From: Desulfomonile tiedjei DSM 6799
GTDB lineage: Bacteria; Desulfobacterota; Desulfomonilia; Desulfomonilales; Desulfomonilaceae
Assembly: GCF_000266945.1 (NCBI RefSeq)
Contig: NC_018025.1
Location: 4,282,001-4,346,000, forward strand
Direction of reading: 5' to 3'
DNA length: 64,000 nt
Of the stretch, positions 1 through 64,000 are shown in pieces (positions within the stretch are counted from its first letter, which is position 1; each line of letters starts with the position of its first letter). The notes beneath the pieces were generated by a model, which saw nothing but the letters and a program-made list of their open reading frames with translations, did not search any database and was not told the origin of the DNA. Made by a program: the position numbers and the translations under genes.

Positions 1-1
1 A

Positions 2-319
2 TCCGAGCTTTGGGTCCAGGTCGAGGTTCCGGAAGACCGGGTCTGCTACGTAAAGCCGGGTCAGGATATGTGGGTGTACCTGAATAATGAACCTCTCAAG
101 GGATACAAACTGAAAGTAGCCGAAATTGCACCCGCGTCAGAAGCCGTGGAACGTCTGGGGAATATCTATCGTGTGAAGGCCCCCTTTCCCGATGCAGAAG
201 CCTTTGCAAAAGTGGGTCTGAAGGGAGTGGGAAAGATCGAAACCAGAGACGCAAACCTCTGGTTTATTATCACAACACGGATCCTCAAGCACTGGAACAA
301 GTTGATGCTGTACTTCTAA
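2..319 (+). CDS. HlyD-like membrane-fusion protein, C-terminal fragment (cut by window edge)
   Basis: The open frame runs in from the left edge and stops at 319; a Met codon at 68 is internal, not a start. About 105 residues are visible. The pattern (VPE..V..VKPGQ, then a KVGLKGVGKIETR segment followed by a hydrophobic LWFIITTRIL tail) matches the end of the beta-barrel/membrane-proximal part of HlyD-type periplasmic adaptor proteins, in particular those associated with M50-like membrane peptidase or export systems. The rest of the gene and any partner pump lie outside the window. Function beyond a likely role in export or membrane-associated assembly cannot be said. Confidence 0.6.
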   Translation, partial: SELWVQVEVPEDRVCYVKPGQDMWVYLNNEPLKGYKLKVAEIAPASEAVERLGNIYRVKAPFPDAEAFAKVGLKGVGKIETRDANLWFIITTRILKHWNKLMLYF

Positions 320-436
320 CCTATCAAGGCGGGGTCTCCTGGAATCGACCGAGACTTGAGATCTTGATACATTTCCGCCAAGAGTTTTGTCCTGATATCA
401 GCCATTATAGGAGTTGTCAAAAATTCTGTCTGAATC

Positions 437-525
437 AAAATCCCTCCTTTCCGCCCTTTACGAAAGGGGGGAATTGATGCCGCCTTTACCCCCCTTTTCT
501 AAAGGGGGGCTGGGGGGATTTTTCG
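437..525. repeat. CCCCCTTT/AAAGGGGG palindromic repeat, copy 1
   Basis: Two facing GC-rich arms (CCCTTTACGAAAGGGGGG and CCCCCCTTTTCTAAAGGGGGG) lie between short AAATCCC / GGGGATTT ends. The same layout recurs at 17700-17789. It is a non-coding, REP-like element in the gap between the first two genes. Confidence 0.75.
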
Positions 526-587
526 AGAGACTAGCCGTACCGAATTAAGGTCATTATTTTTGATAATCGCTATAACACCTGCTGCAT

Positions 588-2666
588 GTGACATACGAAC
601 ACCTTTGGCAATCGGAATTTACGAATACTGCTGTGTTTTCCATACTCGTACAATCTCACAATCAACTGTCTGAAGAAGTGCTCGGTGTAATTTCTCGTAT
701 TGAGATCGTTTCCATCAACTTGAAGGATGTCTTCTTCGGAAGCTACATTGAGCCTCTGAACGCGATTTCCCGGTTTACTGCAAAGAAGATCAGACGACTC
801 CTCAAGGAAGACCTGGGACCGAAATTCAGCGAAAGTCAACGAAGAGAACTCGAAGATAAGCTGGAATACCCTTCAACAGATTCTCTCACGGATATTGCGG
901 CTCGCGCAGTCTCCAGCATCGCCCCGGACCTGCAGCAGCATGTTGCAGAGCTCATTGTCCGGTACGAGCTCGAATCTTTCTGCGACTCTCTGTATGTGAA
1001 CGCCGGCATGCAGGAATTCATGAGAGAACTGAAGAAGCGCAATAAAAGATGCGTGCTTCTGTCGGACATTCATCTCAGTAAATCCCACCTGTCATATGTC
1101 CTGAATCGAAAGGCCGTAACCTGTTTTGATGCTATCTATGCAGGTGCGGACCTCGGCGCGGACAAATCGTCCGAAGCACTTTTCAGATCGCTCCTGCTTG
1201 GGGAGAACGTCCCACCTCAATCGGTGCTCCACATTGGAACGGATCAGGCGAACGATTTCCATGTGCCTTCTCGTTTGGGATTGAACACGGTGCTCATTGC
1301 GGACCCTCTTCTCAAAGCAAAGAAGAAGGTGCGAGCAACCTACTGCGACATGTCGGCAGCCAATCCGTACTGGCGGGGAATGCATGTTATAGGATCGACA
1401 ATCCCACCACAGTCCGGAGATTTTTATTACGATTACGGTTTCTCGTTCTTCGGGCCGGTATTCTGCACGTATATTCTCGGGGCGCTGGAAATCGTGCAGA
1501 AATATGGGATTAGGGACATCTATTTTCTCGCCAGGGAAGGCAAGTTTTTTCAGCAACTGTTTGAACTGCTCGCCCCGGATTTCTTTAGAGATATCCCTCG
1601 ATCTCATTACGTGTACCTGTCGCGTCGTTCAGTAGCACTGGCTTCGATTCATGAAGGTCTCACCTTTGAGAAAGCCATAATCCTGCCATTCGATAATCCC
1701 AAGCAGCAGGGGCTGTACTCGATTCTCCAGGCATTCGGATTACCCTGGGAAGAATTCGTGGAAAAGGCCGCATATTACGGACTGCCTGACATCCGAAAAC
1801 CCCTTTGGGGCCATGAGGATATGGCAATACTCAGAGCGTTTTGCAGCGATGCGGAGTTCACCCGGCGAGTGATCGAATTGTCCGCTCCGTACCGGGGTCT
1901 TGTGGAAAAATATCTCACCCAGGAGGGATTCTTCGGAAAAGCACACGTAGCCTTCGTTGACGTAGGCTGGCTCGCGACGATCCAAAAACTGGTTGGGGAT
2001 GCTTGCGGGAAGAGGAATGATTATCCCCACGTGTACGGGTTGTATATGGGATTCAGGGAAGCTGCATCCCACCGGTTCGATCCTGAAAAGAACACGCTTT
2101 TCGGACTCCTTTGTGACAACCGGGTTCCGGAACCGCAATTCGACGGTCCGTTCCATTTTCTCCAGGTGTTCGAACAAGCCGCCCGGGCTTTTCACCCCAC
2201 AGCAACGGGTTTTGTGGAAGATCCGGTAACCGGCGCCATTACCCCCACTTTCAAGAGTGAATCGGCTCCCGATCGGTTAATCGAACTGCGTCAAGATCCG
2301 GTAATTCGCGAGCTCCAACAGGGTGTCATTGATTTTACGCTGCAATTTCGCTCCATCATAAAGTCAACAGCATATACGTTCAGCGATATAAAGCCGTTCG
2401 TGGGGACTCTTATGGAACGCCACCTCGTGTTTCCTACAGCCGAGGAAGCGGATCGGATCATGAACCTGAAGCATTCCGAAGATTTTGGAACCGACAATGT
2501 CATGGACTGGACAGGAAACAGAACTCGCGGGCTCAGATCGATCCTCAAACCAAGGACGCTCTGGCGAAACATTCGGGGGTCATACTGGCCGGCCGGAACG
2601 GCAGGAAGTGCAGGAGCTCACCTTCTTCAATACCTGTTACGCGTCCGTGACCTTTTGAAATCGTGA
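588..2666 (+). CDS. HAD-superfamily-like protein of surface-glycan loci, active site degenerate
   Basis: A 692-residue protein with an N-terminal HAD-like domain (about 35-240) and a long C-terminal part (about 270-690) typical of large HAD-like proteins found beside glycosyltransferases. Family members carry an FDIFDTL-type motif I; here the matching stretch at 41-50 reads VSINLKDVFF, so the nucleophilic Asp is Asn44. Motif II Ser159 (LLSDIHLS) and motif III Lys193 remain, but motif IV is HIGTDQANDF rather than HIGDN..SD. The start is uncertain: GTG at 588 is the first possible codon after an in-frame stop, and there is no clear ribosome binding site; GTG at 678 (residue 31) is an alternative. 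The protein is probably not a phosphatase; a structural or binding role is possible. The surface-polysaccharide link rests on family context and on nearby glycosyltransferase and export genes. Confidence 0.7.
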   Translation: MTYEHLWQSEFTNTAVFSILVQSHNQLSEEVLGVISRIEIVSINLKDVFFGSYIEPLNAISRFTAKKIRRLLKEDLGPKFSESQRRELEDKLEYPSTDSLTDIAARAVSSIAPDLQQHVAELIVRYELESFCDSLYVNAGMQEFMRELKKRNKRCVLLSDIHLSKSHLSYVLNRKAVTCFDAIYAGADLGADKSSEALFRSLLLGENVPPQSVLHIGTDQANDFHVPSRLGLNTVLIADPLLKAKKKVRATYCDMSAANPYWRGMHVIGSTIPPQSGDFYYDYGFSFFGPVFCTYILGALEIVQKYGIRDIYFLAREGKFFQQLFELLAPDFFRDIPRSHYVYLSRRSVALASIHEGLTFEKAIILPFDNPKQQGLYSILQAFGLPWEEFVEKAAYYGLPDIRKPLWGHEDMAILRAFCSDAEFTRRVIELSAPYRGLVEKYLTQEGFFGKAHVAFVDVGWLATIQKLVGDACGKRNDYPHVYGLYMGFREAASHRFDPEKNTLFGLLCDNRVPEPQFDGPFHFLQVFEQAARAFHPTATGFVEDPVTGAITPTFKSESAPDRLIELRQDPVIRELQQGVIDFTLQFRSIIKSTAYTFSDIKPFVGTLMERHLVFPTAEEADRIMNLKHSEDFGTDNVMDWTGNRTRGLRSILKPRTLWRNIRGSYWPAGTAGSAGAHLLQYLLRVRDLLKS

Positions 2667-2986
2667 AGGTAGGGACAGGAAAAGTGAAACAGCAGAAATC
2701 CTTTTACGATCTCTTCCTTTTTTCGGCGATCAATTTCACTCATTGGACAGCCGCTCGTTTGAAACGTCGCAAACCTGGACTCCACGCACACTTCCATGAG
2801 CTGATACGCTGTATCACAGTCGAAAGCTCGCGCGTCTTCTACTGGGCTGCTTCCCTGTTCAGCCGACTTTCTCATTTTTTCTTTAGAGCGAAATATAGCC
2901 TTCAGAGAAAGATGAAATAGGTCAAGACGAAAGATTAGTTCCGATGTATTCCTTCAGTTATTCACGGAGGTGAGACGCTGTGAACA

Positions 2987-3073
2987 TGTCATTGCGAGGA
3001 GCGGAGCGACGTGGCAATCTCCTGACACGTGCCTGCACCTTCAAGGGATTGCTTCGCTTCGCTCGCAATGACA
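2987..3073. repeat. REP-type repeat (GTCATTGCGAGGAG ... CTCGCAATGAC), copy 1
   Basis: The inverted ends TGTCATTGCGAG and CTCGCAATGACA enclose a GAAGC/GCTTCGCTTCG core. A second full copy is at 17079-17177 and a decayed half at 37915-37950. This type of REP is widespread in bacteria. The gap 2667-3417 holds this, a short hairpin-unit remnant near 3166-3200 and repeat family copy A; I see no convincing gene there. Confidence 0.8.
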
Positions 3074-3210
3074 GGCATTCAGACGCTCTGGCATCAACTA
3101 CGTAATCAAACAAAATACCTCTCAAACCACCGCCCGTGACTGAAGCCTTACAGTTTTAGAATAATATCGAGACTTTTTGGAAGGGTTTGGGAACAATTCT
3201 TACAAATGGA

Positions 3211-3388
3211 TTATAGCAAGTGCATAAAATGGTATCCAATTGCAGAAAGCACTTCTTGACAATTGGTGGGTGCCGTGCCTCCGTGCCGGCACATTTTTAA
3301 CATGAAATCAGCCAGTTCTGGCCGGTAGGGACGCCGGCCACTACCGTTCTTCTAGAGAACAATGTGTTCAAAAGGGCAAGAATTATGC
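3211..3388 (+). repeat. GC-core dispersed repeat (CCTCCGTGCCGGCAC family), copy A
   Basis: Contains GGTGGGTGCCGTGCCTCC, the GTGCCGGCAC core and, about 35 bp on, GGCCGGTAGGGACGCCGGCC...CTACC, then a 3' part GTTCAAAAGG..AGAATTATG shared with other copies. Its closest relative is copy E (34911-35091), which shares the 5' flank TATAGCAAGTG.ATAAAAT. Confidence 0.8.
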
Positions 3389-3417
3389 CCCAGAGCAGCG
3401 CGGCTTTGGAGGCTTTA

Positions 3418-4869
3418 CTAATACACAATTTCTCCGAAGTCAGGAGGAAGATCCCGGTAATTAGGGTTCAATTTCGTGGTGTCCCAAATCCAGTCTATCC
3501 AGTAGAAACTCACCTGCCCTGCTCCAGTCGTAGCAAATTCGAGAGTCCAATCCCCAGTGGATGTATAATTTAACGGCACAATTGCCGTAAGATCGCTGCT
3601 GCCAAAGACCGTTGCGCCCGTCCACAGGGCTAGATCGGTAAGAAGCACTCTTCCATTGCTGCCAGGATCTCCAGCCAAGGAGCACGTCCAGAGCTGCAAT
3701 TGCGCATCAGGGGCGAGGACTTCGCTCAATTCCAAAAAGGCCCACGTGAAAGTGTCGTCATTCGAGCTGGTAATTCTGTCAGTTCCAATGGATAAGCTGT
3801 TCTCGCCCCCGTGCTCCAGAATCCCTTCACTGTGAATCCACGAGCGCTCTCCATAAGAGATCAACTGATTGTAATACAGCCATGTGCTCACATTAAAAGC
3901 CGCGTCCGTATACTGCACGATGCGAACGTCTAGTGCCGTATAATCCTGGACATAAAGAAAATTGGAACTGTCGAACGTAAAAAGAACGTCTATAGATTCG
4001 CTATATTGATAATTGCCGTTCCAAACCTGGTAATCCATAGTTGGACTCGGATTGTTGATAAAATAGTGCACAAGGATTTCTCCGGTCCAATTACCGACAA
4101 TGTAATAATCGCATCGGTCCAGGAAACCCGTCACTGGATCGAAAGATGTCGAGTAATTGTAATGAATCGGTTCACCATCGTATCCGATCCCATCATGTAA
4201 ATCCGGCTGAAACTCGTACGTGCTGTGTGCGCCGTACGCCGCATAGTCGTCATCAGTGAACCAGAGCGTGCAATCAATGGCTGCCCAGGAAGAACCATTC
4301 CAGAGATAGATCTCGTGAGCGCCTCCCAAATCTGCAGATACCCATCCCTGTTCGTAGAAGAGCCATCCTCCTGAGGCTTCGTCCTGATAATACCAGTCAC
4401 CCCCGAGATCGGCCCAAAAGTGTGCCCCATCCCAGTATATGTCGGCGGTCTCGGAGTATATTTTCCATTGCTCCACACCACAGTCCCACCACCACACATC
4501 TTCCGAATAATTGTCGTATGCCCAGTAACCGTTATCATTGTAGATCGTGCACCACTGGCCCGTGTTCTGTATCCAGAACGCTCCGTCCCAGTACCATTGC
4601 TCATATACGTCCCACTGCTCGAATCTGAAGTTGTAGATAAACCACGTGCCTGTACCGTCTTCTTGGGCAAAATAATTGTGCATATCGTAGAACCAGTAAC
4701 CGAAAGCCCCGATGTGCTGGTACCACCACCCATCTCCCGCGTATGTCCAGGGATTGGCGGCACCATCGTCAACTGCTCCATCGGACCCAGCGATCACGTC
4801 TCCGGCATTCTGGTTACTCGTATCGTCCTGGGCTCCGTCCAGCAGAATCCTGTGCTCAAGGACTTCCAT
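3418..4869 (-). CDS. LEPR-XLL surface protein with Trp/Tyr-rich repeats and DUF4347-like C-terminus
   Basis: I chose ATG 4869, preceded by GAGAGGTGGGG; a TTG start at 4917 would add 16 residues. The 483-residue protein starts with a LEPR-XLL-type motif (LEHRILLDGA, residues 4-13), which in known proteins marks the N-terminus of large exported adhesin-like proteins. Residues about 40-204 are extraordinarily aromatic (by my count about 23 Trp and 18 Tyr in 165), with an irregular repeat of the form YWDGA.FW...G.WY...D..GYW.YD. The end (about 360-460) resembles DUF4347: the stretch LQLWTCSLAGDPGS, then LA.WTGATVFGSSD and GDWTLEF. DUF4347 normally follows the LEPR motif directly in giant proteins, so this short form with a domain inserted between is unusual. 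There is no cleavable signal peptide. It is likely exported, with binding to sugar or cell envelope as a guess from the aromatic repeats. It is divergent from the glycosyltransferase at 5114. Confidence 0.65.
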   Translation of the reverse strand: MEVLEHRILLDGAQDDTSNQNAGDVIAGSDGAVDDGAANPWTYAGDGWWYQHIGAFGYWFYDMHNYFAQEDGTGTWFIYNFRFEQWDVYEQWYWDGAFWIQNTGQWCTIYNDNGYWAYDNYSEDVWWWDCGVEQWKIYSETADIYWDGAHFWADLGGDWYYQDEASGGWLFYEQGWVSADLGGAHEIYLWNGSSWAAIDCTLWFTDDDYAAYGAHSTYEFQPDLHDGIGYDGEPIHYNYSTSFDPVTGFLDRCDYYIVGNWTGEILVHYFINNPSPTMDYQVWNGNYQYSESIDVLFTFDSSNFLYVQDYTALDVRIVQYTDAAFNVSTWLYYNQLISYGERSWIHSEGILEHGGENSLSIGTDRITSSNDDTFTWAFLELSEVLAPDAQLQLWTCSLAGDPGSNGRVLLTDLALWTGATVFGSSDLTAIVPLNYTSTGDWTLEFATTGAGQVSFYWIDWIWDTTKLNPNYRDLPPDFGEIVY

Positions 4870-5113
4870 CCCCACCTCTCGATGCTGAATTTGTCGGAGA
4901 AAAGCAAAGGGAGTCAAGGCAATATCCTTTTCCGGAAAAGGACCTACACCACGATAATATCCGTGGGAATTATTTCAATTGTAAATCTTGCAGAACATCA
5001 GTCAAGAAAAAACCTGGAACCGATTTCTCCGGAATTTCGCGGTCCGACACATTGAATTTTCCTGTGATTTTCGGTATCCTAATGAAAAACCCGTACAACT
5101 TTCTGGTGAATAT

Positions 5114-6331
5114 ATGCCTAAATCATCCGCTCCATTAGTGAGTGTGGTCGTTCCTTCCTATAACCATGAACGTTACGTCAAACAGGCCTTGATGTCGGCA
5201 CTCGCGTCGACTATCGATGATATAGAAGTTGTTGTTGTCGACGATGGATCGAGTGATAATTCCCCTGAGATTATTCAAAGCATTGACGATCCGAGGATAC
5301 GATTCTTCTCCCAATCCAACAGCGGAGCACATGCAGCAATTAACAAAGGGGTGGAGCTTGCCCGGTCTGAATGGATAAGCATTCTTAACTCCGACGACCT
5401 GTATTTTCCTGAAAAACTGCAGACCCATCTGGAATTCCATGCCAGGCACCCGGAATTGGAGGCATCCGTTTCCACTGTTCGGTACGTGGATGAAGAAGGC
5501 GAACCGCTGGATGGAGAGAACGAATCGGTGAAGTGGTACCGGACTGCACGTCTCGCGTATCGCACTCAGCAATCGCTCCTGAAATCGCTTTTCGTCGCAA
5601 ACCATCTGGTTACCACTTCAAGCATTTTCGTAAAGAAACAAACGCTCGTGAAACTGGGCGGATTCAAATCTTTCCGGTATGTGCATGATTGGTTTTTCTT
5701 CCTCTCCCTGGCGCGAAAGGAGATGCTCCAGGTTATAGACAAACCGCTGGTGTGCTATCGTTTGCACGGCGATAATGCGGTGTTTGAAAATATGGACCGA
5801 TTACTCGCGGAATGCCACTTTGTTCTCGAGTGGCACCTCCACGAATGTGCGCGCGGCAAGAATCCGGTCTTGAGCATCGTAGAAGCTCATGAGCTGCTTG
5901 CGGCAAATCCACTGGTGGATTTTCAAGCATTGGCTCTCTGTCAGACATGGCGGGAGTCAAAAAAGAGCGACGCATCCAAGGTTTTTGCCGGAATCGATAC
6001 CATGCAGAATCCCGTGCTAAAAGCCATCCTGGGCATTATCAAAGCGAGAGGCGGAGAAATCGCTGCCTTGAGGACGGAGAACGAAAGGCTTTGTCAGGAA
6101 TCTCAGAGGCTGAATCATGAAAATCATCGTATCAACTATCAGAACCATAATTTGACCGGCGAAAATGTCCGGCTCAGCACTCAATGCGAACGCATGAGCG
6201 GAGAACACGCCAGATTAGTGCAAGAATGTTACAGATTAATAGCAGAAAATGAAAGAATCAACAGAGAGTGTGAACGTATCACATCTGAATATATGAATTT
6301 TATCAAAATGCATTCTGACTCGCAGAAGTAA
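5114..6331 (+). CDS. Family 2 glycosyltransferase with C-terminal heptad-repeat coiled coil
   Basis: Start ATG 5114, with GGTGA five bases upstream, puts the GT2 core at the N-terminus; the open frame extends to 4988 but that extension has no similarity to the fold. The 405-residue protein has VSVVVPSYNHE, the nucleotide-binding DDGSSD (43-48), NSDD (92-95, the metal-binding DXD equivalent) and a VHDWFFFLSLA segment near the acceptor region. It should transfer a sugar from a nucleotide-sugar to a glycan or lipid acceptor at the cytoplasmic face. Residues 322-398 are eleven consecutive seven-residue units of the form E-N-x-R-(L/I/M)-x-x, predicting a long amphipathic helix or coiled coil, possibly for oligomerisation or contact with a polysaccharide machine. 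Acceptor and sugar cannot be predicted. The gene stands alone on this strand. Confidence 0.88.
   Translation: MPKSSAPLVSVVVPSYNHERYVKQALMSALASTIDDIEVVVVDDGSSDNSPEIIQSIDDPRIRFFSQSNSGAHAAINKGVELARSEWISILNSDDLYFPEKLQTHLEFHARHPELEASVSTVRYVDEEGEPLDGENESVKWYRTARLAYRTQQSLLKSLFVANHLVTTSSIFVKKQTLVKLGGFKSFRYVHDWFFFLSLARKEMLQVIDKPLVCYRLHGDNAVFENMDRLLAECHFVLEWHLHECARGKNPVLSIVEAHELLAANPLVDFQALALCQTWRESKKSDASKVFAGIDTMQNPVLKAILGIIKARGGEIAALRTENERLCQESQRLNHENHRINYQNHNLTGENVRLSTQCERMSGEHARLVQECYRLIAENERINRECERITSEYMNFIKMHSDSQK
6077..6307 (+). other. Eleven tandem heptad codons units inside the glycosyltransferase gene
   Basis: Encodes eleven consecutive heptads, with Arg at position 4 (Asn in two units) and Leu/Ile/Met at position 5 in nearly all (Phe in the last). 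The DNA itself is not a perfect tandem repeat, so the pattern is kept at protein level. Confidence 0.8.
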
Positions 6332-6477
6332 GTGGTACTAGTTGCACCTGCTGTTAGACCGAAAATTGTCCTGCAAGAAAGCGCTGTCACAGATTTTATA
6401 CCTACAAACATTAAAGAGTTACAGTAGATTTTGTTGATTTCGACGTTCACAATCTGTATCCCCGATGTAAAAATCAT

Positions 6478-6506
6478 TTGACAAATCACCTCGCAAGTGT
6501 TTATTA
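6478..6506 (+). promoter_or_regulatory. Candidate sigma70 promoter
   Basis: TTGACA at 6478-6483, 17-bp spacer, TTATTA at 6501-6506. It lies 117 bp before the tiny ORF at 6623 and about 600 bp before the adaptor gene at 7114. It is seen by eye only; TTATTA is a weak -10. Confidence 0.4.
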
Positions 6507-6622
6507 TTAGGCACTTTTGTGTGCGGACTGTGCATCTCTCCGGTGTGTCTTTATTTTTCTATTCGCGGATGCGGTGGCGAAGAGCACCATTGCAAATGCC
6601 ATTCAATGGTGAAGGAGGAATA

Positions 6623-6667
6623 ATGTTGCCAAACAAATGTAAGCCGTGTGGGCAACAATTACTATGA
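6623..6667 (+). CDS. Possible 14-residue peptide with C-x2-C motif
   Basis: ATG 6623 follows GAAGGAGGAATA, one of the strongest ribosome binding sites in the window, and the frame (MLPNKCKPCGQQLL) ends at 6667. A promoter-like sequence lies upstream. It may be a leader peptide, a true micropeptide, or the surviving start of a decayed gene. The gap 6332-7113 otherwise shows nothing I recognise; longer frames between 6686 and 7093 lack ribosome binding sites and look like chance. Confidence 0.3.
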   Translation: MLPNKCKPCGQQLL

Positions 6668-7113
6668 TTTATACGTGTCATACCAATGTGCGTTCAAAGA
6701 AGTAACATCTGGGAATCCGCTCCCGGCATGTCTCCGAAGCGAAGTCAGCCACGCCAAGGCGTGGCGTTCGTAGCGAAGGAAATTTGCCGGGACCGCGCAA
6801 ATAACAGGTTTCTCAATATTCCCTTTATGAAAACACATTGGTATTACCGGCTGCATTCTCTCGTTCATAACCGAAACATGAAATTCGGCGAGCTTACCGC
6901 GAATGGATTACGGATCTGCAGAAACAGATCGGCGACACTTCGTGATAACGGATGCGTCGAAGACGGAGGCTGCTCGCAATCCGTCTCCCGGGTCCGGGTT
7001 CTTTCTTTATATGCGAGGGATTTCTTAGATCGGAAACGAGATTTACCGGTTCGTTCCAGGCTGCATTCGATAGTTGCAGAGGCTCACGTGTAGTCTCGCT
7101 TTCGGGGGCTTAT

Positions 7114-8061
7114 ATGGAATATGCGACTTTTGCGCGGAAGCGCTATTTGGTTTATTTCATCGTTGTTTCGGCTTTCTTCACAGCGTTCATTCCATGGGGC
7201 GGCGCAGAGCAGTCAACTGCAACTTCTGTGGAGACAGACCGATCCGTTCCTTCACCGCATCCCGGAGCTGCTCAGAACGAGTCACCGACCCCCTGGAAGA
7301 CTCCACCGCCGGCTGTACCTTCCGAACGTCTCATCCGGGAGGAAATACCTTTCAGCAGAACTTCCCCCCGCATAGAAGCCACCATAGTCAACCCATTCCG
7401 AAAAGCAGAAGTGCCCGCGGAAATACCCGGGGTCATTTCGGTCTTGAACTTTGAGGAAGGCGACCTCGTCAAAGAGGGCCAAATCGTAATGGAATTGGAC
7501 AGCAAGCAGTATCAACTGGATTTCGAAAAAGCACGCGAAAAACTTGCCGCTCTCGAGATTGCGGCTGAAATAGCCCAGAAGGAACTAAAGACCCAGGAAG
7601 AATTGTATGGATTGGATTCAACGAGCCTTCAGGATCTCTTGAGGAAGCAGGGTGAAGCAAATCTCGCGATGTCCAGGGCGAAAGAGGCAAGAGCCGAGTT
7701 TGAACTGGCTGAGTTAAATCTCAAGCGCTGCAAGATTCGCGCACCGTTTACCGGATTCATAGCATTGATACATAAACAGCCGTTTGAGGCGACCAGAAAT
7801 CTCGAGAGCCTCTTTTACATGGTTGACAGTGCCAAGGTGTTTACCATTGCTAATGTTCCGGAAGAAAGAATGCATGAATTCACTAAAGGAGTCAAAACGG
7901 TTTTCTGGCCGCGAACCGGAGGGGAATTCAAGGGAACTGTGGACCGAGTCGGAAAGGTAATCGATCCGAAATCCAAAACAAAGAGAGTTTGGGTGCTCAT
8001 TCCAAATGAAAACCAAGCACTTGAAGTAGGTATGACCGGATCTTTGGAAGTCTCGAAGTAA
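7114..8061 (+). CDS. Periplasmic adaptor (HlyD/RND-type membrane-fusion) protein
   Basis: ATG 7114 is the best start because it gives a signal-anchor (YLVYFIVVSAFFTAFIP) at the N-terminus, with GGGGG upstream; the frame is open to 6952 but that part reads as non-coding. The 315-residue protein has a proline-rich linker (about 35-75), a first lipoyl half (PAEIPGVISVLNFEEGDLVKEG), a helical hairpin rich in Glu/Lys/Ala (about 130-200), the second lipoyl half (CKIRAPFTGFI) and a beta-barrel domain ending LEVGMTGSLEV. Such adaptors link an inner-membrane pump to an outer-membrane channel. The next gene, two bases on, is a TolC-like channel protein, so they form an operon, but no pump gene is present; a distant pump is implied. 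The substrate is unknown. Confidence 0.85.
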   Translation: MEYATFARKRYLVYFIVVSAFFTAFIPWGGAEQSTATSVETDRSVPSPHPGAAQNESPTPWKTPPPAVPSERLIREEIPFSRTSPRIEATIVNPFRKAEVPAEIPGVISVLNFEEGDLVKEGQIVMELDSKQYQLDFEKAREKLAALEIAAEIAQKELKTQEELYGLDSTSLQDLLRKQGEANLAMSRAKEARAEFELAELNLKRCKIRAPFTGFIALIHKQPFEATRNLESLFYMVDSAKVFTIANVPEERMHEFTKGVKTVFWPRTGGEFKGTVDRVGKVIDPKSKTKRVWVLIPNENQALEVGMTGSLEVSK

Positions 8062-8063
8062 AC

Positions 8064-9575
8064 ATGATAAGCGCTGTCAAATATAAACTGAAATTGCTTT
8101 TCTTTTTTGCAATGAGCGCTCCTTGGCTGTTCACTTCGTGCACGTTTACCCAGTTGAGAGCTTTCCAACCGGATATTCATCAACTTGCCACGGCAAATCG
8201 AACCGCAGCGTCTATGGTGGAAAACCGTCTCAGGCCTGCGACTCTCGTGGCCGGAAAACAATGGCTTATACTGGAAGATTGTAGAAATATCACACTGATG
8301 AACAATCTTGATATTCAAGTTGCTCGTCAGGACGAACAGACAAAACGTCAGTTGCGCAACGGCCAAATGGCTCAAATGCTGCCTCACGCAGCCGTTTCCG
8401 GCCAATTGAGCGACAGGGATAACATAGGCTGGAGTTACAGCGAAGTCATCGCTGAAGAAGGGCTCTCTGCATCAACGGCTCCTCGGCCCGTAATCTCCTT
8501 CCCGCCGTATCCGTACAGGTACGCTAACGGACGAGAGCGATCTACATGGCGCTATTCTGCAGAATTCAGATGGAGCCCCGTCGAAGCGTTGACCGCTTTC
8601 TATCGAACCAAGAGCAGGTCGAACCAGCGCATCTCTGCGTACTACGAGCGAATCAAGCGAGCCCAAAAGGTGCTCGGCCGAACCGAGAGTTCCTTTTTCC
8701 GATTACTGGCTCTTCAAGAAGCTTTGCCTATGGCCGCTCGGCTGAAGAGCATTCGTTCCGACATCGTCGACAAACGAGCCGAGCTTATTGAAAAGAAACT
8801 TGTGAATATCGAAGAATATAACGATGCAGTCCAACGATATATCCGGGCAAGGCGTATTTACGTTCAGGTGAGAAACGATCTCGAGAAGCAACGGAATTTC
8901 TTGGCATCCTCAATGGGGCTTTCGCCGGATTACACAATTGATGGCGGCTTTTACGTAGCCGGTAAGCTCGAAGAACCGGGTTTCAGAGCCGAAATGGCCG
9001 ATCTGGAAGCTCAAGCGGTAAGAACCCGACCCGAATTATACATCGCGGGACTGGAAAATCTCAGTTCCGAGAATGATCTGAAAGCCTCGTATATCAAGTA
9101 TGCGCCACAAGTCACAGGGTTTTACAGGTATAACCGCGATAAAGACAAATTCCTTCTGGACAAGGAATATGCTGAATATGGAATGAACTTCAGAGTAGAC
9201 CTGTTCGATTGGATCGGCGCTTCCTTTGAAGGAAACGCAGCTCAGTCGAACATATATAAGACCCGCCGAGACCTGACAAGGGTTGCTTTGGAAGTATCGT
9301 TGGAAGTGCGGGACACTTTCCTAAAATATTTCGATGCATTGGAGCAGGTTCAGAATTCAGCCCAGTCAGTCCGGATGGCAAGAAGAGTGCTGGAAGTGGC
9401 AAGACACAGGTCGGCGACCGGCGCTGCAGATAAGGTCCGCGAGCAGGAGGCGGGAGCAAATCTCCTGGAGGCAAAGATCGAACGAGTTAGTAATCTCGGA
9501 GAGGCTGCAGCCAATCTGGCGCTCCTTTACGCGGCCATGGGAGTAAATTACCAGGAACCTGTTCCCCAGGATTAG
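8064..9575 (+). CDS. TolC-like outer-membrane efflux protein (probable lipoprotein)
   Basis: The 503-residue protein has an N-terminal hydrophobic stretch ending LFTSC, close to a lipobox, so it is probably an outer-membrane lipoprotein like NodT/OprM-type channels. The body is long helices with Ala/Glu/Arg-rich heptads, including two typical outer-membrane-efflux repeats (about 190-300 and 390-490; e.g. VEKR-like helices, SLEVRDTFLKYFDALEQV). There is a region rich in Pro/Tyr around 135-155. It should form a trimeric channel through the outer membrane and the periplasm. It starts two bases after the adaptor gene and is surely co-transcribed with it. It shows only distant family resemblance to well-studied TolC. 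Confidence 0.8.
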   Translation: MISAVKYKLKLLFFFAMSAPWLFTSCTFTQLRAFQPDIHQLATANRTAASMVENRLRPATLVAGKQWLILEDCRNITLMNNLDIQVARQDEQTKRQLRNGQMAQMLPHAAVSGQLSDRDNIGWSYSEVIAEEGLSASTAPRPVISFPPYPYRYANGRERSTWRYSAEFRWSPVEALTAFYRTKSRSNQRISAYYERIKRAQKVLGRTESSFFRLLALQEALPMAARLKSIRSDIVDKRAELIEKKLVNIEEYNDAVQRYIRARRIYVQVRNDLEKQRNFLASSMGLSPDYTIDGGFYVAGKLEEPGFRAEMADLEAQAVRTRPELYIAGLENLSSENDLKASYIKYAPQVTGFYRYNRDKDKFLLDKEYAEYGMNFRVDLFDWIGASFEGNAAQSNIYKTRRDLTRVALEVSLEVRDTFLKYFDALEQVQNSAQSVRMARRVLEVARHRSATGAADKVREQEAGANLLEAKIERVSNLGEAAANLALLYAAMGVNYQEPVPQD

Positions 9576-9632
9576 TATTCAATTACTCTGGTATTCTTAC
9601 GAAATCGGTGTCCACATTGTTATAGTATTATT

Positions 9633-10187
9633 ATGAACAAAAGAATTCCGCTGACAGTGTACACCATAGGTCATTCCAATCATTCCTTCGATACTTTTTT
9701 GTCCTTACTGCAGCAGCATTCAATCAAGATGATTGCGGATATCCGCAGTTTTCCCGGTTCGAAAAAATTCCCTCATTTCAACCGCGACTACCTCAGGGAG
9801 AATCTGCCCGAACATGATATCCAATATCTCTGGATACCCAAATTAGGAGGACGGAGAAAAAGTCCTGCAGGATTCGTGTCGCCGAACACGGGACTTGTCA
9901 ATCCGGGTTTCCGAGGGTACGCGGATTACATGGGCACTCTTCAGTTCCGTGAAGGAGTGTCGGAATTCCTTGCCGCGGCCAGGACTTCCAGGACGGCCTC
10001 CATGTGCGCGGAGGTTCTGTACTGGCAATGTCACCGGCGTCTTCTAAGTGACTATCTTTCGCTTTTGGGAATAGAAGTTTTTCATATCATGGGGCAAAAG
10101 GATCCGATTCTCCATCCCCTGTCCCCGGAGGCGACCATGACGACCGAAGGCATCGTCATTTATCCACCGGCGTTACAATTTCATTAG
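9633..10187 (+). CDS. DUF488 family protein
   Basis: The 184-residue protein begins TVYTIGHSNHSFDTFLSLL and contains IADIRSFPGSKKFPHFN, IPKLGGRR and the CAEVLYWQCHRRLLSDYL segment with a Cys-Ala-Glu and Cys-His-Arg pair, then V.HI. This is the full DUF488 pattern at the usual length (roughly 110-190). The biochemical role of the family is not established; the conserved Cys/His/Arg residues suggest a small ligand or nucleic-acid site. It lies 57 bp after the TolC-like gene and could be a separate unit. I see no repair or modification partner next to it. Confidence 0.85.
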   Translation: MNKRIPLTVYTIGHSNHSFDTFLSLLQQHSIKMIADIRSFPGSKKFPHFNRDYLRENLPEHDIQYLWIPKLGGRRKSPAGFVSPNTGLVNPGFRGYADYMGTLQFREGVSEFLAAARTSRTASMCAEVLYWQCHRRLLSDYLSLLGIEVFHIMGQKDPILHPLSPEATMTTEGIVIYPPALQFH

Positions 10188-10338
10188 ACAAAGAAGCTTG
10201 CAGAGTCTGCGCAGAATGCGGTATCCATCAGGAACCGCATAAAATCGCGCTATCACCAGATTCACGAACGATACGGTTCATTTCATCCATCCCATCCTAC
10301 TCGCTGTGAGTCGAACTATTGGCACTTGCCAAAATTAG

Positions 10339-10495
10339 TGACCGATTGAGGATTAGGAGTATCGGTGGGTGCCGTGCCTCCGTGCCGGCACGTGTTCATC
10401 AATGATATCAATATAATGGACCAACAGGGACGCCGGTCCCCTACCTGTAGCTTCTATTTGAGCATGGGATGAACGTCAGAATTTTTGGCACTCGC
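10339..10495 (+). repeat. GC-core dispersed repeat, copy B
   Basis: TCGGTGGGTGCCGTGCCTCC, GTGCCGGCAC, then CAGGGACGCCGGTCCCCTACC and a tail GTCAGAATTTTTGGCACT similar to that of copy E. It fills most of the 10188-10557 gap. Confidence 0.78.
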
Positions 10496-10557
10496 TAAAA
10501 GTCTAATCCATTCGCAAAAGAGTGACTATTGTTTGAAATCTTGAAAAGACAGTGCTA

Positions 10558-11889
10558 TCAGCGGCCGTTCCCAAACGAGGCGAATGTCGAACCGCCGGAA
10601 GGAAAGACCCAGACTGTCGCGCTGCTTGGAGCTTTGGATGCAGCCCAGTCCATGATCGATTCCGTTTTGTTGAAGCTCCTGGCGAGCCCCATTTTCCTGC
10701 CGATATCCTCCGGCAGAAGCCGACTGTCGCTGAAAATCCCCAGATGGTTGCGTCTCAGCATTTGAAGACCGAAATGTCCGATAAACACCTCCTCCACCGG
10801 TTCGCCTTTCTTCGCCTTTTCCACGAGAGATAGAACGCGATTTTTCCCAATCACCTTTAGGAGCGTTCTCATCACCGGATAGGGAAGAGTCTTCTTCGCT
10901 AGAGGCATCTCGCCCAGGCCATGGATGCTGCGTGCGAATGCCAGGAGTACTCCTCCGGGCTTGCATGCGTACAGTGAATTTCCGATGCATTTGACCGATT
11001 GCCGCAGGTCGGCATCCATGGGAAACGAGTTCGCCACGACAACATCGGCCTGTTCCGGGACTTCCTGTCGGGAAATTTCAAGCACGAACTTTTCACCCTG
11101 TCTCTGAGCAATGATGGGGTCACCGCAGAAAAAAGCTGCCGCACGCGCCTGTTCGTTCATGGCCACGTTTACAATGAACACGTCTTTTTTCAGGAGACTC
11201 GCTCCCTCCTCGAGATCTTGCCGCATCGGAGAACGATCCCCCACGGTGCCGACGTAATCGAAATTGTCCGGATCGACCCCTTGCATATGATTCTTTCCGA
11301 TCGTCTCGGCAGCGGCACAACCGGGAATCAACATCTTCAGTCCTCCTCCGAATCCGAGGAGCAAGTGAGGTTCAATGGCGCCAACACACACAATAAGGTC
11401 AGCTTCCGTGAGAAGCCTATTGAGAACCACTTTGGTGCCTCTGGCAGTGATCCCGACTTCTCTGAGACTGTCCGAATCGGACGCGTCATGGCAGCGCCAG
11501 GGATGCGCGTCCATCAATGCTCGACCGAGCTTCTTCTCCACTTCATCAAGACGGCTCTGGCGGTGGACACCCGTGGCGATCAAAATTTGTATGCTCTCTG
11601 CAGTTGCTCCTGCTGCCAGGAGTTCATTCATAACAGGCTGCAGGAATTCGGCTACGGGTGTGGGACGAGAATGATCGTCAACCACAGCGACAACACGCTT
11701 ACCGGAAAGAGCACGTTGCGACAGTCGAGATGCTGCAATCGGGTTGGACAGAGCTTCCGCACATGCTGCGGCTGGGTCCGCAATTGTAGGCACCGACCTG
11801 GGTTTCAGCTCACCGAGAATTCGCCATGTGTCTGGAACGGAAATCTTGAGAGATTCTTCTCCCCACGGAAACTCAATGAATCTGGCCAT
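10558..11889 (-). CDS. larA: LarA-type nickel-pincer racemase/epimerase homologue
   Basis: ATG 11889 is preceded by GAGGTGAAAAATCA, so this start is preferred over the open frame to 11961. The 443-residue protein matches lactate racemase LarA (DUF2088) in order: VVDDHSRPTP with Asp72 and Arg75, ATGVHR with His109, AIEPHLLLGFGGGLKMLIPG with His175 and Lys185, and NH with His201. In the Lactiplantibacillus enzyme the equivalents are Asp72, Arg75, His108, His174, Lys184 (which carries the pincer cofactor) and His200, so the active site appears complete. LarA homologues act on several 2-hydroxy acids, not only lactate, so the substrate is open; the symbol is by homology. The cofactor-making larB, larC and larE are not in the window. 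It is monocistronic in an area of repeats. Confidence 0.85.
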   Translation of the reverse strand: MARFIEFPWGEESLKISVPDTWRILGELKPRSVPTIADPAAACAEALSNPIAASRLSQRALSGKRVVAVVDDHSRPTPVAEFLQPVMNELLAAGATAESIQILIATGVHRQSRLDEVEKKLGRALMDAHPWRCHDASDSDSLREVGITARGTKVVLNRLLTEADLIVCVGAIEPHLLLGFGGGLKMLIPGCAAAETIGKNHMQGVDPDNFDYVGTVGDRSPMRQDLEEGASLLKKDVFIVNVAMNEQARAAAFFCGDPIIAQRQGEKFVLEISRQEVPEQADVVVANSFPMDADLRQSVKCIGNSLYACKPGGVLLAFARSIHGLGEMPLAKKTLPYPVMRTLLKVIGKNRVLSLVEKAKKGEPVEEVFIGHFGLQMLRRNHLGIFSDSRLLPEDIGRKMGLARSFNKTESIMDWAASKAPSSATVWVFPSGGSTFASFGNGR

Positions 11890-12016
11890 TGATTTTTCAC
11901 CTCGATACATTTTGAATTCAGGAGGATAATATTGCGAAAGACTTACGCCCCAACCTCTCACAGGTTCTGACTTCGTTCCGAGCTCTTCGTCCCATAGAGC
12001 CCGGGAATTTCAGAGA

Positions 12017-12193
12017 CTGTCTCAGAATTCTCGAATGCATAACAATCGTGCCACGATTCGCCATCTTCGTAGGGGTAGGCCTAGTGCCTACCCTTATTTG
12101 GGCGGACACGAGGCCCGCCCCTACAATCAGGCCGGCAGGACCATGAGAACTTCGTGCCACGATCTGGGATAGATTTCGACTTTTGGGACAGCC
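12017..12193. repeat. MITE-like element with CTGTCTCA/TGAGACAG-type ends, copy 1
   Basis: The left end CTGTCTCAGAATTCTCGAA mirrors the right end TTCGACTTTTGGGACAG. Inside are two CGTGCCACGAT words and facing GTAGGGGTAGGC / GCCCGCCCCTAC arms. A nearly identical full copy lies at 57081-57251 and half copies at 57371-57440 and 17315-17386. There is no coding capacity. It occupies much of the 11890-12395 gap, where I see nothing else. Confidence 0.75.
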
Positions 12194-12395
12194 TATTCAT
12201 TGCCGGGAATTTTTGCGTCAGTCGTCCCTCTGAGACTCAAAAATCACATATTGTTCCTTAAACGGCGATGAATCGTCGACCTATTTTCCCCGGGTCTCGC
12301 GGGATTCCTCCGGAACAAATGACCCAAAACACTCTAAGCTAGCACATGCTCGGACACCCTTCCTTCATTACGAAAGAATATCAGGTCCCGCGACG

Positions 12396-13283
12396 TCATT
12401 TTCGGTTCAGAAACCGCCTTGAGCTTCGCAGCCACTCGGTCCACCGCCAGGATCTGGAGTTTAGCAAACGCGTCATTTGATTCTGTAGCTCTTCAATCCG
12501 GGCCTGGTGTTGTTCCATCAGTCGATTCTGTTCGGAATACTGTTCGGAAAGTCGGCCCAGTTTTTCTTCAGTCTCTTCTATACGTGATTCCAAAGAAATA
12601 TTCAGTCCTAATGCAGTGAAGAAGCTTCTTATCGCAGCGGTACTCTCTGCGTCGGCTCGGAAGAATTCCCGTAACGCTCCCCCTCTAGCACTCTCTCCTA
12701 CTCCGATTATTCCTAAACCGTGACAATGTGTGAACTCGAAAACAGGGTACCGGTCGGCCAATTCTCGGAACAACCTTTCCACACCAAAATCGCGTTCCCG
12801 CACACAGGTATCGTGCATCAGCACAATTCCCTTCTTGCTCATTTTGGGAAGCCACAGTTCAAAATCGCGTTTTACCGCATCGTAATAATGGAGACCGTCA
12901 ATGTGAAGAAGGTCGATAGAACCATCCGAAAAATGCTGGACCGCCTCGTCAAAGCTCATACGCATGAGCGTGGAAAAGCCTCCATACAAGGGATCATGAT
13001 AGCTCGCCAGATCCTGATATACCTCTTCCCCGTACCAGCCAGCGTGCTCGTCTCCTCTCCATGTATCAACTGCCGAACATCTGGTCGGAAGATCCAATGA
13101 TTCGACAGCCTGGCAGAATGCACAATACGAAACTCCCGTGTACGCGCCTAATTCCACCAGGGTTGCAGGCCTCAGGATCTGTATCAACCCGAATGCGAAG
13201 GGAATATGTTCCGTCCACGCTGAAATCCGAAGCCTCAGAGGTTTCATGAATACAGCGGGGTAATCGAGAGGATTGAAGTCCAT
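12396..13283 (-). CDS. Class I SAM-dependent methyltransferase with C-terminal coiled coil
   Basis: The 295-residue protein starts at ATG 13283 (a GTG at 13292 is possible; neither has a strong ribosome site). The SAM-binding motif LVELGAYTGVSY is at 42-53, an acidic AVDTW follows at 71-75, and LLHIDGLHYYDAVKRD with IVLMHDT (about 125-159) fits the Methyltransf_24 fold. Residues about 230-275 are a Glu/Gln/Arg/Leu-rich coiled coil, followed by SRSWRWTEWLR, a short tail motif often seen in polysaccharide-cluster glycosyltransferases and methyltransferases. It follows wzt by about 10 bases, so it should act in the same surface polysaccharide pathway. Methylation of the growing or finished chain end is an attractive idea, by analogy to WbdD in O9a synthesis, but it is inference. 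Confidence 0.82.
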   Translation of the reverse strand: MDFNPLDYPAVFMKPLRLRISAWTEHIPFAFGLIQILRPATLVELGAYTGVSYCAFCQAVESLDLPTRCSAVDTWRGDEHAGWYGEEVYQDLASYHDPLYGGFSTLMRMSFDEAVQHFSDGSIDLLHIDGLHYYDAVKRDFELWLPKMSKKGIVLMHDTCVRERDFGVERLFRELADRYPVFEFTHCHGLGIIGVGESARGGALREFFRADAESTAAIRSFFTALGLNISLESRIEETEEKLGRLSEQYSEQNRLMEQHQARIEELQNQMTRLLNSRSWRWTEWLRSSRRFLNRK

Positions 13284-13293
13284 TGCCTGCACG

Positions 13294-14667
13294 TTATTCG
13301 GAATGCACCCGGAGCGAGATCTTTTCCATAGGAATCCCTATGAGCCCACTCCAATTGCTCGTTGAATGAGACTTGAAAATGAGCGCATCGTGCATCCAAT
13401 GTTGATGCACATGCTGTTCCTGAGATCCCTCTGCCACCGCCGCAGTTATGGAGTAATCGCCTACGAGCAATATTGGCATGCGGAAACAGAACTCTGCTTC
13501 GAATCTTTCCCCGGCCTGTATCGACACGGGATTGTTTCTGTACGTTACGTACGTGTTGTCTCCAAACAAAGTCTGTCCTAGCCGGTCGCGCACGTAGAAG
13601 CCCACAATCGGGCTCATTATATCCGCGTGCGCCATGCAGATGATTCGCAGGCACACAGATTCACCGCCTACTATCCATGAGAGCGGTGTTTTTGACATGC
13701 GTTCCAGAAATTTCACGTCAATAATTGAGGCGCTGAAGTTGCCGAATGAATGTGCATCGGGATCGAAGTGGAATACTTCGATGTCATTCCGAAGAGGTGA
13801 TGCATTAATGTACTTCAGCCTTTGATCGACCATTTCCTCAGGGTCGATCGGCACAGGAAGCTCTCTGATGGAATTCTTCGATCTGTTCACATCCTGTCGA
13901 GCCGCGAAGACCTTTTCGAGATACAGATCGCAAATGTCTCTTGCAGATCCCTGTGCCTGGATCATACCTCCGTCCAAGAGAATTGCTCTATCGCATAGAT
14001 TAATGACCGCAGCAGTGTCGTGACTCACGAACAACAGTGTCCCTTTTTCCAGAAATTTCCGTAAGTAGCGCATGCATTTCTGAGCGAAGAACGCATCCCC
14101 CACAGCCAGCGCTTCGTCAATGACCAGAATGTCGGCATTCACATGCGCTGCAATCGCGAAGGCCAGACGGACGTACATTCCACTGGAATACGTCTTCACC
14201 GGCTGATGGATAAAATCGCCGATATCCGCAAATTCGAGGATTGCCTCGTACTGCTCGTCAATTTCTTCCTTCTTGAGCCCCAATACCGAGGCATTCATGT
14301 ATACGTTTTCTTTCCCGGAAAATTCAGGGTTGAAACCGGATCCCAGCTCGAGAAGCGCGCCGATGCGGCCTCGAATTTCAATGGATCCCGTGGTAGGCGC
14401 AAGCGTGCCACAGATGATCTGCAGGAGTGTGCTCTTTCCGCTGCCATTTTTCCCGATTATGCCGATTGATTCTCCCCGGCCTATATCGAATGAGAGATCG
14501 CGTAAAGCCCAGAATTCTCGAAAATATCGCTTTTCCCGTACGGGCAGCCACCGTGACAGCATTGTGCGAAGCGGCTGTTTCAATCTGTCCTGGGGAGAGT
14601 CCCAGAGATGATAGCTCTTTCCGATATTATGGATCGAAATTGCGGGAAAATCAGTATCCAGACTCAT
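13294..14667 (-). CDS. wzt: ABC transporter ATP-binding protein for polysaccharide export (Wzt type)
   Basis: ATG 14667 (GGAG upstream) is chosen; a longer frame from 14730 would overlap wzm by 17 bases. About 457 residues. The ATPase domain has Walker A GIIGKNGSGKST, signature YSSGMYVRLAFA, Walker B ILVIDEALAVGD and switch His in LLFVSHD. After about residue 260 there is a C-terminal beta-sandwich region (VKFLERM...SIQAGERFEAEFCFRMP...YSITAAVAEGSQEQ), as in the carbohydrate-binding domain of O9a Wzt, which recognises a modified chain end before export. It pairs with the Wzm permease directly upstream and a methyltransferase directly downstream. Together they form an O-antigen or capsule exporter at the inner membrane. 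Confidence 0.9.
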   Translation of the reverse strand: MSLDTDFPAISIHNIGKSYHLWDSPQDRLKQPLRTMLSRWLPVREKRYFREFWALRDLSFDIGRGESIGIIGKNGSGKSTLLQIICGTLAPTTGSIEIRGRIGALLELGSGFNPEFSGKENVYMNASVLGLKKEEIDEQYEAILEFADIGDFIHQPVKTYSSGMYVRLAFAIAAHVNADILVIDEALAVGDAFFAQKCMRYLRKFLEKGTLLFVSHDTAAVINLCDRAILLDGGMIQAQGSARDICDLYLEKVFAARQDVNRSKNSIRELPVPIDPEEMVDQRLKYINASPLRNDIEVFHFDPDAHSFGNFSASIIDVKFLERMSKTPLSWIVGGESVCLRIICMAHADIMSPIVGFYVRDRLGQTLFGDNTYVTYRNNPVSIQAGERFEAEFCFRMPILLVGDYSITAAVAEGSQEQHVHQHWMHDALIFKSHSTSNWSGLIGIPMEKISLRVHSE

Positions 14668-14713
14668 TCCATGTTGCTCCGAACGGATAGTCTCCTTTCG
14701 CATTCTCCCAGTT

Positions 14714-15580
14714 TCAGATGACATCTGCAAATGCCCTTTTGGTTTTCATGAACCAGGCATAGCCCAACTGAAGAACGATCAGGGAAAGAAGTCCAATCAA
14801 CGCGAGCCATCCCCAATCAGGATATGCCCCCCACATGAGGGTTTTTCGAGCATTCTCGAGAATTACCGTAAGGGGATTCAGTTGAATAAGAAGCCTATAG
14901 GGTTCCGGCACAGCGGACAGCGGGAAGAAAATGCCTGAAATGAATAACAAAATCTGCACCACTATGCCGATAGGATGCCCTATGTCTCGGACAAAAACCC
15001 CCAGAGAGGACAAGAACCAACTGAACCCCAGAGTCAACATAAGCAGGGGAAGCGCCACCAGCGGAAACAGATAGATCGTCGAAGAGAAAGTCCCCTTAAA
15101 CAGGATGAGCGCAGGGATTAAGATCGTCAGACTGATGACGGCTTGTACAAGGCTTGAACAGAGTATGGCAACCGGTAATATTTCCAGCGGGAAAATAACC
15201 TTTTTCACGTAATTCGGATTGCTGAGAATCAGTTGAGGCGCTCGGATGATGCTTTCGGCAAACACATTGAACAGTACGAGACCGCAAAACAGCGTGAGTC
15301 CGATATCCAGGAATCCTTCATTTTGCCCGACACCCCATTTTATGCTGAAGATGACGCCGAACACGAAGGCATACACTGCAAGCATGAGAAGCGGCGTTAT
15401 GAATGACCACACTATTCCCAGGTACGATCCCCGGTAACGCTCGACGGTATCTCTCCATGCGAGCCGCGCAATCAAATCTTTGTGGCTGTACAGATGGACA
15501 GCCATTCTCAAAGGATTCAGGTATTGCGCAACTGGGACCGGCTTGCCGGAAATAACTGACGGAGGCTCCATTTCATTCAT
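14714..15580 (-). CDS. wzm: ABC-2 type polysaccharide export permease (Wzm type)
   Basis: The 288-residue integral membrane protein has about six hydrophobic segments, the N-terminal LIARLAWRDTVERYRGSYLGIVWSF amphipathic region (given here as its parts LIARLAWRD and YRGSYLGIVWSF) and the PNYVKKVIFPLEILP loop, all hallmarks of Wzm/TagG/KpsM permeases. It forms the channel through which undecaprenyl-linked glycan is moved to the periplasm. Its partner ATPase wzt begins near its end. Start ATG 15580, part of an ATGAATGAAATG cluster, so 15574 is also possible. It lies downstream of the DUF3467 gene on the same strand and may be in its operon. Confidence 0.9.
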   Translation of the reverse strand: MNEMEPPSVISGKPVPVAQYLNPLRMAVHLYSHKDLIARLAWRDTVERYRGSYLGIVWSFITPLLMLAVYAFVFGVIFSIKWGVGQNEGFLDIGLTLFCGLVLFNVFAESIIRAPQLILSNPNYVKKVIFPLEILPVAILCSSLVQAVISLTILIPALILFKGTFSSTIYLFPLVALPLLMLTLGFSWFLSSLGVFVRDIGHPIGIVVQILLFISGIFFPLSAVPEPYRLLIQLNPLTVILENARKTLMWGAYPDWGWLALIGLLSLIVLQLGYAWFMKTKRAFADVI

Positions 15581-15745
15581 TGTACGACGTGCTCTCGATA
15601 CGGATCGAAAATTGGGTTTTCACGCATACTACCGAACCGAGACAGCACGTCGCGTCTTCTCTGCACTGACAGCTCTGGTAAACCCGGACGAAGATGCAGC
15701 CACTGCAGAAGTCCTACTGCAGCAGGATCCAATCGGCGCTTCTTA

Positions 15746-16030
15746 TCAGGAACTGGGAGTGGGAACAACTCTCGGTCGGCTCATTGCTTCCAGGCTTTTA
15801 CCCAGTGTTTCATAGAGGGCTCTGGCTTGTACGTGGGACAGGTAGACCTGCCGTTCGTACACTTCAACCAGGGAACGATTTCCGGCTTCATCCGTGCCCG
15901 GTCTGAGCTTGCCGAAGAGCAGGCAAATATCGAAAGGGGTAGTTTCAATCATCGTGCAGTTCGTATAATACCCTTCGTCTTTGAATGAGAACATTTTCGG
16001 AAGAGTCTGCTGTTGTTGTTGATCCGCCAT
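15746..16030 (-). CDS. DUF3467 domain protein
   Basis: The 94-residue protein starts at ATG 16030 after a near-perfect AAGGAGGTTCAT. After a short poly-Gln start (MADQQQQQ) it reads GYYTNCTMIETTPFDICLLFGKL, then VEVYERQVYLSHVQARALYETLGKSLEA, which is the DUF3467 pattern (an aromatic/Asn start, a central 'sP.DF.l.Fg', and a helix after a beta strand). The function of this small domain is not known. It is 165 bp upstream of wzm on the same strand. A short TTG-started frame (15577-15768) bridges the gap but I do not trust it. Possibly an accessory of the polysaccharide operon; possibly unrelated. Confidence 0.75.
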   Translation of the reverse strand: MADQQQQQTLPKMFSFKDEGYYTNCTMIETTPFDICLLFGKLRPGTDEAGNRSLVEVYERQVYLSHVQARALYETLGKSLEAMSRPRVVPTPSS

Positions 16031-16405
16031 ATGAACCTCCTTACATATTCATTCCGACCTAAAGATACCACGAAAGAAATGCATCTGCACCTAAAAGTTA
16101 TCCCCCCTCATTGTTCGGAGAATATTCAGGTCATGGAAACCAGGGAACAACTCGAATGCCTGCAGCTTGTTGAATGCACGAATTCTCCGTTAATGTAATA
16201 ATCGGCAAAGTACCCAATATTTTAGTGACTTGTTTATATGTCAAGTCGCGCAGAAATAGATTTAACTTCGAACTATTTTTGATTTTCTGATGTCCTTTGT
16301 GTTAAGGTCGCCAACTTTCCCGCGAGTACGATAATTATCGTGCACAAAGCGGGTTCTATCCATTCATTAAGGCTTGCGAAAAATTCGGTTCAAAGGAGAG
16401 GTGTA

Positions 16406-17062
16406 ATGAGAATTTGCATTGCTATAATTATGACGCTTTCATTGGCACATCTGGTGCATGGAAGAACATTCGAGGAATATGTGTTAGTGAATTACGACCC
16501 GCTGGTAAGTGAATTGAAACATCATGGATTCGGAGGACCATTAGGCAAAGAGACGGCAGAATTTGCGCTTATCAGGCAATTGATAGAAGACGGCACAAAT
16601 CGCGACCATTCGGTAAGCATTGTGGGAATGTCCGTAGGCGGTGTTAATGGAGAGGTCATGAGCAGTCTGGGTCTGGAAATGGGAAAGCAGAACGAGAAAG
16701 GCTTGTTGCTGAAGAGAGTGTATTCTGCGGATGGTAACCCCTGTTACGCAATCTGCGGTCCCAGGGCAAACATTTGCTCAGCAGTTGCCATCGTGTTGCT
16801 GTGGGACAAGTATATTACCCAGGCATATTGTGAAAGATTCAACACAAAGGAAATCTCTGCATGGAAAACATCAAAAGAGCTGTCGCGAAAAATAGAGCTT
16901 GGGACGGCCGGGCACGATGACATCATCGATTACTGTGAATTTGCCGAACCCAGACGCAGGGCACTCATGCGCGCGAATCGCATGTACAGCTCGACGGCGG
17001 CCGGTGTTATCGAATCTGTAGTTCAGAAATTGGGTCCTCTCTTCAAGTTACGAACGTTTTAG
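16406..17062 (+). CDS. Secreted protein of unknown function
   Basis: ATG 16406 is placed by AAAGGAGAGGTGTA. The 218-residue product has a short signal peptide (MRICIAIIMTLSLAHLVHG) and then a soluble domain with Cys residues near 113-125 (NPCYAICGPRANICSA) and 144, and a TAGHDDIIDYCEFAEPRRR segment. It may be periplasmic with disulfide bonds or a metal or haem-like site, though there is no CXXCH. I do not recognise a family. Monocistronic; the gap before it (16031-16405) is AT-rich and holds only a small GACTTG/CAAGTC hairpin near 16230-16250. Confidence 0.65.
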   Translation: MRICIAIIMTLSLAHLVHGRTFEEYVLVNYDPLVSELKHHGFGGPLGKETAEFALIRQLIEDGTNRDHSVSIVGMSVGGVNGEVMSSLGLEMGKQNEKGLLLKRVYSADGNPCYAICGPRANICSAVAIVLLWDKYITQAYCERFNTKEISAWKTSKELSRKIELGTAGHDDIIDYCEFAEPRRRALMRANRMYSSTAAGVIESVVQKLGPLFKLRTF

Positions 17063-17078
17063 AGCGATTGCCAAATGT

Positions 17079-17177
17079 TGTCATTGCGAGGAGCACAGCG
17101 ATCCCGCGTCTCGCGGGACAATCGCCTGGGATTCAGGCGCTTAATTTCAGGCGATTGCTTCGCTTCGCTCGCAATGA
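17079..17177. repeat. REP-type repeat (GTCATTGCGAGGAG ... CTCGCAATGAC), copy 2
   Basis: Same inverted ends as copy 1 at 2987-3073, with a longer middle (CGCGTCTCGCGGGACAATCG). It starts 17 bp after the stop of the secreted-protein gene and could form a strong hairpin in its mRNA tail. Confidence 0.8.
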
Positions 17178-17314
17178 CAAGCGTTAAGGTCGAACTAACC
17201 ATGAGAACCCTGAGGATTCTCGGTGTTCATTGTCGACTCGTCCTGGTGTCAACACTTTTCTGCAATCCATCTTCTAGATGATTAGGAGGTTTTGAGACAG
17301 CCTCCCCATGGCTA

Positions 17315-17386
17315 CCCCAACAGGGATGGCGAGTCGCAGCATGATGTTCCGTTCAGTTATGAATTTTGAGACAGTTTCTCCCTGGC
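17315..17386 (-). repeat. MITE-like element, decayed half copy
   Basis: AACAGGGATGGCGAGTCG..GCA through TTATGAATTTTGAGACAG lines up, in inverted orientation, with the left half of the element at 12017-12193 and more weakly with 57371-57440. As at 57371-57515, it is joined directly to a minus-oriented GC-core repeat. Confidence 0.5.
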
Positions 17387-17475
17387 GGTCCATTCTTTCG
17401 ATATCATCGATCATATTGAAGATGTGCCGGCACGGAGGCCGACACCCACCAATATTCTTATCCTCAATCGGACAT
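17387..17475 (-). repeat. GC-core dispersed repeat, copy C (minus)
   Basis: GGCGGTCCATTCTTTCGAT, a short AT spacer, TTGAAGATGTGCCGGCAC and GGAGGCCGACACCCACCAAT. The same arrangement is found at 37757-37870, 41440-41515 and 57444-57518. Confidence 0.75.
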
Positions 17476-17699
17476 TCATTGCGGCAGCTATAATAACGTC
17501 TTTTTCGTGCCTCCAGGTTGCACAGCAAATGGGGCACTATTCCGAGAACTCTTTTTCCTCTATACTTACGGACAGGATTAGTTCACAAGAAAGCAGGGTG
17601 AGACGCTCATCGGAGAAAGTCCTTGAATGCTGCGAACGCTAACGAGCGTTTTGGTCATTGCCAAAATATATGACCAAAACTCAGTGCAGATGGTAGTCG

Positions 17700-17789
17700 A
17701 AAAATCCCCCCTCCCCCCCTTTAATAAGGGGGGAATTAAGGTGTTGCCTCTTACCTCCCTTTCGTGGAGGGGGGGACTGGGGAGATTTG
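17700..17789. repeat. CCCCCTTT/AAAGGGGG palindromic repeat, copy 2
   Basis: AAATCCCCCCTCCCCCCC, TTTAATAAGGGGGG, CTCCCTTTCGTGGAGGGGGG and GGGGAGATTTG repeat the architecture of copy 1 at 437-525. Further right, 17826-17898, GGCTGGGGTGTCCT faces AGGATACCTCCAGCC, another imperfect palindrome. Confidence 0.75.
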
Positions 17790-18110
17790 ATACGATTTCG
17801 CAGTTATGCACATAAGATAGCGAAGGCTGGGGTGTCCTGAGCGGAGTGATTAGACGGCTTTGCGTCGTCCGGAGCGAAGGATACCTCCAGCCTCCCACAT
17901 TATGAGACCCTGAGGATCGGTTCTCTTCTTCCAGAAAGGATGAAGTGGTGATTGGCGCCTTGCCCTTATATTAGTCTCTTGAATGTGAATCCTGTAGAAT
18001 AGTTTCTCATGGACCGCCAGCGTCCTTTATTCACTGAGGTGTTGAACCTCTTTTCAGCAATGACGAGGTGCATGGATATCGGCGGGTACCTGTAATCAGA
18101 GGAGCACTCA

Positions 18111-18200
18111 ATGGATGAACTCCGGTTCGTTTTCCTGTTCATGGGTCTTGTGGTTTTTGTCGTCATAGTCCTGATCGATTGGCTTTTTAGAAACCGTTGA
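18111..18200 (+). CDS. 29-residue single-span membrane peptide
   Basis: ATG 18111 follows AGAGGAGCACTCA, a good ribosome binding site. The product is MDELRFVFL, then an unbroken hydrophobic run to about residue 23, then WLFRNR: acidic N-terminus, one transmembrane segment, and a basic cytoplasmic end. This is the build of real bacterial micro-membrane proteins such as KdpF or CydX, though it matches none that I know. It ends 12 bp before the stop of the convergent sigma54-activator-like gene. No neighbour on its strand suggests a partner. Confidence 0.55.
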   Translation: MDELRFVFLFMGLVVFVVIVLIDWLFRNR

Positions 18201-18212
18201 AACTATCTATTA

Positions 18213-19775
18213 CTACACTCTTTCTACAGTGCGATTCCGCTGGATTATGTGCTCCAGGTTATATTTTCTCACCCTATAGCCGATTTGTCTCAGGGTAATC
18301 CCGAGATCCTTTGCCGCCCGGGATTGCACCCAGCTATTCCTTTCCAGCGCAGCGATTACACTCCGTCTCTCGATATCCTTGAGCGCGTCCAGGGATTCGC
18401 ATGCCTCCGCTTGCCATTCGTTCCGCGAGAAATTCGGACATAAAGTCAAATCTTTTGCCTCAACCAATCCCCCGGGCACGGTAAACGCGAGGTACTCGAT
18501 AAAATTCTCAAGTTCCCGTACATTGCCCCGCCACGCGCATTTTTCCAGAGCTGCCATTGCTTCCCGCGTGAGTTTAAGCGGCAGTCCCAGGTCCCGCCGA
18601 ACTCTGTCACTAAAGAACCCCACCAGAGGAGCCAGATCTTCCGGCCGTTCCCTGAGAGGAGGGATCGCAATGGGAAACACGTTCAGTCTGAACAGGAGAT
18701 CCTGACGAAAGATCCCGTCAGCAACAGCTTCACTCAAATCGATTTCTGCAGCAGCTATGAGCCGTACGTCCGCAGAAACGGCCTTCATACCTCCCACGGG
18801 CTCGAATTCCTTATCCTGAAGAAATCGCAAAAGCTTGGACTGGAACGGAAGCGGCAGTTCATGAATATTTTTCAAAAAGATCGTTCCGTGATTTGCCTCC
18901 TCCAAACGGCCCATTCTCGGTTCCAGAATTCCGGAGAATGCATCTTTTTCGCAGCCGAAGAGTTCCGATTCGATGCGATTTTCGGGAAAAGCCGAGCAAT
19001 TCACTGCCACAAAGGGAAAACGGTTTCGATCGCTGAGTTCGTGAATCAATCTTGCGGCCAGAGATTTTCCGACTCCCGGTTCCCCAGTAAGCAGGACCGT
19101 TGCATTGGTTGGAGCAATCTTTCTGATGAGCTGCTGTGCTTGAGCCATTAACGGGCTTCTGCCAACAGCGAGGAAGTTGTTTATTTTTTCCGACAATTCC
19201 GTTTTAAGAGAGTCAAGTGCCCGTGTGAGAGCGTCTTCCCGCGCACGTACCTGGTAATTCAAGCTCACCAATTGCGCAATTGTGTCCGCAATACGCGAGA
19301 GAAGTCGAATGTCTTCGTCCAACGCTACAGTTGTGGGGAACACCCGTTGCGAATTGAGGACTCCCACCGGAGAATCATCCATAACAATAGGAATGCCTAT
19401 CACTGAAACGGATTCCGGTTCATCGCCAATCATTTTGACAGGAAAATACTTTCCCGTCTTGGGCGCAATCCAGATACCACCGGTTCTGAAAACAGCCCCT
19501 GAAAGACTGAATGCGCTATTCTGGGTTTCTTTCTTCTCTTCTTCTTTGGTTAATCCGCAGGATGCCCGAAGGAGGAGGCGCCCGGTTTCCGGACGTTGAA
19601 GCATTATCCACGCTCTCCTGGTGGATGTATGCTCCTGAAGGATGCACAGGAATCGATAGAGCATGTCATCCAGGTCCAAGGCCTTATCGATGTCTTGACT
19701 CAACCCTCGTAGAATATTCAATTCGTAATGATTGGCGATGGATTGCTTGTCGTTGATTCGTTCTCGTGGCAGCAT
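18213..19775 (-). CDS. GAF + sigma54 AAA+ + Fis HTH regulator with degenerate ATPase motifs
   Basis: The 520-residue protein has a GAF-like sensor (about 25-175), a linker helix, a central AAA+ domain (about 203-430) and a C-terminal Fis-type helix-turn-helix (SRAAKDLGITLRQIGYRVRKYNL, seen as AAKDLGITLRQIGYRVRKY), very like NifA. Walker A is GEPGVGKS (231-238) and the Arg-finger region FRQDLLFRLNV and sensor II WRGNVREL are normal. However, Walker B reads TIFLKN, with Lys302-Asn303 where the family has Asp-Glu, and the GAFTGA loop is DAFSGI (278-283). ATP hydrolysis and contact with sigma54 are therefore doubtful. It may be an ATP-binding regulator without sigma54 activity, a repressor or a decaying gene. 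Start ATG 19775; no strong ribosome site. Targets unknown. Confidence 0.88.
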   Translation of the reverse strand: MLPRERINDKQSIANHYELNILRGLSQDIDKALDLDDMLYRFLCILQEHTSTRRAWIMLQRPETGRLLLRASCGLTKEEEKKETQNSAFSLSGAVFRTGGIWIAPKTGKYFPVKMIGDEPESVSVIGIPIVMDDSPVGVLNSQRVFPTTVALDEDIRLLSRIADTIAQLVSLNYQVRAREDALTRALDSLKTELSEKINNFLAVGRSPLMAQAQQLIRKIAPTNATVLLTGEPGVGKSLAARLIHELSDRNRFPFVAVNCSAFPENRIESELFGCEKDAFSGILEPRMGRLEEANHGTIFLKNIHELPLPFQSKLLRFLQDKEFEPVGGMKAVSADVRLIAAAEIDLSEAVADGIFRQDLLFRLNVFPIAIPPLRERPEDLAPLVGFFSDRVRRDLGLPLKLTREAMAALEKCAWRGNVRELENFIEYLAFTVPGGLVEAKDLTLCPNFSRNEWQAEACESLDALKDIERRSVIAALERNSWVQSRAAKDLGITLRQIGYRVRKYNLEHIIQRNRTVERV

Positions 19776-19869
19776 GTATCGCTCGCTTTCAAAGAGAAAG
19801 ATTCTAAAAGATTATAATCGCCTGTGCAGTCCCGTCAAAAGCTGTGATTTCGCCATCACAGAGTAAGAT

Positions 19870-20033
19870 CTGGGGAACCTTTTTTGTAAAAAAGGTTCCC
19901 CAGACCCTTCCAAAAACTTTTAACACTGGCCTAATAGCTGGTTTTTCGTGAGAAAAACCAGCTATTAGGCAAATGCTAGAAGTTCTTGGGAAGGGGTCCG
20001 GGGAAACACTTCTTACAAGAAGGGTTTCCCCGG
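19870..20033. repeat. Composite three-hairpin element (copy 1)
   Basis: Three near-perfect hairpins lie in a row: CTGGGGAACCTTTTTT.. (19870-19903), CCTAATAGCTGGTTTTTC.. (19930-19969) and CCGGGGAAAC.. (19998-20033). The outer two are the same unit (AGNNGTTTTTGG.AGGGGTCNGGGGAA) in opposite orientations around the central hairpin. Relatives are 31945-32064 and a remnant at 3166-3200. It fills the 19776-20207 gap between two minus-strand genes and may end transcription in both directions. Confidence 0.75.
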
Positions 20034-20207
20034 AGCTTTACTTTCTTGATTGCGAATCAGCGCCTTTTCCGGAATCTCACGAGACCGGGACTAATTGTGG
20101 CATAGCGAAATGTGTGCCAAACCTTCGAAAACTAGCCGTAATCCTTATGAACTTCTCCGGGAAGATCTAACCGAATGGTATCTTTTGAGTGAAATATTAC
20201 AGGAATG

Positions 20208-22064
20208 TCAGATTTTTGGAGCGGTCTTTTTCAGAAACCAGGCATTTTCTCCGTTACTCGATTGAATGGCCAATTCTCTCAGGACTCTCTCGAAATCGAG
20301 ATCCTGAATGCGGGTCTGCCGCAACAATGCATGGGTAAGGTGGTCGTATATGCGGTCTTTCGACGCTCCGGGAGATGACTGCAAGAATGCAGTGACAATC
20401 CGTCGAACTGTGTTTTCGTAATTGGATGTGGCGAGGACAGGGTTCTTTACCTCGCTCCGGCGGCATGGTTTGCGGTAATTGATGACCAACTCCCGTTTTA
20501 CGCTTTTCCGCGTAACCCGCTGGTTGTACGTGGACGATCCAGTATCGATATACAGCGGTGAGGTGCTTTCGCCTATCTCAAATCCGGCCTTTATCATGAT
20601 ATCCTGGACCCTTCCCCACATCGCCAGCGAAGAGTCGTGATAACAGAGGCTCAACCATCTTCCGGGCTTTAGCACCCTGCAGCATTCCGACATCGCTGCA
20701 ACCATGGTTTCGGTCCATTCATTCAATCCTTTGCCGCGAGTTCCGTTCACCACGATTTCACGCTCGCGCCAGGACGTATTCATGCCGAGCCATGCCTCCC
20801 AGATGAAGTTCAACTCCGCATATTGAACCGTACCGCCGTAAGGAGGATCGGTGAAAATGTACTCCACCGAGGAATCCGGCAGTGCCGAAAGATCCGTAGC
20901 AGATTGCGTTGAGAGGCAGAGTTCGTCCAAAGAAATGCTGCTGAGCAGCATTCGTTTTGCCTTGTACACGCGTGAAAAGATTTTACCCAGGGTCTCCATA
21001 GCATTGCGCTGCTTTGACATGGGCGGAAGCGACCAGGTTCCGGGTATGTACCCCCCTCCCCCTTTCAAATGCTGAGCTTTGAGACTCAGAGCAAACATTC
21101 CCGCGGTAACGATCGCTCTCAGATCGTCATCCGATCCGGCTGCGTGCATACATGCGGCAATGGCCTTCAGATTCCGTGTTGTGAAGAGATCTCGAACCTT
21201 CCTGAAATTCCGGCTTGGACGCCATTCATCACCCCAGGGAATATCCGAATCCTGCACATCCATCATGAATCGATCGGGAAACGGGTGCTCGACGGGTGAG
21301 TTTTCGATACGGTCTATCCGAGGAAGGTCGATTTCTCTGAATGCAGCCTGTTCTTCCGGGGTTCCGCAAACGGATCTGGTGATTCTCCCTCTTGTGCATG
21401 TCTCATTGCAGGAAAAATTCAGGGTAACCGGCCTGTTCCCGCATTTGGTTAAGAAAGGAGTTATAGGCTGAATACGACCGCGTTTCCGAAAACATGAAGG
21501 GCAGCCGGGGGGATTACCTGAGACGGCCTCAAATAAGGTAATGTGCGCTCCGCAGCTCGGGCACTGGTACACATTCGAGTACACAACGTGATGAATGGTA
21601 CCGGGACTGCCACACAGATGACATGTCGTGGAATACAAGTCATCCATGAAAGGCTTCACCGTTTCACAAAGCCGATTGAATCTCTGTTTGAGATCTTCCG
21701 GATCGCACGGATTCACCACGAATCGGGTGATGAACGTCGCTGCGGGCGAAGCATCGATTCCTATAGCCTTGCGACCCAGGGTCAATGCGGCAAGGACGGT
21801 GCTTCCCGATCCGCAGAACGGGTCCAAAACAAGGTCACCCGGGTCCGTGTAATGTCGCACATATTCCTGTATTGCGTCCGCGGGTTTCTTTCCAAGATGA
21901 TAAGGATGCATGCCGTAAAGTGGCGAGTTCCGGTTCGTTTCTATAGGCTTGATGAATTCCTGAACGTGATAGTCGGAAGAGTTTGGATCGAAAGGTTTGT
22001 CATGAACATGGGACTCCGCGAAGTCTCTGAGAGAAGGATTCGGTCTGTCTCCTGAATAAAACAA
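20208..22064 (-). CDS. Orphan DNA methyltransferase (N6-adenine/N4-cytosine type) with Cys clusters
   Basis: The 618-residue protein has the SAM-binding motif LVLDPFCGSGSTV (78-90) and the catalytic motif TDPPYGG (405-411), the DPPY form used for exocyclic amino methylation of A or C. Between them lies a region with Cys pairs CHLC (148-151), CPSC (168-171), CPSC (188-191) and more Cys at 208, 219, 223 and 233, looking like one or two zinc ribbons. The C-terminus (about 520-618) is helical and basic and may bind DNA. No restriction enzyme, specificity subunit or BREX/phage gene is next to it. The start is TTG 22064, 10 bp after the cytochrome gene stop, with AGGAG overlapping that stop. The target sequence is unknown; a regulatory, housekeeping or RNA-directed role is also possible. 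Confidence 0.82.
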   Translation of the reverse strand: MFYSGDRPNPSLRDFAESHVHDKPFDPNSSDYHVQEFIKPIETNRNSPLYGMHPYHLGKKPADAIQEYVRHYTDPGDLVLDPFCGSGSTVLAALTLGRKAIGIDASPAATFITRFVVNPCDPEDLKQRFNRLCETVKPFMDDLYSTTCHLCGSPGTIHHVVYSNVYQCPSCGAHITLFEAVSGNPPGCPSCFRKRGRIQPITPFLTKCGNRPVTLNFSCNETCTRGRITRSVCGTPEEQAAFREIDLPRIDRIENSPVEHPFPDRFMMDVQDSDIPWGDEWRPSRNFRKVRDLFTTRNLKAIAACMHAAGSDDDLRAIVTAGMFALSLKAQHLKGGGGYIPGTWSLPPMSKQRNAMETLGKIFSRVYKAKRMLLSSISLDELCLSTQSATDLSALPDSSVEYIFTDPPYGGTVQYAELNFIWEAWLGMNTSWREREIVVNGTRGKGLNEWTETMVAAMSECCRVLKPGRWLSLCYHDSSLAMWGRVQDIMIKAGFEIGESTSPLYIDTGSSTYNQRVTRKSVKRELVINYRKPCRRSEVKNPVLATSNYENTVRRIVTAFLQSSPGASKDRIYDHLTHALLRQTRIQDLDFERVLRELAIQSSNGENAWFLKKTAPKI

Positions 22065-22073
22065 GGCGTCTGG

Positions 22074-24227
22074 TCACTCCTGCTTTCGCTGCATCTCCTC
22101 AAGTGCTTTCAGACATGCCGCGGTTTCTTTGTACGGCCCGGGTTTGGTCCATACAGGATCGTCGTATCGATCGTGACAGGGGAGACAGCGCGCAATTGAA
22201 GTTATTCTCCGAAGTTCTTCCTGGTTGAACCCGCGAGCAAGCTGGTGTGATGTGCCCTGCAGCTCTTTTCCGTTCGCGTCCACAACGCTGTCTATAGAGT
22301 ATGGGATTTTCAGGCCTGACGCTCGGGAATCGTAGAGCGGTTCCACAGCCACCTGATTTTCTTTGGATTTGAAAGTAGCCACTCCTTCCCCGAGTCCGAG
22401 TGCTTTCGGGTCCAGATGGCAATCCACGCACCTCGGGACTTCTTTCCTCGTGGTATGCGGGTGTGTCGGGCCAATGGCGACAGAGGAATTCCCGTTACGC
22501 AATTTCGTTATGGCAGAATCGAACGGGGGCACGATTTTTCCGTCTGCATCCACTACGGTATTCCAGACCTGGCACCCGGGAACCAGAATGCCCACCTTTC
22601 CGCGGGAATTAATGCCGTACACATGCCGCTCATACCTGAAGAATCCTCTTCCTTCCGCCCATCGCCCTTGAGTCTGCTTCCCGGTCAGGTGATCGGTTCC
22701 GCGATTGGTGAAATCCAGAACCTGGTGGCAACCGTAACACTGAGGACTCCATGCGCTGTGGCACGAATCACATTCCAGGCGATCGTGGCCGGGAATCCCA
22801 TGATTCTTCTTGCCGGTGACAACGTTCACGGGGTGCTGCTTTCCTGTCAGCTTTCCGGTAAGCGCGAAACCTTTTTCCGTGAGTCTCACATTCGGCAGAG
22901 GCCGGCCCTTGGAAGTCTTGAGAATGGTATCTCCATCATTGAGCCGAATAAACGGCGAACCTCTCACGAGAGTATGAATCAGCGGATCTTTGCTCTCCAC
23001 GGTCATGGTAGCGGGAGGAGTTTTCCTGGAACCGTGACAGTCTTCGCAGCGGACCTCTATCTGATCTTTCATAAATTTGTGGACAGATCCGTCGCCCATG
23101 GTGTCCTGGCCTGTGTGGCAATCTATGCAAGCCATTCCTTTTTCATGATGCACATCCGGCACCAGTTTCCAATAGAACCGGCCGTCGCTCAGGATATCGT
23201 TATTGAGCTGTCCATGCACAAACGGCGTTCCGTACTGAGAGCTTTCCATTTCTCCGTGATAGTTGAGGCCTATTCGCGCGCTTCGATTGTGGCAGGCTCT
23301 GCACCGATCGTTCGGTATAAGGTTTGTTATCGTGTGGGTTGCGGGATGTCCCGTTTCATCCCGTTTGATTGTGGGATCTCCTCCGGAATAGTGCCCCCGG
23401 TCTCCGTAGGGGGCATGACAGGCAGGGCATCCCTCCAGCCGGCCCATGGTTTCCCTGGGACGGGAACCCCACAAATGGCAGGCTGCGCAGAATTTTCTGA
23501 AGTGGCTCTCCGCAATGTTGAAGACGCCTGATTCCGTTTTTTCCGCATGCACGGGTGAAAGCGTCGTTTTCCCGTCCGAAACACTTTTTATGGCAAATTC
23601 GGATTCCGAAGTTGACTCCAGCCCCCATTGGAATCTGAGTATTCCGATTATACCGGCATTCGTGGCCATGATCGAACGAGGGACATTCTCGACTCGATTC
23701 AAGAGCGGGTGCTCTCTCTGAGAATGGCAGGATCCCAGAGCACTCTTTTGTCCTCCACAGCTTGCAGCGGCAAGGTCGAGGCGAGCAGGATTGCGTCCGC
23801 CTCTCAGTCCGGCATGTGCACCCTTTACCGTCAAGTCGGGTCCGTTCCCTCCATGACATGTCACACAGCCGAATACCGTGTTAGGATGAGATTTTGACAG
23901 GTCCTCGATTCCGAGATGACACGTGAGGCACCTTTCTACCGGCAGCTTCCCTCCAAACGGGCTTACTTCTATGATTTCGGGTTTCTTGTTTTTGAGGGAA
24001 CTTATTTCGGATGCGATTTCCTGCCTCTTCTCGCCGGATTGCTCTGCGGCGAGCTGTTGTTCCAAACGCTCCCGAGCAAGTTCGAAACCTTTGAGCTGAT
24101 ACTGCTTCCACTCAGGGGTGCGATGCCTGTATTCGATATACCCAAATGTGCCCAGAAGTATGCATCCCAGAATCAGGCATGCTGAGAGATAGACATTTGA
24201 CGGGGATTTCACGAGAAATAACCCCAT
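22074..24227 (-). CDS. Membrane-anchored undecahaem cytochrome c
   Basis: The frame is open to 24611, but its first 128 residues are the shadow of the upstream gene; ATG 24227 gives a 717-residue protein beginning with a membrane anchor (NVYLSACLILGCILLGTFGYI), then a coiled coil (about 40-80). I count eleven CXXCH haem sites: CLTCH, CVTCH, CAACH, CPACH, CRACH, CIDCH, CEDCH, CDSCH, CYGCH, CVDCH and CLPCH. A further C157-X9-C167-H168 could be a non-standard twelfth site. The protein faces the periplasm and probably carries electrons from the quinone pool to other cytochromes or an acceptor. It overlaps the end of the cytochrome-b-like gene by 19 bases, so the two are coupled. Confidence 0.88.
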   Translation of the reverse strand: MGLFLVKSPSNVYLSACLILGCILLGTFGYIEYRHRTPEWKQYQLKGFELARERLEQQLAAEQSGEKRQEIASEISSLKNKKPEIIEVSPFGGKLPVERCLTCHLGIEDLSKSHPNTVFGCVTCHGGNGPDLTVKGAHAGLRGGRNPARLDLAAASCGGQKSALGSCHSQREHPLLNRVENVPRSIMATNAGIIGILRFQWGLESTSESEFAIKSVSDGKTTLSPVHAEKTESGVFNIAESHFRKFCAACHLWGSRPRETMGRLEGCPACHAPYGDRGHYSGGDPTIKRDETGHPATHTITNLIPNDRCRACHNRSARIGLNYHGEMESSQYGTPFVHGQLNNDILSDGRFYWKLVPDVHHEKGMACIDCHTGQDTMGDGSVHKFMKDQIEVRCEDCHGSRKTPPATMTVESKDPLIHTLVRGSPFIRLNDGDTILKTSKGRPLPNVRLTEKGFALTGKLTGKQHPVNVVTGKKNHGIPGHDRLECDSCHSAWSPQCYGCHQVLDFTNRGTDHLTGKQTQGRWAEGRGFFRYERHVYGINSRGKVGILVPGCQVWNTVVDADGKIVPPFDSAITKLRNGNSSVAIGPTHPHTTRKEVPRCVDCHLDPKALGLGEGVATFKSKENQVAVEPLYDSRASGLKIPYSIDSVVDANGKELQGTSHQLARGFNQEELRRITSIARCLPCHDRYDDPVWTKPGPYKETAACLKALEEMQRKQE

Positions 24228-24664
24228 AGTGTCAGAGCAGTAAGCAAAATCACGGTTGCACCGAAGATAATCGAAATCAGCAACGGCTGTCTGGGGAGAA
24301 GATACGGAATTGCAGCCAGTGCCGCGGTCGCTGCCAGGGGAAGAAGGATTCCCGCAACAAAGGGGGGAAAATAACGGAGCATCTGCTGGATACCTACAAA
24401 AATCCAGGGAGCTTTCACATCTTGTTCGGGAATTCCGGAAGGATCTGCAGGTACGGAAAGCGGTGCATCCCAGAGAGCCGAGACGATCCCCAGGACAGCG
24501 AATGCAAGAAGTGCGGCCAGCATCTCCTTTCGCACGAGGAGCGGGAAACTCTTGATTCTGTTTTTGGGCTGACCAGGCTGCACTGGAGATTGAACTTCCA
24601 CTCGAAGACACTGTGCTCGGTATTGCTCGATCGGAAACATCGGTGTTGAGATGCGCTCAATCAT
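24209..24664 (-). CDS. Cytochrome b C-terminal domain-like (subunit IV-like) membrane protein
   Basis: The 151-residue protein has three transmembrane segments. The pattern APLSVPADPSGIPEQDVKAP, followed by PWIFVGIQQMLRY, PPFVAGILLPL and IPYLLP, is that of the C-terminal half of cytochrome b (subunit IV, PetD-like), including the PW.F..QQML quinol-site region (the classical PEWY is not seen). The haem-binding N-terminal half and Rieske protein are not in the window. The next gene, overlapping by 19 bases, is an 11-haem cytochrome c. The pair may be part of a menaquinol-oxidising complex whose other subunits are elsewhere. Start ATG 24664, about 45 bp after the stop of the scpB-like gene. The N-terminus is Gln/Pro-rich and unlike PetD. 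Confidence 0.7.
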   Translation of the reverse strand: MIERISTPMFPIEQYRAQCLRVEVQSPVQPGQPKNRIKSFPLLVRKEMLAALLAFAVLGIVSALWDAPLSVPADPSGIPEQDVKAPWIFVGIQQMLRYFPPFVAGILLPLAATAALAAIPYLLPRQPLLISIIFGATVILLTALTLWGYFS

Positions 24665-24709
24665 ATCACAGGAATCATCGAGGGTTAAGGGAGGGTTAAT
24701 TTTGGAAGG

Positions 24710-25489
24710 TCATTTGCCCTTAAAAATTGGCGGTCGTTTTTCAAAGAACGCTTTGATTCCTTCCTGGTAGTCATCGCTGTCGTACACGCTGCGGCGCATG
24801 CTCTGCACCCTCTCGAACGTCTCAGGACTGAGATTATGCGACGTCGACAACAACCTGATTTCTTCCTTGAGAAGACTGATTACAAGTGGTGAGTTTTTGG
24901 AGATCTGCTCGGCAAGGGTTTGAGCAACCGTCTCCAACTGATCGATTGGGACTGCCCGGTTCACTATTTCCGCATCGACCAATCGTTTCACGGGAAAAGG
25001 TTGTGCTGCAAACAACATTTCTTTGCAGATATGGGTTCCGCCGGTGATAATGAGATTCTGGACTCCCGAGATGTTGTACGGCACTCCGATTTTCGCAGGA
25101 GTGATAGCAAAGGTTACGTCTTCAGCCGCGATAATTATGTCGCAGCTCAGCACCAGCTCACATGCTCCGCCCCATACGCTCCCCTCCACCATGGCGATTA
25201 TGGGAGCAGGAAAGTACTCGATGGTCCTTACAGCCAGTCTGAGCGGGTCGGTGTACGTCAACGGATCGCGACCATCCAGGGGTAGTTCGCGCATGTCATG
25301 ACCCGCGGAAAAAATCTTCGACCCGGCAGGCGCTCTAAGAATGACAACCCTTACGCTTTGTCGTTTCAACTCTTCCAAAGCGTCACAGAAATCTTTTATC
25401 AGCTCTTCACTCAACGCATTGAGTTTTTTTGGATTATTGAGTGTAATAGTGCCTATCCAGTCTGAAAAAGCCAATTCTACCAATCCCAT
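24710..25489 (-). CDS. scpB: Methylmalonyl-CoA decarboxylase (ScpB-like, crotonase family)
   Basis: ATG 25489 has GGGAG nine bases upstream; a TTG at 25498 is less likely. The 259-residue protein matches E. coli ScpB across its length, with shared stretches such as ILRAPAGSK.FSAGHD.EL, IIAMVEGSVWGGA and SMRRSVYDSDDYQEG. ScpB decarboxylates (R)-methylmalonyl-CoA to propionyl-CoA. In an anaerobe this fits a propionate/succinate route, here biotin-free decarboxylation. Other enoyl-CoA hydratase activities cannot be excluded, but the match to ScpB outside the common crotonase motifs is strong. It lies upstream of the cytochrome genes on the same strand. Confidence 0.87.
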   Translation of the reverse strand: MGLVELAFSDWIGTITLNNPKKLNALSEELIKDFCDALEELKRQSVRVVILRAPAGSKIFSAGHDMRELPLDGRDPLTYTDPLRLAVRTIEYFPAPIIAMVEGSVWGGACELVLSCDIIIAAEDVTFAITPAKIGVPYNISGVQNLIITGGTHICKEMLFAAQPFPVKRLVDAEIVNRAVPIDQLETVAQTLAEQISKNSPLVISLLKEEIRLLSTSHNLSPETFERVQSMRRSVYDSDDYQEGIKAFFEKRPPIFKGK

Positions 25490-25916
25490 AGATAACAACT
25501 CCCGGGTTTTGGATTTTCATCACGCATACCGCTAAACTGGCGTAAGTGGTTAACATGCCAGGGAAGATCAGGAGCGTTCGTGAGGATTCCCAATAGATTA
25601 TCGGAGAGATTGATCTTCCAAGCGTCAGCAGCATTAGACGTGCTTCCGAATAACGTAAGCTATATAACCCCCTTTTTCTCAAAGCCCATGTAGACGCACC
25701 TATTCATTGACGAAATACGGCAGTCATATTTCAGCGATCAACCATGCTTACACGTCCGAGTGTCAGCCTAAAATGGCGACTCTCGGAACGGGTTCGTCCG
25801 GCAACTTATAAACAGTCTTCGTTAGCAGGGGAATTTCGCGTGAACGTATCCTACCATTTAACTCAAGTCAATGCTTTTTTCTCATGCTCATACCCCGAGG
25901 CAAAGGGGAGAGAAAA

Positions 25917-26669
25917 CTATTTCTTCTTGCCGATATCTTTTTCGAGCAGCTTGTTGAGCTCTTCCTTTATCTGTTCCAGAGAGATCATGGTGGCCTTTCT
26001 GGAGGTCGTGATGAGTTTTCCCTCGAAGAGCCCGTACTCCACCGTCTGTGGATAGTGAAATCGGCGCTTCGATATACGACGCTTGTCGAGCCAACCAGCC
26101 TGATGAATCGGCAGATAGAAAGAAAAACGGAAGGGTTCAAGCACAACATGAAAATGGTACAGATCGAAATAACCTTCTTCAAATTCGACCTTGCATTTGG
26201 GGCTCAAGTACATCCGGATATGATGCTTGTTGCTTCCTGTTTCGGATTCCCACTTCTTCTTGGCTTCCGGTGACAGATGATAGATTTCTCTATCTCCGCG
26301 GCGCACATAATTCACGGTCAAGCAACTCGTTCCACTCTTGAATATTTTCTCGAGCACGTTGTGCTTAAGCGGGAACAGATCTGTGCTGGTCTTGGTCTCG
26401 TGCACGAGGAAACAAAGAAAATAGCAGCCCCTCGCTATCTCCTGATCCGGCGATCCCATGGCCTCAATAGCTTCCATGGCTGCATTATGAAAACGCACCT
26501 TTTCAGGAAGAACGGTTTTAGTTTCCTTCGGCTTTTTTGGTTTCTGATTCGGTCGAGGTGGTGGTCCGAGTCTAAATCCGCCTCGAGTCTTCGGAAGAAA
26601 AGGTTTCAGGCCTTTTTCTTCCCTCTTGTAGACGATGATAGGGTCTCGTCTGGGTGGCTTTTTAGCCAT
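25917..26669 (-). CDS. Conserved hypothetical basic protein
   Basis: Start ATG 26669 after AAGGAGACACTC. The 250-residue protein has a long basic Pro/Lys-rich N-terminus (residues 1-55), then a mixed domain (CYFLCFLVHETK, NYVRRGDREIYHLSPEAKKKW, IRMYLSPKCKVEFEEGYFDLYHFHVVLEPF) and a Lys/Glu-rich C-terminal helix. No signal peptide or membrane segment. I recognise no family. The charge pattern would suit nucleic-acid or ribosome binding, but that is a guess. The gaps on both sides (25490-25916 and 26670-27265) hold nothing I can identify. Confidence 0.6.
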   Translation of the reverse strand: MAKKPPRRDPIIVYKREEKGLKPFLPKTRGGFRLGPPPRPNQKPKKPKETKTVLPEKVRFHNAAMEAIEAMGSPDQEIARGCYFLCFLVHETKTSTDLFPLKHNVLEKIFKSGTSCLTVNYVRRGDREIYHLSPEAKKKWESETGSNKHHIRMYLSPKCKVEFEEGYFDLYHFHVVLEPFRFSFYLPIHQAGWLDKRRISKRRFHYPQTVEYGLFEGKLITTSRKATMISLEQIKEELNKLLEKDIGKKK

Positions 26670-27265
26670 GAGTGTCTCCTTGACTGCACGAACACAACAG
26701 GTTCGCGGGTTCTTTCCGGCTCCAGCAATCTTCTATCTATAGTTGAAAGAGCCCTTGCCTGTTACCACAAAAGATTCCGGGCACAGGGACTTAGGAAGCT
26801 TCCACATGCAACTGGTTCTCAATACCGAACCAGAAATAAGCCACAATTTTGCCTTTAATGGCGCGCACCCTTTTCATCCATATGGATAATCTCAGGGTAA
26901 CATTTCGGATATCGCTTCAAATGCCGTAGAAAGGCATCAATCCGCTTCGATCCGATTTTTGCGTGAATCGCAGACTCACCTGTAAACGTTTAGAGAAAAG
27001 GAATCAAGAGAAATCTTAAATAGCCGGTGATCTCCAACAATAGGCTCAGGATGATCTGACTGATTTCAAAAGTCAATAGTTGATTTCCTATAAAGTAGCT
27101 CGGTCATACTTTCGCACTGCCAAAGAGCCTCCCATGATCTTGAAACAACTGCGTCACCGTGCTGAACAAAGAGCTTGAGTAACTGTGCTTCCACCAAGTC
27201 CGGATTCATTATGATTGCCTAGTCGGTCTTCCCGGAGCTATAAAGGAACATACTTGGAGGCCCAC

Positions 27266-27931
27266 ATGGAAATTATCGATAAAGCTCTCTCCGGAGGCAG
27301 ATCAGTCCTTTCAGAATACGAGTCGAAACAGGTGCTCGCACGGTACGGCGTTCCGGTCACAACCGAAATGCTTATAAAAAACGAGCAAGAGCTTTGCCTG
27401 GCAATCGAGCGCATTCCTTTCCCGATTGTTCTGAAGGGCTGCTCTCCCGATTTGAGTCACAAAACCGAAAAAAATCTGGTCATCCTCGACATACGCACCC
27501 GTGAAGCAGCGGTGGAAGCATTTCGTGAGATTTCGGCAAAGATCGGTCCGGATGACGCAGTGCTCGTTCAGGAAATGGTCAACGGCGCTCGTGAACTTGT
27601 GGCAGGCATGACGCGCGATGCTCAGTTCGGTCCCTGTGTCATGTTCGGTCTGGGAGGCGTATTTACCGAAGCACTCAAGGATGTGTGCTTCAGAATGGCG
27701 CCCCTGAGCCAGCGCGACGCGTACGAAATGATGGAAGACATACGGGGACACAAAATATTGGGGCCTGTAAGGGGAATGCCCGAGGCCAACCGGGAAGAAC
27801 TAGCGGAGGTTCTCGTCACTGTCGGACGCATCGGCCTGGAAAACAGCAGCATAAAGGAAATAGATATCAATCCGTTGATTCTGAGGGATGGCAGACCTGT
27901 CGCTGTTGATGCACTGATTGTCCTCGGCTGA
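27266..27931 (+). CDS. acdB: ADP-forming acyl-CoA (acetyl-CoA) synthetase, beta subunit (ATP-grasp)
   Basis: ATG 27266 follows CTTGGAGGCCCAC. The 221-residue protein is a full ATP-grasp_5 domain: LSEYESKQVLARYGVPV, PIVLKGCSPDLSHKTEKN, VLVQEMV, DAQFGPCVMFGLGGVFTEALKDV (seen as FGPCVMFGLGGVFTEALKD) and IKEIDINPL. Length fits the stand-alone beta subunit of archaeal-type ACD; most bacterial forms are fused to alpha. The enzyme makes ATP from acyl-CoA and ADP plus phosphate, or runs in reverse to activate acids. No alpha subunit (CoA-binding, phospho-His) gene is near. The symbol is by family. Confidence 0.85.
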   Translation: MEIIDKALSGGRSVLSEYESKQVLARYGVPVTTEMLIKNEQELCLAIERIPFPIVLKGCSPDLSHKTEKNLVILDIRTREAAVEAFREISAKIGPDDAVLVQEMVNGARELVAGMTRDAQFGPCVMFGLGGVFTEALKDVCFRMAPLSQRDAYEMMEDIRGHKILGPVRGMPEANREELAEVLVTVGRIGLENSSIKEIDINPLILRDGRPVAVDALIVLG

Positions 27932-27966
27932 GCATTTCATATGGTCCCGGTCGATAAGGAGTCATC

Positions 27967-28011
27967 ATGTGGTTCCTGATACTCTCGTGGCTGTGGCTGA
28001 GCAAATACTGA
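27967..28011 (+). CDS. Possible 14-residue hydrophobic peptide
   Basis: ATG 27967 comes five bases after AAGGAG and encodes MWFLILSWLWLSKY, which is hydrophobic, contains three Trp, and ends in Lys-Tyr. It lies 35 bp after acdB on the same strand and so could be in its mRNA. It may be a true membrane micropeptide or a chance frame. The ribosome binding site is what makes it worth listing. Confidence 0.35.
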   Translation: MWFLILSWLWLSKY

Positions 28012-28030
28012 TTCGCTTTTCTGTTCATAA

Positions 28031-28178
28031 TCGAAAAGCACTCCTTAAGAATTGGTGGGTGCCGGCCTCCGTGCCGGCACATTTGCAAAACAAATCAACT
28101 AGTTCTGTCCGGCAGAGACTCCGGACTCTACCGGCCTTTGTAAAAGGTGGAACGTTCAAAACGTCAGAAATTATGTCA
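28031..28178 (+). repeat. GC-core dispersed repeat, copy D
   Basis: ATTGGTGGGTGCCGGCCTCC, GTGCCGGCAC, ACAAATCAACTAGTTCTGTC, CGGCAGAGACTCCGG, then TAAAAGGTGGAACGTTCAAA and GTCAGAAATTATGTCA. It is a full-length copy, similar to copy F at 37050-37220. Confidence 0.8.
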
Positions 28179-28211
28179 GCCGATATCGGGCTAGCCTGTT
28201 ATTCTTTCCTG

Positions 28212-28586
28212 CTATTTTTCCCCATTCCTCCAGTTGCTGGGTCTCGTCTGAAACGAGCGGTTGTATTCGTCGTCGAATGCTTTGTCCAGATCCTGTTTTG
28301 ATGGCAACAGGGAGCCGAAGAATTGTCTCAGATTGAGATCGCCCGTACGCGTGCTCGCGTCCTGGGTGCTCGATGGTTGGCTACTCTTTTCCTGAGTTCC
28401 CTTGACCGACGAAGTGATCTGTTTTTGGAGGGCGGCAGATCGATCTGCATCACCCGTTCCGAGCTTTGACTCATTATCGAATTCCTGATGGATGGGCATC
28501 GGTTGTGATGCGACCGCGCATCCAATCGCTACAGCTATTATCATCAAAAAGATTGATGATATTGTTATCATTGACTTTATTATCAC
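28212..28586 (-). CDS. Small lipoprotein of unknown function
   Basis: GTG 28586 sits five bases after GGAGG, which makes it the best start; an ATG at 28571 is an alternative. The 124-residue product has a hydrophobic leader ending AVAIGC (a lipobox, Cys at about 23), then a hydrophilic Ser/Thr/Gln-rich linker and a short C-terminal folded part (LNLRQFFGSLLPSKQDLDKA). No family recognised. It should be anchored in the outer or inner membrane by lipid. Confidence 0.6.
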   Translation of the reverse strand: MIIKSMITISSIFLMIIAVAIGCAVASQPMPIHQEFDNESKLGTGDADRSAALQKQITSSVKGTQEKSSQPSSTQDASTRTGDLNLRQFFGSLLPSKQDLDKAFDDEYNRSFQTRPSNWRNGEK

Positions 28587-28743
28587 AATTTCCTCCAGAT
28601 ATGACATTGCGCGCCGATCGCGTTATTTCGTTTTTTCGATTCTATCATATTTTCTGGTTTAATGTCTAGAAGTTATGTTGATTATTTAAAGCATAACCAA
28701 TTCGGCAAGATTCCGGATTTATAAAAAATGCTAGGAGGTTAAG

Positions 28744-28794
28744 ATGAGGTATTTTTTAGAGCGGAATACATTAATGATCGAATTGTCACAATGA
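28744..28794 (+). CDS. Possible 16-residue peptide
   Basis: ATG 28744 directly follows CTAGGAGGTTAAG, a very strong ribosome binding site, and encodes MRYFLERNTLMIELSQ. There is no neighbour in frame, and the rest of the 28587-28962 gap has no gene. A TTGACA at 28821 has no good -10 at the right spacing. It may be a relic of a lost gene or a functional short peptide. Confidence 0.3.
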   Translation: MRYFLERNTLMIELSQ

Positions 28795-28962
28795 GATGAA
28801 TCATTTTTATCAAAAAAACCTTGACAAGAAAAACCTATCCTATTAGAAGTTGCTCACCTGCATCAGCCCTACCAAATAATTCCTCCATGAGACTCCAACC
28901 AAAATATCCTACCCGGTGCCCCAGAGGGGGTCCCGCCTTTTTCGAAGTAGTGATTTCTCTAA

Positions 28963-30081
28963 TTATTCAGCTATTAAAGAGGCATCGCCGTAACTGTAAA
29001 AGCGATACTTTTGGTGAACAGCTTGCCTGTACGCGCTCAAAACGCGATCGGTTCCCCCTAGCGCGCAGACAAGCATAAGGAGCGTGGATTCCGGCAGATG
29101 GAAGTTGGTGATAATTCCCTTAACAATTTTAAACCGATATCCAGGAAGAATAAATAATGACGTTTTGCCTTTTCCCGGACAAATATGACAATCCTCCGAC
29201 ACGGCTGTTTCCAAAGCCCTGGTGCTGGTGCTTCCGACAGCTATTACGCGTCGTCCCTCGCGTGCAGCGCGAGTGATGTTTCTGGCAGTCTCATCGGAAA
29301 TCTCAAAATATTCCGATTCCATAGTATGCAATCTTACATCCTGTGTACGCACAGGTAAGAACGTTCCGGGTCCGACGTGAAGGATTATACGCGCAACAAG
29401 TATCCCCATACCTTCAAGTTCTTTCAGAAGTTTTTCCGAAAAATGCAGACCTGCCGTCGGCGCGGCAACGGAACCGGCAACTCGCCCGTAAATAGTCTGA
29501 TATCGGCAGCGATCCAGAGCTTCGTCTCGCTTGGCTGTGTGAATATAGGGAGGAAGCGGCGGTTTGCCATGTTCTTCAAGAAAATTCAGAAGCATTGATT
29601 CGGTTACAGGAAAGCGGACCTGTATTCTGCCGGGGCCCACGGCGTGGATGCATTCCAGTTCAACTCCATTTCCAACAAGAATTCTCGATCCCGGCTTAAT
29701 AGGTTTGCTCGATTTCGTGATGCACGTGCGTACTGCATGGAATTCTCCGGGCCCAAACATTTCTCCGGGGTCGGTCACCAGCAATTCCACGCGGCCCCCG
29801 GTGGTTTTCTTTCCCTGGAGAAACGCGGGAATCACCTTTGTCTCGTTGAGCACGAGAACATCCGAAGGCCTGAGCAATCCGGGTAATTCGGCGAACAAGT
29901 GGTGAGCGACAGCCCCGGTTCGGCGATTCAAATGGAGAAGTCTCGATCGGTCCCTTTCAGGAGAAGGTTTTTGCGCAATCAGGTCTGGCGGCAGCTCGTA
30001 CGAATACGTTGCAAGCCGAAAGCTCTCGGGGATGTCCATCGATGCATCATCTGTGTAGAGCGCTGTATTTTCATCCATCAT
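28963..30081 (-). CDS. queA: S-adenosylmethionine:tRNA ribosyltransferase-isomerase
   Basis: QueA turns 7-aminomethyl-7-deazaguanine in tRNA into epoxyqueuosine, using the ribose of SAM. The 372-residue protein carries YSYELPPDLIAQKPSPERDRSRLL (seen as ELPPDLIAQKP and ERDRSRLL), LNETKVIPA, GRVELL, TIYGRVAGSVAAPTAGLHF (core GSVAAPTAGLHF) and NFHLPESTLLMLVCA, all conserved in the family. The N-terminus has 14 extra residues if ATG 30081 is right; ATG 30039 is the alternative. It is the last gene of birA-DUF1189-DUF2065-queA, starting 2 bases after the DUF2065 stop. Confidence 0.95.
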   Translation of the reverse strand: MMDENTALYTDDASMDIPESFRLATYSYELPPDLIAQKPSPERDRSRLLHLNRRTGAVAHHLFAELPGLLRPSDVLVLNETKVIPAFLQGKKTTGGRVELLVTDPGEMFGPGEFHAVRTCITKSSKPIKPGSRILVGNGVELECIHAVGPGRIQVRFPVTESMLLNFLEEHGKPPLPPYIHTAKRDEALDRCRYQTIYGRVAGSVAAPTAGLHFSEKLLKELEGMGILVARIILHVGPGTFLPVRTQDVRLHTMESEYFEISDETARNITRAAREGRRVIAVGSTSTRALETAVSEDCHICPGKGKTSLFILPGYRFKIVKGIITNFHLPESTLLMLVCALGGTDRVLSAYRQAVHQKYRFYSYGDASLIAE

Positions 30082-30083
30082 GT

Positions 30084-30293
30084 CTATTCAAGGCTTTTTC
30101 TGGCCAGGAAGATAATGAACAGTCCGGATACCATCAATATGCTGCCCATTATTCTCAACGTTGCATCATCCTGTTCGAGAACGGTTTTCATAAATTGTTT
30201 CATTTTGTCGGGAAATCCGAAATAAGGGAGTCCTTCCAAAACCATCACCATGCCGAGGACGCAAAGAAAATATTCCATGATCGGCCTGCTCAC
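30084..30293 (-). CDS. DUF2065 small membrane protein
   Basis: 69 residues with two hydrophobic helices (YFLCVLGMVMVLEGLPYF and RIMGSILMVSGLFIIFLA) and the motif LEGLPYFGFPDKMKQF typical of DUF2065. The function is not known. The GTG at 30293 overlaps the stop of the DUF1189 gene (GTGA); the ATG at 30278 is an alternative. Overlaps on both sides tie it to the operon with DUF1189 and queA. Confidence 0.82.
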   Translation of the reverse strand: MSRPIMEYFLCVLGMVMVLEGLPYFGFPDKMKQFMKTVLEQDDATLRIMGSILMVSGLFIIFLARKSLE

Positions 30294-31057
30294 GGATTCA
30301 CGTATGGAGGTTGGTACGCTGCAGATTCCCGCGCGTTGCGAATCAGATCCGCTGTCAGGACAATCAGCAGGCCCACATATAGTCCGATGTAAAGAAAGAA
30401 TTCTGCGGGGACATGAATGTTGCCCAGAGACAGGAGTGCGTCCAGCAACACGGGTGGCACCATTGCTGCCACCGAGAACTTCAGCGAAGTTCCGTAGGAA
30501 AGCACCATTTTGTAGAATCGTACGGCGAAGTAGGGAACTAATGCGAGGACGAGCACCTGAAGCGGTTTCAAAATCAGGAAAAAGAGTACGGTAAAAAGAG
30601 CTGCCAGCCTGATGACGGTAGGAAGATAGCGATCGGCTAGATCACTGAGATTGGCGGCATTGATGATCGCATCCGGGGCATCTTTTAAGGATACGATTCG
30701 TATTTCTCCGCCATTCTTTAAGATCACCGCATCCCGGGAGAGCACAATACCGTGGGTATGCTGCTTGAGGTACTCTGCGGCTTCTTTCTGCATTCCTTCT
30801 CTGGTGTCGATAACAACGGGTGTCTGATCTCCCAGATCGACAAAATGAGGCTGTTTTTCGCGAATCGAAGCGTGTCCGTCGCGAATACGAATTTCCGGAA
30901 AATATGCATCATAGTTATCCACAGCAGTTGCAGCCAGGCGTTCGATCCGAGGCCCCAAAGATAAAACTGCAGCTAGACTGCTCAGAGCAATACACGCGAG
31001 CAGGACGAGAACCATTTTCAATGGAGATACCGATGAGATCAATTTGGAGATGGACAT
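30290..31057 (-). CDS. DUF1189 membrane protein
   Basis: The 255-residue protein has one N-terminal transmembrane helix, a periplasmic/external domain (about 40-130: PEIRIRDGHASIRE, VVIDTREGMQ, HGIVLSRDAVI) and four C-terminal helices. This matches DUF1189, a family of unknown role found beside envelope genes. It begins 21 bp after the birA stop and overlaps the next gene by 4 bp. Confidence 0.75.
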   Translation of the reverse strand: MSISKLISSVSPLKMVLVLLACIALSSLAAVLSLGPRIERLAATAVDNYDAYFPEIRIRDGHASIREKQPHFVDLGDQTPVVIDTREGMQKEAAEYLKQHTHGIVLSRDAVILKNGGEIRIVSLKDAPDAIINAANLSDLADRYLPTVIRLAALFTVLFFLILKPLQVLVLALVPYFAVRFYKMVLSYGTSLKFSVAAMVPPVLLDALLSLGNIHVPAEFFLYIGLYVGLLIVLTADLIRNARESAAYQPPYVNP

Positions 31058-31078
31058 GTGCGGCCCTTCCCTGAAGAC

Positions 31079-31810
31079 TTATGGACTCACGATTTCAATT
31101 GTTCCCGAAACGAGTTGTTTTATTGTTCCGTCTTCCGTTGAAACGACTAGTGCTCCATCCGGCGCTATAGCTTCAGCCCGGTATCGTATCCCATCTCTGA
31201 TGACATAGGATTTCCGATGCGCCCATCTGCCGTCCCACGAGTTGGGAATAAACGCCGGTCCTTCGGTTCTCACGCGATCGTAGAGGCTGTGCATCTTGTC
31301 GAGAAACACGCGAGCGATTTCTTCCACGTCGGAGATTTGACCTGTACAGATCGCCATCGAAGTCACCAATTCTCGCAAATCAGGGGGGAAATCGTCTGGA
31401 GAACAATTCACGTTCAAACCCAATCCGACGATCACGTATTCCAGGCGGTTGGAAGTGACGGCAGCTTCGGAGAGGATTCCCGCGATTTTCCGACCGTTCA
31501 CCAACACGTCATTCGGCCATTTCAACTCAGCCCTGGCGATTCCGTATGACTCTACTGTTTCTGCAGTGGCAATGGATGCTGCCATTCCCAGCAGAGACGC
31601 GTGCTGCGGTTCGATGTGCGGCTTCAGAATGACCGACAAGGCCAAATTCTTGCCGGGAGGCGATACCCAGGTGCGCCCCAGTCTTCCACGTCCGGAGGTT
31701 TGCTTGAGAGCCAGGATTGCGGTGCCTTCCGAATCCCCTTGGCGAGCCAGTTCACGCGCTATGTCCTGGGTGGAACCCAAACTCTCATATATTATCAGAT
31801 TACCGAACAT
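31079..31810 (-). CDS. birA: Biotin--[acetyl-CoA-carboxylase] ligase
   Basis: The 243-residue enzyme joins biotin to its carrier proteins through biotinyl-AMP. Visible motifs are SLGSTQDIARELA, TSGRGRLGRTW (the adenylate loop), KWPNDVLVNGRKIAGIL and VGLGLNVNC. There is no N-terminal winged helix, so it is a group I ligase without repressor function. The C-terminal SH3-like part (about 195-243) is present. It is the first gene in the queA operon. Its start region abuts an imperfect palindrome (31828-31930). Confidence 0.94.
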   Translation of the reverse strand: MFGNLIIYESLGSTQDIARELARQGDSEGTAILALKQTSGRGRLGRTWVSPPGKNLALSVILKPHIEPQHASLLGMAASIATAETVESYGIARAELKWPNDVLVNGRKIAGILSEAAVTSNRLEYVIVGLGLNVNCSPDDFPPDLRELVTSMAICTGQISDVEEIARVFLDKMHSLYDRVRTEGPAFIPNSWDGRWAHRKSYVIRDGIRYRAEAIAPDGALVVSTEDGTIKQLVSGTIEIVSP

Positions 31811-31827
31811 GGGGCACTTTCCAGATC

Positions 31828-31930
31828 GCGAAGGATGTGATGAGCGAAGCGAATCGCATCGGTAGCGAAAGACCTCGACTGATGCGGTTCACCCGCGCGG
31901 ATCGCGGGTTCACCGCATCCTACGCTGGCT
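31828..31930. repeat. Palindromic repeat GGATG..AGCGAAGCGAA..CGCATCC, copy 1
   Basis: GCGAAGGATGTGATGAGCGA, GAAAGACCTCGACTGATGCG and ACCGCATCCTACGCTGGCT are shared almost base for base with 57271-57366. The ends fold back on each other. Confidence 0.75.
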
Positions 31931-31944
31931 TTTCAAGCCTTTTA

Positions 31945-32064
31945 TCAAGAGCTTCTAACATTCGCCGGGGATCAATTTCCAATGAGGAAATTGATCCCCG
32001 GCAAGTATTAGAAGTTCTTGAGGTGGGGTTCGGGGAGGAACTTCTTACAAGAAGTTCCTCCCCG
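31945..32064. repeat. Composite hairpin element (copy 2)
   Basis: Arms TCAAGAGCTTCTAA (31945-31958) and TTAGAAGTTCTTGA (32008-32021) flank a perfect hairpin GCCGGGGATCAATTTCC.. (31964-32002); a second hairpin CGGGGAGGAACTTCTT.. follows (32031-32064). It corresponds to the middle and right unit of 19870-20033 but with different stem sequences. It begins 11 bp after the valS stop and may act as its transcript end. Confidence 0.75.
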
Positions 32065-32074
32065 ATTTCCTTCC

Positions 32075-34744
32075 TCACGAGCTCTTGAGGGAGCGCATTT
32101 TTTCCAGTCCGCTTCCCAGCCCTGACAGTTTGGCCGTAAGCTCGGAATGTCGTTCCTTTTGCTTCTGGACTGCCGCTGCATTGGCCTTTGCGAGGAATTC
32201 CTCGTTGGAAAGCTTTCTCGATACTGACTGTAGTTCTTTCTCGATTTTCGCCAATTCTTTGCTGAGCCGGAAAATCTCTGCATCCGGATCGACGATGCCT
32301 TCCAGAGGAACCAGGATGCGCATTTCATTTACCACTGCTGTCGCGGCCATCCGAGGCGGTTCTATCTCCTGACTCGGAGAGATCACCCTGAATTCGTTGA
32401 CTTTCGCGAGAGTCTCCACCATGGAGCGATTCTTGTCCAGGAGTTCCCTTTCCTGTTCCGAAAACGAGAAGACCAGAAGCGGAAGTGCTCTTGACGGGGC
32501 AATGTTCATCTCAGAACGAATGTTGCGTACTGAACTGACCACTCCCATGAGGATTCCCATCATATTTTCAGCTTCTGGATCGATTCGGGAAGGATCGAAT
32601 TCCGGGAACGGTCCCTTCATGATGGACGCGCGTTCCGGACGAATTTTTGCAGCTATCTCTTCTGTGATAAACGGAATAAACGGATGCAAAAGCATCATCA
32701 AGGCGTCCAGCACATAACGCATGGTAGCTGCAGTAGCCCGTTTCGCGTCCTGATTTTCGCCACCCAGCGATATCTTGGATTCTTCGATGTACCAGTCACA
32801 GAACTCATGCCAGGTAAACTGATACAGAGATTGCGCGGCATCGTTAAAGCAATAGGTCTCGATGGAAGAGCGAACCTCCTGAATGGTCCTGTGCAGCCTG
32901 GAAAGGATCCATCGTTCCGCAAGAGGCAGAGACTTGGAATCCGCAGGGGTATCTTCGGGTGACAATGTCTCCAGGTAAGGAAGAGCAAATCTCGCTGCAT
33001 TCCACACCTTATTCATGAAATTGCGATACCCTTCGATCCGGCTTTCGGACAGACGAATGTCCCTGCCCTGCGCTGCGAGTGCGGAAAGCGTGAAACGAAA
33101 GGCATCCGTGCCGTACACGTCCATGACCTGAAGAGGATCGATGACGTTTCCAAGGGATTTACTCATCTTCTTCCCGGATTCGTCCCTCACGAGCGCGTGA
33201 ATGTACACGTCCCGGAATGGAACATCCCCCATGAATTTGATCCCCATCATCATCATACGGGCAACCCAGAAGAAAAGAATGTCAAAGCCGGTCACGAGGC
33301 ACGACGTGGGATAAAAGGTGTGCAGCAATTCCGTCCGGTCAGGCCAGCCCATGGTGGAAAACGGCCAGAGAGCCGAAGAAAACCAAGTATCCAAAACGTC
33401 TGTTTCCTGCAGCAGGGTGGAACCCTTGCATTTCGGGCATTCCGCGGGATCTTCTGTGGCGACAATGATTTCTCCGCACCCCTGGCATGTCCAAGCAGGA
33501 ATGCGATGTCCCCACCAGATCTGCCGCGAAATGCACCAGTCACGGATATTGTTCATCCATTCGTAATAGACCTTGGTCCAGTTTTCCGGGATGATTCTGG
33601 TATGACCCTTTTGCACCGCTTTCAAAGCTGCCTGTGCAAGAGGCTCGACTTTAACGAACCACTGCTGGGAAATAAGCGGTTCCACAACCTCCTTGCAACG
33701 GTAGCAGCGGCCCAATCCAAGCGCATATGGTTGAATACTCTCCAGATAGCCCTTTTCCTGCAGTTCCGCGACAATCGCTTTTCTGCATTCGTACCGATCC
33801 ATCCCCGCGAAATGAATGCCGTTCGCATTGATATGACCGTTGTAGTCCATGATCGTGACGTGTTCGAGATTATGGCGCATGGACAGCTCGAAGTCCGTCA
33901 TGTCGTGGGACGGTGTCACTTTCAACGCGCCGGTGCCGAATTCCATAGAGACCACGGGATCTCCAATGATCCGCAGCTTACGGCCGACCAGTGGGAGAAT
34001 TGCGTTCTTCCCGATGAGATGACGGTACCGGTCATCCTCAGGATTCACCGCAACTGCTGTATCTCCCAACATGGTCTCGGGTCGGGTGGTAGCTACAACG
34101 ACGTGTTCGTCGGAATCTTCGATGGGATAACGAATAAGCCAGAGATTCCCGGAAGCCTCTTCATGCTCGACTTCAAGGTCCGACAGCGCCGTATGACATC
34201 GGGGACACCAGTTTACAATGTAATCGCCTTTGTAAATGAGTCCGTCTTCATAAAGTCGCACGAACACTTCGCGCACTGCCCGAGAAAGTCCTTCATCCAT
34301 GGTGAATCTTTCCCGATCCCAATCGCAGGAGCAGCCGAGTCTTCTGAGCTGGTTGATAATGACTCCACCAGACATGGCTTTCCAGGTCCAGACTCGTTCT
34401 ATGAACTTCTCTCTACCAAGGTCTTCTCTTTTCAGCCCTTCCAGGGCAAGTTGCTTTTCCACTACATTTTGCGTGGCAATTCCCGCGTGGTCGGTCCCGG
34501 GCATCCAGAGAGTATTGTATCCGTTCATCCTGTGATACCGGATGAGAATATCCTGTAACGTGTTGTTCAGAGCATGGCCCATGTGCAAAGAGCCGGTCAC
34601 GTTGGGAGGCGGAATTACAATGGAGTATTCTTTTCCCGTTTTCTCATCGTCTGCGTGAAACAGCTTCTTTTCTTCCCAAAAGGAGTACCAACGTTTTTCG
34701 ATTTCTGCAGGTTCGTACGCCTTGGGTAAAGTGCCCTGATCCAT
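32075..34744 (-). CDS. valS: Valyl-tRNA synthetase
   Basis: ATG 34744 has GAGGAGCGTGTT before it; the open frame to 34804 is not needed. The 889-residue class I synthetase charges tRNA-Val. It has the HIGH site in PPPNVTGSLHMGHAL (about 45-60), the editing domain with TTRPETMLGDTAVAVNP, zinc-type Cys pairs (CPRCH, CQGCG, CPKC), KMSKSLGNVIDP, an anticodon-binding helical domain and a C-terminal coiled coil (FRLSKELAKIEKELQSVSRK, here split for length, about 810-880) typical of ValS. Length is normal. Monocistronic by position. Confidence 0.97.
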   Translation of the reverse strand: MDQGTLPKAYEPAEIEKRWYSFWEEKKLFHADDEKTGKEYSIVIPPPNVTGSLHMGHALNNTLQDILIRYHRMNGYNTLWMPGTDHAGIATQNVVEKQLALEGLKREDLGREKFIERVWTWKAMSGGVIINQLRRLGCSCDWDRERFTMDEGLSRAVREVFVRLYEDGLIYKGDYIVNWCPRCHTALSDLEVEHEEASGNLWLIRYPIEDSDEHVVVATTRPETMLGDTAVAVNPEDDRYRHLIGKNAILPLVGRKLRIIGDPVVSMEFGTGALKVTPSHDMTDFELSMRHNLEHVTIMDYNGHINANGIHFAGMDRYECRKAIVAELQEKGYLESIQPYALGLGRCYRCKEVVEPLISQQWFVKVEPLAQAALKAVQKGHTRIIPENWTKVYYEWMNNIRDWCISRQIWWGHRIPAWTCQGCGEIIVATEDPAECPKCKGSTLLQETDVLDTWFSSALWPFSTMGWPDRTELLHTFYPTSCLVTGFDILFFWVARMMMMGIKFMGDVPFRDVYIHALVRDESGKKMSKSLGNVIDPLQVMDVYGTDAFRFTLSALAAQGRDIRLSESRIEGYRNFMNKVWNAARFALPYLETLSPEDTPADSKSLPLAERWILSRLHRTIQEVRSSIETYCFNDAAQSLYQFTWHEFCDWYIEESKISLGGENQDAKRATAATMRYVLDALMMLLHPFIPFITEEIAAKIRPERASIMKGPFPEFDPSRIDPEAENMMGILMGVVSSVRNIRSEMNIAPSRALPLLVFSFSEQERELLDKNRSMVETLAKVNEFRVISPSQEIEPPRMAATAVVNEMRILVPLEGIVDPDAEIFRLSKELAKIEKELQSVSRKLSNEEFLAKANAAAVQKQKERHSELTAKLSGLGSGLEKMRSLKSS

Positions 34745-34910
34745 AACACGCTCCTCATCTTGATGTATCCGGTTTCTGATGAATGCAATCGTCCTTTTTA
34801 TCACTCTTAGCCGAAGAACTCAATGTCTCCGAATGCGCCGGATCTATCGGTGAAATCGGTAAGTTCATGTCAGTGTCACGCCTCTATGCTGATGGGCTAC
34901 CAAATTACGG

Positions 34911-35091
34911 TATAGCAAGTGTATAAAATAGCATCCGATTGCGAAAAGCACTGCTCGACAATTGGTGGGTGCCGTGCCTCCGTGCCGGCACGTTTTTCTA
35001 ATACACATCAACCAGTTCGGGCCGGCAGCGACGCCGGCCCCTACCAATATCCTGTAATTTGCACGCGGGATAAACGACAGAATTTTCGGCG
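34911..35091 (+). repeat. GC-core dispersed repeat, copy E
   Basis: Shares the left flank (TATAGCAAGTGTATAAAAT) with copy A and the right tail (GACAGAATTTTCGGC) with copy B. The core is GTGCCTCCGTGCCGGCACG, then GGCCGGCAGCGACGCCGGCC and CCTACC. Confidence 0.8.
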
Positions 35092-35221
35092 CTGACCATA
35101 GCTCGAAACCAATGCGGTTCTTGTTTCGAGCGATGCTCATCTTTCATCGTGACCACGTTCATGACCTTGCGCAGAGTGACAGGCGACGTGCTTGCATACC
35201 TGACCGTAACTTATTTAAATC

Positions 35222-35250
35222 TTGACAAATTTAGCAATACAATGTTAACA
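35222..35250 (+). promoter_or_regulatory. Candidate sigma70 promoter for the outer-membrane protein gene
   Basis: TTGACA at 35222-35227, a 17-bp spacer, and TTAACA at 35245-35250, 46 bp before the ATG at 35296. Confidence 0.45.
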
Positions 35251-35295
35251 AGGTTCTCTGTGTGCCTTCCGGGCAGGCACGCAGGTTGATGTTTC

Positions 35296-36309
35296 ATGCA
35301 AATTTTCTGTGGGATGAAGGTATCTTTGTTCTCTAAAGCTCACACACTCTTTTCACGCGTCAAAATCAGGACTGTTCAGACAATCCCGTTTCTTGCGGTT
35401 CTCGGATTCTTCTTGCTCTTCGCCAACCAGACAGGTGCTGCGGAACCCCTCGTATATCCGGATTCCATGGCCTTTCACGGAAAAAAACCAAAGGAATCCA
35501 TGATTGAAGCACGGGGCGGGTATCAGTGGGGATTTCACGAAATCCGCTGGCGAGACGGCGACAACCCGAACTCCCTGCCAGGTCCGAGGATAGGTCCCGG
35601 GAAAATGGTGGTGCCTCTGGACAGCATCATGTTCGGGCTCCAGGGTGAAACATTTGTGTCCACGGATTTAGCCCTGCGGGCTCAGGTCTGGATGAACATT
35701 ACCCAGCAAGTACAGAGCAATTTCTATCTAAGTCGCATAGACCCACCTCCCGCCCAAGTGCCTGTTTCGTTTCAATCCCGATGGGATTCCATGGCGAGAG
35801 TCCTGGAGGCCGATGTCACTGCCATCTATCATCTCGGATTGCGAGGGACACCCTACGCTGCCGGAATAACCGGAGGTTTTAAATACAACAATTTCGATTA
35901 TTCTTCGCAACGAACGGGAAATGCTTCGGGAACAATCCAGAATCACATGCATGTATACATCCCCTACACGGGCGTTTACTATGCGCACAATGACTTTCTC
36001 GGTGCGGTCGCTCGATTGGATATATCATTCTCACCCCTGACCATTTTGTCTCTCGACGCTGAACAGCGCCTGGAAACTACCACTACGACCTTTGACGGGC
36101 TTTCCATTACCGGGTGTCAATTCGGGAGCAATTTTGAATGGTCCTACGCGGCAAGTGAGAACTTTCTCCTGGGAGCTGTTGCCAAATACGATTATCAGGC
36201 AGTTTCCGGAGGTGTCACCCTGAAAACAGGAGGCCGGTCATCTCGATTTTCTCTGGATACATGGCGCCACTCAGTCTTCAGCGGCATCAGTTTCACATAT
36301 CTCTTCTGA
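35296..36309 (+). CDS. Outer-membrane beta-barrel protein
   Basis: The 337-residue protein (331 if it starts at ATG 35314) has a signal sequence (IPFLAVLGFFLLFANQTGAA, cut near residue 48), alternating aromatic/hydrophobic strands typical of a barrel (e.g. FVSTDLALRAQVWMNI, MHVYIPYTGVYYAHND, FGSNFEWSYAASENFLLGAV) and the C-terminal aromatic residue (..SFTYLF) required for barrel insertion. The family is not clear. Neither start has a good ribosome site. Stand-alone gene with its own likely promoter. Ligand or role unknown. Confidence 0.75.
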   Translation: MQIFCGMKVSLFSKAHTLFSRVKIRTVQTIPFLAVLGFFLLFANQTGAAEPLVYPDSMAFHGKKPKESMIEARGGYQWGFHEIRWRDGDNPNSLPGPRIGPGKMVVPLDSIMFGLQGETFVSTDLALRAQVWMNITQQVQSNFYLSRIDPPPAQVPVSFQSRWDSMARVLEADVTAIYHLGLRGTPYAAGITGGFKYNNFDYSSQRTGNASGTIQNHMHVYIPYTGVYYAHNDFLGAVARLDISFSPLTILSLDAEQRLETTTTTFDGLSITGCQFGSNFEWSYAASENFLLGAVAKYDYQAVSGGVTLKTGGRSSRFSLDTWRHSVFSGISFTYLF

Positions 36310-36420
36310 CAGTGCAGACCGCTATTTTCTCGCTTCCACACTTATCCATAGAAGAACATCTTGATTTTTTAGGGTAATTTCAGTATACTATAATCACGCC
36401 GTTTTATACAGGAGATCAAG

Positions 36421-36861
36421 ATGCGATCTACTTTTTTGGTGGCGACCTTATGTGTCGCTCTGATAATGGCATTTGGTGGGAGCGCGCAGGCGGTAGGCCT
36501 GTACACTGTGGGCAAAGAGGACTGCAACTGTTCACCTCTTACAGCCAATGGAATCGTGCCTGACACTCTGAACAAAATGTACTTGGCTCTGCTCATCCCC
36601 GAAATTTCCGGAGTTCTTGACAAGGTTGCAATCGAACTAAAGGGTATGTTCGATCAGATCGGAAAACCGCCGACTGTAGAAGCCGCGGTGATCGGCGAAA
36701 CGCCGGAATCGAAATCAACAGTGACCCCGGAAAAATCGAAGGAAGAAAAGCCCGCAATCGAAAAGAAAACCGATACGAAAGAGAAGAAATCACGTCTCCA
36801 AAGCAAAGCAGACCAGAAAAAGAAGAAGAAACGCGTTAAAGTGCCCAGCCGGGTAATGTAA
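36421..36861 (+). CDS. Secreted protein with Lys-rich tail
   Basis: ATG 36421 with CAGGAGATCAAG upstream. The 146-residue product has a classic signal peptide ending GGSAQA-VG, a short mature domain with a Cys pair (EDCNCSP) and hydrophobic helix, and then, from about residue 95, a very Lys/Glu-rich tail (13 Lys in the last 30 by eye). The tail might bind nucleic acid, polyanions or peptidoglycan-linked partners. Family unknown. It follows the outer-membrane protein gene by 112 bp and may be co-transcribed. Confidence 0.6.
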   Translation: MRSTFLVATLCVALIMAFGGSAQAVGLYTVGKEDCNCSPLTANGIVPDTLNKMYLALLIPEISGVLDKVAIELKGMFDQIGKPPTVEAAVIGETPESKSTVTPEKSKEEKPAIEKKTDTKEKKSRLQSKADQKKKKKRVKVPSRVM

Positions 36862-37049
36862 CGACAGATTTTGTAGGGGAGCCATTTAATGGTTCCCTTA
36901 CCTATGTTTTTCCAGCCCGTACCGCTCTGTTTTCCCACGCCACACCATCGTCATTCAGATTCGATACATTTTTGTAAGCAGATTGCCTCTTGACTCTGGT
37001 GTTGTTTACAGTATTTTCTTTCCGGACTAAATGTGCACGCGTACAGTAA

Positions 37050-37220
37050 ATGGCAGAATTTTTGTCCGATTGCAGAAAGCGATTCTCGAAAATCGGTGGG
37101 TGCCGTGCCTCCGTGCCGGCACATTTTTCAAAACAAATCAACCAGGTTGGCCCGGCAGAGACGCCGGGCCCTACCGATCCTCATAAAGGGTAGGTTGTTC
37201 AAAAGGTCAGAAATTATGTC
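37050..37220 (+). repeat. GC-core dispersed repeat, copy F (full length)
   Basis: GGCAGAATTTTTGTCCGATT, AATCGGTGGGTGCCGTGCC, GTGCCGGCAC, GGCCCGGCAGAGACGCCGGG, TAAAGGGTAGGTTGTTCAAA and AGGTCAGAAATTATGTCA. The best preserved copy for defining the ends. It lies in the 36862-37401 gap, which otherwise has no gene. Confidence 0.82.
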
Positions 37221-37401
37221 AACCTGACCCCTCGCTAGCTGGCACAACAAACTGTCGGCCCTCTCGGGACCACGTATAGGAATCTTCCTAACCGTCTGGC
37301 GATACCACTCCCCACGGAGATTTTTATAGGAACTGCTGTAAAGTGCATGGACCGGCCTTTTCATCAGAGAAGCAGCTAAAATCGATTCACAGAGACTATG
37401 G

Positions 37402-37728
37402 ATGACACCGAAACGGAAAATCAAAGCCAAGAAATTTGTGCAAGACCTTCGAAATGGACTCGGAGATGACGCGCTCATGGAAACGTATTCTCTTACACCC
37501 GTTCAACTGCAGAAAGTATTTTCGCAGCTTGTGGATGCAGGAATGCTTGATGAAATGGAGTTGTATATGCGAACCTCCATTTCCGATTCCGTGGTGACAA
37601 AAGCCTTTGTAGAAAGTCAGTTGGCAATAAAGGAACTGGATTCTCCCGGATTCTTCACACCTCCTGAAGTAGACCCGAAAGCCGAAATAGCGTTCACGGA
37701 AGTAATCAGTCTGGACAGCATCAAGTAG
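37402..37728 (+). CDS. Small HTH-like protein of unknown function
   Basis: 108 residues. The start KRKIKAKKFVQDLRNGLGDD and DALMETYSLTPVQLQKVFSQL look like a compact helix-turn-helix module of the sort seen in delta-proteobacterial regulators, followed by an unstructured tail. No membrane segment. The ribosome site before ATG 37402 is weak, so the start may be different. Binding to DNA is plausible but unproven; no neighbour hints at a target. Confidence 0.5.
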   Translation: MTPKRKIKAKKFVQDLRNGLGDDALMETYSLTPVQLQKVFSQLVDAGMLDEMELYMRTSISDSVVTKAFVESQLAIKELDSPGFFTPPEVDPKAEIAFTEVISLDSIK

Positions 37729-37756
37729 CGATTCCGCCCACGCACCAACCTAAGGT

Positions 37757-37870
37757 ATTGGTGGGGATCGGCGTTCCTGCCGGTCTATTTTATCGATATA
37801 ATTGATCATATTGAAGATGTGCCGGCACGGAGGCCAGCACCCACCAAATACTTCTAGTCCTCAATCGGTC
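37757..37870 (-). repeat. GC-core dispersed repeat, copy G (minus)
   Basis: GGTATTGGTGGGGATCGG..CGGTCTATTTTATCGATATAA..GTGCCGGCAC..GAGGCCAGCACCCACCA, followed to 37950 by a decayed REP half (GAGATTGCTTCCCTTTGCTC). The gap 37729-38050 holds nothing else. Confidence 0.75.
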
Positions 37871-38050
37871 GTTTTAATTTTCGTAATTCCCACAAACTTG
37901 GCGCGCCAAAATTCAGGAGATTGCTTCCCTTTGCTCGCTATGATCGGTGTTAAGGGGCTCGGGACCTGAGATCGACAACGATGTCATTGGACGGTGCTTA
38001 TCCCTGCCCTATATTCTGCTTAAGCTCATATGTTCCGAAGGAGAATTAGT

Positions 38051-39430
38051 ATGCTGAACGACAATGCTATAGAAAAATTCAAAACGAGCCTGCGAGGGGA
38101 GTTGATTCAACGAGACAATCCGCGCTTCGACGAAGTCCGTAAACTTTACAATGGTATGATCGACAAGCGTCCGCTTATGATCGCTCGCTGTGCAGATGTG
38201 ACCGATGTTATCTCGGCAGTGAGATTCGGTCGGGAGAACGATCTTCTCACGGCAATACGTGGCGGCGGCCACAATGGACCCGGTCTGGGAAGCTGCAATG
38301 ATGGCCTTGTCATCGATCTCTCTTTGATGAAAGGCGTGCGGGTCGATCCCGCAAATCGCACTATGCGTGCCGGCCCCGGTTGCTCACAGGGAGACCTGGA
38401 TCACGCGGGTCATGCATTCGGATTGGCCGTTCCGGCAGGGATTGTTTCGACCACCGGCATTGCCGGGCTCACGCTCGGTGGCGGACATGGCTATCTAACG
38501 CGAAAGCACGGTCTCACAATTGACAACCTGATCGAAGCGGATGTCGTGCTCGCAGACGGAAGCTTTGTGACTGCCAATGCGTCGCAGCATGAGGACCTCT
38601 TCTGGGCCATACGTGGAGGTGGGGGTAATTTTGGCGTCGTAACGAGCTTCGTTTATCAAGCTCATCCCGTGAGCACGGTTTACGGCGGGCCGATTTTTTG
38701 GGACGTCAAGAATGCACGCCGGATCATGCAGTGGTATCGCGAGTTCCTTCCTCAGGCTCCTGTGGAACTCTCCACCTTCTTCGGTCTGAAGACGGTGCCC
38801 TCAAAACACCCCTTTCCCGAAGAGTTTTGGGGGAAGAAGGTTTGCGCTTTGATTTCCTGTTACAACGGGCTTCTTGGCAATGCGGAAAATGCTATCAGAC
38901 CGATTCGTGAGGAGCTTCCGCCACCAATATTCGACTGGGTAGGCCCTATTCCTTTCCCCGCGTTGCAGAGCCTGTTCGACCCGTTGCTGCCACCAGGACT
39001 CCAGTGGTACTGGAAAGGCGAATTCGTCAAGGAACTCCCCGACGCGGCAATTGACGTGCATCTGCAGCATGCAGCAAAAGCGCCGAGCGAGTTATCATTG
39101 ATGCATCTCTATCCGATAGATGGAGCGGTCCACCTTATAGGATCGAACGATACAGCCTGGCGTTACCGGGACGCGACGTGGTCCATGGTCATTGCGGGAA
39201 TCGATTCCGACCCGGCCAAAGCAGCGGCTCTCAAGTCCTGGGCCAGAGGATATTGGGAAGCGCTGCATCCTTACACCTTGGGCGGCGCATATGTCAACTT
39301 CATGATGGAAGAAGGTGAGAATCGCATTCAGGCGACGTACGGGAACAATTACAGGTTGCTCGCTGCGATCAAGAAGAAATACGATCCCACTAACTTCTTC
39401 CGTGTGAATCAGAACATCAAACCGGGCTAG
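38051..39430 (+). CDS. FAD-linked oxidoreductase, berberine-bridge (BBE) type
   Basis: ATG 38051 follows AAGGAGAATTAGT. The 459-residue protein has an FAD-binding PCMH domain with IRGGGHN (His74, the site of covalent 8-alpha-histidyl FAD), IDLSLMKGVRVDP, TLGGGHGYLTRKHGLTIDN, and DLFWAIRGGGGNFGVV, and a BBE tail ending YDPTNFFRVNQNIKP. The second covalent link in bi-covalent members is a Cys before the GGG; here that part reads IVSTTGIAGL, so only His seems to hold the flavin. Such enzymes oxidise sugars, alkaloids or polyketides with oxygen or other acceptors. Substrate unknown. Unusual in an otherwise anaerobic gene set, and alone in position. Confidence 0.88.
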   Translation: MLNDNAIEKFKTSLRGELIQRDNPRFDEVRKLYNGMIDKRPLMIARCADVTDVISAVRFGRENDLLTAIRGGGHNGPGLGSCNDGLVIDLSLMKGVRVDPANRTMRAGPGCSQGDLDHAGHAFGLAVPAGIVSTTGIAGLTLGGGHGYLTRKHGLTIDNLIEADVVLADGSFVTANASQHEDLFWAIRGGGGNFGVVTSFVYQAHPVSTVYGGPIFWDVKNARRIMQWYREFLPQAPVELSTFFGLKTVPSKHPFPEEFWGKKVCALISCYNGLLGNAENAIRPIREELPPPIFDWVGPIPFPALQSLFDPLLPPGLQWYWKGEFVKELPDAAIDVHLQHAAKAPSELSLMHLYPIDGAVHLIGSNDTAWRYRDATWSMVIAGIDSDPAKAAALKSWARGYWEALHPYTLGGAYVNFMMEEGENRIQATYGNNYRLLAAIKKKYDPTNFFRVNQNIKPG

Positions 39431-39554
39431 GAGAATGACGCAGCATATTTGATTCTAGAGTATCGTCCCTATGCGAGACACGATGGTTGCTTGCAATCAC
39501 CGTGTTTAATGTAATTCTCAATAATCGCGAATCATCACAAGCCGTTCTTTGAAA

Positions 39555-39645
39555 TTAGTAGCCACCGGCCTCCGTGCCGGTGGATGTAACATGTAAGTAA
39601 ATCAATCCATTATGCCCGGCAGAGACGCCGGGCGCTACCAGTACT
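39555..39645 (+). repeat. GC-core dispersed repeat, copy H
   Basis: AGCCACCGGCCTCCGTGCCG, GTGGATGTAAC, and CCCGGCAGAGACGCCGGGCG then CTACCAGTA. A shorter variant. Confidence 0.72.
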
Positions 39646-39696
39646 CTTCATTACGAATATGAGATTGCTGCAAAATTGTTGAGAAGCCTTACAGGA

Positions 39697-40362
39697 TTAC
39701 TGCTTGGCTGTGTCGTTTTGCCTGATGCTCTTGGCCTGTCTGACCTCATCCACCAATTGCCGTGTAGCGCCGGCAATGTCAGGTGCCGCGGTGATCGCGG
39801 TGACCACTGCAATGCAATCCGATCCTGCCAGCACGACTTCCCGGGCATTCTGTAACTTGATCGATCCAATGGCGACGAGGGGAAGGTTCGTCAAAGATCG
39901 AACTTTTTTCACACCTTCCAATCCCCACGGAGCAGTCGCATCGGGTTTGGTAGGAGTCGAGAAGACAGGGCTGATCGCGAGGTAATCCGCGAGCTCGACT
40001 GATTCGTCGGTGATTTGATCGAGTTCGTTGATGGAGATTCCGATGATACGATCAGGGCCGAGGATTTGTCGTGCCCGGGAAAGCGGCATATCCTCCTGAC
40101 CCATATGTACGCCGTCTGCATCTAGAGCTAGAGCTATGTCGATTCTGTCATTTATTATGAGAGGCACGCGATGACTTCGAAGAAATTCCCGTAGTTGAAC
40201 TCCCTCACGGTAGAAATCACGCGTGCAGAGGTCCTTTTCCCTCAACTGAACCGCAGAGACTCCTCCGGAAACCGCAGCTTCCACGACTTCGAGAGTAGAA
40301 CGTCCCAGAGAAAACGAACGATCTGTAACGAGATAGACATGCCATGTTGAAGGGTCTGTCAT
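39697..40362 (-). CDS. thiE: Thiamine-phosphate synthase
   Basis: The 221-residue enzyme joins HMP-pyrophosphate with thiazole-phosphate to thiamine phosphate. Conserved motifs: YLVTDRSF, VQLREKDL (substrate phosphate Lys/Arg), LIINDRIDIALALDADGVHMGQED, IIGISI, SPVFSTPTK and the phosphate-binding VVTAITAA. ATG 40362 overlaps the thiM stop (ATGA), so the two are translationally coupled. Confidence 0.94.
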   Translation of the reverse strand: MTDPSTWHVYLVTDRSFSLGRSTLEVVEAAVSGGVSAVQLREKDLCTRDFYREGVQLREFLRSHRVPLIINDRIDIALALDADGVHMGQEDMPLSRARQILGPDRIIGISINELDQITDESVELADYLAISPVFSTPTKPDATAPWGLEGVKKVRSLTNLPLVAIGSIKLQNAREVVLAGSDCIAVVTAITAAPDIAGATRQLVDEVRQAKSIRQNDTAKQ

Positions 40363-41165
40363 GATTCCGTAATCCTCGCGCGGGTTGCCAAATCTTCGGG
40401 AGTGATGGTGTACAGAGCATCCAGCACCTTTTGCCAGAATGTCCCCGGCCCAGGTGTATCGATGGCGGCCTGTTCTCCAGCTCGTCCGAAAAAAGCCAGG
40501 GCTGCGGCAGAAGCTATCACCGGATCCTTCTCCACTGCCAGAAAAGCGCCGATAATTACGGTTGCAGCACAGCCGGTTCCTGTCACAGATCTCAACAAAG
40601 GGTGACCGTTTGCTACGGAAAGGGAACGGGTGCCGTCAGTGATGAAGTCACGTTCTCCGGTGATTGCGATGCATGTTCCAAGGCACCCGGCCAGTGTTTG
40701 CGCAGCCTGGGATGCCTGATCCGTTGTATGAATGGAATCCACTCCGCGAGTAGCTCCGCCTGCCGGTGAGAGCGACAGTATTTCCGACGCATTCCCCCGT
40801 ATCACCGTAGGCAGGGATTCTTCGATAAGACGGCATGCTGTCTCAGTGCGAAGACGAGTAGCTCCGGACCCCACTGGATCCAGGACCACGGGTTTTCCGC
40901 CAATGCGGGCAATCCTGGACGCATAAGACATGGAATCGATCCATTGCGTTGACAACGTTCCTATATTGATCACCACGGTGCTTGCAATGTTCACGATATC
41001 GTCCAGCTCTTCCCGGGCATGAGCCATGATCGGGGAAGCTCCCATCGCAAGGAGCACGTTTGCTGTTGAATTCATCACAACGTAATTCGTGATACTGTGC
41101 ACCACCGGATTGGTGGAACGGACTTTTGCAAGCAATTCTCCAGCCGCTTCATTGTGATTCGCCAT
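40359..41165 (-). CDS. thiM: Hydroxyethylthiazole kinase
   Basis: ATG 41165 has GAAAGGAGAGTCAAAT before it. The 268-residue kinase phosphorylates the thiazole alcohol for salvage. Motifs: VHSITNYVVMNSTANVLLAMGASPIMAHA (seen as VHSITNYVVMN and GASPIMAHA), VVLDPVGSGATRLR, VIRGNASEI and SVTGTGCAATVIIGAFLA, with the catalytic Cys in GTGC. It heads a thiM-thiE salvage operon. I find no TPP riboswitch-like sequence in the 110 bp upstream, only a TAGCGGG/CCCGCTA stem. Confidence 0.94.
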   Translation of the reverse strand: MANHNEAAGELLAKVRSTNPVVHSITNYVVMNSTANVLLAMGASPIMAHAREELDDIVNIASTVVINIGTLSTQWIDSMSYASRIARIGGKPVVLDPVGSGATRLRTETACRLIEESLPTVIRGNASEILSLSPAGGATRGVDSIHTTDQASQAAQTLAGCLGTCIAITGERDFITDGTRSLSVANGHPLLRSVTGTGCAATVIIGAFLAVEKDPVIASAAALAFFGRAGEQAAIDTPGPGTFWQKVLDALYTITPEDLATRARITES

Positions 41166-41290
41166 ATTTGACTCTCCTTTCTCCCACACGAATTCGCAAT
41201 CGCCGAAATAGCGGGCATAGCATGCGCAAAAGGTCCCGCTAAATGAACATATGTAATACCATTTTGCAGACGAGTGGACAAAAATCAAAT

Positions 41291-41352
41291 GTCCCGGAAG
41301 AGGCGCCGGACCCTACCATCAGCCGGTAGTGGCCGTGCCTCCGTGCCGGCCA
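41291..41352. repeat. GC-core dispersed repeat, copy I (rearranged)
   Basis: CCCGGAAGAGGCGCCGGACC..CTACCATC, then GGTAGTGGCCGTGCCTCCGT with GCCGG. The right arm precedes the left core, so the order is swapped relative to other copies. Confidence 0.6.
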
Positions 41353-41439
41353 AAATTGGGTTCATAAAAGCGAATACGTATTAGAGTAATTGTCAAGAAT
41401 TCTGACGCTTATCTCACGCTCGTCTCTGCAGGTCCATGC

Positions 41440-41515
41440 GATTGACACAATTGATTGTTTTTGAAGATGCGCCGGCACGGAGGCCGGCAGCTACCAGTAA
41501 TTTTTCTTCAATCGG
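41440..41515 (-). repeat. GC-core dispersed repeat, copy J (minus)
   Basis: ATTGACACAATTGATTGTTT, GAAGATGCGCCGGCACGGAG, GCCGGCAGCTACCAGTA and the tail TTCAATCGGAT. With copy I it fills the 41166-41560 gap between thiM and livF; no gene there. Confidence 0.75.
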
Positions 41516-41560
41516 ATACTAATTTCGGGAATTGCTAATAATCGTAAAAGCCCCGGAATT

Positions 41561-42364
41561 TCAGGTGAGCCAGCGTTTGCGGCGTTTATAATGTTTCACA
41601 TCCCGGTAGCTCTTGAGCTTGCCTTTTTCCGTGAAGCCCAGATAGAATTCCTTTACATCTTCGTTTTCTCTCAATTTTTCAACTTCGTCATCCAGGACGA
41701 TCCGGCCGCTTTCCATGACATATCCATGATCCGCAATACTAAGAGCCATACGCGCATTCTGCTCCACGAGCAGAATGGTTACTCCTTCTTCACTGTTTAT
41801 TCGTCTTATAATATCGAATATTTCGCCCACGAGCATGGGGCTGAGGCCCATTGACGGCTCATCGAGAAGCATCAGTCTCGGGTGAGCCATAAGACCTCTC
41901 CCGATGACCAGCATCTGCTGTTCTCCGCCACTGATATATCCTGCCTGAAAGCTCCTTCGCTGGGTCAGCCTGGGAAAATAGTGATAGACCATCTCAAGGT
42001 CTTTTTTTATTTGTTTTCTGCTTTTAATGGTATGGGCTCCCACAAGCAGGTTTTCTTCCACAGTCAGGTCTTCAAAGGCTTTTCTTCCTTCCATCACCTG
42101 AAAGATCCCCATTCTGACAATATTTTCAGGCTCCATTCTGTCGATTCGTTTGCCCATAAATGTGATGGAACCATCCGTAACTTCGCCGTCTTCGGATTTC
42201 AGCAGGCCGGAAATCGCTTTCAGAGTCGTGCTCTTCCCTGCGCCATTATTGCCGAGGACCGTCACGATCCGGCCTTCTTCCACTCTGAGGGAAAGTCCTT
42301 TAAGGACCAGGATTACATCATTGTAAACCACTTCGATGTTGTTCACTTCAAGCATTACTGCCAC
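41561..42364 (-). CDS. livF: Branched-chain ABC transporter, ATP-binding protein LivF type
   Basis: 267 residues. Walker A VLGNNGAGKST, signature YISGGEQQMLVIGRGLM (family form LSGGEQQ), Walker B RLMLLDEPSMGLSP, and switch VEQNA. It powers uptake of hydrophobic amino acids or related carboxylates together with LivG. GTG 42364 is used, after GGGAG; ATG 42355 is possible. The last 25 residues (ending KHYKRRKRW) are a basic extension beyond the usual LivF. Last gene of the liv cluster. Confidence 0.93.
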   Translation of the reverse strand: MAVMLEVNNIEVVYNDVILVLKGLSLRVEEGRIVTVLGNNGAGKSTTLKAISGLLKSEDGEVTDGSITFMGKRIDRMEPENIVRMGIFQVMEGRKAFEDLTVEENLLVGAHTIKSRKQIKKDLEMVYHYFPRLTQRRSFQAGYISGGEQQMLVIGRGLMAHPRLMLLDEPSMGLSPMLVGEIFDIIRRINSEEGVTILLVEQNARMALSIADHGYVMESGRIVLDDEVEKLRENEDVKEFYLGFTEKGKLKSYRDVKHYKRRKRWLT

Positions 42365-42366
42365 GG

Positions 42367-43197
42367 TTATGCTCCCAGTCGCGAATAGGCCAGGTCCTTT
42401 TCACCGAGGTACGCGCTGATGACCTGTTCATTGTGGCGAATCTCTTCCGGCTCGCCCTCGGCAATCTTAATCCCGAAATCAAGCACGCAAATTCTGTCGG
42501 AAATATCCATGACAACGCCCATGTCGTGCTCTATGAGGATGACGGTCACTCCCCATTCCTCGTGAATATCGAGAATAAATCGTGTTATATCCTCAGTCTC
42601 TTCGAGGTTCATTCCCGTGACGGGCTCATCCAGAAGAAGCACCCTGGGCTTCATGGCAAGGGCTCTGGCGAGTTCTACTCTCTTTTGCAGCCCGTACGGA
42701 AGAGTGCCGACCTTTTTCTTGCGAATGTGTTCGATTTCAAGCAAATCGATGATCGATTCCTCGATTTCTTTCCTGAGCGCAAGCTCTGTTTTCCGAGCAG
42801 ATCCGAAGTAAATTCCCGCTGAAAAAAGTCCCGTATCCAAGTGCACGTGACGGCCCAATTTGATGTTATCGATGACCGTCATGCCTTTGAACAACTCTAC
42901 ATTCTGGAATGTCCTGGCTATACCGAGCGCTGCAATATCGTGTGCCTTGAAACGGCTGATGTCACGCCCTTCAAAAAAGATCTTTCCGCTGCTCGGATGG
43001 TAGAATCGATTAATACAATTGAGCATGCAGGTTTTGCCCGCGCCGTTCGGGCCGATAATGGCAAATATTTCGCCCTCCCGGACTCCCGTCGAGACTCCCG
43101 CGAGGACGTTCACGCCTCCGAACCGGAGAAAAATATCATGCACGCTCAGCAGGTAATCACCGGGGTTGAGGTTCTCTGATACGGAAGGAGGCTGCAT
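42367..43197 (-). CDS. livG: Branched-chain ABC transporter, ATP-binding protein LivG type
   Basis: 276 residues. Walker A AIIGPNGAGKTC (with Cys in place of the second Thr/Ser), Walker B RVLLLDEPVTGMNLEET, and VILIEHDMGVVMDISDRI, plus LARTFQNVELFKGMTV typical of LivG. The ABC signature is LPYGLQKRVELARALA, the form usual for LivG. ATG 43197 follows GGAGAAGTGAA and comes one base after the acyl-CoA synthetase stop. Partner of LivF and the LivH/M permease. Confidence 0.94.
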   Translation of the reverse strand: MQPPSVSENLNPGDYLLSVHDIFLRFGGVNVLAGVSTGVREGEIFAIIGPNGAGKTCMLNCINRFYHPSSGKIFFEGRDISRFKAHDIAALGIARTFQNVELFKGMTVIDNIKLGRHVHLDTGLFSAGIYFGSARKTELALRKEIEESIIDLLEIEHIRKKKVGTLPYGLQKRVELARALAMKPRVLLLDEPVTGMNLEETEDITRFILDIHEEWGVTVILIEHDMGVVMDISDRICVLDFGIKIAEGEPEEIRHNEQVISAYLGEKDLAYSRLGA

Positions 43198-43198
43198 T

Positions 43199-45097
43199 TC
43201 ACTTCTCCGGAACGGACTTTATCTGCACCCGGGTTTGCATGCGGAATTCCTTGCCATCCCGGTATTTGACATCTGACGACACGTCCAATCGTTCTCGATC
43301 GCCGTAGAGCGCTTCAATGAGCTGTGAATATCGCTGTTCCACAAAACTACGCCGCACTTTGCGGGTTCGCGTCATCTCATCGTCATCTGCGTCCAATTCC
43401 TTGTGAAGCATGACAAACTTCTTGACGCGTGCGGCTTTAGGGAGTGACGCATTCGCCTCGGCCAACTCTTTGGCAATCAGGTCGTACACCTCGTCTTTCT
43501 GTGAAAGATCCGTGTATGTGGTGTACGTGATTTTTCTGTTTTCGGCCCATTTGCCCACATTCGGCATGTCTATGTTGATCATTGCCGCAACGAACGGCCG
43601 ATCCTTTCCCACAACCACCGCTTCTGCCACGAATATGCTGAATTTGAGCTTATTTTCGATCAACTGCGGGGAAAATTTGGTACCGTCATTGAGTTTTATG
43701 ACATCTTTCATGCGGTCGATCATGACCAGATGTCCGTCTTCATCCAGAATCCCCTGATCACCCGAATTCAGCCACCCGCCGGCCATGGTTTTCCGGGTCG
43801 CTTCCTCGTCTTTGTAGTAGCCTGCGAACACCGTTGGTCCACGAGTAAGAATCTCGCCTGAATCGGAAATCTTGATCTCCATTTCGGGTATGGGTCTGCC
43901 TACGGTGTGAAGCTTGATGTCCCCGTTTCTATGGGCCACCGAAATGCCCGAGGTTTCTGTCTGTCCGTAAATCTGTTTGATGTTAACCCCTAAAGCTTGG
44001 AACAGGTTGAAAATGTCAGGTCCGAGTGCTGCGCCTCCGGTGTACACGTTGCGAAGATGTGCGAGCCCGAAGTAATTTTTCAGGGATCGGAATATCAGGA
44101 AATAACAGACAAATTCCACTGACTTCCAAAACAATCCCAAGGACTTGTTTTCCAGCCTGCGTTGCGCAATCTTATATCCGAGCGGCATGCAGAAGCGGTA
44201 AAAGAAACGCTTGATCCATACCGCATCCTGAATTTTTACTTGAATGTCAGAGCAGATCTTTTCCCAGAAGCGAGGCGGAGCAAAAAGAATTTGCGGCCCA
44301 ATCTCTCTGATGTTTTCTGCAACGGTTTCGGGCTTTTCGGGAAAGTTGACAGTGAATCCTTTGTACAGATTCCAGGACACTGCGGTCATTTGTTCCCCTA
44401 CCCAGGGAAGCGGCAGAAACGAGACATGATTGTCCGTAGGATATGCAGGATCGATCACGTCGTAATTGGCAGCCATTTTGATCATGTTGTTATGGGTCAA
44501 CATGGCGCCCTTGGGGAGCCCTGTGGTGCCGGAGGTGTAGGCTATTATTGCCACGGTATCGCCGGTCAATTCATCGATATACTGCTGAAATAATTGTGGT
44601 TCGTGTCTGTCCAGATCCCGGCCCAAGTCCTGGACGGTTTTCAGCGGGATGATAAGGGGATCGTCATAGTGCCGCATACCTTTGGTATCGTCCACAATGA
44701 CTTTCCGTACACCCGGACACGAGTCCTTCAGTTCAAGAAACTTGTCCACCTGCTCTTGGTCTTCAGCCACCAGAAACACTGCATCGGAATGATTGATGAT
44801 GTATTTCACCTGGTCAATGTGGCTGTCAGGAAAAATCCCGACGGATGCGCCTCCCAAACACTGTATGGCAAGCTCCGAGTAGACCCATTCCGGACGGTTA
44901 TCGCCAAGGATCGCCAGTTTGTCTCCCTTCCGATACCCTAAAGCGACAAGCCCAAGTGCCAGAAATTTGACGTTCTGCAGATACTTCTGCCAGGTGACGG
45001 ATTGCCAAATGCCGAATTCTTTTTCGCGTAACGCAGGTCTGTCCGGACCGAACTTCGCTGCATTTTCACAGAGGAGAGAAGGAAGCGATAACGCCAT
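43199..45097 (-). CDS. Long-chain-type acyl-CoA synthetase (AMP-binding)
   Basis: 632 residues, an ATP-dependent acid:CoA ligase forming acyl-AMP. Motifs: AIIAYTSGTTGLPKGAML (P-loop), YGQTETSG, GWLNSGDQGILDEDGHLVMI and DRMKDVIKLNDGTKFSP. It is placed between livK and livG and ends one base from livG. In sulfate-reducing and related delta-proteobacteria this gene order is common, which suggests the transported ligand is an organic acid (aromatic, branched or fatty acid) activated on entry rather than an amino acid. A 490-bp gap and no good ribosome site before ATG 45097 suggest a separate promoter. Confidence 0.9.
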   Translation of the reverse strand: MALSLPSLLCENAAKFGPDRPALREKEFGIWQSVTWQKYLQNVKFLALGLVALGYRKGDKLAILGDNRPEWVYSELAIQCLGGASVGIFPDSHIDQVKYIINHSDAVFLVAEDQEQVDKFLELKDSCPGVRKVIVDDTKGMRHYDDPLIIPLKTVQDLGRDLDRHEPQLFQQYIDELTGDTVAIIAYTSGTTGLPKGAMLTHNNMIKMAANYDVIDPAYPTDNHVSFLPLPWVGEQMTAVSWNLYKGFTVNFPEKPETVAENIREIGPQILFAPPRFWEKICSDIQVKIQDAVWIKRFFYRFCMPLGYKIAQRRLENKSLGLFWKSVEFVCYFLIFRSLKNYFGLAHLRNVYTGGAALGPDIFNLFQALGVNIKQIYGQTETSGISVAHRNGDIKLHTVGRPIPEMEIKISDSGEILTRGPTVFAGYYKDEEATRKTMAGGWLNSGDQGILDEDGHLVMIDRMKDVIKLNDGTKFSPQLIENKLKFSIFVAEAVVVGKDRPFVAAMINIDMPNVGKWAENRKITYTTYTDLSQKDEVYDLIAKELAEANASLPKAARVKKFVMLHKELDADDDEMTRTRKVRRSFVEQRYSQLIEALYGDRERLDVSSDVKYRDGKEFRMQTRVQIKSVPEK

Positions 45098-45499
45098 TAG
45101 AGAACCGTCCGTAGATACTGATTTGTAGCAAATAGATTAAATCGACCTATCCTGTGTGCTGTTCTTGATGGCCTCAGTGCCCGGCGGATGAATGCATTTC
45201 TTTTCTTTTTGCTTTCCTCTTGGGTAGCTCCGGCATATCGAATCCCCGGATTCCCACACAGCAATACCGCGTCGGCGGAAAACTCTCTCTGACGTGGGGT
45301 TTCCACAGGCGTTAGAACATCGCGCCGCGCCTCTGGTGGTGACAGGCGTCCCTGCCTGCCAATTGGAGAACTCATAAAGGGAATGCGGCCTTAACTCATG
45401 TGTACTCCGCAGGTTAGCTGTCTCCTCAGAACAAATGACAGGAACAGACCTCATTCATCCGGCCATTTCCAAGAAATAGGACTCGTGCCTTCATGAAAT

Positions 45500-45536
45500 G
45501 TTAGGCCGGCAGAGACGCCGGCCTCTACCAGGGCAT
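45500..45536 (+). repeat. GC-core dispersed repeat, copy K (right arm only)
   Basis: TTAGGCCGGCAGAGACGCCGGCC then TCTACC (shown as GGCCGGCAGAGACGCCGGCC). Only the right hairpin arm is present. The rest of the 45098-45587 gap holds no gene; a short GGTGACAGGCGTCC near 45335 may be another trace. Confidence 0.6.
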
Positions 45537-45587
45537 GCGGGCCATTTAACGTCCTTGGGTAGTTCGTGGACTCCCCCCTGCAATTAC

Positions 45588-46757
45588 CTACTCGTCCAGC
45601 CTTATCCAATCGGAAGCAGGCTCGTAAATCTTCTTTCCTATGTTGGCTTTCCAGATTCTAGCAACAGGAAACTTGTTATCTTTGATCGTGTACGGTGCAG
45701 ACAATCCGCCGGTGTCAAAGTCTTTCAGAGACTGCAGCGCCTTCACCAGACCGTCACCATTCAGTTGACCGGCTTTGTCTGCTCGTTTGAGGCATTCCAC
45801 GAAGATGAGTCCTGTCATGAAACCCTGCATGTACGAATTATCGCGAAAAGCAACTTTGGGATAGGTCTTCTTCGTGTATTCCCTGATCTTCTTGATCATG
45901 GGAACATCTTCATTCCACCAGTACATGTAGGGATTCACAGCGAGATACCCTTCAGCCAGAGGTCCGAGATTATCTAAAAGCGTCTTGGTTGCGCCCCAGA
46001 AAGTGCCCATAAACTTGCACTGCATCCCGTAATCCCGGCACTGTTTGATTACTTCAGCAACAGGAGAAAGTACGAATCCCTGGAAAATCACGTAATCAGG
46101 CGCTTTACGTTTGAGGTCGAGCACCTGGGACGTCACGTCCACTGCGCCGACTGCTGCAACCTCTTCCGCGACAAGATCAAGTTTCAGCTTTTTGCACATT
46201 TCCCTTGCATACGGAATGGGATCTTTGCCGAACTCGGTATCGCTATAGAAAAAGGCAACTTTGGCCCCGGGCTTTTCCTTTTCGATGAACTTGAGCAGAA
46301 TCCCAAACATGTCGCTATACGTCGGACCAGGCACAAATACGAACGGGTTTGCTGCGGGATCGGCAAGTTCGCCGGAAAAAGATGTCGATGAGTACAGGAC
46401 TTTGTACCGCTTGATTTCCGGAGACATGGCTTTCCCGAGTCCCGTGCTCTCGCCGTACATGATGAGCGGATTGTCTCTGGACATAATTCTCTTAAATGCC
46501 GCGGTGGCAACATCTAACTGATACTGGCCGTCTTCCATAATGTACTTGATTTTCTTTCCATTGATTCCACCGTCTTCATTGGCCATCATGAGTGCATCTT
46601 CCAGGCCCGCATTGATGTTCACTCCTGCAAATGCGAACCGGCCGGTTATGGGCTGAACGGCTCCCACCTTGATCTCCTGGGCAAACACGAGCCCTGCGGC
46701 CAAGAGACACGCGAGGAATACGGCGAGCATAATTGAAGGCAGTCTTCTTCTCATCAT
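45588..46757 (-). CDS. livK: Branched-chain ABC transporter, periplasmic binding protein LivK type
   Basis: ATG 46757 follows AAGGAGTTTCG. The 389-residue protein has a signal peptide (LPSIMLAVFLACLLAAGLVFA) and the LivJ/LivK fold: IKVGAVQPITGRFAFAG, MANEDGGINGKKIKY, GESTGLGKAMSPEIK and VFVPGPTYSDMFGILL. It binds the substrate in the periplasm and hands it to LivHM. Family members bind branched amino acids, aromatic acids, urea and others, so the ligand is not fixed by sequence. Confidence 0.92.
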   Translation of the reverse strand: MMRRRLPSIMLAVFLACLLAAGLVFAQEIKVGAVQPITGRFAFAGVNINAGLEDALMMANEDGGINGKKIKYIMEDGQYQLDVATAAFKRIMSRDNPLIMYGESTGLGKAMSPEIKRYKVLYSSTSFSGELADPAANPFVFVPGPTYSDMFGILLKFIEKEKPGAKVAFFYSDTEFGKDPIPYAREMCKKLKLDLVAEEVAAVGAVDVTSQVLDLKRKAPDYVIFQGFVLSPVAEVIKQCRDYGMQCKFMGTFWGATKTLLDNLGPLAEGYLAVNPYMYWWNEDVPMIKKIREYTKKTYPKVAFRDNSYMQGFMTGLIFVECLKRADKAGQLNGDGLVKALQSLKDFDTGGLSAPYTIKDNKFPVARIWKANIGKKIYEPASDWIRLDE

Positions 46758-46904
46758 CGAAACTCCTTTCGCTGGTGGATCTGTAACGAGAACGCCCTCG
46801 GCAGGACGCCGAAACAGCAATGCAAAGAAATACCCATCACGGAAGGCTTGGGTCCCCAAAGGATTGAATGGATGAATACGACGAATGACTTCACTCTCGA
46901 TCCT

Positions 46905-47948
46905 TCAATAGGAAAATGGCCATAGGCTGAAGAAACTCTTGGTCCGATTCCATATCTCCGCTAACCCGTGCGGCTCAAAAATGAGGAATGAGACAATCAA
47001 CGTGCCAAAGATCACATCTTTCATGGGAATGAATAACTGGTCCATTCCGGGGAACCAATCCTTGGCCGCACCCGTGAACACATTGAGCAGCTCAGGAACC
47101 AGGGTCATAAAAATTGCGCCAAAAATCGACCCAAGTACCGTCCCCAATCCTCCCACGATCACCATGGCCAGATACTGAATTGAGAGACCGAAAGGGAAAT
47201 GCTCGGGAGTGACCACTTTCATGAAGGCAACCCACAGGCCACCGGTTATTCCTGCATAGAAAGAGCTGAGAGCGAAAGCAGCGAGTTTGTAACGAAACAG
47301 GTTGATGCCCATGATTTCTGCGGCTAAATCTCTGTCACGTATGGCAACAAACGCCCTACCCCACCGGGTTCTAACCAGATTGCGTGCAAAAAACACTGCA
47401 AAGACGACAAGGGCGAGCGTTATGAAATAGAAGCTCCGCTCTGTGTCAAATACAAACCCTCCCAATTCCGGAGGAGGCACGTTGATCCCGCGAATACCTT
47501 TGGTCATGGATTCCCAATGTACAAAGGTGAATTCGAGAATGAACTGAGCGGCAAGTGTCGCGATGACCAGGTAGAGACCTTTGACACGCAATGAAGGAAT
47601 GCCGATCACCATGCCCACCCCGGCCGATATGAATCCTGCAATTGGTAAAGCCACCCAGAATGGCAGGTTCAGCCGCGTCATGAGTATGGCCGTGGCGTAT
47701 CCCCCCACTCCGATAAAAGCGGCGTGACCGAGGGAAATCTGTCCCGTAAAACCCGTGAGCAAATTGAGTCCCACGGCTCCAATGATGGCGAAGCCGATGA
47801 TGTTTGCGAGATAGAGCATGTAAGAATCGGCCAGCAACGGAAAAGCCAACAAAAACAAGAAGAGTGCGGCCAGCCAGAATTTGACAAACCAGGTCTGGAA
47901 TATTTTTTCATCTTCCAGGTACGATTCCTTGAAATCACCGCACCGCAT
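46905..47948 (-). CDS. livM: Branched-chain ABC transporter permease LivM type
   Basis: 347 residues with about nine membrane segments; the motif GLNLLTGFTGQISLGHAAFIGVGGY (core TGFTGQISLGHAAF) and AIRDRDLAAEIMGINLFRYKLAAFALSSFYAG (core RDRDLAAEIMGIN, the ATPase contact loop) are typical. ATG 47948 follows AAGAGGGCGCGT. It is located between livH and livK with 64 bp and 147 bp gaps. Confidence 0.94.
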   Translation of the reverse strand: MRCGDFKESYLEDEKIFQTWFVKFWLAALFLFLLAFPLLADSYMLYLANIIGFAIIGAVGLNLLTGFTGQISLGHAAFIGVGGYATAILMTRLNLPFWVALPIAGFISAGVGMVIGIPSLRVKGLYLVIATLAAQFILEFTFVHWESMTKGIRGINVPPPELGGFVFDTERSFYFITLALVVFAVFFARNLVRTRWGRAFVAIRDRDLAAEIMGINLFRYKLAAFALSSFYAGITGGLWVAFMKVVTPEHFPFGLSIQYLAMVIVGGLGTVLGSIFGAIFMTLVPELLNVFTGAAKDWFPGMDQLFIPMKDVIFGTLIVSFLIFEPHGLAEIWNRTKSFFSLWPFSY

Positions 47949-48012
47949 ACGCGCCCTCTTACCCGAATGTGAATATTTATGCTCTGAGAGTTAAATCATC
48001 TGTTGTCGAAGG

Positions 48013-48897
48013 TCAGACTCTCTCTATGATCGGTTTTCCGAAAATACCGTAGGGTCGAATCATAATGATGATTACCAGTACGACGAAGGGGACCACTTCT
48101 TTAACACCGCCACCGAAATACGAATCGAGATACACCCCGGCAAAGTTCTCCAGTAGTCCGATGATGAAGCCCCCGACGATTGCACCCACTATGCTGTCCA
48201 GCCCTCCCAAGATTATGACCGACAGCACTTTGAGGCCTATATGCCCCAGGTGAATGCTGATTCCGCTGATGTTGCCTATGATGACCCCACCCACTGCTGC
48301 TGCAATGGCTGCAAAGCTCCAGGAAATGGCAAATACTCTCTTTACGCTGATCCCCATTGATAGAGCCGCCTGCTGATTTGCCGCAGTAGCTCTCATGGCA
48401 AGGCCGGTACGGGTATAACGAAAAATGCACGTGAACAGAATCGTGAAGATGATTGCAGAAATAAACCCCCAGAGGAGCCCTGAAGGGACAATGGCAAACC
48501 CGAGGTCCAGCGGTTGAGGGGGGAAAATGCGAGGAAAACTGCGATATTCAGGGGACCAAATCATATGAGTCAATCCCTTGAGAATACTCCCTAATCCGAT
48601 TGTCACCATGATTACCGATATGATGGGCTCACCGATAAGAGGCCTGAGCATGAGCCGCTCCACGATTATTCCCAGGAAAGCGGCAAACAAAAGTGTGCCA
48701 ATGAAAGCGACGGAAAATGGAAGGGAAAGATACGTCAGCCCTGTGAAGCATATGAACGCCCCCACGGTCATGAATTCACCCGTCGCCAGATTCAGGATGC
48801 TCGTAGCCTTATAAATGAGCACAAACCCCAGAGCGATCAAACCGTAAACGCCCCCCGCGGCCAATCCGCTCACAATAATCTGTGGGATAATGTCCAT
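48013..48897 (-). CDS. livH: Branched-chain ABC transporter permease LivH type
   Basis: ATG 48897 is placed by GGAGATGAC. The 294-residue permease has eight or so helices; VSGLAAGGVYGLIALGFVLIY, NLATGEFMTVGAF, MRATAANQQAALSMGI and KVLSVIILGGLDSIVGAIVGG are LivH hallmarks. First gene of the transporter group (livH-livM-livK-acyl-CoA synthetase-livG-livF). The gap upstream to 49340 has nothing I recognise. Confidence 0.94.
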   Translation of the reverse strand: MDIIPQIIVSGLAAGGVYGLIALGFVLIYKATSILNLATGEFMTVGAFICFTGLTYLSLPFSVAFIGTLLFAAFLGIIVERLMLRPLIGEPIISVIMVTIGLGSILKGLTHMIWSPEYRSFPRIFPPQPLDLGFAIVPSGLLWGFISAIIFTILFTCIFRYTRTGLAMRATAANQQAALSMGISVKRVFAISWSFAAIAAAVGGVIIGNISGISIHLGHIGLKVLSVIILGGLDSIVGAIVGGFIIGLLENFAGVYLDSYFGGGVKEVVPFVVLVIIIMIRPYGIFGKPIIERV

Positions 48898-49340
48898 GTC
48901 ATCTCCAGAAAAAAGTAAACAGAAAGCCCGATTGTCAGGGAAGGGAATCAGAAGGTAACTATTCGACGTCCGACACAAAATAGTCTGAGTAAATTACCCG
49001 GAAATGGGTACAGGGGCAACATTAAACGAAAATCACTGCAGGTTCAAGTACAAACCTTTCCAGTTTGTAAAGCTTTGTCCGAGTGGCATTTTGATCTACT
49101 GGTTCTGCAGGTGGGGAGACCTCGGAACATGTCATGGTCAACGCACTTATAATCGCATTTATCATTGAGCGGATTTGCTTCGACGCCGTCCCGAGCGGCC
49201 GGATTAACATACGGTTATGCATTTTCACACCTTGCTTTTCGTATTCCACTCCTTATTAATACCTTAGATCTCTGGTGAGATTAAACAGAAAACAGGATCG
49301 ACAGGTTTTCTCGCCAGAGATGGGAAAAGGAGACATTCAC

Positions 49341-50069
49341 ATGAAATCCAAAGAGGTGTTCTTTAATCCATTCCGGCTATTAAGCCCCAAACTGGATGCA
49401 GAGGCATCACGTCTAGAGCAGCTATACGAAACACCACCCACTGAAATAACCTGCCTCGAAGAGGGTCTGGTAATAATGCTTAGCAAGCTGGAGACCCTTG
49501 CCGAACTGGCCTTCAAGACTTTGCTATCAGGCGATCCGAGCCTACTCGAGCAGGGTAAGGTTATTGCCCATGAGGTCCATGCAGAGGAGAAGAGTCTCAC
49601 AGGCGCAATTGTATGTTATCCGCAAACCACGGGTCCCGTGCTGAAGACGGTGATCCTGTTTCCGGGAAGGTTGGAGAGGATCGGCGATTTTATGGAAAAT
49701 ATCCTCAACTGCAGCCTCATAAAGTCTCGGGACGGAATTGTTTTCAGCGACAAGGCCATCGAAGAGCTCACAGAAACATTCAAGACGCTTACCGGCATAT
49801 TCCGGAAACTCAGGGACACGATTCTGAATCCCTCTCCGGATGTCTTGAATGAGCTGTTATCTGAGGAAAAGCGGTTGGCTCAAATGAACCTCGAATTTGC
49901 ATTCGCGCATGAGGAGCGTTTGGTTGATGGAACTTGTTTGCCCAAGGCGTCTTCGTTGTATCTGGATATTCTGGATTCCGTAAGGAATGCATGCAGGCAT
50001 CTCATTCTCATGACCGAGAGCCTGCTGACTCTGGTGAGCACCGACGGCAGACCTGCAGGAAATGTGTAG
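49341..50069 (+). CDS. PhoU-like helical protein
   Basis: ATG 49341 follows AAAAGGAGACATTCAC. The 242-residue all-helical protein has repeated EEGLVIMLSKLETLAELA / RLERIGDFMENI and RLAQMNLEFAFAHEERL segments. The E..RIGD..ENI signature is that of PhoU and of the PhoU-like C-terminal domain of Na+/phosphate cotransporters, where it binds metal clusters. No phosphate transporter or two-component gene is adjacent. The role may be in phosphate sensing, but family assignment is by pattern only. Confidence 0.65.
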   Translation: MKSKEVFFNPFRLLSPKLDAEASRLEQLYETPPTEITCLEEGLVIMLSKLETLAELAFKTLLSGDPSLLEQGKVIAHEVHAEEKSLTGAIVCYPQTTGPVLKTVILFPGRLERIGDFMENILNCSLIKSRDGIVFSDKAIEELTETFKTLTGIFRKLRDTILNPSPDVLNELLSEEKRLAQMNLEFAFAHEERLVDGTCLPKASSLYLDILDSVRNACRHLILMTESLLTLVSTDGRPAGNV

Positions 50070-50104
50070 AATATCCTGCAATATCAATCAACTTCAGAGT
50101 AATG

Positions 50105-50138
50105 AGAGGCTGGGAACCTCAAAAAGGTCCCCAACCTC
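50105..50138. terminator. Hairpin between convergent genes
   Basis: GAGGCTGGGAACC and GGTCCCCAACCTC form a stem with a TCAAAAA loop (G-U pairs allowed), 36 bp after the PhoU-like stop and 24 bp from the radical SAM stop on the other strand. There is no clear U-run, so factor dependence or a merely structural role is possible. Confidence 0.5.
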
Positions 50139-50161
50139 GGGGGCCGGTAAATTCAACTGTT

Positions 50162-51529
50162 TCAGTCTGGAATTTCTGGAGAATTCCTCTTGCGATATGT
50201 TTTCAGCCTCTTTTCATAATGTGACCACAACGCTCGATAAGCACCGGGAATTATGCCCCGATCCTGAAATGATTTCATGATTTTCGTTGATATCACTGAT
50301 TTTTCCTGGGAAGAGAGTCGATCTTTCATTTTATCGAATTCCCGAACTTCCGAATACATCACCATGGGAATACAGCCGGTAGAAGGCCGGGGGAACGCTT
50401 TGCATGCCCGCTTATAGATTTCCGGAAAAGGTTCGTCTTTGATATTGCCGAAGGAAATCTGGGTAGCCTCACACGGTTGAACTTCGCCGGTGGAGGTTAT
50501 AAACAGGTATTCAAACCTGCATTGGCAGCCCAGTGCAGGGTCTTTTTCCAGCCACGTGGAAAGCCCGTTCAACGGCGGGTATGCTTGATATGCGGGATCT
50601 TTGAACAGGTCTTTTTGCAGTTGTTCCAGAATCGGGCTATGGGGAATGACACCACGGCATGCTTCCCGGCCTGAAGGCTTCAGTTCCATTACTCTGATCT
50701 CCGCCACCCCGAGATCTCTCGCCAGATTGTAAAATTTCTTGAACTCTTCGGGATCCAGAAAGTCCGGCGGCGGTACCAGAGACAGGCATGTGTACACACC
50801 CGCATTCTTGAAGTGTTCGATTGCTTTGCACGCGTTTTGAAAAGCCTCAGGATTTCCCCTCATCTTATTGTGGATCTCGGGGCGATAATGGTCGAGGCTG
50901 ACCCATACTCCGAATAACCCGTTTTGTTTCAGCTCGGCAGCGTTCTCCGCAGTAACGCCGTACCCCGTGGTAAACATCCACAGGCAAGTATCCTTACTCA
51001 CATGTTTCACCAGACGAAGAAAACGATCGTAACGATACATGGGCTCCCCGCCGTGAAGAATGAGCGTTGCAACACCGAGATTCTCCACCTGACGAATGGT
51101 GTTTTTCAGCAACTCTTCATCAAGGTCCGTATCAAGATTGTGTTTTGCATTCGTGGAGCAGAACGCGCATGAGTACGGGCAGCAATTCGTGGTGGAAATC
51201 GAGACTATGCCTGATGGCAGGCCGGTCAAATCCAAGTTATTGATATAATTCGAGATGCGTTTATAGAAAGCCGGGCTGGGAAAGGGCGGAAAAGTACTAT
51301 CCAGAAGCACTTTGTCTCCAAACCTGACCATATGACGATACCTGAGCACAGTTTTCTGAAGGAAAGACAGTTTTATGAAATTGAAAAACGCATCCCCGAA
51401 GCTGACTCCTTTGGCTTTTCTTATAACCCGGTTTCGCGTGTCAAAAAGGGCCTGCAGGGCATTCGCAAATATCTTCAGATTCGTAATATGAACTGGCAAG
51501 CCGGTAATATTCGAGAATAATGGTGCCAT
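50162..51529 (-). CDS. Radical SAM protein with SPASM-like C-terminus
   Basis: ATG 51529 follows AAGGAGACTTC. The 455-residue protein has an N-terminal helical region of about 110 residues, then the [4Fe-4S] motif CCPYSCAFCS (CX3CX2C), HGGEPMYR, WMFTTGYG, VWVSLDHYRPEIHNKMRG and, at the end, CQCRFEYLFITSTGEVQPCEA...GNI and a later Cys, the form of a SPASM/twitch auxiliary cluster. Many such enzymes modify peptides or act on lipids and hopanoids. No precursor peptide or transporter is adjacent. Substrate unknown. Confidence 0.85.
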   Translation of the reverse strand: MAPLFSNITGLPVHITNLKIFANALQALFDTRNRVIRKAKGVSFGDAFFNFIKLSFLQKTVLRYRHMVRFGDKVLLDSTFPPFPSPAFYKRISNYINNLDLTGLPSGIVSISTTNCCPYSCAFCSTNAKHNLDTDLDEELLKNTIRQVENLGVATLILHGGEPMYRYDRFLRLVKHVSKDTCLWMFTTGYGVTAENAAELKQNGLFGVWVSLDHYRPEIHNKMRGNPEAFQNACKAIEHFKNAGVYTCLSLVPPPDFLDPEEFKKFYNLARDLGVAEIRVMELKPSGREACRGVIPHSPILEQLQKDLFKDPAYQAYPPLNGLSTWLEKDPALGCQCRFEYLFITSTGEVQPCEATQISFGNIKDEPFPEIYKRACKAFPRPSTGCIPMVMYSEVREFDKMKDRLSSQEKSVISTKIMKSFQDRGIIPGAYRALWSHYEKRLKTYRKRNSPEIPD

Positions 51530-51731
51530 GAAGTCTCCTTGACCTACAAAGATGAAGAACCGCTTTCCAAACCGCAAACCGCGATATTTCTTGGATACCA
51601 TGATCGACAGCCGTACTCAATATGAAGCTGTATGTTGTGTGGATACGGCACAGTAGGTCTGGCAAGAAAGCGATTTCCTGACATTTGCTCGATTGCCGGG
51701 CTTTTTTGCTGTGATTAAAAGCAGTTGACAT

Positions 51732-51882
51732 AATTTCTGACCTTTGAACAGCCTACCCCATATAAGGAACGGTAGCCCGGCACCCCTGCTTGGCCGAACT
51801 GATTGATTTGTTATGAAAAATGTGCCGGCACGGAGGCCGGCACCCACCAATTTTCGAGAAGCGCTTTTCGCAGAATTCTGAC
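51732..51882 (-). repeat. GC-core dispersed repeat, copy L (minus, full length)
   Basis: TTTCTGACCTTTGAACAGCC, GGTAGCCCGGCACCCCTGCT, GTGCCGGCAC, GGAGGCCGGCACCCACCAAT and GCGCTTTTCGCAGAATTCTG. The inverse of copies D and F. It occupies the middle of the 51530-52037 gap. Confidence 0.78.
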
Positions 51883-52037
51883 ATTTGCAGTAAAAGCAAA
51901 ACCGCACGAGCATGTCCGACAAAGGCTGCTTTCCTGATAACGTGTTTGAGTGGACATTTACATAAAAGGGCATACCCCATCTTGACGAGGGCCATCTGAA
52001 CCTATATCTCTAGAAGAGAATTCAGTTCGGAGGAAAA

Positions 52038-52661
52038 ATGACGCAGGATACCAGGATACCATCCGACAAGGTTATTGAGGAGCTGGAAGGAAAGATAGCT
52101 GCAAATCCGGATTCCGGGGGGGCTCATTATAATTTGGGATTGGCCTTGTTCCAACGAGGCGAGTGGGATCGTGCCATCCAAGAATTTCAGGCCGCACTGA
52201 AAAGTCAGCCCGGCTTAATGGAAGCTCGTGTAAATATAGCTGGAGTCCTCCTCCAAAAAGGCGAATACGATCAATGCATAGAGCAGAGTCTCAAAGCGCT
52301 CGAGTTCCGACCCGATCTGATAGAGGCTTGCATAAATATCGGTCTTGCATTTATGCACAAAGGCATGGTGCAACAAGCAGTTCACAGTTTCGAGAAGGCT
52401 CTGAGTATCAATACCGATTCGATTATCGCGCATGTGAATCTGGGAAACGCTTATCTGACGCTGGGGAATTTTGAAAAAAGTGTGGAGCACTTTCTGCGGG
52501 CAGTGGAGATCAACCCGCAGTTCGGTATGTCCCACAATAATCTCGCAGTGGCTTACATGCATAAGGGCGACAAGGAAAAAGCACGAGAGTACGTTGACAA
52601 AGCGTTAGCACTGGGGTACCCGGTGCATCCGGAATTCCTCGAGACTATTCGTCAGGATTAG
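52038..52661 (+). CDS. Tetratricopeptide-repeat protein
   Basis: ATG 52038 follows TCGGAGGAAAA. The 207-residue protein contains about five TPR units (e.g. GGAHYNLGLALFQRGEWDRA, ARVNIAGVLLQKGEYDQC, ACINIGLAFMHKGMVQQA, AHVNLGNAYLTLGNFEKS, SHNNLAVAYMHKGDKEKA), which build a protein-binding superhelix. No signal peptide. Stop overlaps by 17 bp with the stop region of the convergent gene at 52645. Partners unknown. Confidence 0.85.
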   Translation: MTQDTRIPSDKVIEELEGKIAANPDSGGAHYNLGLALFQRGEWDRAIQEFQAALKSQPGLMEARVNIAGVLLQKGEYDQCIEQSLKALEFRPDLIEACINIGLAFMHKGMVQQAVHSFEKALSINTDSIIAHVNLGNAYLTLGNFEKSVEHFLRAVEINPQFGMSHNNLAVAYMHKGDKEKAREYVDKALALGYPVHPEFLETIRQD

Positions 52662-54384
52662 ACTGTTGCGCTGTGAGGTATTTTACGACTGCCTTCTTCC
52701 TGGCCGCAGTCAGCTTGGAAAAAAAGCTGTCAACTTCTTCCGAATCAAACTGCACTTTCTGATTCGGATCGTTCAACCCGCGTGGAAATCGGCCGTCATT
52801 TGCTGCAAGAATGAGCCGACCGATTTCGTCAGTTGGCACAGACTTCATCATCTTTTTGACTTGGGCTTGATCCATAGCCCAAGCCTCCTGAAACAAGGTG
52901 CCGAAAAACTCGGTTCCGGAACAAGAATAGAACAGGACACGCTTTGTCTGATCGGAACCTTCTTTGTACTCCTGAAGTATCTGTTCCCGCGTATAATCGC
53001 TGGGGCCCCCGGTTTTCATGAGCAGGCCCACACTTTCCGCATTGGGTAATCCTGCCAGAATCTCCAAATCCTCCATAGAGAATTGGGCTTCCTGAAAAGG
53101 CTTTGTCAGAGCCGGTATCAGCCGCTGAAGCGCGGGAGGGGTCAGCCCTTCCAGCAAATCGATCAATTCTGCGGAGTTGAAGCCAGCCAAATCGGCCTGA
53201 GCAGCTAATTCTTCCTGATACTGCTCCAGATTGTGAAAGAGGCGAATTATCTGATCCGGGCTCATTCGTCTCCAGGGAAGACGCTGGATGATTTCCGAGA
53301 CTCCCTCTGGCGATCTGTTCAATAACTGAGAAAAGACTAACTCAAAATCAAACTCGTCAAGAGCGGCTCTTTCGGAAAGAATCCGTTCAAGCGGATCCGG
53401 GGCCCCTGCGAGGACCACCAACCTGCACCATCTCTTGAAAAAGACATTTTCCGAAGAAGATGAGATGGTATCCCATTCTGAAACTATCGTTTCGATCAAT
53501 TTTTGTGAGGTATGGATGATCTCTTTTGCGAGAAGTGCTCCTTCTGATTCATCCAGATCTTCCCCGAGTTCCTGTATGACATCCAGGACTGCGTTTTCGA
53601 CATCTTCAGGAAAGAGAGACATCGCAGCTTCGACGTCAATGGCTTCGAGAAACTCTCGCACGTCTTCCATGCTCACTGTGACGGGATCTGAGGAATTCGT
53701 GTACGTTCCGATTACCAGGGTATTGATCAGCGATTCACGAAGCGAATCCACCTCGGACAGATTTTCGGCTTCCAGGTTGGGCGATCTGTTTAGCAAATCG
53801 AACGGAAGAATGTCTTTGAGACGCAGGATGAACTGATAACGCTCCAACTCAGCCTCATAGTATTCCACGAGGCTCAATGAGGAAAATAACTCGTCAGAAA
53901 GCGTCAGTGACGAAATCGTATGAACTTCCGCATCCGTAAAAATGCTCATGTTTGCCAGCCGCTGACACGTGAGATCAGCGAGGCATTCATATTCATCGGG
54001 ACGCACCAATATGGGAATTTTATGATCCTGGAGCAGTCGTCTCCAATTATGCCTCAATTTATCTATTCTCGTGTACGCCAGACGGAACAATTCCACAGGA
54101 GAAGCTTCCATCAGCAAAGATACGGCTGTTTCAACTTCACCTTTGCTCTTGATTTCGAGGCCCACGCCGATAAGCTTGAGCACTGTTTCCTGGACTTTGG
54201 CAAGCTCCTCTGTGGATCTGAAATCCACCTCTTTTTGGATCACATATTTGTTCGCCATGGCTATGGAGACTCTGATTATTTCATCAGCCCTGTCCCGCGT
54301 AAAAAGTCCCTGCTCCATGCCGGAATTGACAACTTTTGAAAAAAAGGTCTGTTCATCGTGAACAACCAGACCGAACGATTCCAT
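52645..54384 (-). CDS. Conserved delta-proteobacterial helical protein of unknown function
   Basis: The 579-residue, largely helical, acidic protein shows no membrane or signal segment. I see phrases such as VDFRSTEELAKVQETVL, LRHNWRRLLQDHKI and ARFLRLAG-like repeats but no enzymatic motif. It may correspond to the DUF6178 family known from delta-proteobacteria, but I cannot confirm this. ATG 54384 follows GAGGATCGATACT. It is on the same strand and downstream of efp, at the end of the pepP-efp group, from which it is separated by 199 bp. Confidence 0.65.
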   Translation of the reverse strand: MESFGLVVHDEQTFFSKVVNSGMEQGLFTRDRADEIIRVSIAMANKYVIQKEVDFRSTEELAKVQETVLKLIGVGLEIKSKGEVETAVSLLMEASPVELFRLAYTRIDKLRHNWRRLLQDHKIPILVRPDEYECLADLTCQRLANMSIFTDAEVHTISSLTLSDELFSSLSLVEYYEAELERYQFILRLKDILPFDLLNRSPNLEAENLSEVDSLRESLINTLVIGTYTNSSDPVTVSMEDVREFLEAIDVEAAMSLFPEDVENAVLDVIQELGEDLDESEGALLAKEIIHTSQKLIETIVSEWDTISSSSENVFFKRWCRLVVLAGAPDPLERILSERAALDEFDFELVFSQLLNRSPEGVSEIIQRLPWRRMSPDQIIRLFHNLEQYQEELAAQADLAGFNSAELIDLLEGLTPPALQRLIPALTKPFQEAQFSMEDLEILAGLPNAESVGLLMKTGGPSDYTREQILQEYKEGSDQTKRVLFYSCSGTEFFGTLFQEAWAMDQAQVKKMMKSVPTDEIGRLILAANDGRFPRGLNDPNQKVQFDSEEVDSFFSKLTAARKKAVVKYLTAQQSNPDE

Positions 54385-54583
54385 AGTATCGATCCTCTTG
54401 GGGGTCTGATAGGCTTATGCCGTGATCTCGGATAGAAACGAACCGATCTACACCTCATACAGAAATAGAGGTGGGGTTGTGCCTCTCCATCAGAGCTCGT
54501 CTTTTACCAAACTTAAGACCGTCGATCACGGCGTACGTTCGCATTCCAACGGAATTTACAGAAATATAAGGTCATAAAACAGG

Positions 54584-55144
54584 TTATCTTACTCTTTCAA
54601 TATACTTACCGACCCGAGTATCGATTTTGAGCACATCTCCTTCATTTATGAAAAGAGGTACCTGTACGGTCATGCCGGTTTCCAGGGTTGCCGGTTTTGA
54701 ACCACCCGACGCAGTATCGCCCCGCACTCCGGGCTCCGTCTGCGTCACCGTGAGTTCCACAAATATAGGAACTTCCACGCCGATGGGTTTGCCATTGTGG
54801 AACAGAACGCTTACCGAAACATTCTCCTGAAGGTAGTTGCGGGCGTCACCGAGCTGTTCCTCAGTCAGAAACAACTGCTCGTACGTTTCACTTTCCATGA
54901 AGTGAAATTCGCCTTCCGATTCATACAGGAACTGCATCTGTTTCTCTTCAAGATTCGGTTTGTCCACTTTTTCACCGGACCTGAAGGTGCGATCGATTAC
55001 GTTACCGGAAATGAGACTCTTCAACGTAGTACGAACAAAGGCTCCACCTTTGCCGGGTTTTACATGAAGAAAATCAACGATGGCGAATGGCTCTCCGTTC
55101 AGTTCTATCTTGAGCCCTTTTCTGAAGTCAGGGGTCGAGTACAT
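54584..55144 (-). CDS. efp: Translation elongation factor P
   Basis: ATG 55144 after GGGAGGAATCGCA. The 186-residue protein resolves ribosome stalling at polyproline. It has the KOW-like N-domain with HVKPGKGGAFVR, where Lys32 is the place of beta-lysyl (or other) modification, and the C-terminal VPLFINEGDVLKIDTRVGKYIER. The modifying enzyme (EpmA or other) is not in the window. It follows pepP by 48 bp, a common pairing. Confidence 0.96.
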   Translation of the reverse strand: MYSTPDFRKGLKIELNGEPFAIVDFLHVKPGKGGAFVRTTLKSLISGNVIDRTFRSGEKVDKPNLEEKQMQFLYESEGEFHFMESETYEQLFLTEEQLGDARNYLQENVSVSVLFHNGKPIGVEVPIFVELTVTQTEPGVRGDTASGGSKPATLETGMTVQVPLFINEGDVLKIDTRVGKYIERVR

Positions 55145-55192
55145 TGCGATTCCTCCCACTCGAATAATCAGAATGAATTTTTTTGGTTATCC

Positions 55193-56266
55193 TCAGGATA
55201 CTGAAATCAGGTCTTTGGGCATTTCCGAGAGTATTTCAGGCCCTGACCCGCCGAGGTAGACCAGACTTTCGAGGCGTACGCCCCCGTAGTCTTCAATATA
55301 GATGCCCGGTTCTATGGTAAATACCATTCCTTCCTGAAGGACTCCTTTGCCGCGGGGGGACAGGTAGGGGGCTTCATGAGTTTCCATCCCGACTCCATGC
55401 CCTAACCCGTGAAGAAAATATTTACCGTATCCGGCATGGTCAATGCTTTGCCTTGCAATTCTATCTAACTCACGGACGCTCACGCCTTCTCTCACTGCTT
55501 CCAAAGCTCGCATATGGGCATCGTACACCGTTTTGTGTATCTCCTTTTGACGCTTGGAAGCTTTACCTACTATGCAGGTGACCGTCTCGTCACTGCTGTA
55601 TCCTTGAAAGCGGCATCCATAGTCCACGACGATCAATTCTCCGGGTTGGATCACTTTGTCGGAAGCGGCACCATGCGGAAGCGCTGCTCGAGGCCCCGAA
55701 GCGACAATGGTCTCGAATGCGGTTCCCTCTGCTCCTCCCCGTCGAAACAGGAGCTCCAGGTCAGCAGCCACATCAGCTTCTTTTCGTCCCACTAGTGCGC
55801 CTTTCAAGACGTCTCGGCATGCATTCGAAGCTATTTTCGCCGCGGTTTTGATCTTATCTTTTTCAGCAGGTGTCTTGCGGATTCTCAGTGTTTCCACGAA
55901 GACTCTGCTCAGAGGCACCAACAGAAGATCGCGAACCCGTCGTGTCAGCTCGCGGCCGAATTCTTGAGTCATTCTACCGGCTTCAATCCCCAGGCGCTTG
56001 ATACCACGAGCTTTTATCAGCCGAGCAGCAGAATCCAGCCTGCTCCGGACGATGTGAATCTCCAAACCGGTAGTCTCTTCTTTTGCCTGAGTCTTGTACC
56101 TTCCGTCTGTGAGGAGGTGACCTTCTGAGGGAGTGATCAGCACCGTAGCATCAGATCCCGTGAACCCGGTCAGGTACCTGAGATTCGTAGAAATCAGCAC
56201 CTCGGACGAATTGAGCAGGATTGCGTCTACACGTAGTTGATTGAGTTTTGATCCAATCTCCAGCAT
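55193..56266 (-). CDS. M24 metallopeptidase (Xaa-Pro aminopeptidase/dipeptidase)
   Basis: 357 residues: an N-terminal creatinase-like domain (LNQLRVDAILLNSSEVL, FTGSDATVLI), then the pita-bread fold. Metal ligands are seen as Asp in VVDYGCRF, Asp in SSDETVTC, His in GLGHGVGMETHEAP, Glu in FTIEPGIYIED and Glu in VRLESLV. It cleaves the bond before proline in peptides. ATG 56266 has AGGAG overlapping the preceding gene end. The pepP/pepQ-efp pairing is widely conserved; both deal with proline. Confidence 0.93.
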   Translation of the reverse strand: MLEIGSKLNQLRVDAILLNSSEVLISTNLRYLTGFTGSDATVLITPSEGHLLTDGRYKTQAKEETTGLEIHIVRSRLDSAARLIKARGIKRLGIEAGRMTQEFGRELTRRVRDLLLVPLSRVFVETLRIRKTPAEKDKIKTAAKIASNACRDVLKGALVGRKEADVAADLELLFRRGGAEGTAFETIVASGPRAALPHGAASDKVIQPGELIVVDYGCRFQGYSSDETVTCIVGKASKRQKEIHKTVYDAHMRALEAVREGVSVRELDRIARQSIDHAGYGKYFLHGLGHGVGMETHEAPYLSPRGKGVLQEGMVFTIEPGIYIEDYGGVRLESLVYLGGSGPEILSEMPKDLISVS

Positions 56267-56274
56267 ACGGATCG

Positions 56275-56877
56275 TTAGGCTCCTGCAGACTGTTTGGTTT
56301 TCATCTGCTCGAGATTCGACAACCAGCTCTGCAGAACACCAACGATTCTCTTTTCGTGAAATTTCTTCCGGGCTTCTTCCAGAGCCTGTTTCACGGCAAG
56401 ATCCTGAGGATTCCTGGCAGCCAGTTCGGCGAATATCTTCTGTGCACGGCCGTAGTGGCCCTGGCGCATGAACTCGTGGCCCATTGCTGCGGTTACAGGG
56501 ATGAAATCCTCGGCTTTATCTTCCACGGTCCCGTGCTCGGCGGGCAGAGCCGAACTCGAATCGGGCTGATCTATAACTATCCCTTGACGTCGTTGACGTT
56601 TGACTTCGTCCATTGCAATCTGAAAGGTCCCTTTGAGAACCTCATGCAATACTTTGTAGCGTATGCCCATTTGAACGTCACCGCGACGCAGAAACAATTC
56701 CCCCATTAGGCTAAACAGTCTTGCGCTGCGCACATATTCGAACTCCATGGTTGAGAGGAGAGCGAGTGCGCTGTCGATGTTTCCTTGCTCGATGAGGTGT
56801 CCGGCTTTCGAAAGCGTTTGTTCGAAAGAGCCCGAACTTTCCTGCGTCCGTCCTTCTAAGAGCTCGATTTCGTTCAT
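56275..56877 (-). CDS. TPR-like helical protein
   Basis: ATG 56877 follows GAGAGAACCACC. The 200-residue protein has two helical repeat regions: AGHLIEQGNIDSALALLSTM and GHEFMRQGHYGRAQKIFAEL..NP.DLAVKQALEEAR, close to TPR pairs, with a charged linker between. No signal peptide. It heads the run to pepP and efp, being 8 bp from pepP. It may be a scaffold; function not predictable. Confidence 0.7.
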   Translation of the reverse strand: MNEIELLEGRTQESSGSFEQTLSKAGHLIEQGNIDSALALLSTMEFEYVRSARLFSLMGELFLRRGDVQMGIRYKVLHEVLKGTFQIAMDEVKRQRRQGIVIDQPDSSSALPAEHGTVEDKAEDFIPVTAAMGHEFMRQGHYGRAQKIFAELAARNPQDLAVKQALEEARKKFHEKRIVGVLQSWLSNLEQMKTKQSAGA

Positions 56878-57080
56878 GGTGGTTCTCTCGTAGTTAAAAA
56901 TCAAGCATACGGATTTATTACAGTAATAAAAACCGAGTAAACAGTCAACCGGTTTTCATGAAATGCAGGTGCTAATAGTATTTTGTATCAAAGAAGTGAC
57001 ATTTATGGCAGCTACATAATTTCTGACATTTTGAACACTCTGGCCTTTATATGCACCGGTAAAGGGATCGGCGTCCCGAA

Positions 57081-57251
57081 AGTGTCTCAAAACTGTATGA
57101 CGCTCGTGCCACGATTCTCCATCCGAGTAGGGGCAGGTCTCGTGCCTGCCTCTATTTGGGCGGACACTAGGCCCGCCCCTACAATCAGGCCGGGAAGATC
57201 ATGAGAACTTCGTGCCACGATCTGGGATAAATTTCGAGTTTTGAGACAGTT
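57081..57251. repeat. MITE-like element with TGTCTCAAAA/TTTTGAGACA ends, copy 2
   Basis: GTGTCTCAAAACT at the left mirrors GTTTTGAGACAG at the right. Inside are CGTGCCACGATTC.CCATC, GTAGGGGCAGGT and TGGGCGGACACTAGGCCCGC, nearly identical to 12017-12193. Confidence 0.78.
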
Positions 57252-57270
57252 TCCTCTGGTCCGCCCCTAC

Positions 57271-57366
57271 AGCCAGCGTAGGATGTGGTGAGCGAAGCGA
57301 ACCGCATCGGTCGAGAAAGACCTCGACTGATGCGATTCCCGGTGGTCATCGCATCCTACATTGGCT
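57271..57366. repeat. Palindromic repeat GGATG..AGCGAAGCGAA..CGCATCC, copy 2
   Basis: AGCCAGCGTAGGATGTGGTG faces TCGCATCCTACATTGGCT; the centre AAAGACCTCGACTGATGCG is identical with that of 31828-31930. Confidence 0.78.
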
Positions 57367-57370
57367 ACGT

Positions 57371-57440
57371 GTCTGCCCTACAAGGATGGGGTATCGTGGC
57401 ACGAACTTATTGTGCATTCGAGACTTCTGAGACAGTCTCT
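57371..57440 (-). repeat. MITE-like element, half copy (minus)
   Basis: CCCTACAAGGATGGGGTATC, GTGGCACGAACTTATTGTGC and ATTCGAGACTTCTGAGACAG match, inverted, the left half of the element at 12017-12193. It joins directly to copy M of the GC-core repeat. Confidence 0.65.
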
Positions 57441-57443
57441 CTC

Positions 57444-57518
57444 TGCCGGTCCATTCTACTGATATGATCTGTTATTCTGAAGATGTGCCGGCACGGAGGC
57501 CGGCACCCACCAATATTT
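57444..57518 (-). repeat. GC-core dispersed repeat, copy M (minus)
   Basis: GCCGGTCCATTCTACTGATA, TGAAGATGTGCCGGCACGG and AGGCCGGCACCCACCAATAT. It is at the right side of the repeat cluster in the 56878-57673 gap, which holds four repeats and the atp terminator but no gene. Confidence 0.75.
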
Positions 57519-57603
57519 CTCTTTTCATATGGCATTATTTTTGGCAGCACTCATCCATGCGGCACAATTCTGCTCAAAAAGGAATCGGTAAAGAGATGCA
57601 CTC

Positions 57604-57648
57604 GAAAAAAGAAAAGCCCCGATCTTCCGCGTAACGGCAGATCGGGGC
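57604..57648 (-). terminator. Rho-independent terminator of the atp operon
   Basis: Perfect stem GCCCCGATCT / AGATCGGGGC with a 13-base loop. In minus-strand RNA it is followed by UUUUCUUUUUU. It lies 26 bp after the atpC stop. Confidence 0.9.
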
Positions 57649-57673
57649 TTTGTTCTTCATCAGTTGTTATCGG

Positions 57674-58084
57674 TTACGCCGTGAGGCTACTCTTCACGCG
57701 TGCAACTTTCAGTTTATCGGAGATTCTTTTGAATCCTTCGGGATCCGCTGCTTGATCCAATTCCGCCAGTTGGCGTTCAAGATTCTGGATATCGGCCTGG
57801 ACATCACTTGTGTTGATGTCTTCGGCTCGATAAGCTTCGTCCACCAGGACCGACACCGAATCTTTGAGCACTTCACAAAAACCGGCACCAACTGCGAATT
57901 TTACGAATCGATCGTTCTCAAGGTAAGAGAAAATTCCCGGTTTGATGAATGTGAGCATGGGTGTATGACCGATCAAAACACCGAACTCTCCCATTATTCC
58001 CGGAGCCACTATCTCTTCGACCTCTTTATCAAGCACTACCCCGGTCGGAGTGACCACTTGGACTTTGAATAGTTTATCCGACAT
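57674..58084 (-). CDS. atpC: F1F0 ATP synthase epsilon subunit
   Basis: 136 residues. N-terminal beta-sandwich (FKVQVVTPTGVVLDKEVEEI, APGIMGEFGVLIGHTPML) and C-terminal helical hairpin (DIQNLERQLAELDQAADPEG), the regulatory arm. Part of the central stalk and an inhibitor of hydrolysis. 13 bp after atpD; last gene of the operon. Confidence 0.96.
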   Translation of the reverse strand: MSDKLFKVQVVTPTGVVLDKEVEEIVAPGIMGEFGVLIGHTPMLTFIKPGIFSYLENDRFVKFAVGAGFCEVLKDSVSVLVDEAYRAEDINTSDVQADIQNLERQLAELDQAADPEGFKRISDKLKVARVKSSLTA

Positions 58085-58097
58085 GGACTTCTCCCGA

Positions 58098-59588
<1,491 letters not shown>

Positions 59589-59604
59589 TTAGAAGAGATT
59601 CTTG

Positions 59605-60468
59605 TCAGCCTTTCAGCGCCTCGGCCCCGCCGACAATCTCCATGAGTTCCGTTGTAATAGATTCCTGACGGAGGCGGTTGAGCTTCAAAGTCAGCTTGTA
59701 TATCATCTCATCCGCATTAGTTGTTGCAGCTTCCATAGCAGTCATTCTCGCGCCGTGCTCACTGGCCACAGAATCGAGAAGTCCGGTGAAGACCTGAACT
59801 TGTACGTAACGGGGAAGAATCGCAGAAAGCAATTCGTCCTCCGAGGGTTCGTACAGGTATTCTCTCCGACGTTTCCCACCTTCCTCTTCAGGAGTTACCG
59901 GGAGGAGTTTCCTGAGGGTCAGGATCTGGGTGACGGCTGTGCGAAAACTATTGTACAGGATATATACTTCGTCGTATTCGCCCGAAGCAAACTTCTCTGT
60001 GGCTATGGATACGACATCGCCCGCCAGCTCATAATTCACGCTGTTCATGACATTGACGAATTTTTCCGCTATCTCGATGTTGCGTCGGCGGAAATAATCG
60101 TTGCCTTTACGACCGACAGTTATCAGTGCAACTTGCACGCCCTTGGAAGCCATTTCTTTACTGAACGCTTCCGCCCGACGGCTCAAGTTTGCGTTGAACG
60201 CTCCGCAGAGGCCCCTGTCGGCAGTTACCAGGATGAGCAAGACCTTCTTGGGCTCCCTCATCTGCAGCAATGGATGGACTGCGGGATTCACACGGGCTGC
60301 CAGGGAAAGAAGAACCTCTCGCATCCGTTCCGAATACGGTCGGGCTGCCTTGATGGATTCCTCAGCACGCCTGAGCTTGGCCGCAGACACCATCTTCATG
60401 GCATTGGTTATTTTCTGCGTGTTCTTGACACTGGCTATGCGTTTACGAATATCTCGGAGGTTTGCCAT
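59605..60468 (-). CDS. atpG: F1F0 ATP synthase gamma subunit
   Basis: 287 residues. The rotor shaft: N-terminal helix MANLRDIRKRIASVKNTQKI, LLILVTADRGLCGAFNANL in the middle and C-terminal helix YKLTLKLNRLRQESITTELM with IVGGAEAL. Length is normal. Confidence 0.97.
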   Translation of the reverse strand: MANLRDIRKRIASVKNTQKITNAMKMVSAAKLRRAEESIKAARPYSERMREVLLSLAARVNPAVHPLLQMREPKKVLLILVTADRGLCGAFNANLSRRAEAFSKEMASKGVQVALITVGRKGNDYFRRRNIEIAEKFVNVMNSVNYELAGDVVSIATEKFASGEYDEVYILYNSFRTAVTQILTLRKLLPVTPEEEGGKRRREYLYEPSEDELLSAILPRYVQVQVFTGLLDSVASEHGARMTAMEAATTNADEMIYKLTLKLNRLRQESITTELMEIVGGAEALKG

Positions 60469-60518
60469 TTCGACCTCATATATACAGGCTGATTCAATTC
60501 AGCCGCTATTTCATGTTA

Positions 60519-62586
<2,068 letters not shown>

Positions 62587-62590
<4 letters not shown>

Positions 62591-63159
62591 TTGATACCCC
62601 CAACTTTAACTAGGTATTCTTCTACAAGCCTCTGACGGTCATCCTCATCGATCTGCTCACGTATGAGCGTTTCAGCTAACTCCACAGCCAAAGTCGCCGC
62701 CTCGTTCTTCAATTCGGCCTTTGCTTTGCGCACTTCCTGCTCGGCCGCCAATCTCGCAGATTCCACCATGGTAGCGGCCATTCTCTCTGCATTGGCTATT
62801 ACCTTGGCGCTTTCGACTTCTGCGGATTTCTTCAGCTCGACACGCATACTTTCGAGCTCTTGTTCCATCCCAGCCAATTTCTGTTTGTATTCTGCTATCA
62901 TACTCTCGGCGAGATCACGATCTTTTCGGGCATCTTCCAGATCCTTTTGAATCTGGGCCTTTCTTTCCGAAAAGAAGCTCGTGAGCGGCTTTCTTAACAC
63001 ATAAATCAGTATACCGATAAGAGCAGCGGTGTTAATTACTCGCCAAAGAAGCATGCTCGTAGTCCACGGAGAAGCTTCAGCAGCAGCCGCGAAAGCATCC
63101 GTTGAAAAAAGGACTACGGGTACGATTAAAAATAACAAAGCCGATCGATAACATTTCAT
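62587..63159 (-). CDS. atpF: F1F0 ATP synthase b subunit
   Basis: 190 residues. Unlike most b subunits it has an N-terminal signal-like hydrophobic stretch (LLFLIVPVVLFSTDAFA), then the usual membrane anchor (NTAALIGILIYVLRKPLTSFF) and a long right-handed coiled coil. A leader of this type is known in delta-proteobacterial b subunits. The peripheral stalk is formed with b'. Overlaps both neighbours by 4 bp. Confidence 0.93.
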
Positions 63160-63584
63160 GAGATTGCCCTCCCCAGAATTTTCCGCGTGATGGATTCCGC
63201 AAGAGGGGTCATCTGTGTTTTGAGCGTTTTTCTGGCTTCCCCTACTTCCGCCTGAATTGAAGCTTTCATATCATCCACGATACGGGAAGCTTCACCCCGT
63301 GCTTTTTCCAGGAATGCCGCTTCTTTTGCTTTCGCTTCAGCCAACAAAGCCGCTTTTTCCTGAGCAGCGGTCTGTCTGCTTTTTGCGAGTGCATCCTGGT
63401 GTTGTTTCTCTTGTTCCCGAACTTCCTGTTCAAGCTCAAGAGCTTTTTCTTTGTCTTTCCGGATCTGGGCTTCCCGTTCCCGCATCTTGGCCATGATAGG
63501 CTTATACAAGATAGCGTTCAAAATGAATAACAGAGCCAGAAAGTTGATCAACTGAATGAAAAGCGTGAAGTTAAGTTGAATCAC
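63156..63584 (-). CDS. F1F0 ATP synthase b' subunit
   Basis: GTG 63584 is chosen because GGGAG lies 8 bases upstream and the product starts directly with the anchor (VIQLNFTLFIQLINFLALLF); the open frame to 63662 adds non-family residues. 142 residues with a long Glu/Lys/Ala coiled coil (AQIRKDKEKALELEQEVREQ etc.). The b/b' pair in one operon is usual for delta-proteobacteria. First gene after the operon promoter. Confidence 0.92.
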   Translation of the reverse strand: MIQLNFTLFIQLINFLALLFILNAILYKPIMAKMREREAQIRKDKEKALELEQEVREQEKQHQDALAKSRQTAAQEKAALLAEAKAKEAAFLEKARGEASRIVDDMKASIQAEVGEARKTLKTQMTPLAESITRKILGRAIS

Positions 63585-63719
63585 TGGCGTAACTCCCGGG
63601 CGAGATATTCCGACTGATTGGCCTTCCTCCAGAATCGGACCGCACTGCCGTATTTTGTGCAACTATTTGATTTAAAACAAAAAGGTAGTTAACTGGACCC
63701 AAACCAAGAATGAATCGGC

Positions 63720-63749
63720 ATAGTACCACCCGGTCCCGGAGCTTGTCAA
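63720..63749 (-). promoter_or_regulatory. Sigma70-type promoter of the atp operon
   Basis: On the minus strand TTGACA (63744-63749), an 18-bp spacer and TACTAT (63720-63725), 136 bp upstream of the atpF' start. One of the clearest promoters in the window. It lies between the bactofilin-like gene and b', so the atp genes can be transcribed alone. Confidence 0.7.
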
Positions 63750-63788
63750 GAATTTTTCTTGAGAGCAATGTGCATAAATGGCGGGATA

Positions 63789-64000
63789 TTACTGATCATG
63801 CTTGATTAGGGTACTCTTGTCAGTAGGCTCCACACGAAGTGCACTATCGTCGTCCTGATCGGGAGGCCAAGCCTGTGCCGAAATGGCTTCTAACGGGTCG
63901 TCATCAAGCGACGTATCCGCCTCTAACTGATCGATGACCACCGCTTGACCGGATGAGGACATACTGCATGTACCCTCGAAGATGACGCCTTCTTCCACCA
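63789..64000 (-). CDS. Bactofilin-like protein, C-terminal fragment (cut by window edge)
   Basis: About 70 residues visible, running off the right edge. The first visible stretch VEEGVIFEGTCSM is the typical end of the bactofilin (polymer-forming cytoskeletal) beta-helix, followed by an acidic, unstructured tail rich in Asp and Ser. Bactofilin genes before atp genes are common in delta-proteobacteria. The start lies beyond the window. Confidence 0.65.
   Translation of the reverse strand, partial: VEEGVIFEGTCSMSSSGQAVVIDQLEADTSLDDDPLEAISAQAWPPDQDDDSALRVEPTDKSTLIKHDQ

Follow-up and report, generated by a model that had tools for sequence, protein, structure and literature searches.

About 20 genes of the Desulfomonile tiedjei DSM 6799 genome encode an unnamed repeat module rich in tryptophan and tyrosine (W/Y), and this newly defined family is, judged by profile matches, confined in its expanded form to one lineage, with diverged relatives in the genus and family. 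The member described here lies in a window of 64,000 nucleotides (positions 4,282,001-4,346,000 of contig 1 of the 6.53 Mb genome; hereafter the window), where the module is combined with a LEPR-XLL-like N-terminus and a DUF4347 domain. Both LEPR-XLL and DUF4347 have names but have received little study, and the locus supplies a candidate exporter for LEPR-XLL proteins. Aromatic hairpin anchors such as those on Gram-positive surface proteins may also serve outside the Gram-positives.

Gene layout and terminal domains

The gene occupies positions 3418-4917 on the minus strand and encodes, by its open reading frame and translation, a protein of 499 amino acids with a predicted pI of 4.05 (2 Lys and 10 Arg residues). 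Its start is more likely TTG 4917 than ATG 4869, the codon chosen in the first-pass annotation, because a Shine-Dalgarno-like AAAAGGA lies about 8 bases upstream of the TTG and because the longer frame takes in an arginine, located four residues before the LEPR-XLL-like motif, that is present in most paralogs. Residues 40-204 counted from ATG 4869 correspond to residues 56-220 of the longer frame, which is used below. The predicted protein comprises the LEPR-XLL-like N-terminus, a W/Y-rich region of about 160 residues, a linker and DUF4347. The linker (WFTDDDYAAYGAHSTYEFQPDLHDGIGYDGEP; 4018-4269, minus strand) is common to some LEPR-XLL/DUF4347 paralogs, with tblastn matches in the same genome at 2025878, 5975693 and 722326. 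Downstream of the gene's stop codon, at window positions 2989-3075, we noticed by eye a REP-like palindrome (CATTGCGAGGAGCGGAGCGACGTGGCAATC ... GCTTCGCTCGCAATGACAGG).

The N-terminal motif (MEVLEHRILLDGA), contained in HREVGMEVLEHRILLDGA (4834-4887, minus strand), was recognized by alignment with paralogs (LE.LE.RIVLDGA) and by a profile derived from them, which matches it with 21.1 bits. The LEPR-XLL N-terminus proposed in the first-pass annotation is borne out, although as a LEPR-XLL-like motif: the window copy has diverged from the consensus, and the NCBIfam model NF012209 is silent on the protein. The same model is passed outright by four module-bearing paralogs, and by three more with neighbouring pieces. 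The Pfam model of the planctomycete extracellular motif, PF07595, finds no match in the window protein at its gathering cut-off and matches one paralog weakly, under the cut-off (E = 0.021). This planctomycete motif, equivalent to the LEPR-XLL-like motif, is thought to act as an export signal in planctomycetes (PMC8567305). Like the sequences behind NF012209 and PF07595, the window protein has an N-terminal LExLExR-hydrophobic motif of a type carried by proteins that are often large and repeat-rich; it differs from them in a copy that stays under the NF012209 threshold and in the W/Y module that comes after the motif.

The C-terminal end, described earlier as DUF4347-like, proved to be a real DUF4347 domain (3493-4011, minus strand; delimited with an alignment of 16 domains). 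PF14252 matches residues 361-465 over profile positions 47-145 of 164, with an E-value of 1.8e-11 and 44.5 bits against a cut-off of 24.6; the N-terminal quarter of the domain is too diverged for a profile match. Two residues invariant in the 16-sequence alignment, His369 (3811-3813, minus strand) and Cys412 (3682-3684, minus strand), form a putative catalytic pair and align with the His and Cys of PDB entry 9QPE, Tce1 of Pseudomonas aeruginosa, which is found by the DUF4347 profile. Its authors regard Tce1 as a putative cysteine protease whose His/Cys pair corresponds to that of the TcdB protease domain (TcdB-CPD-like; PMC13323088). The window protein thus shares with Tce1 the domain, by profile, and both residues; unlike Tce1, which is a T6SS cargo, it carries DUF4347 within a LEPR-XLL protein encoded beside HlyD and TolC genes, and with a diverged N-terminal quarter. 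A scan of viral contigs with the DUF4347 relatives returned nothing.

A repeat module rich in tryptophan and tyrosine

The W/Y-rich repeat module spans residues 57-216 (4270-4749, minus strand) and is made up of roughly 50-residue units that close with YWDGA.FW-like strings, as delimited by composition, self-alignment, a leave-one-out profile and profile matches across the genome. Tryptophan and tyrosine make up 23-25% of residues 56-220, in agreement with the earlier count of about a quarter; for comparison, the median W+Y content of the richest 165-residue stretch per ORF is 5.5% among 638 ORFs from the fetched loci. The loose repeat noted earlier is real as well: two units of about 50 residues each contain EQW...YWDGA.FW. 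It is loose indeed, the internal repetition being only just beyond chance because the local self-alignment score of 89 compares with a maximum of 83 among 300 shuffles. Comparison with relatives is the more powerful test: a module profile built from 18 paralogs with the window protein left out gives that protein 23.8 bits, against a best score of -13.6 for 1000 composition-preserving shuffles. The module is very acidic (pI 4.05, charge about -26) and contains hardly any Lys or Arg. In support of a W/Y repeat without a database family, the region has no match in Pfam, NCBIfam or PDB sequences, and searches of PDB sequences with module profiles and with same-genus repeats yielded nothing convincing. 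Structure predictions made from the window sequence alone, without an alignment, were too poor for use (pLDDT 45.8 and 31.8).

Within the genome, a profile built from eight module members (A2) matches 34 places, which belong to 20 genes; all 20, when checked, start with a LEPR-XLL-like motif and have the module directly behind it. A long ORF at 5.975 Mb contains an additional match, a weaker one. The layout, taken earlier to be known in no family, is therefore not unique. The invariant columns of the module are almost all Trp, and paralog alignments show both the positions and the spacing of these tryptophans to be conserved, whereas the C-termini vary between genes and include DUF4347, ELWxxDGT repeats, cadherin-like/Ig domains, RTX and SEC10/PgrA-like (CAP-like) domains. 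The window protein had also been called short for its group, which holds against the giant LEPR-XLL proteins of relatives but not against its own paralogs, 11 of 19 of which are of similar length (305-617 aa). Two module paralogs of 424 aa (L073:6798-8072 and L074:6722-7996), 1.3 Mb apart on opposite strands, are identical over all sequence compared, a recent duplication. Octamer-like strings (GWWFNENT GWWWNQNT GWWWNESD), reminiscent of OCRE repeats, occur at the N-termini of L041:4324-7077, L063:5737-7392 and L064:6008-7861.

Outside this genome, the module profile matches none of 394 genomes from the phylum, and within the family its weak matches are restricted to a same-genus genome (G001). 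The proteins concerned combine an apparent Sec signal peptide (by eye) with a 68-residue aromatic repeat, and in two copies a DUF4347-like domain forms the C-terminus. Iterative HMMER merging failed to join these repeats with the module; profile-profile comparison alone did so (hhalign, 92%, score 37.7, with a column-shuffle maximum of 17.3). The 68-residue repeat is also found far inside a 5095-aa LEPR-XLL protein of G005, and DUF4347 proteins from G004 and G011 contain W/Y-rich segments. No relatives emerged when genome and viral contig collections were scanned with the window protein or alignment A4, which is weak evidence of absence given that such scans need near-exact peptides, and plasmid searches gave, beyond the module, Ig/cadherin-type matches only. 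In both L045:6826-7827 and L142:64-2202, a LEPR-XLL motif and aromatic repeats occur together with a CAP-like domain at the C-terminus, and the G004 protein of this pair has DUF4347 in addition; the same parts appear in a different order.

Likeness to Gram-positive cell-wall-binding repeats

The first-pass annotation was reminded of binding repeats of Gram-positive bacteria, and this hunch is partly supported because, with the A2 profile, the resemblance exceeds that of both shuffles and W/Y-rich decoys. Specifically, hhalign aligns A2 with the choline-binding domain of Cpl-1 over 37 columns with a score of 32.6 and a probability of 68%, against 19.6 for the best of 100 shuffles and 22.2 for the best of 300 real W/Y-rich segments; with a wider alignment (A6) the probability falls to 4.5%. 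What did not hold is assignment to the known models: PF01473, PF19127 and PF19085 match none of the 15 proteins scanned (the window protein and 14 paralogs), whereas the positive control, Cpl-1, is matched by the Pfam choline-binding models at 6.9e-26. The module shares Gly-Trp, W-aromatic-aromatic-Asp and short Gly/Asn turns with choline-binding repeats (PF01473, PF19127; Cpl-1). Unlike them, it has units of some 50-60 residues instead of about 20 (about 50 in the window protein, 68 columns in the relatives) and occurs in a host outside the Gram-positive setting. On these comparisons we take the likeness as one of shared design, not as membership of a known cell-wall-binding family.

Candidate exporter neighbourhood and proposed function

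The gene is flanked by genes for components of a putative exporter. On one side, both on the plus strand, are an HlyD/RND-type periplasmic adaptor (7108-8061; TIGR01730, 134 bits, cut-off passed; HlyD_D23, 4.9e-15) and a TolC-family outer membrane protein (8064-9575; Pfam OEP, 2.5e-18). On the other side, the C-terminal end of a second HlyD-type adaptor enters the window at 2-319 (plus strand). This 491-aa protein (L049:12844-14319; tblastn 100%; Pfam HlyD_D23, 2e-19) has a long N-terminal extension and lies mostly outside the window, and just upstream of it, also outside, is an M50-HlyD fusion gene (Peptidase_M50, 4.8e-8, plus HlyD_3, with an HEFSH motif). In the family, all four genes, or as many of them as the fetched stretch covers, flank LEPR-XLL/DUF4347 genes (loci L085, L088, L089, L090, L091, L095 and L154) or, at L087, a DUF4347 locus; the genomes with the set or part of it beside LEPR-XLL/DUF4347 genes are G004, G005, G006, G008 and G009. 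Across a phylum sample of 395 genomes, M50-HlyD occurs in 21, DUF4347 in 16 and both in 14; the Fisher P of 7e-19 is too small because the sample contains related genomes, the 16 with DUF4347 falling in 10 families with related genomes included. In five genomes (G127, G137, G190, G284 and G389), a long DUF4347 frame and M50-HlyD, judged by frame lengths, are a few kb apart on one contig. Most of the 20 module paralogs are not beside an exporter.

Neither the cluster in the window nor its counterparts in relatives contain an ORF with the pattern of an HlyB-type ABC transporter (Walker A, then LSGG); the pattern is strict and misses nearby Wzt-type ATPases. The system resembles type I secretion adhesins (RTX, cadherin-like) in its HlyD/TolC neighbours and in the RTX or cadherin-like repeats of some paralogs, and departs from them in that the window protein has no RTX repeats and the cluster shows an M50-HlyD fusion and, by the strict pattern, no canonical ABC transporter. 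By eye, surface-polysaccharide genes were recognized nearby (window 588-15580 and L049:378-7888): two Wzm/Wzt-like ABC pairs, several genes for glycosyltransferases and one resembling a sugar epimerase.

The module, its family and the conserved tryptophans, the DUF4347 domain with its dyad and the conserved gene neighbourhood are shown by the analysis; export and location are inferred, as are the hairpin fold, the glycan ligand and proteolysis. We give even chances to the proposal that the product of the window gene is an exported protein of the envelope or surface, held to a surface glycan by its repeat module, with its cognate exporter adjoining. The LEPR-XLL-like N-terminus would act as the export signal, and gene context suggests that the neighbouring HlyD, TolC, M50-HlyD and second HlyD proteins are the likely cognate exporter. 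The module may fold as a string of short beta-hairpins with exposed aromatics, which would bind an envelope glycan made by the cell itself, probably the product of the surrounding polysaccharide gene cluster; bound in this way, the module would keep the various C-terminal domains on the cell surface. In the window member, DUF4347 would be a CPD/caspase-like domain with conserved His and Cys, most likely with protease activity towards itself or a partner.

Other explanations of the module can be envisioned. Its place behind the LEPR-XLL motif in 20 of 20 paralogs, whatever their C-terminal domains, would suit a role in export or assembly, with the module as a docking, retention or plug segment recognized by the exporter and not a ligand binder. 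Such a role appears unlikely: relatives in the family that possess the same exporter set carry LEPR-XLL and DUF4347 and lack the module at the N-terminus, and the position of the module is not fixed because diverged copies occupy other places, behind Sec-type signal peptides (by eye), deep in the 5095-aa protein and after DUF4347. The pronounced acidity of the module and the limitation of its expansion to one lineage would also fit an aromatic, self-assembling segment with no specific ligand, from which an extracellular matrix or envelope structure is built, for example the collar of Desulfomonile, a genus with a collar-like cell-wall invagination (PMC7773648). We regard this as distinctly improbable, in that the conservation of specific Trp positions and spacing exceeds mere composition and no paralog is linked to the collar by any evidence. 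Finally, the shortness of the window member, its diverged motif and its partial DUF4347 might suggest that its W/Y richness is an accident of composition, or that the frame is spurious or in decay, but the chance of this is very slight indeed given 499 open codons, a DUF4347 domain in frame with its dyad kept and a leave-one-out profile match far above all 1000 shuffles.

Attachment of an exported protein to a surface glycan is the reading we prefer for the window member. A bolder one is tentative and rather doubtful: the module would represent a new glycan-binding repeat family of one Gram-negative lineage, serving as the shared N-terminal surface anchor of about 20 proteins that leave the cell by an M50-HlyD/HlyD/TolC exporter, which would read the LEPR-XLL motif and work without a canonical ABC transporter.

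A second exporter set, with TolC, M50-HlyD and an HlyD adaptor, is encoded elsewhere in the same genome (L158:5239-10601; G000:C1:1285239-1290601), about 30 kb from a LEPR-XLL frame of 4854 aa.
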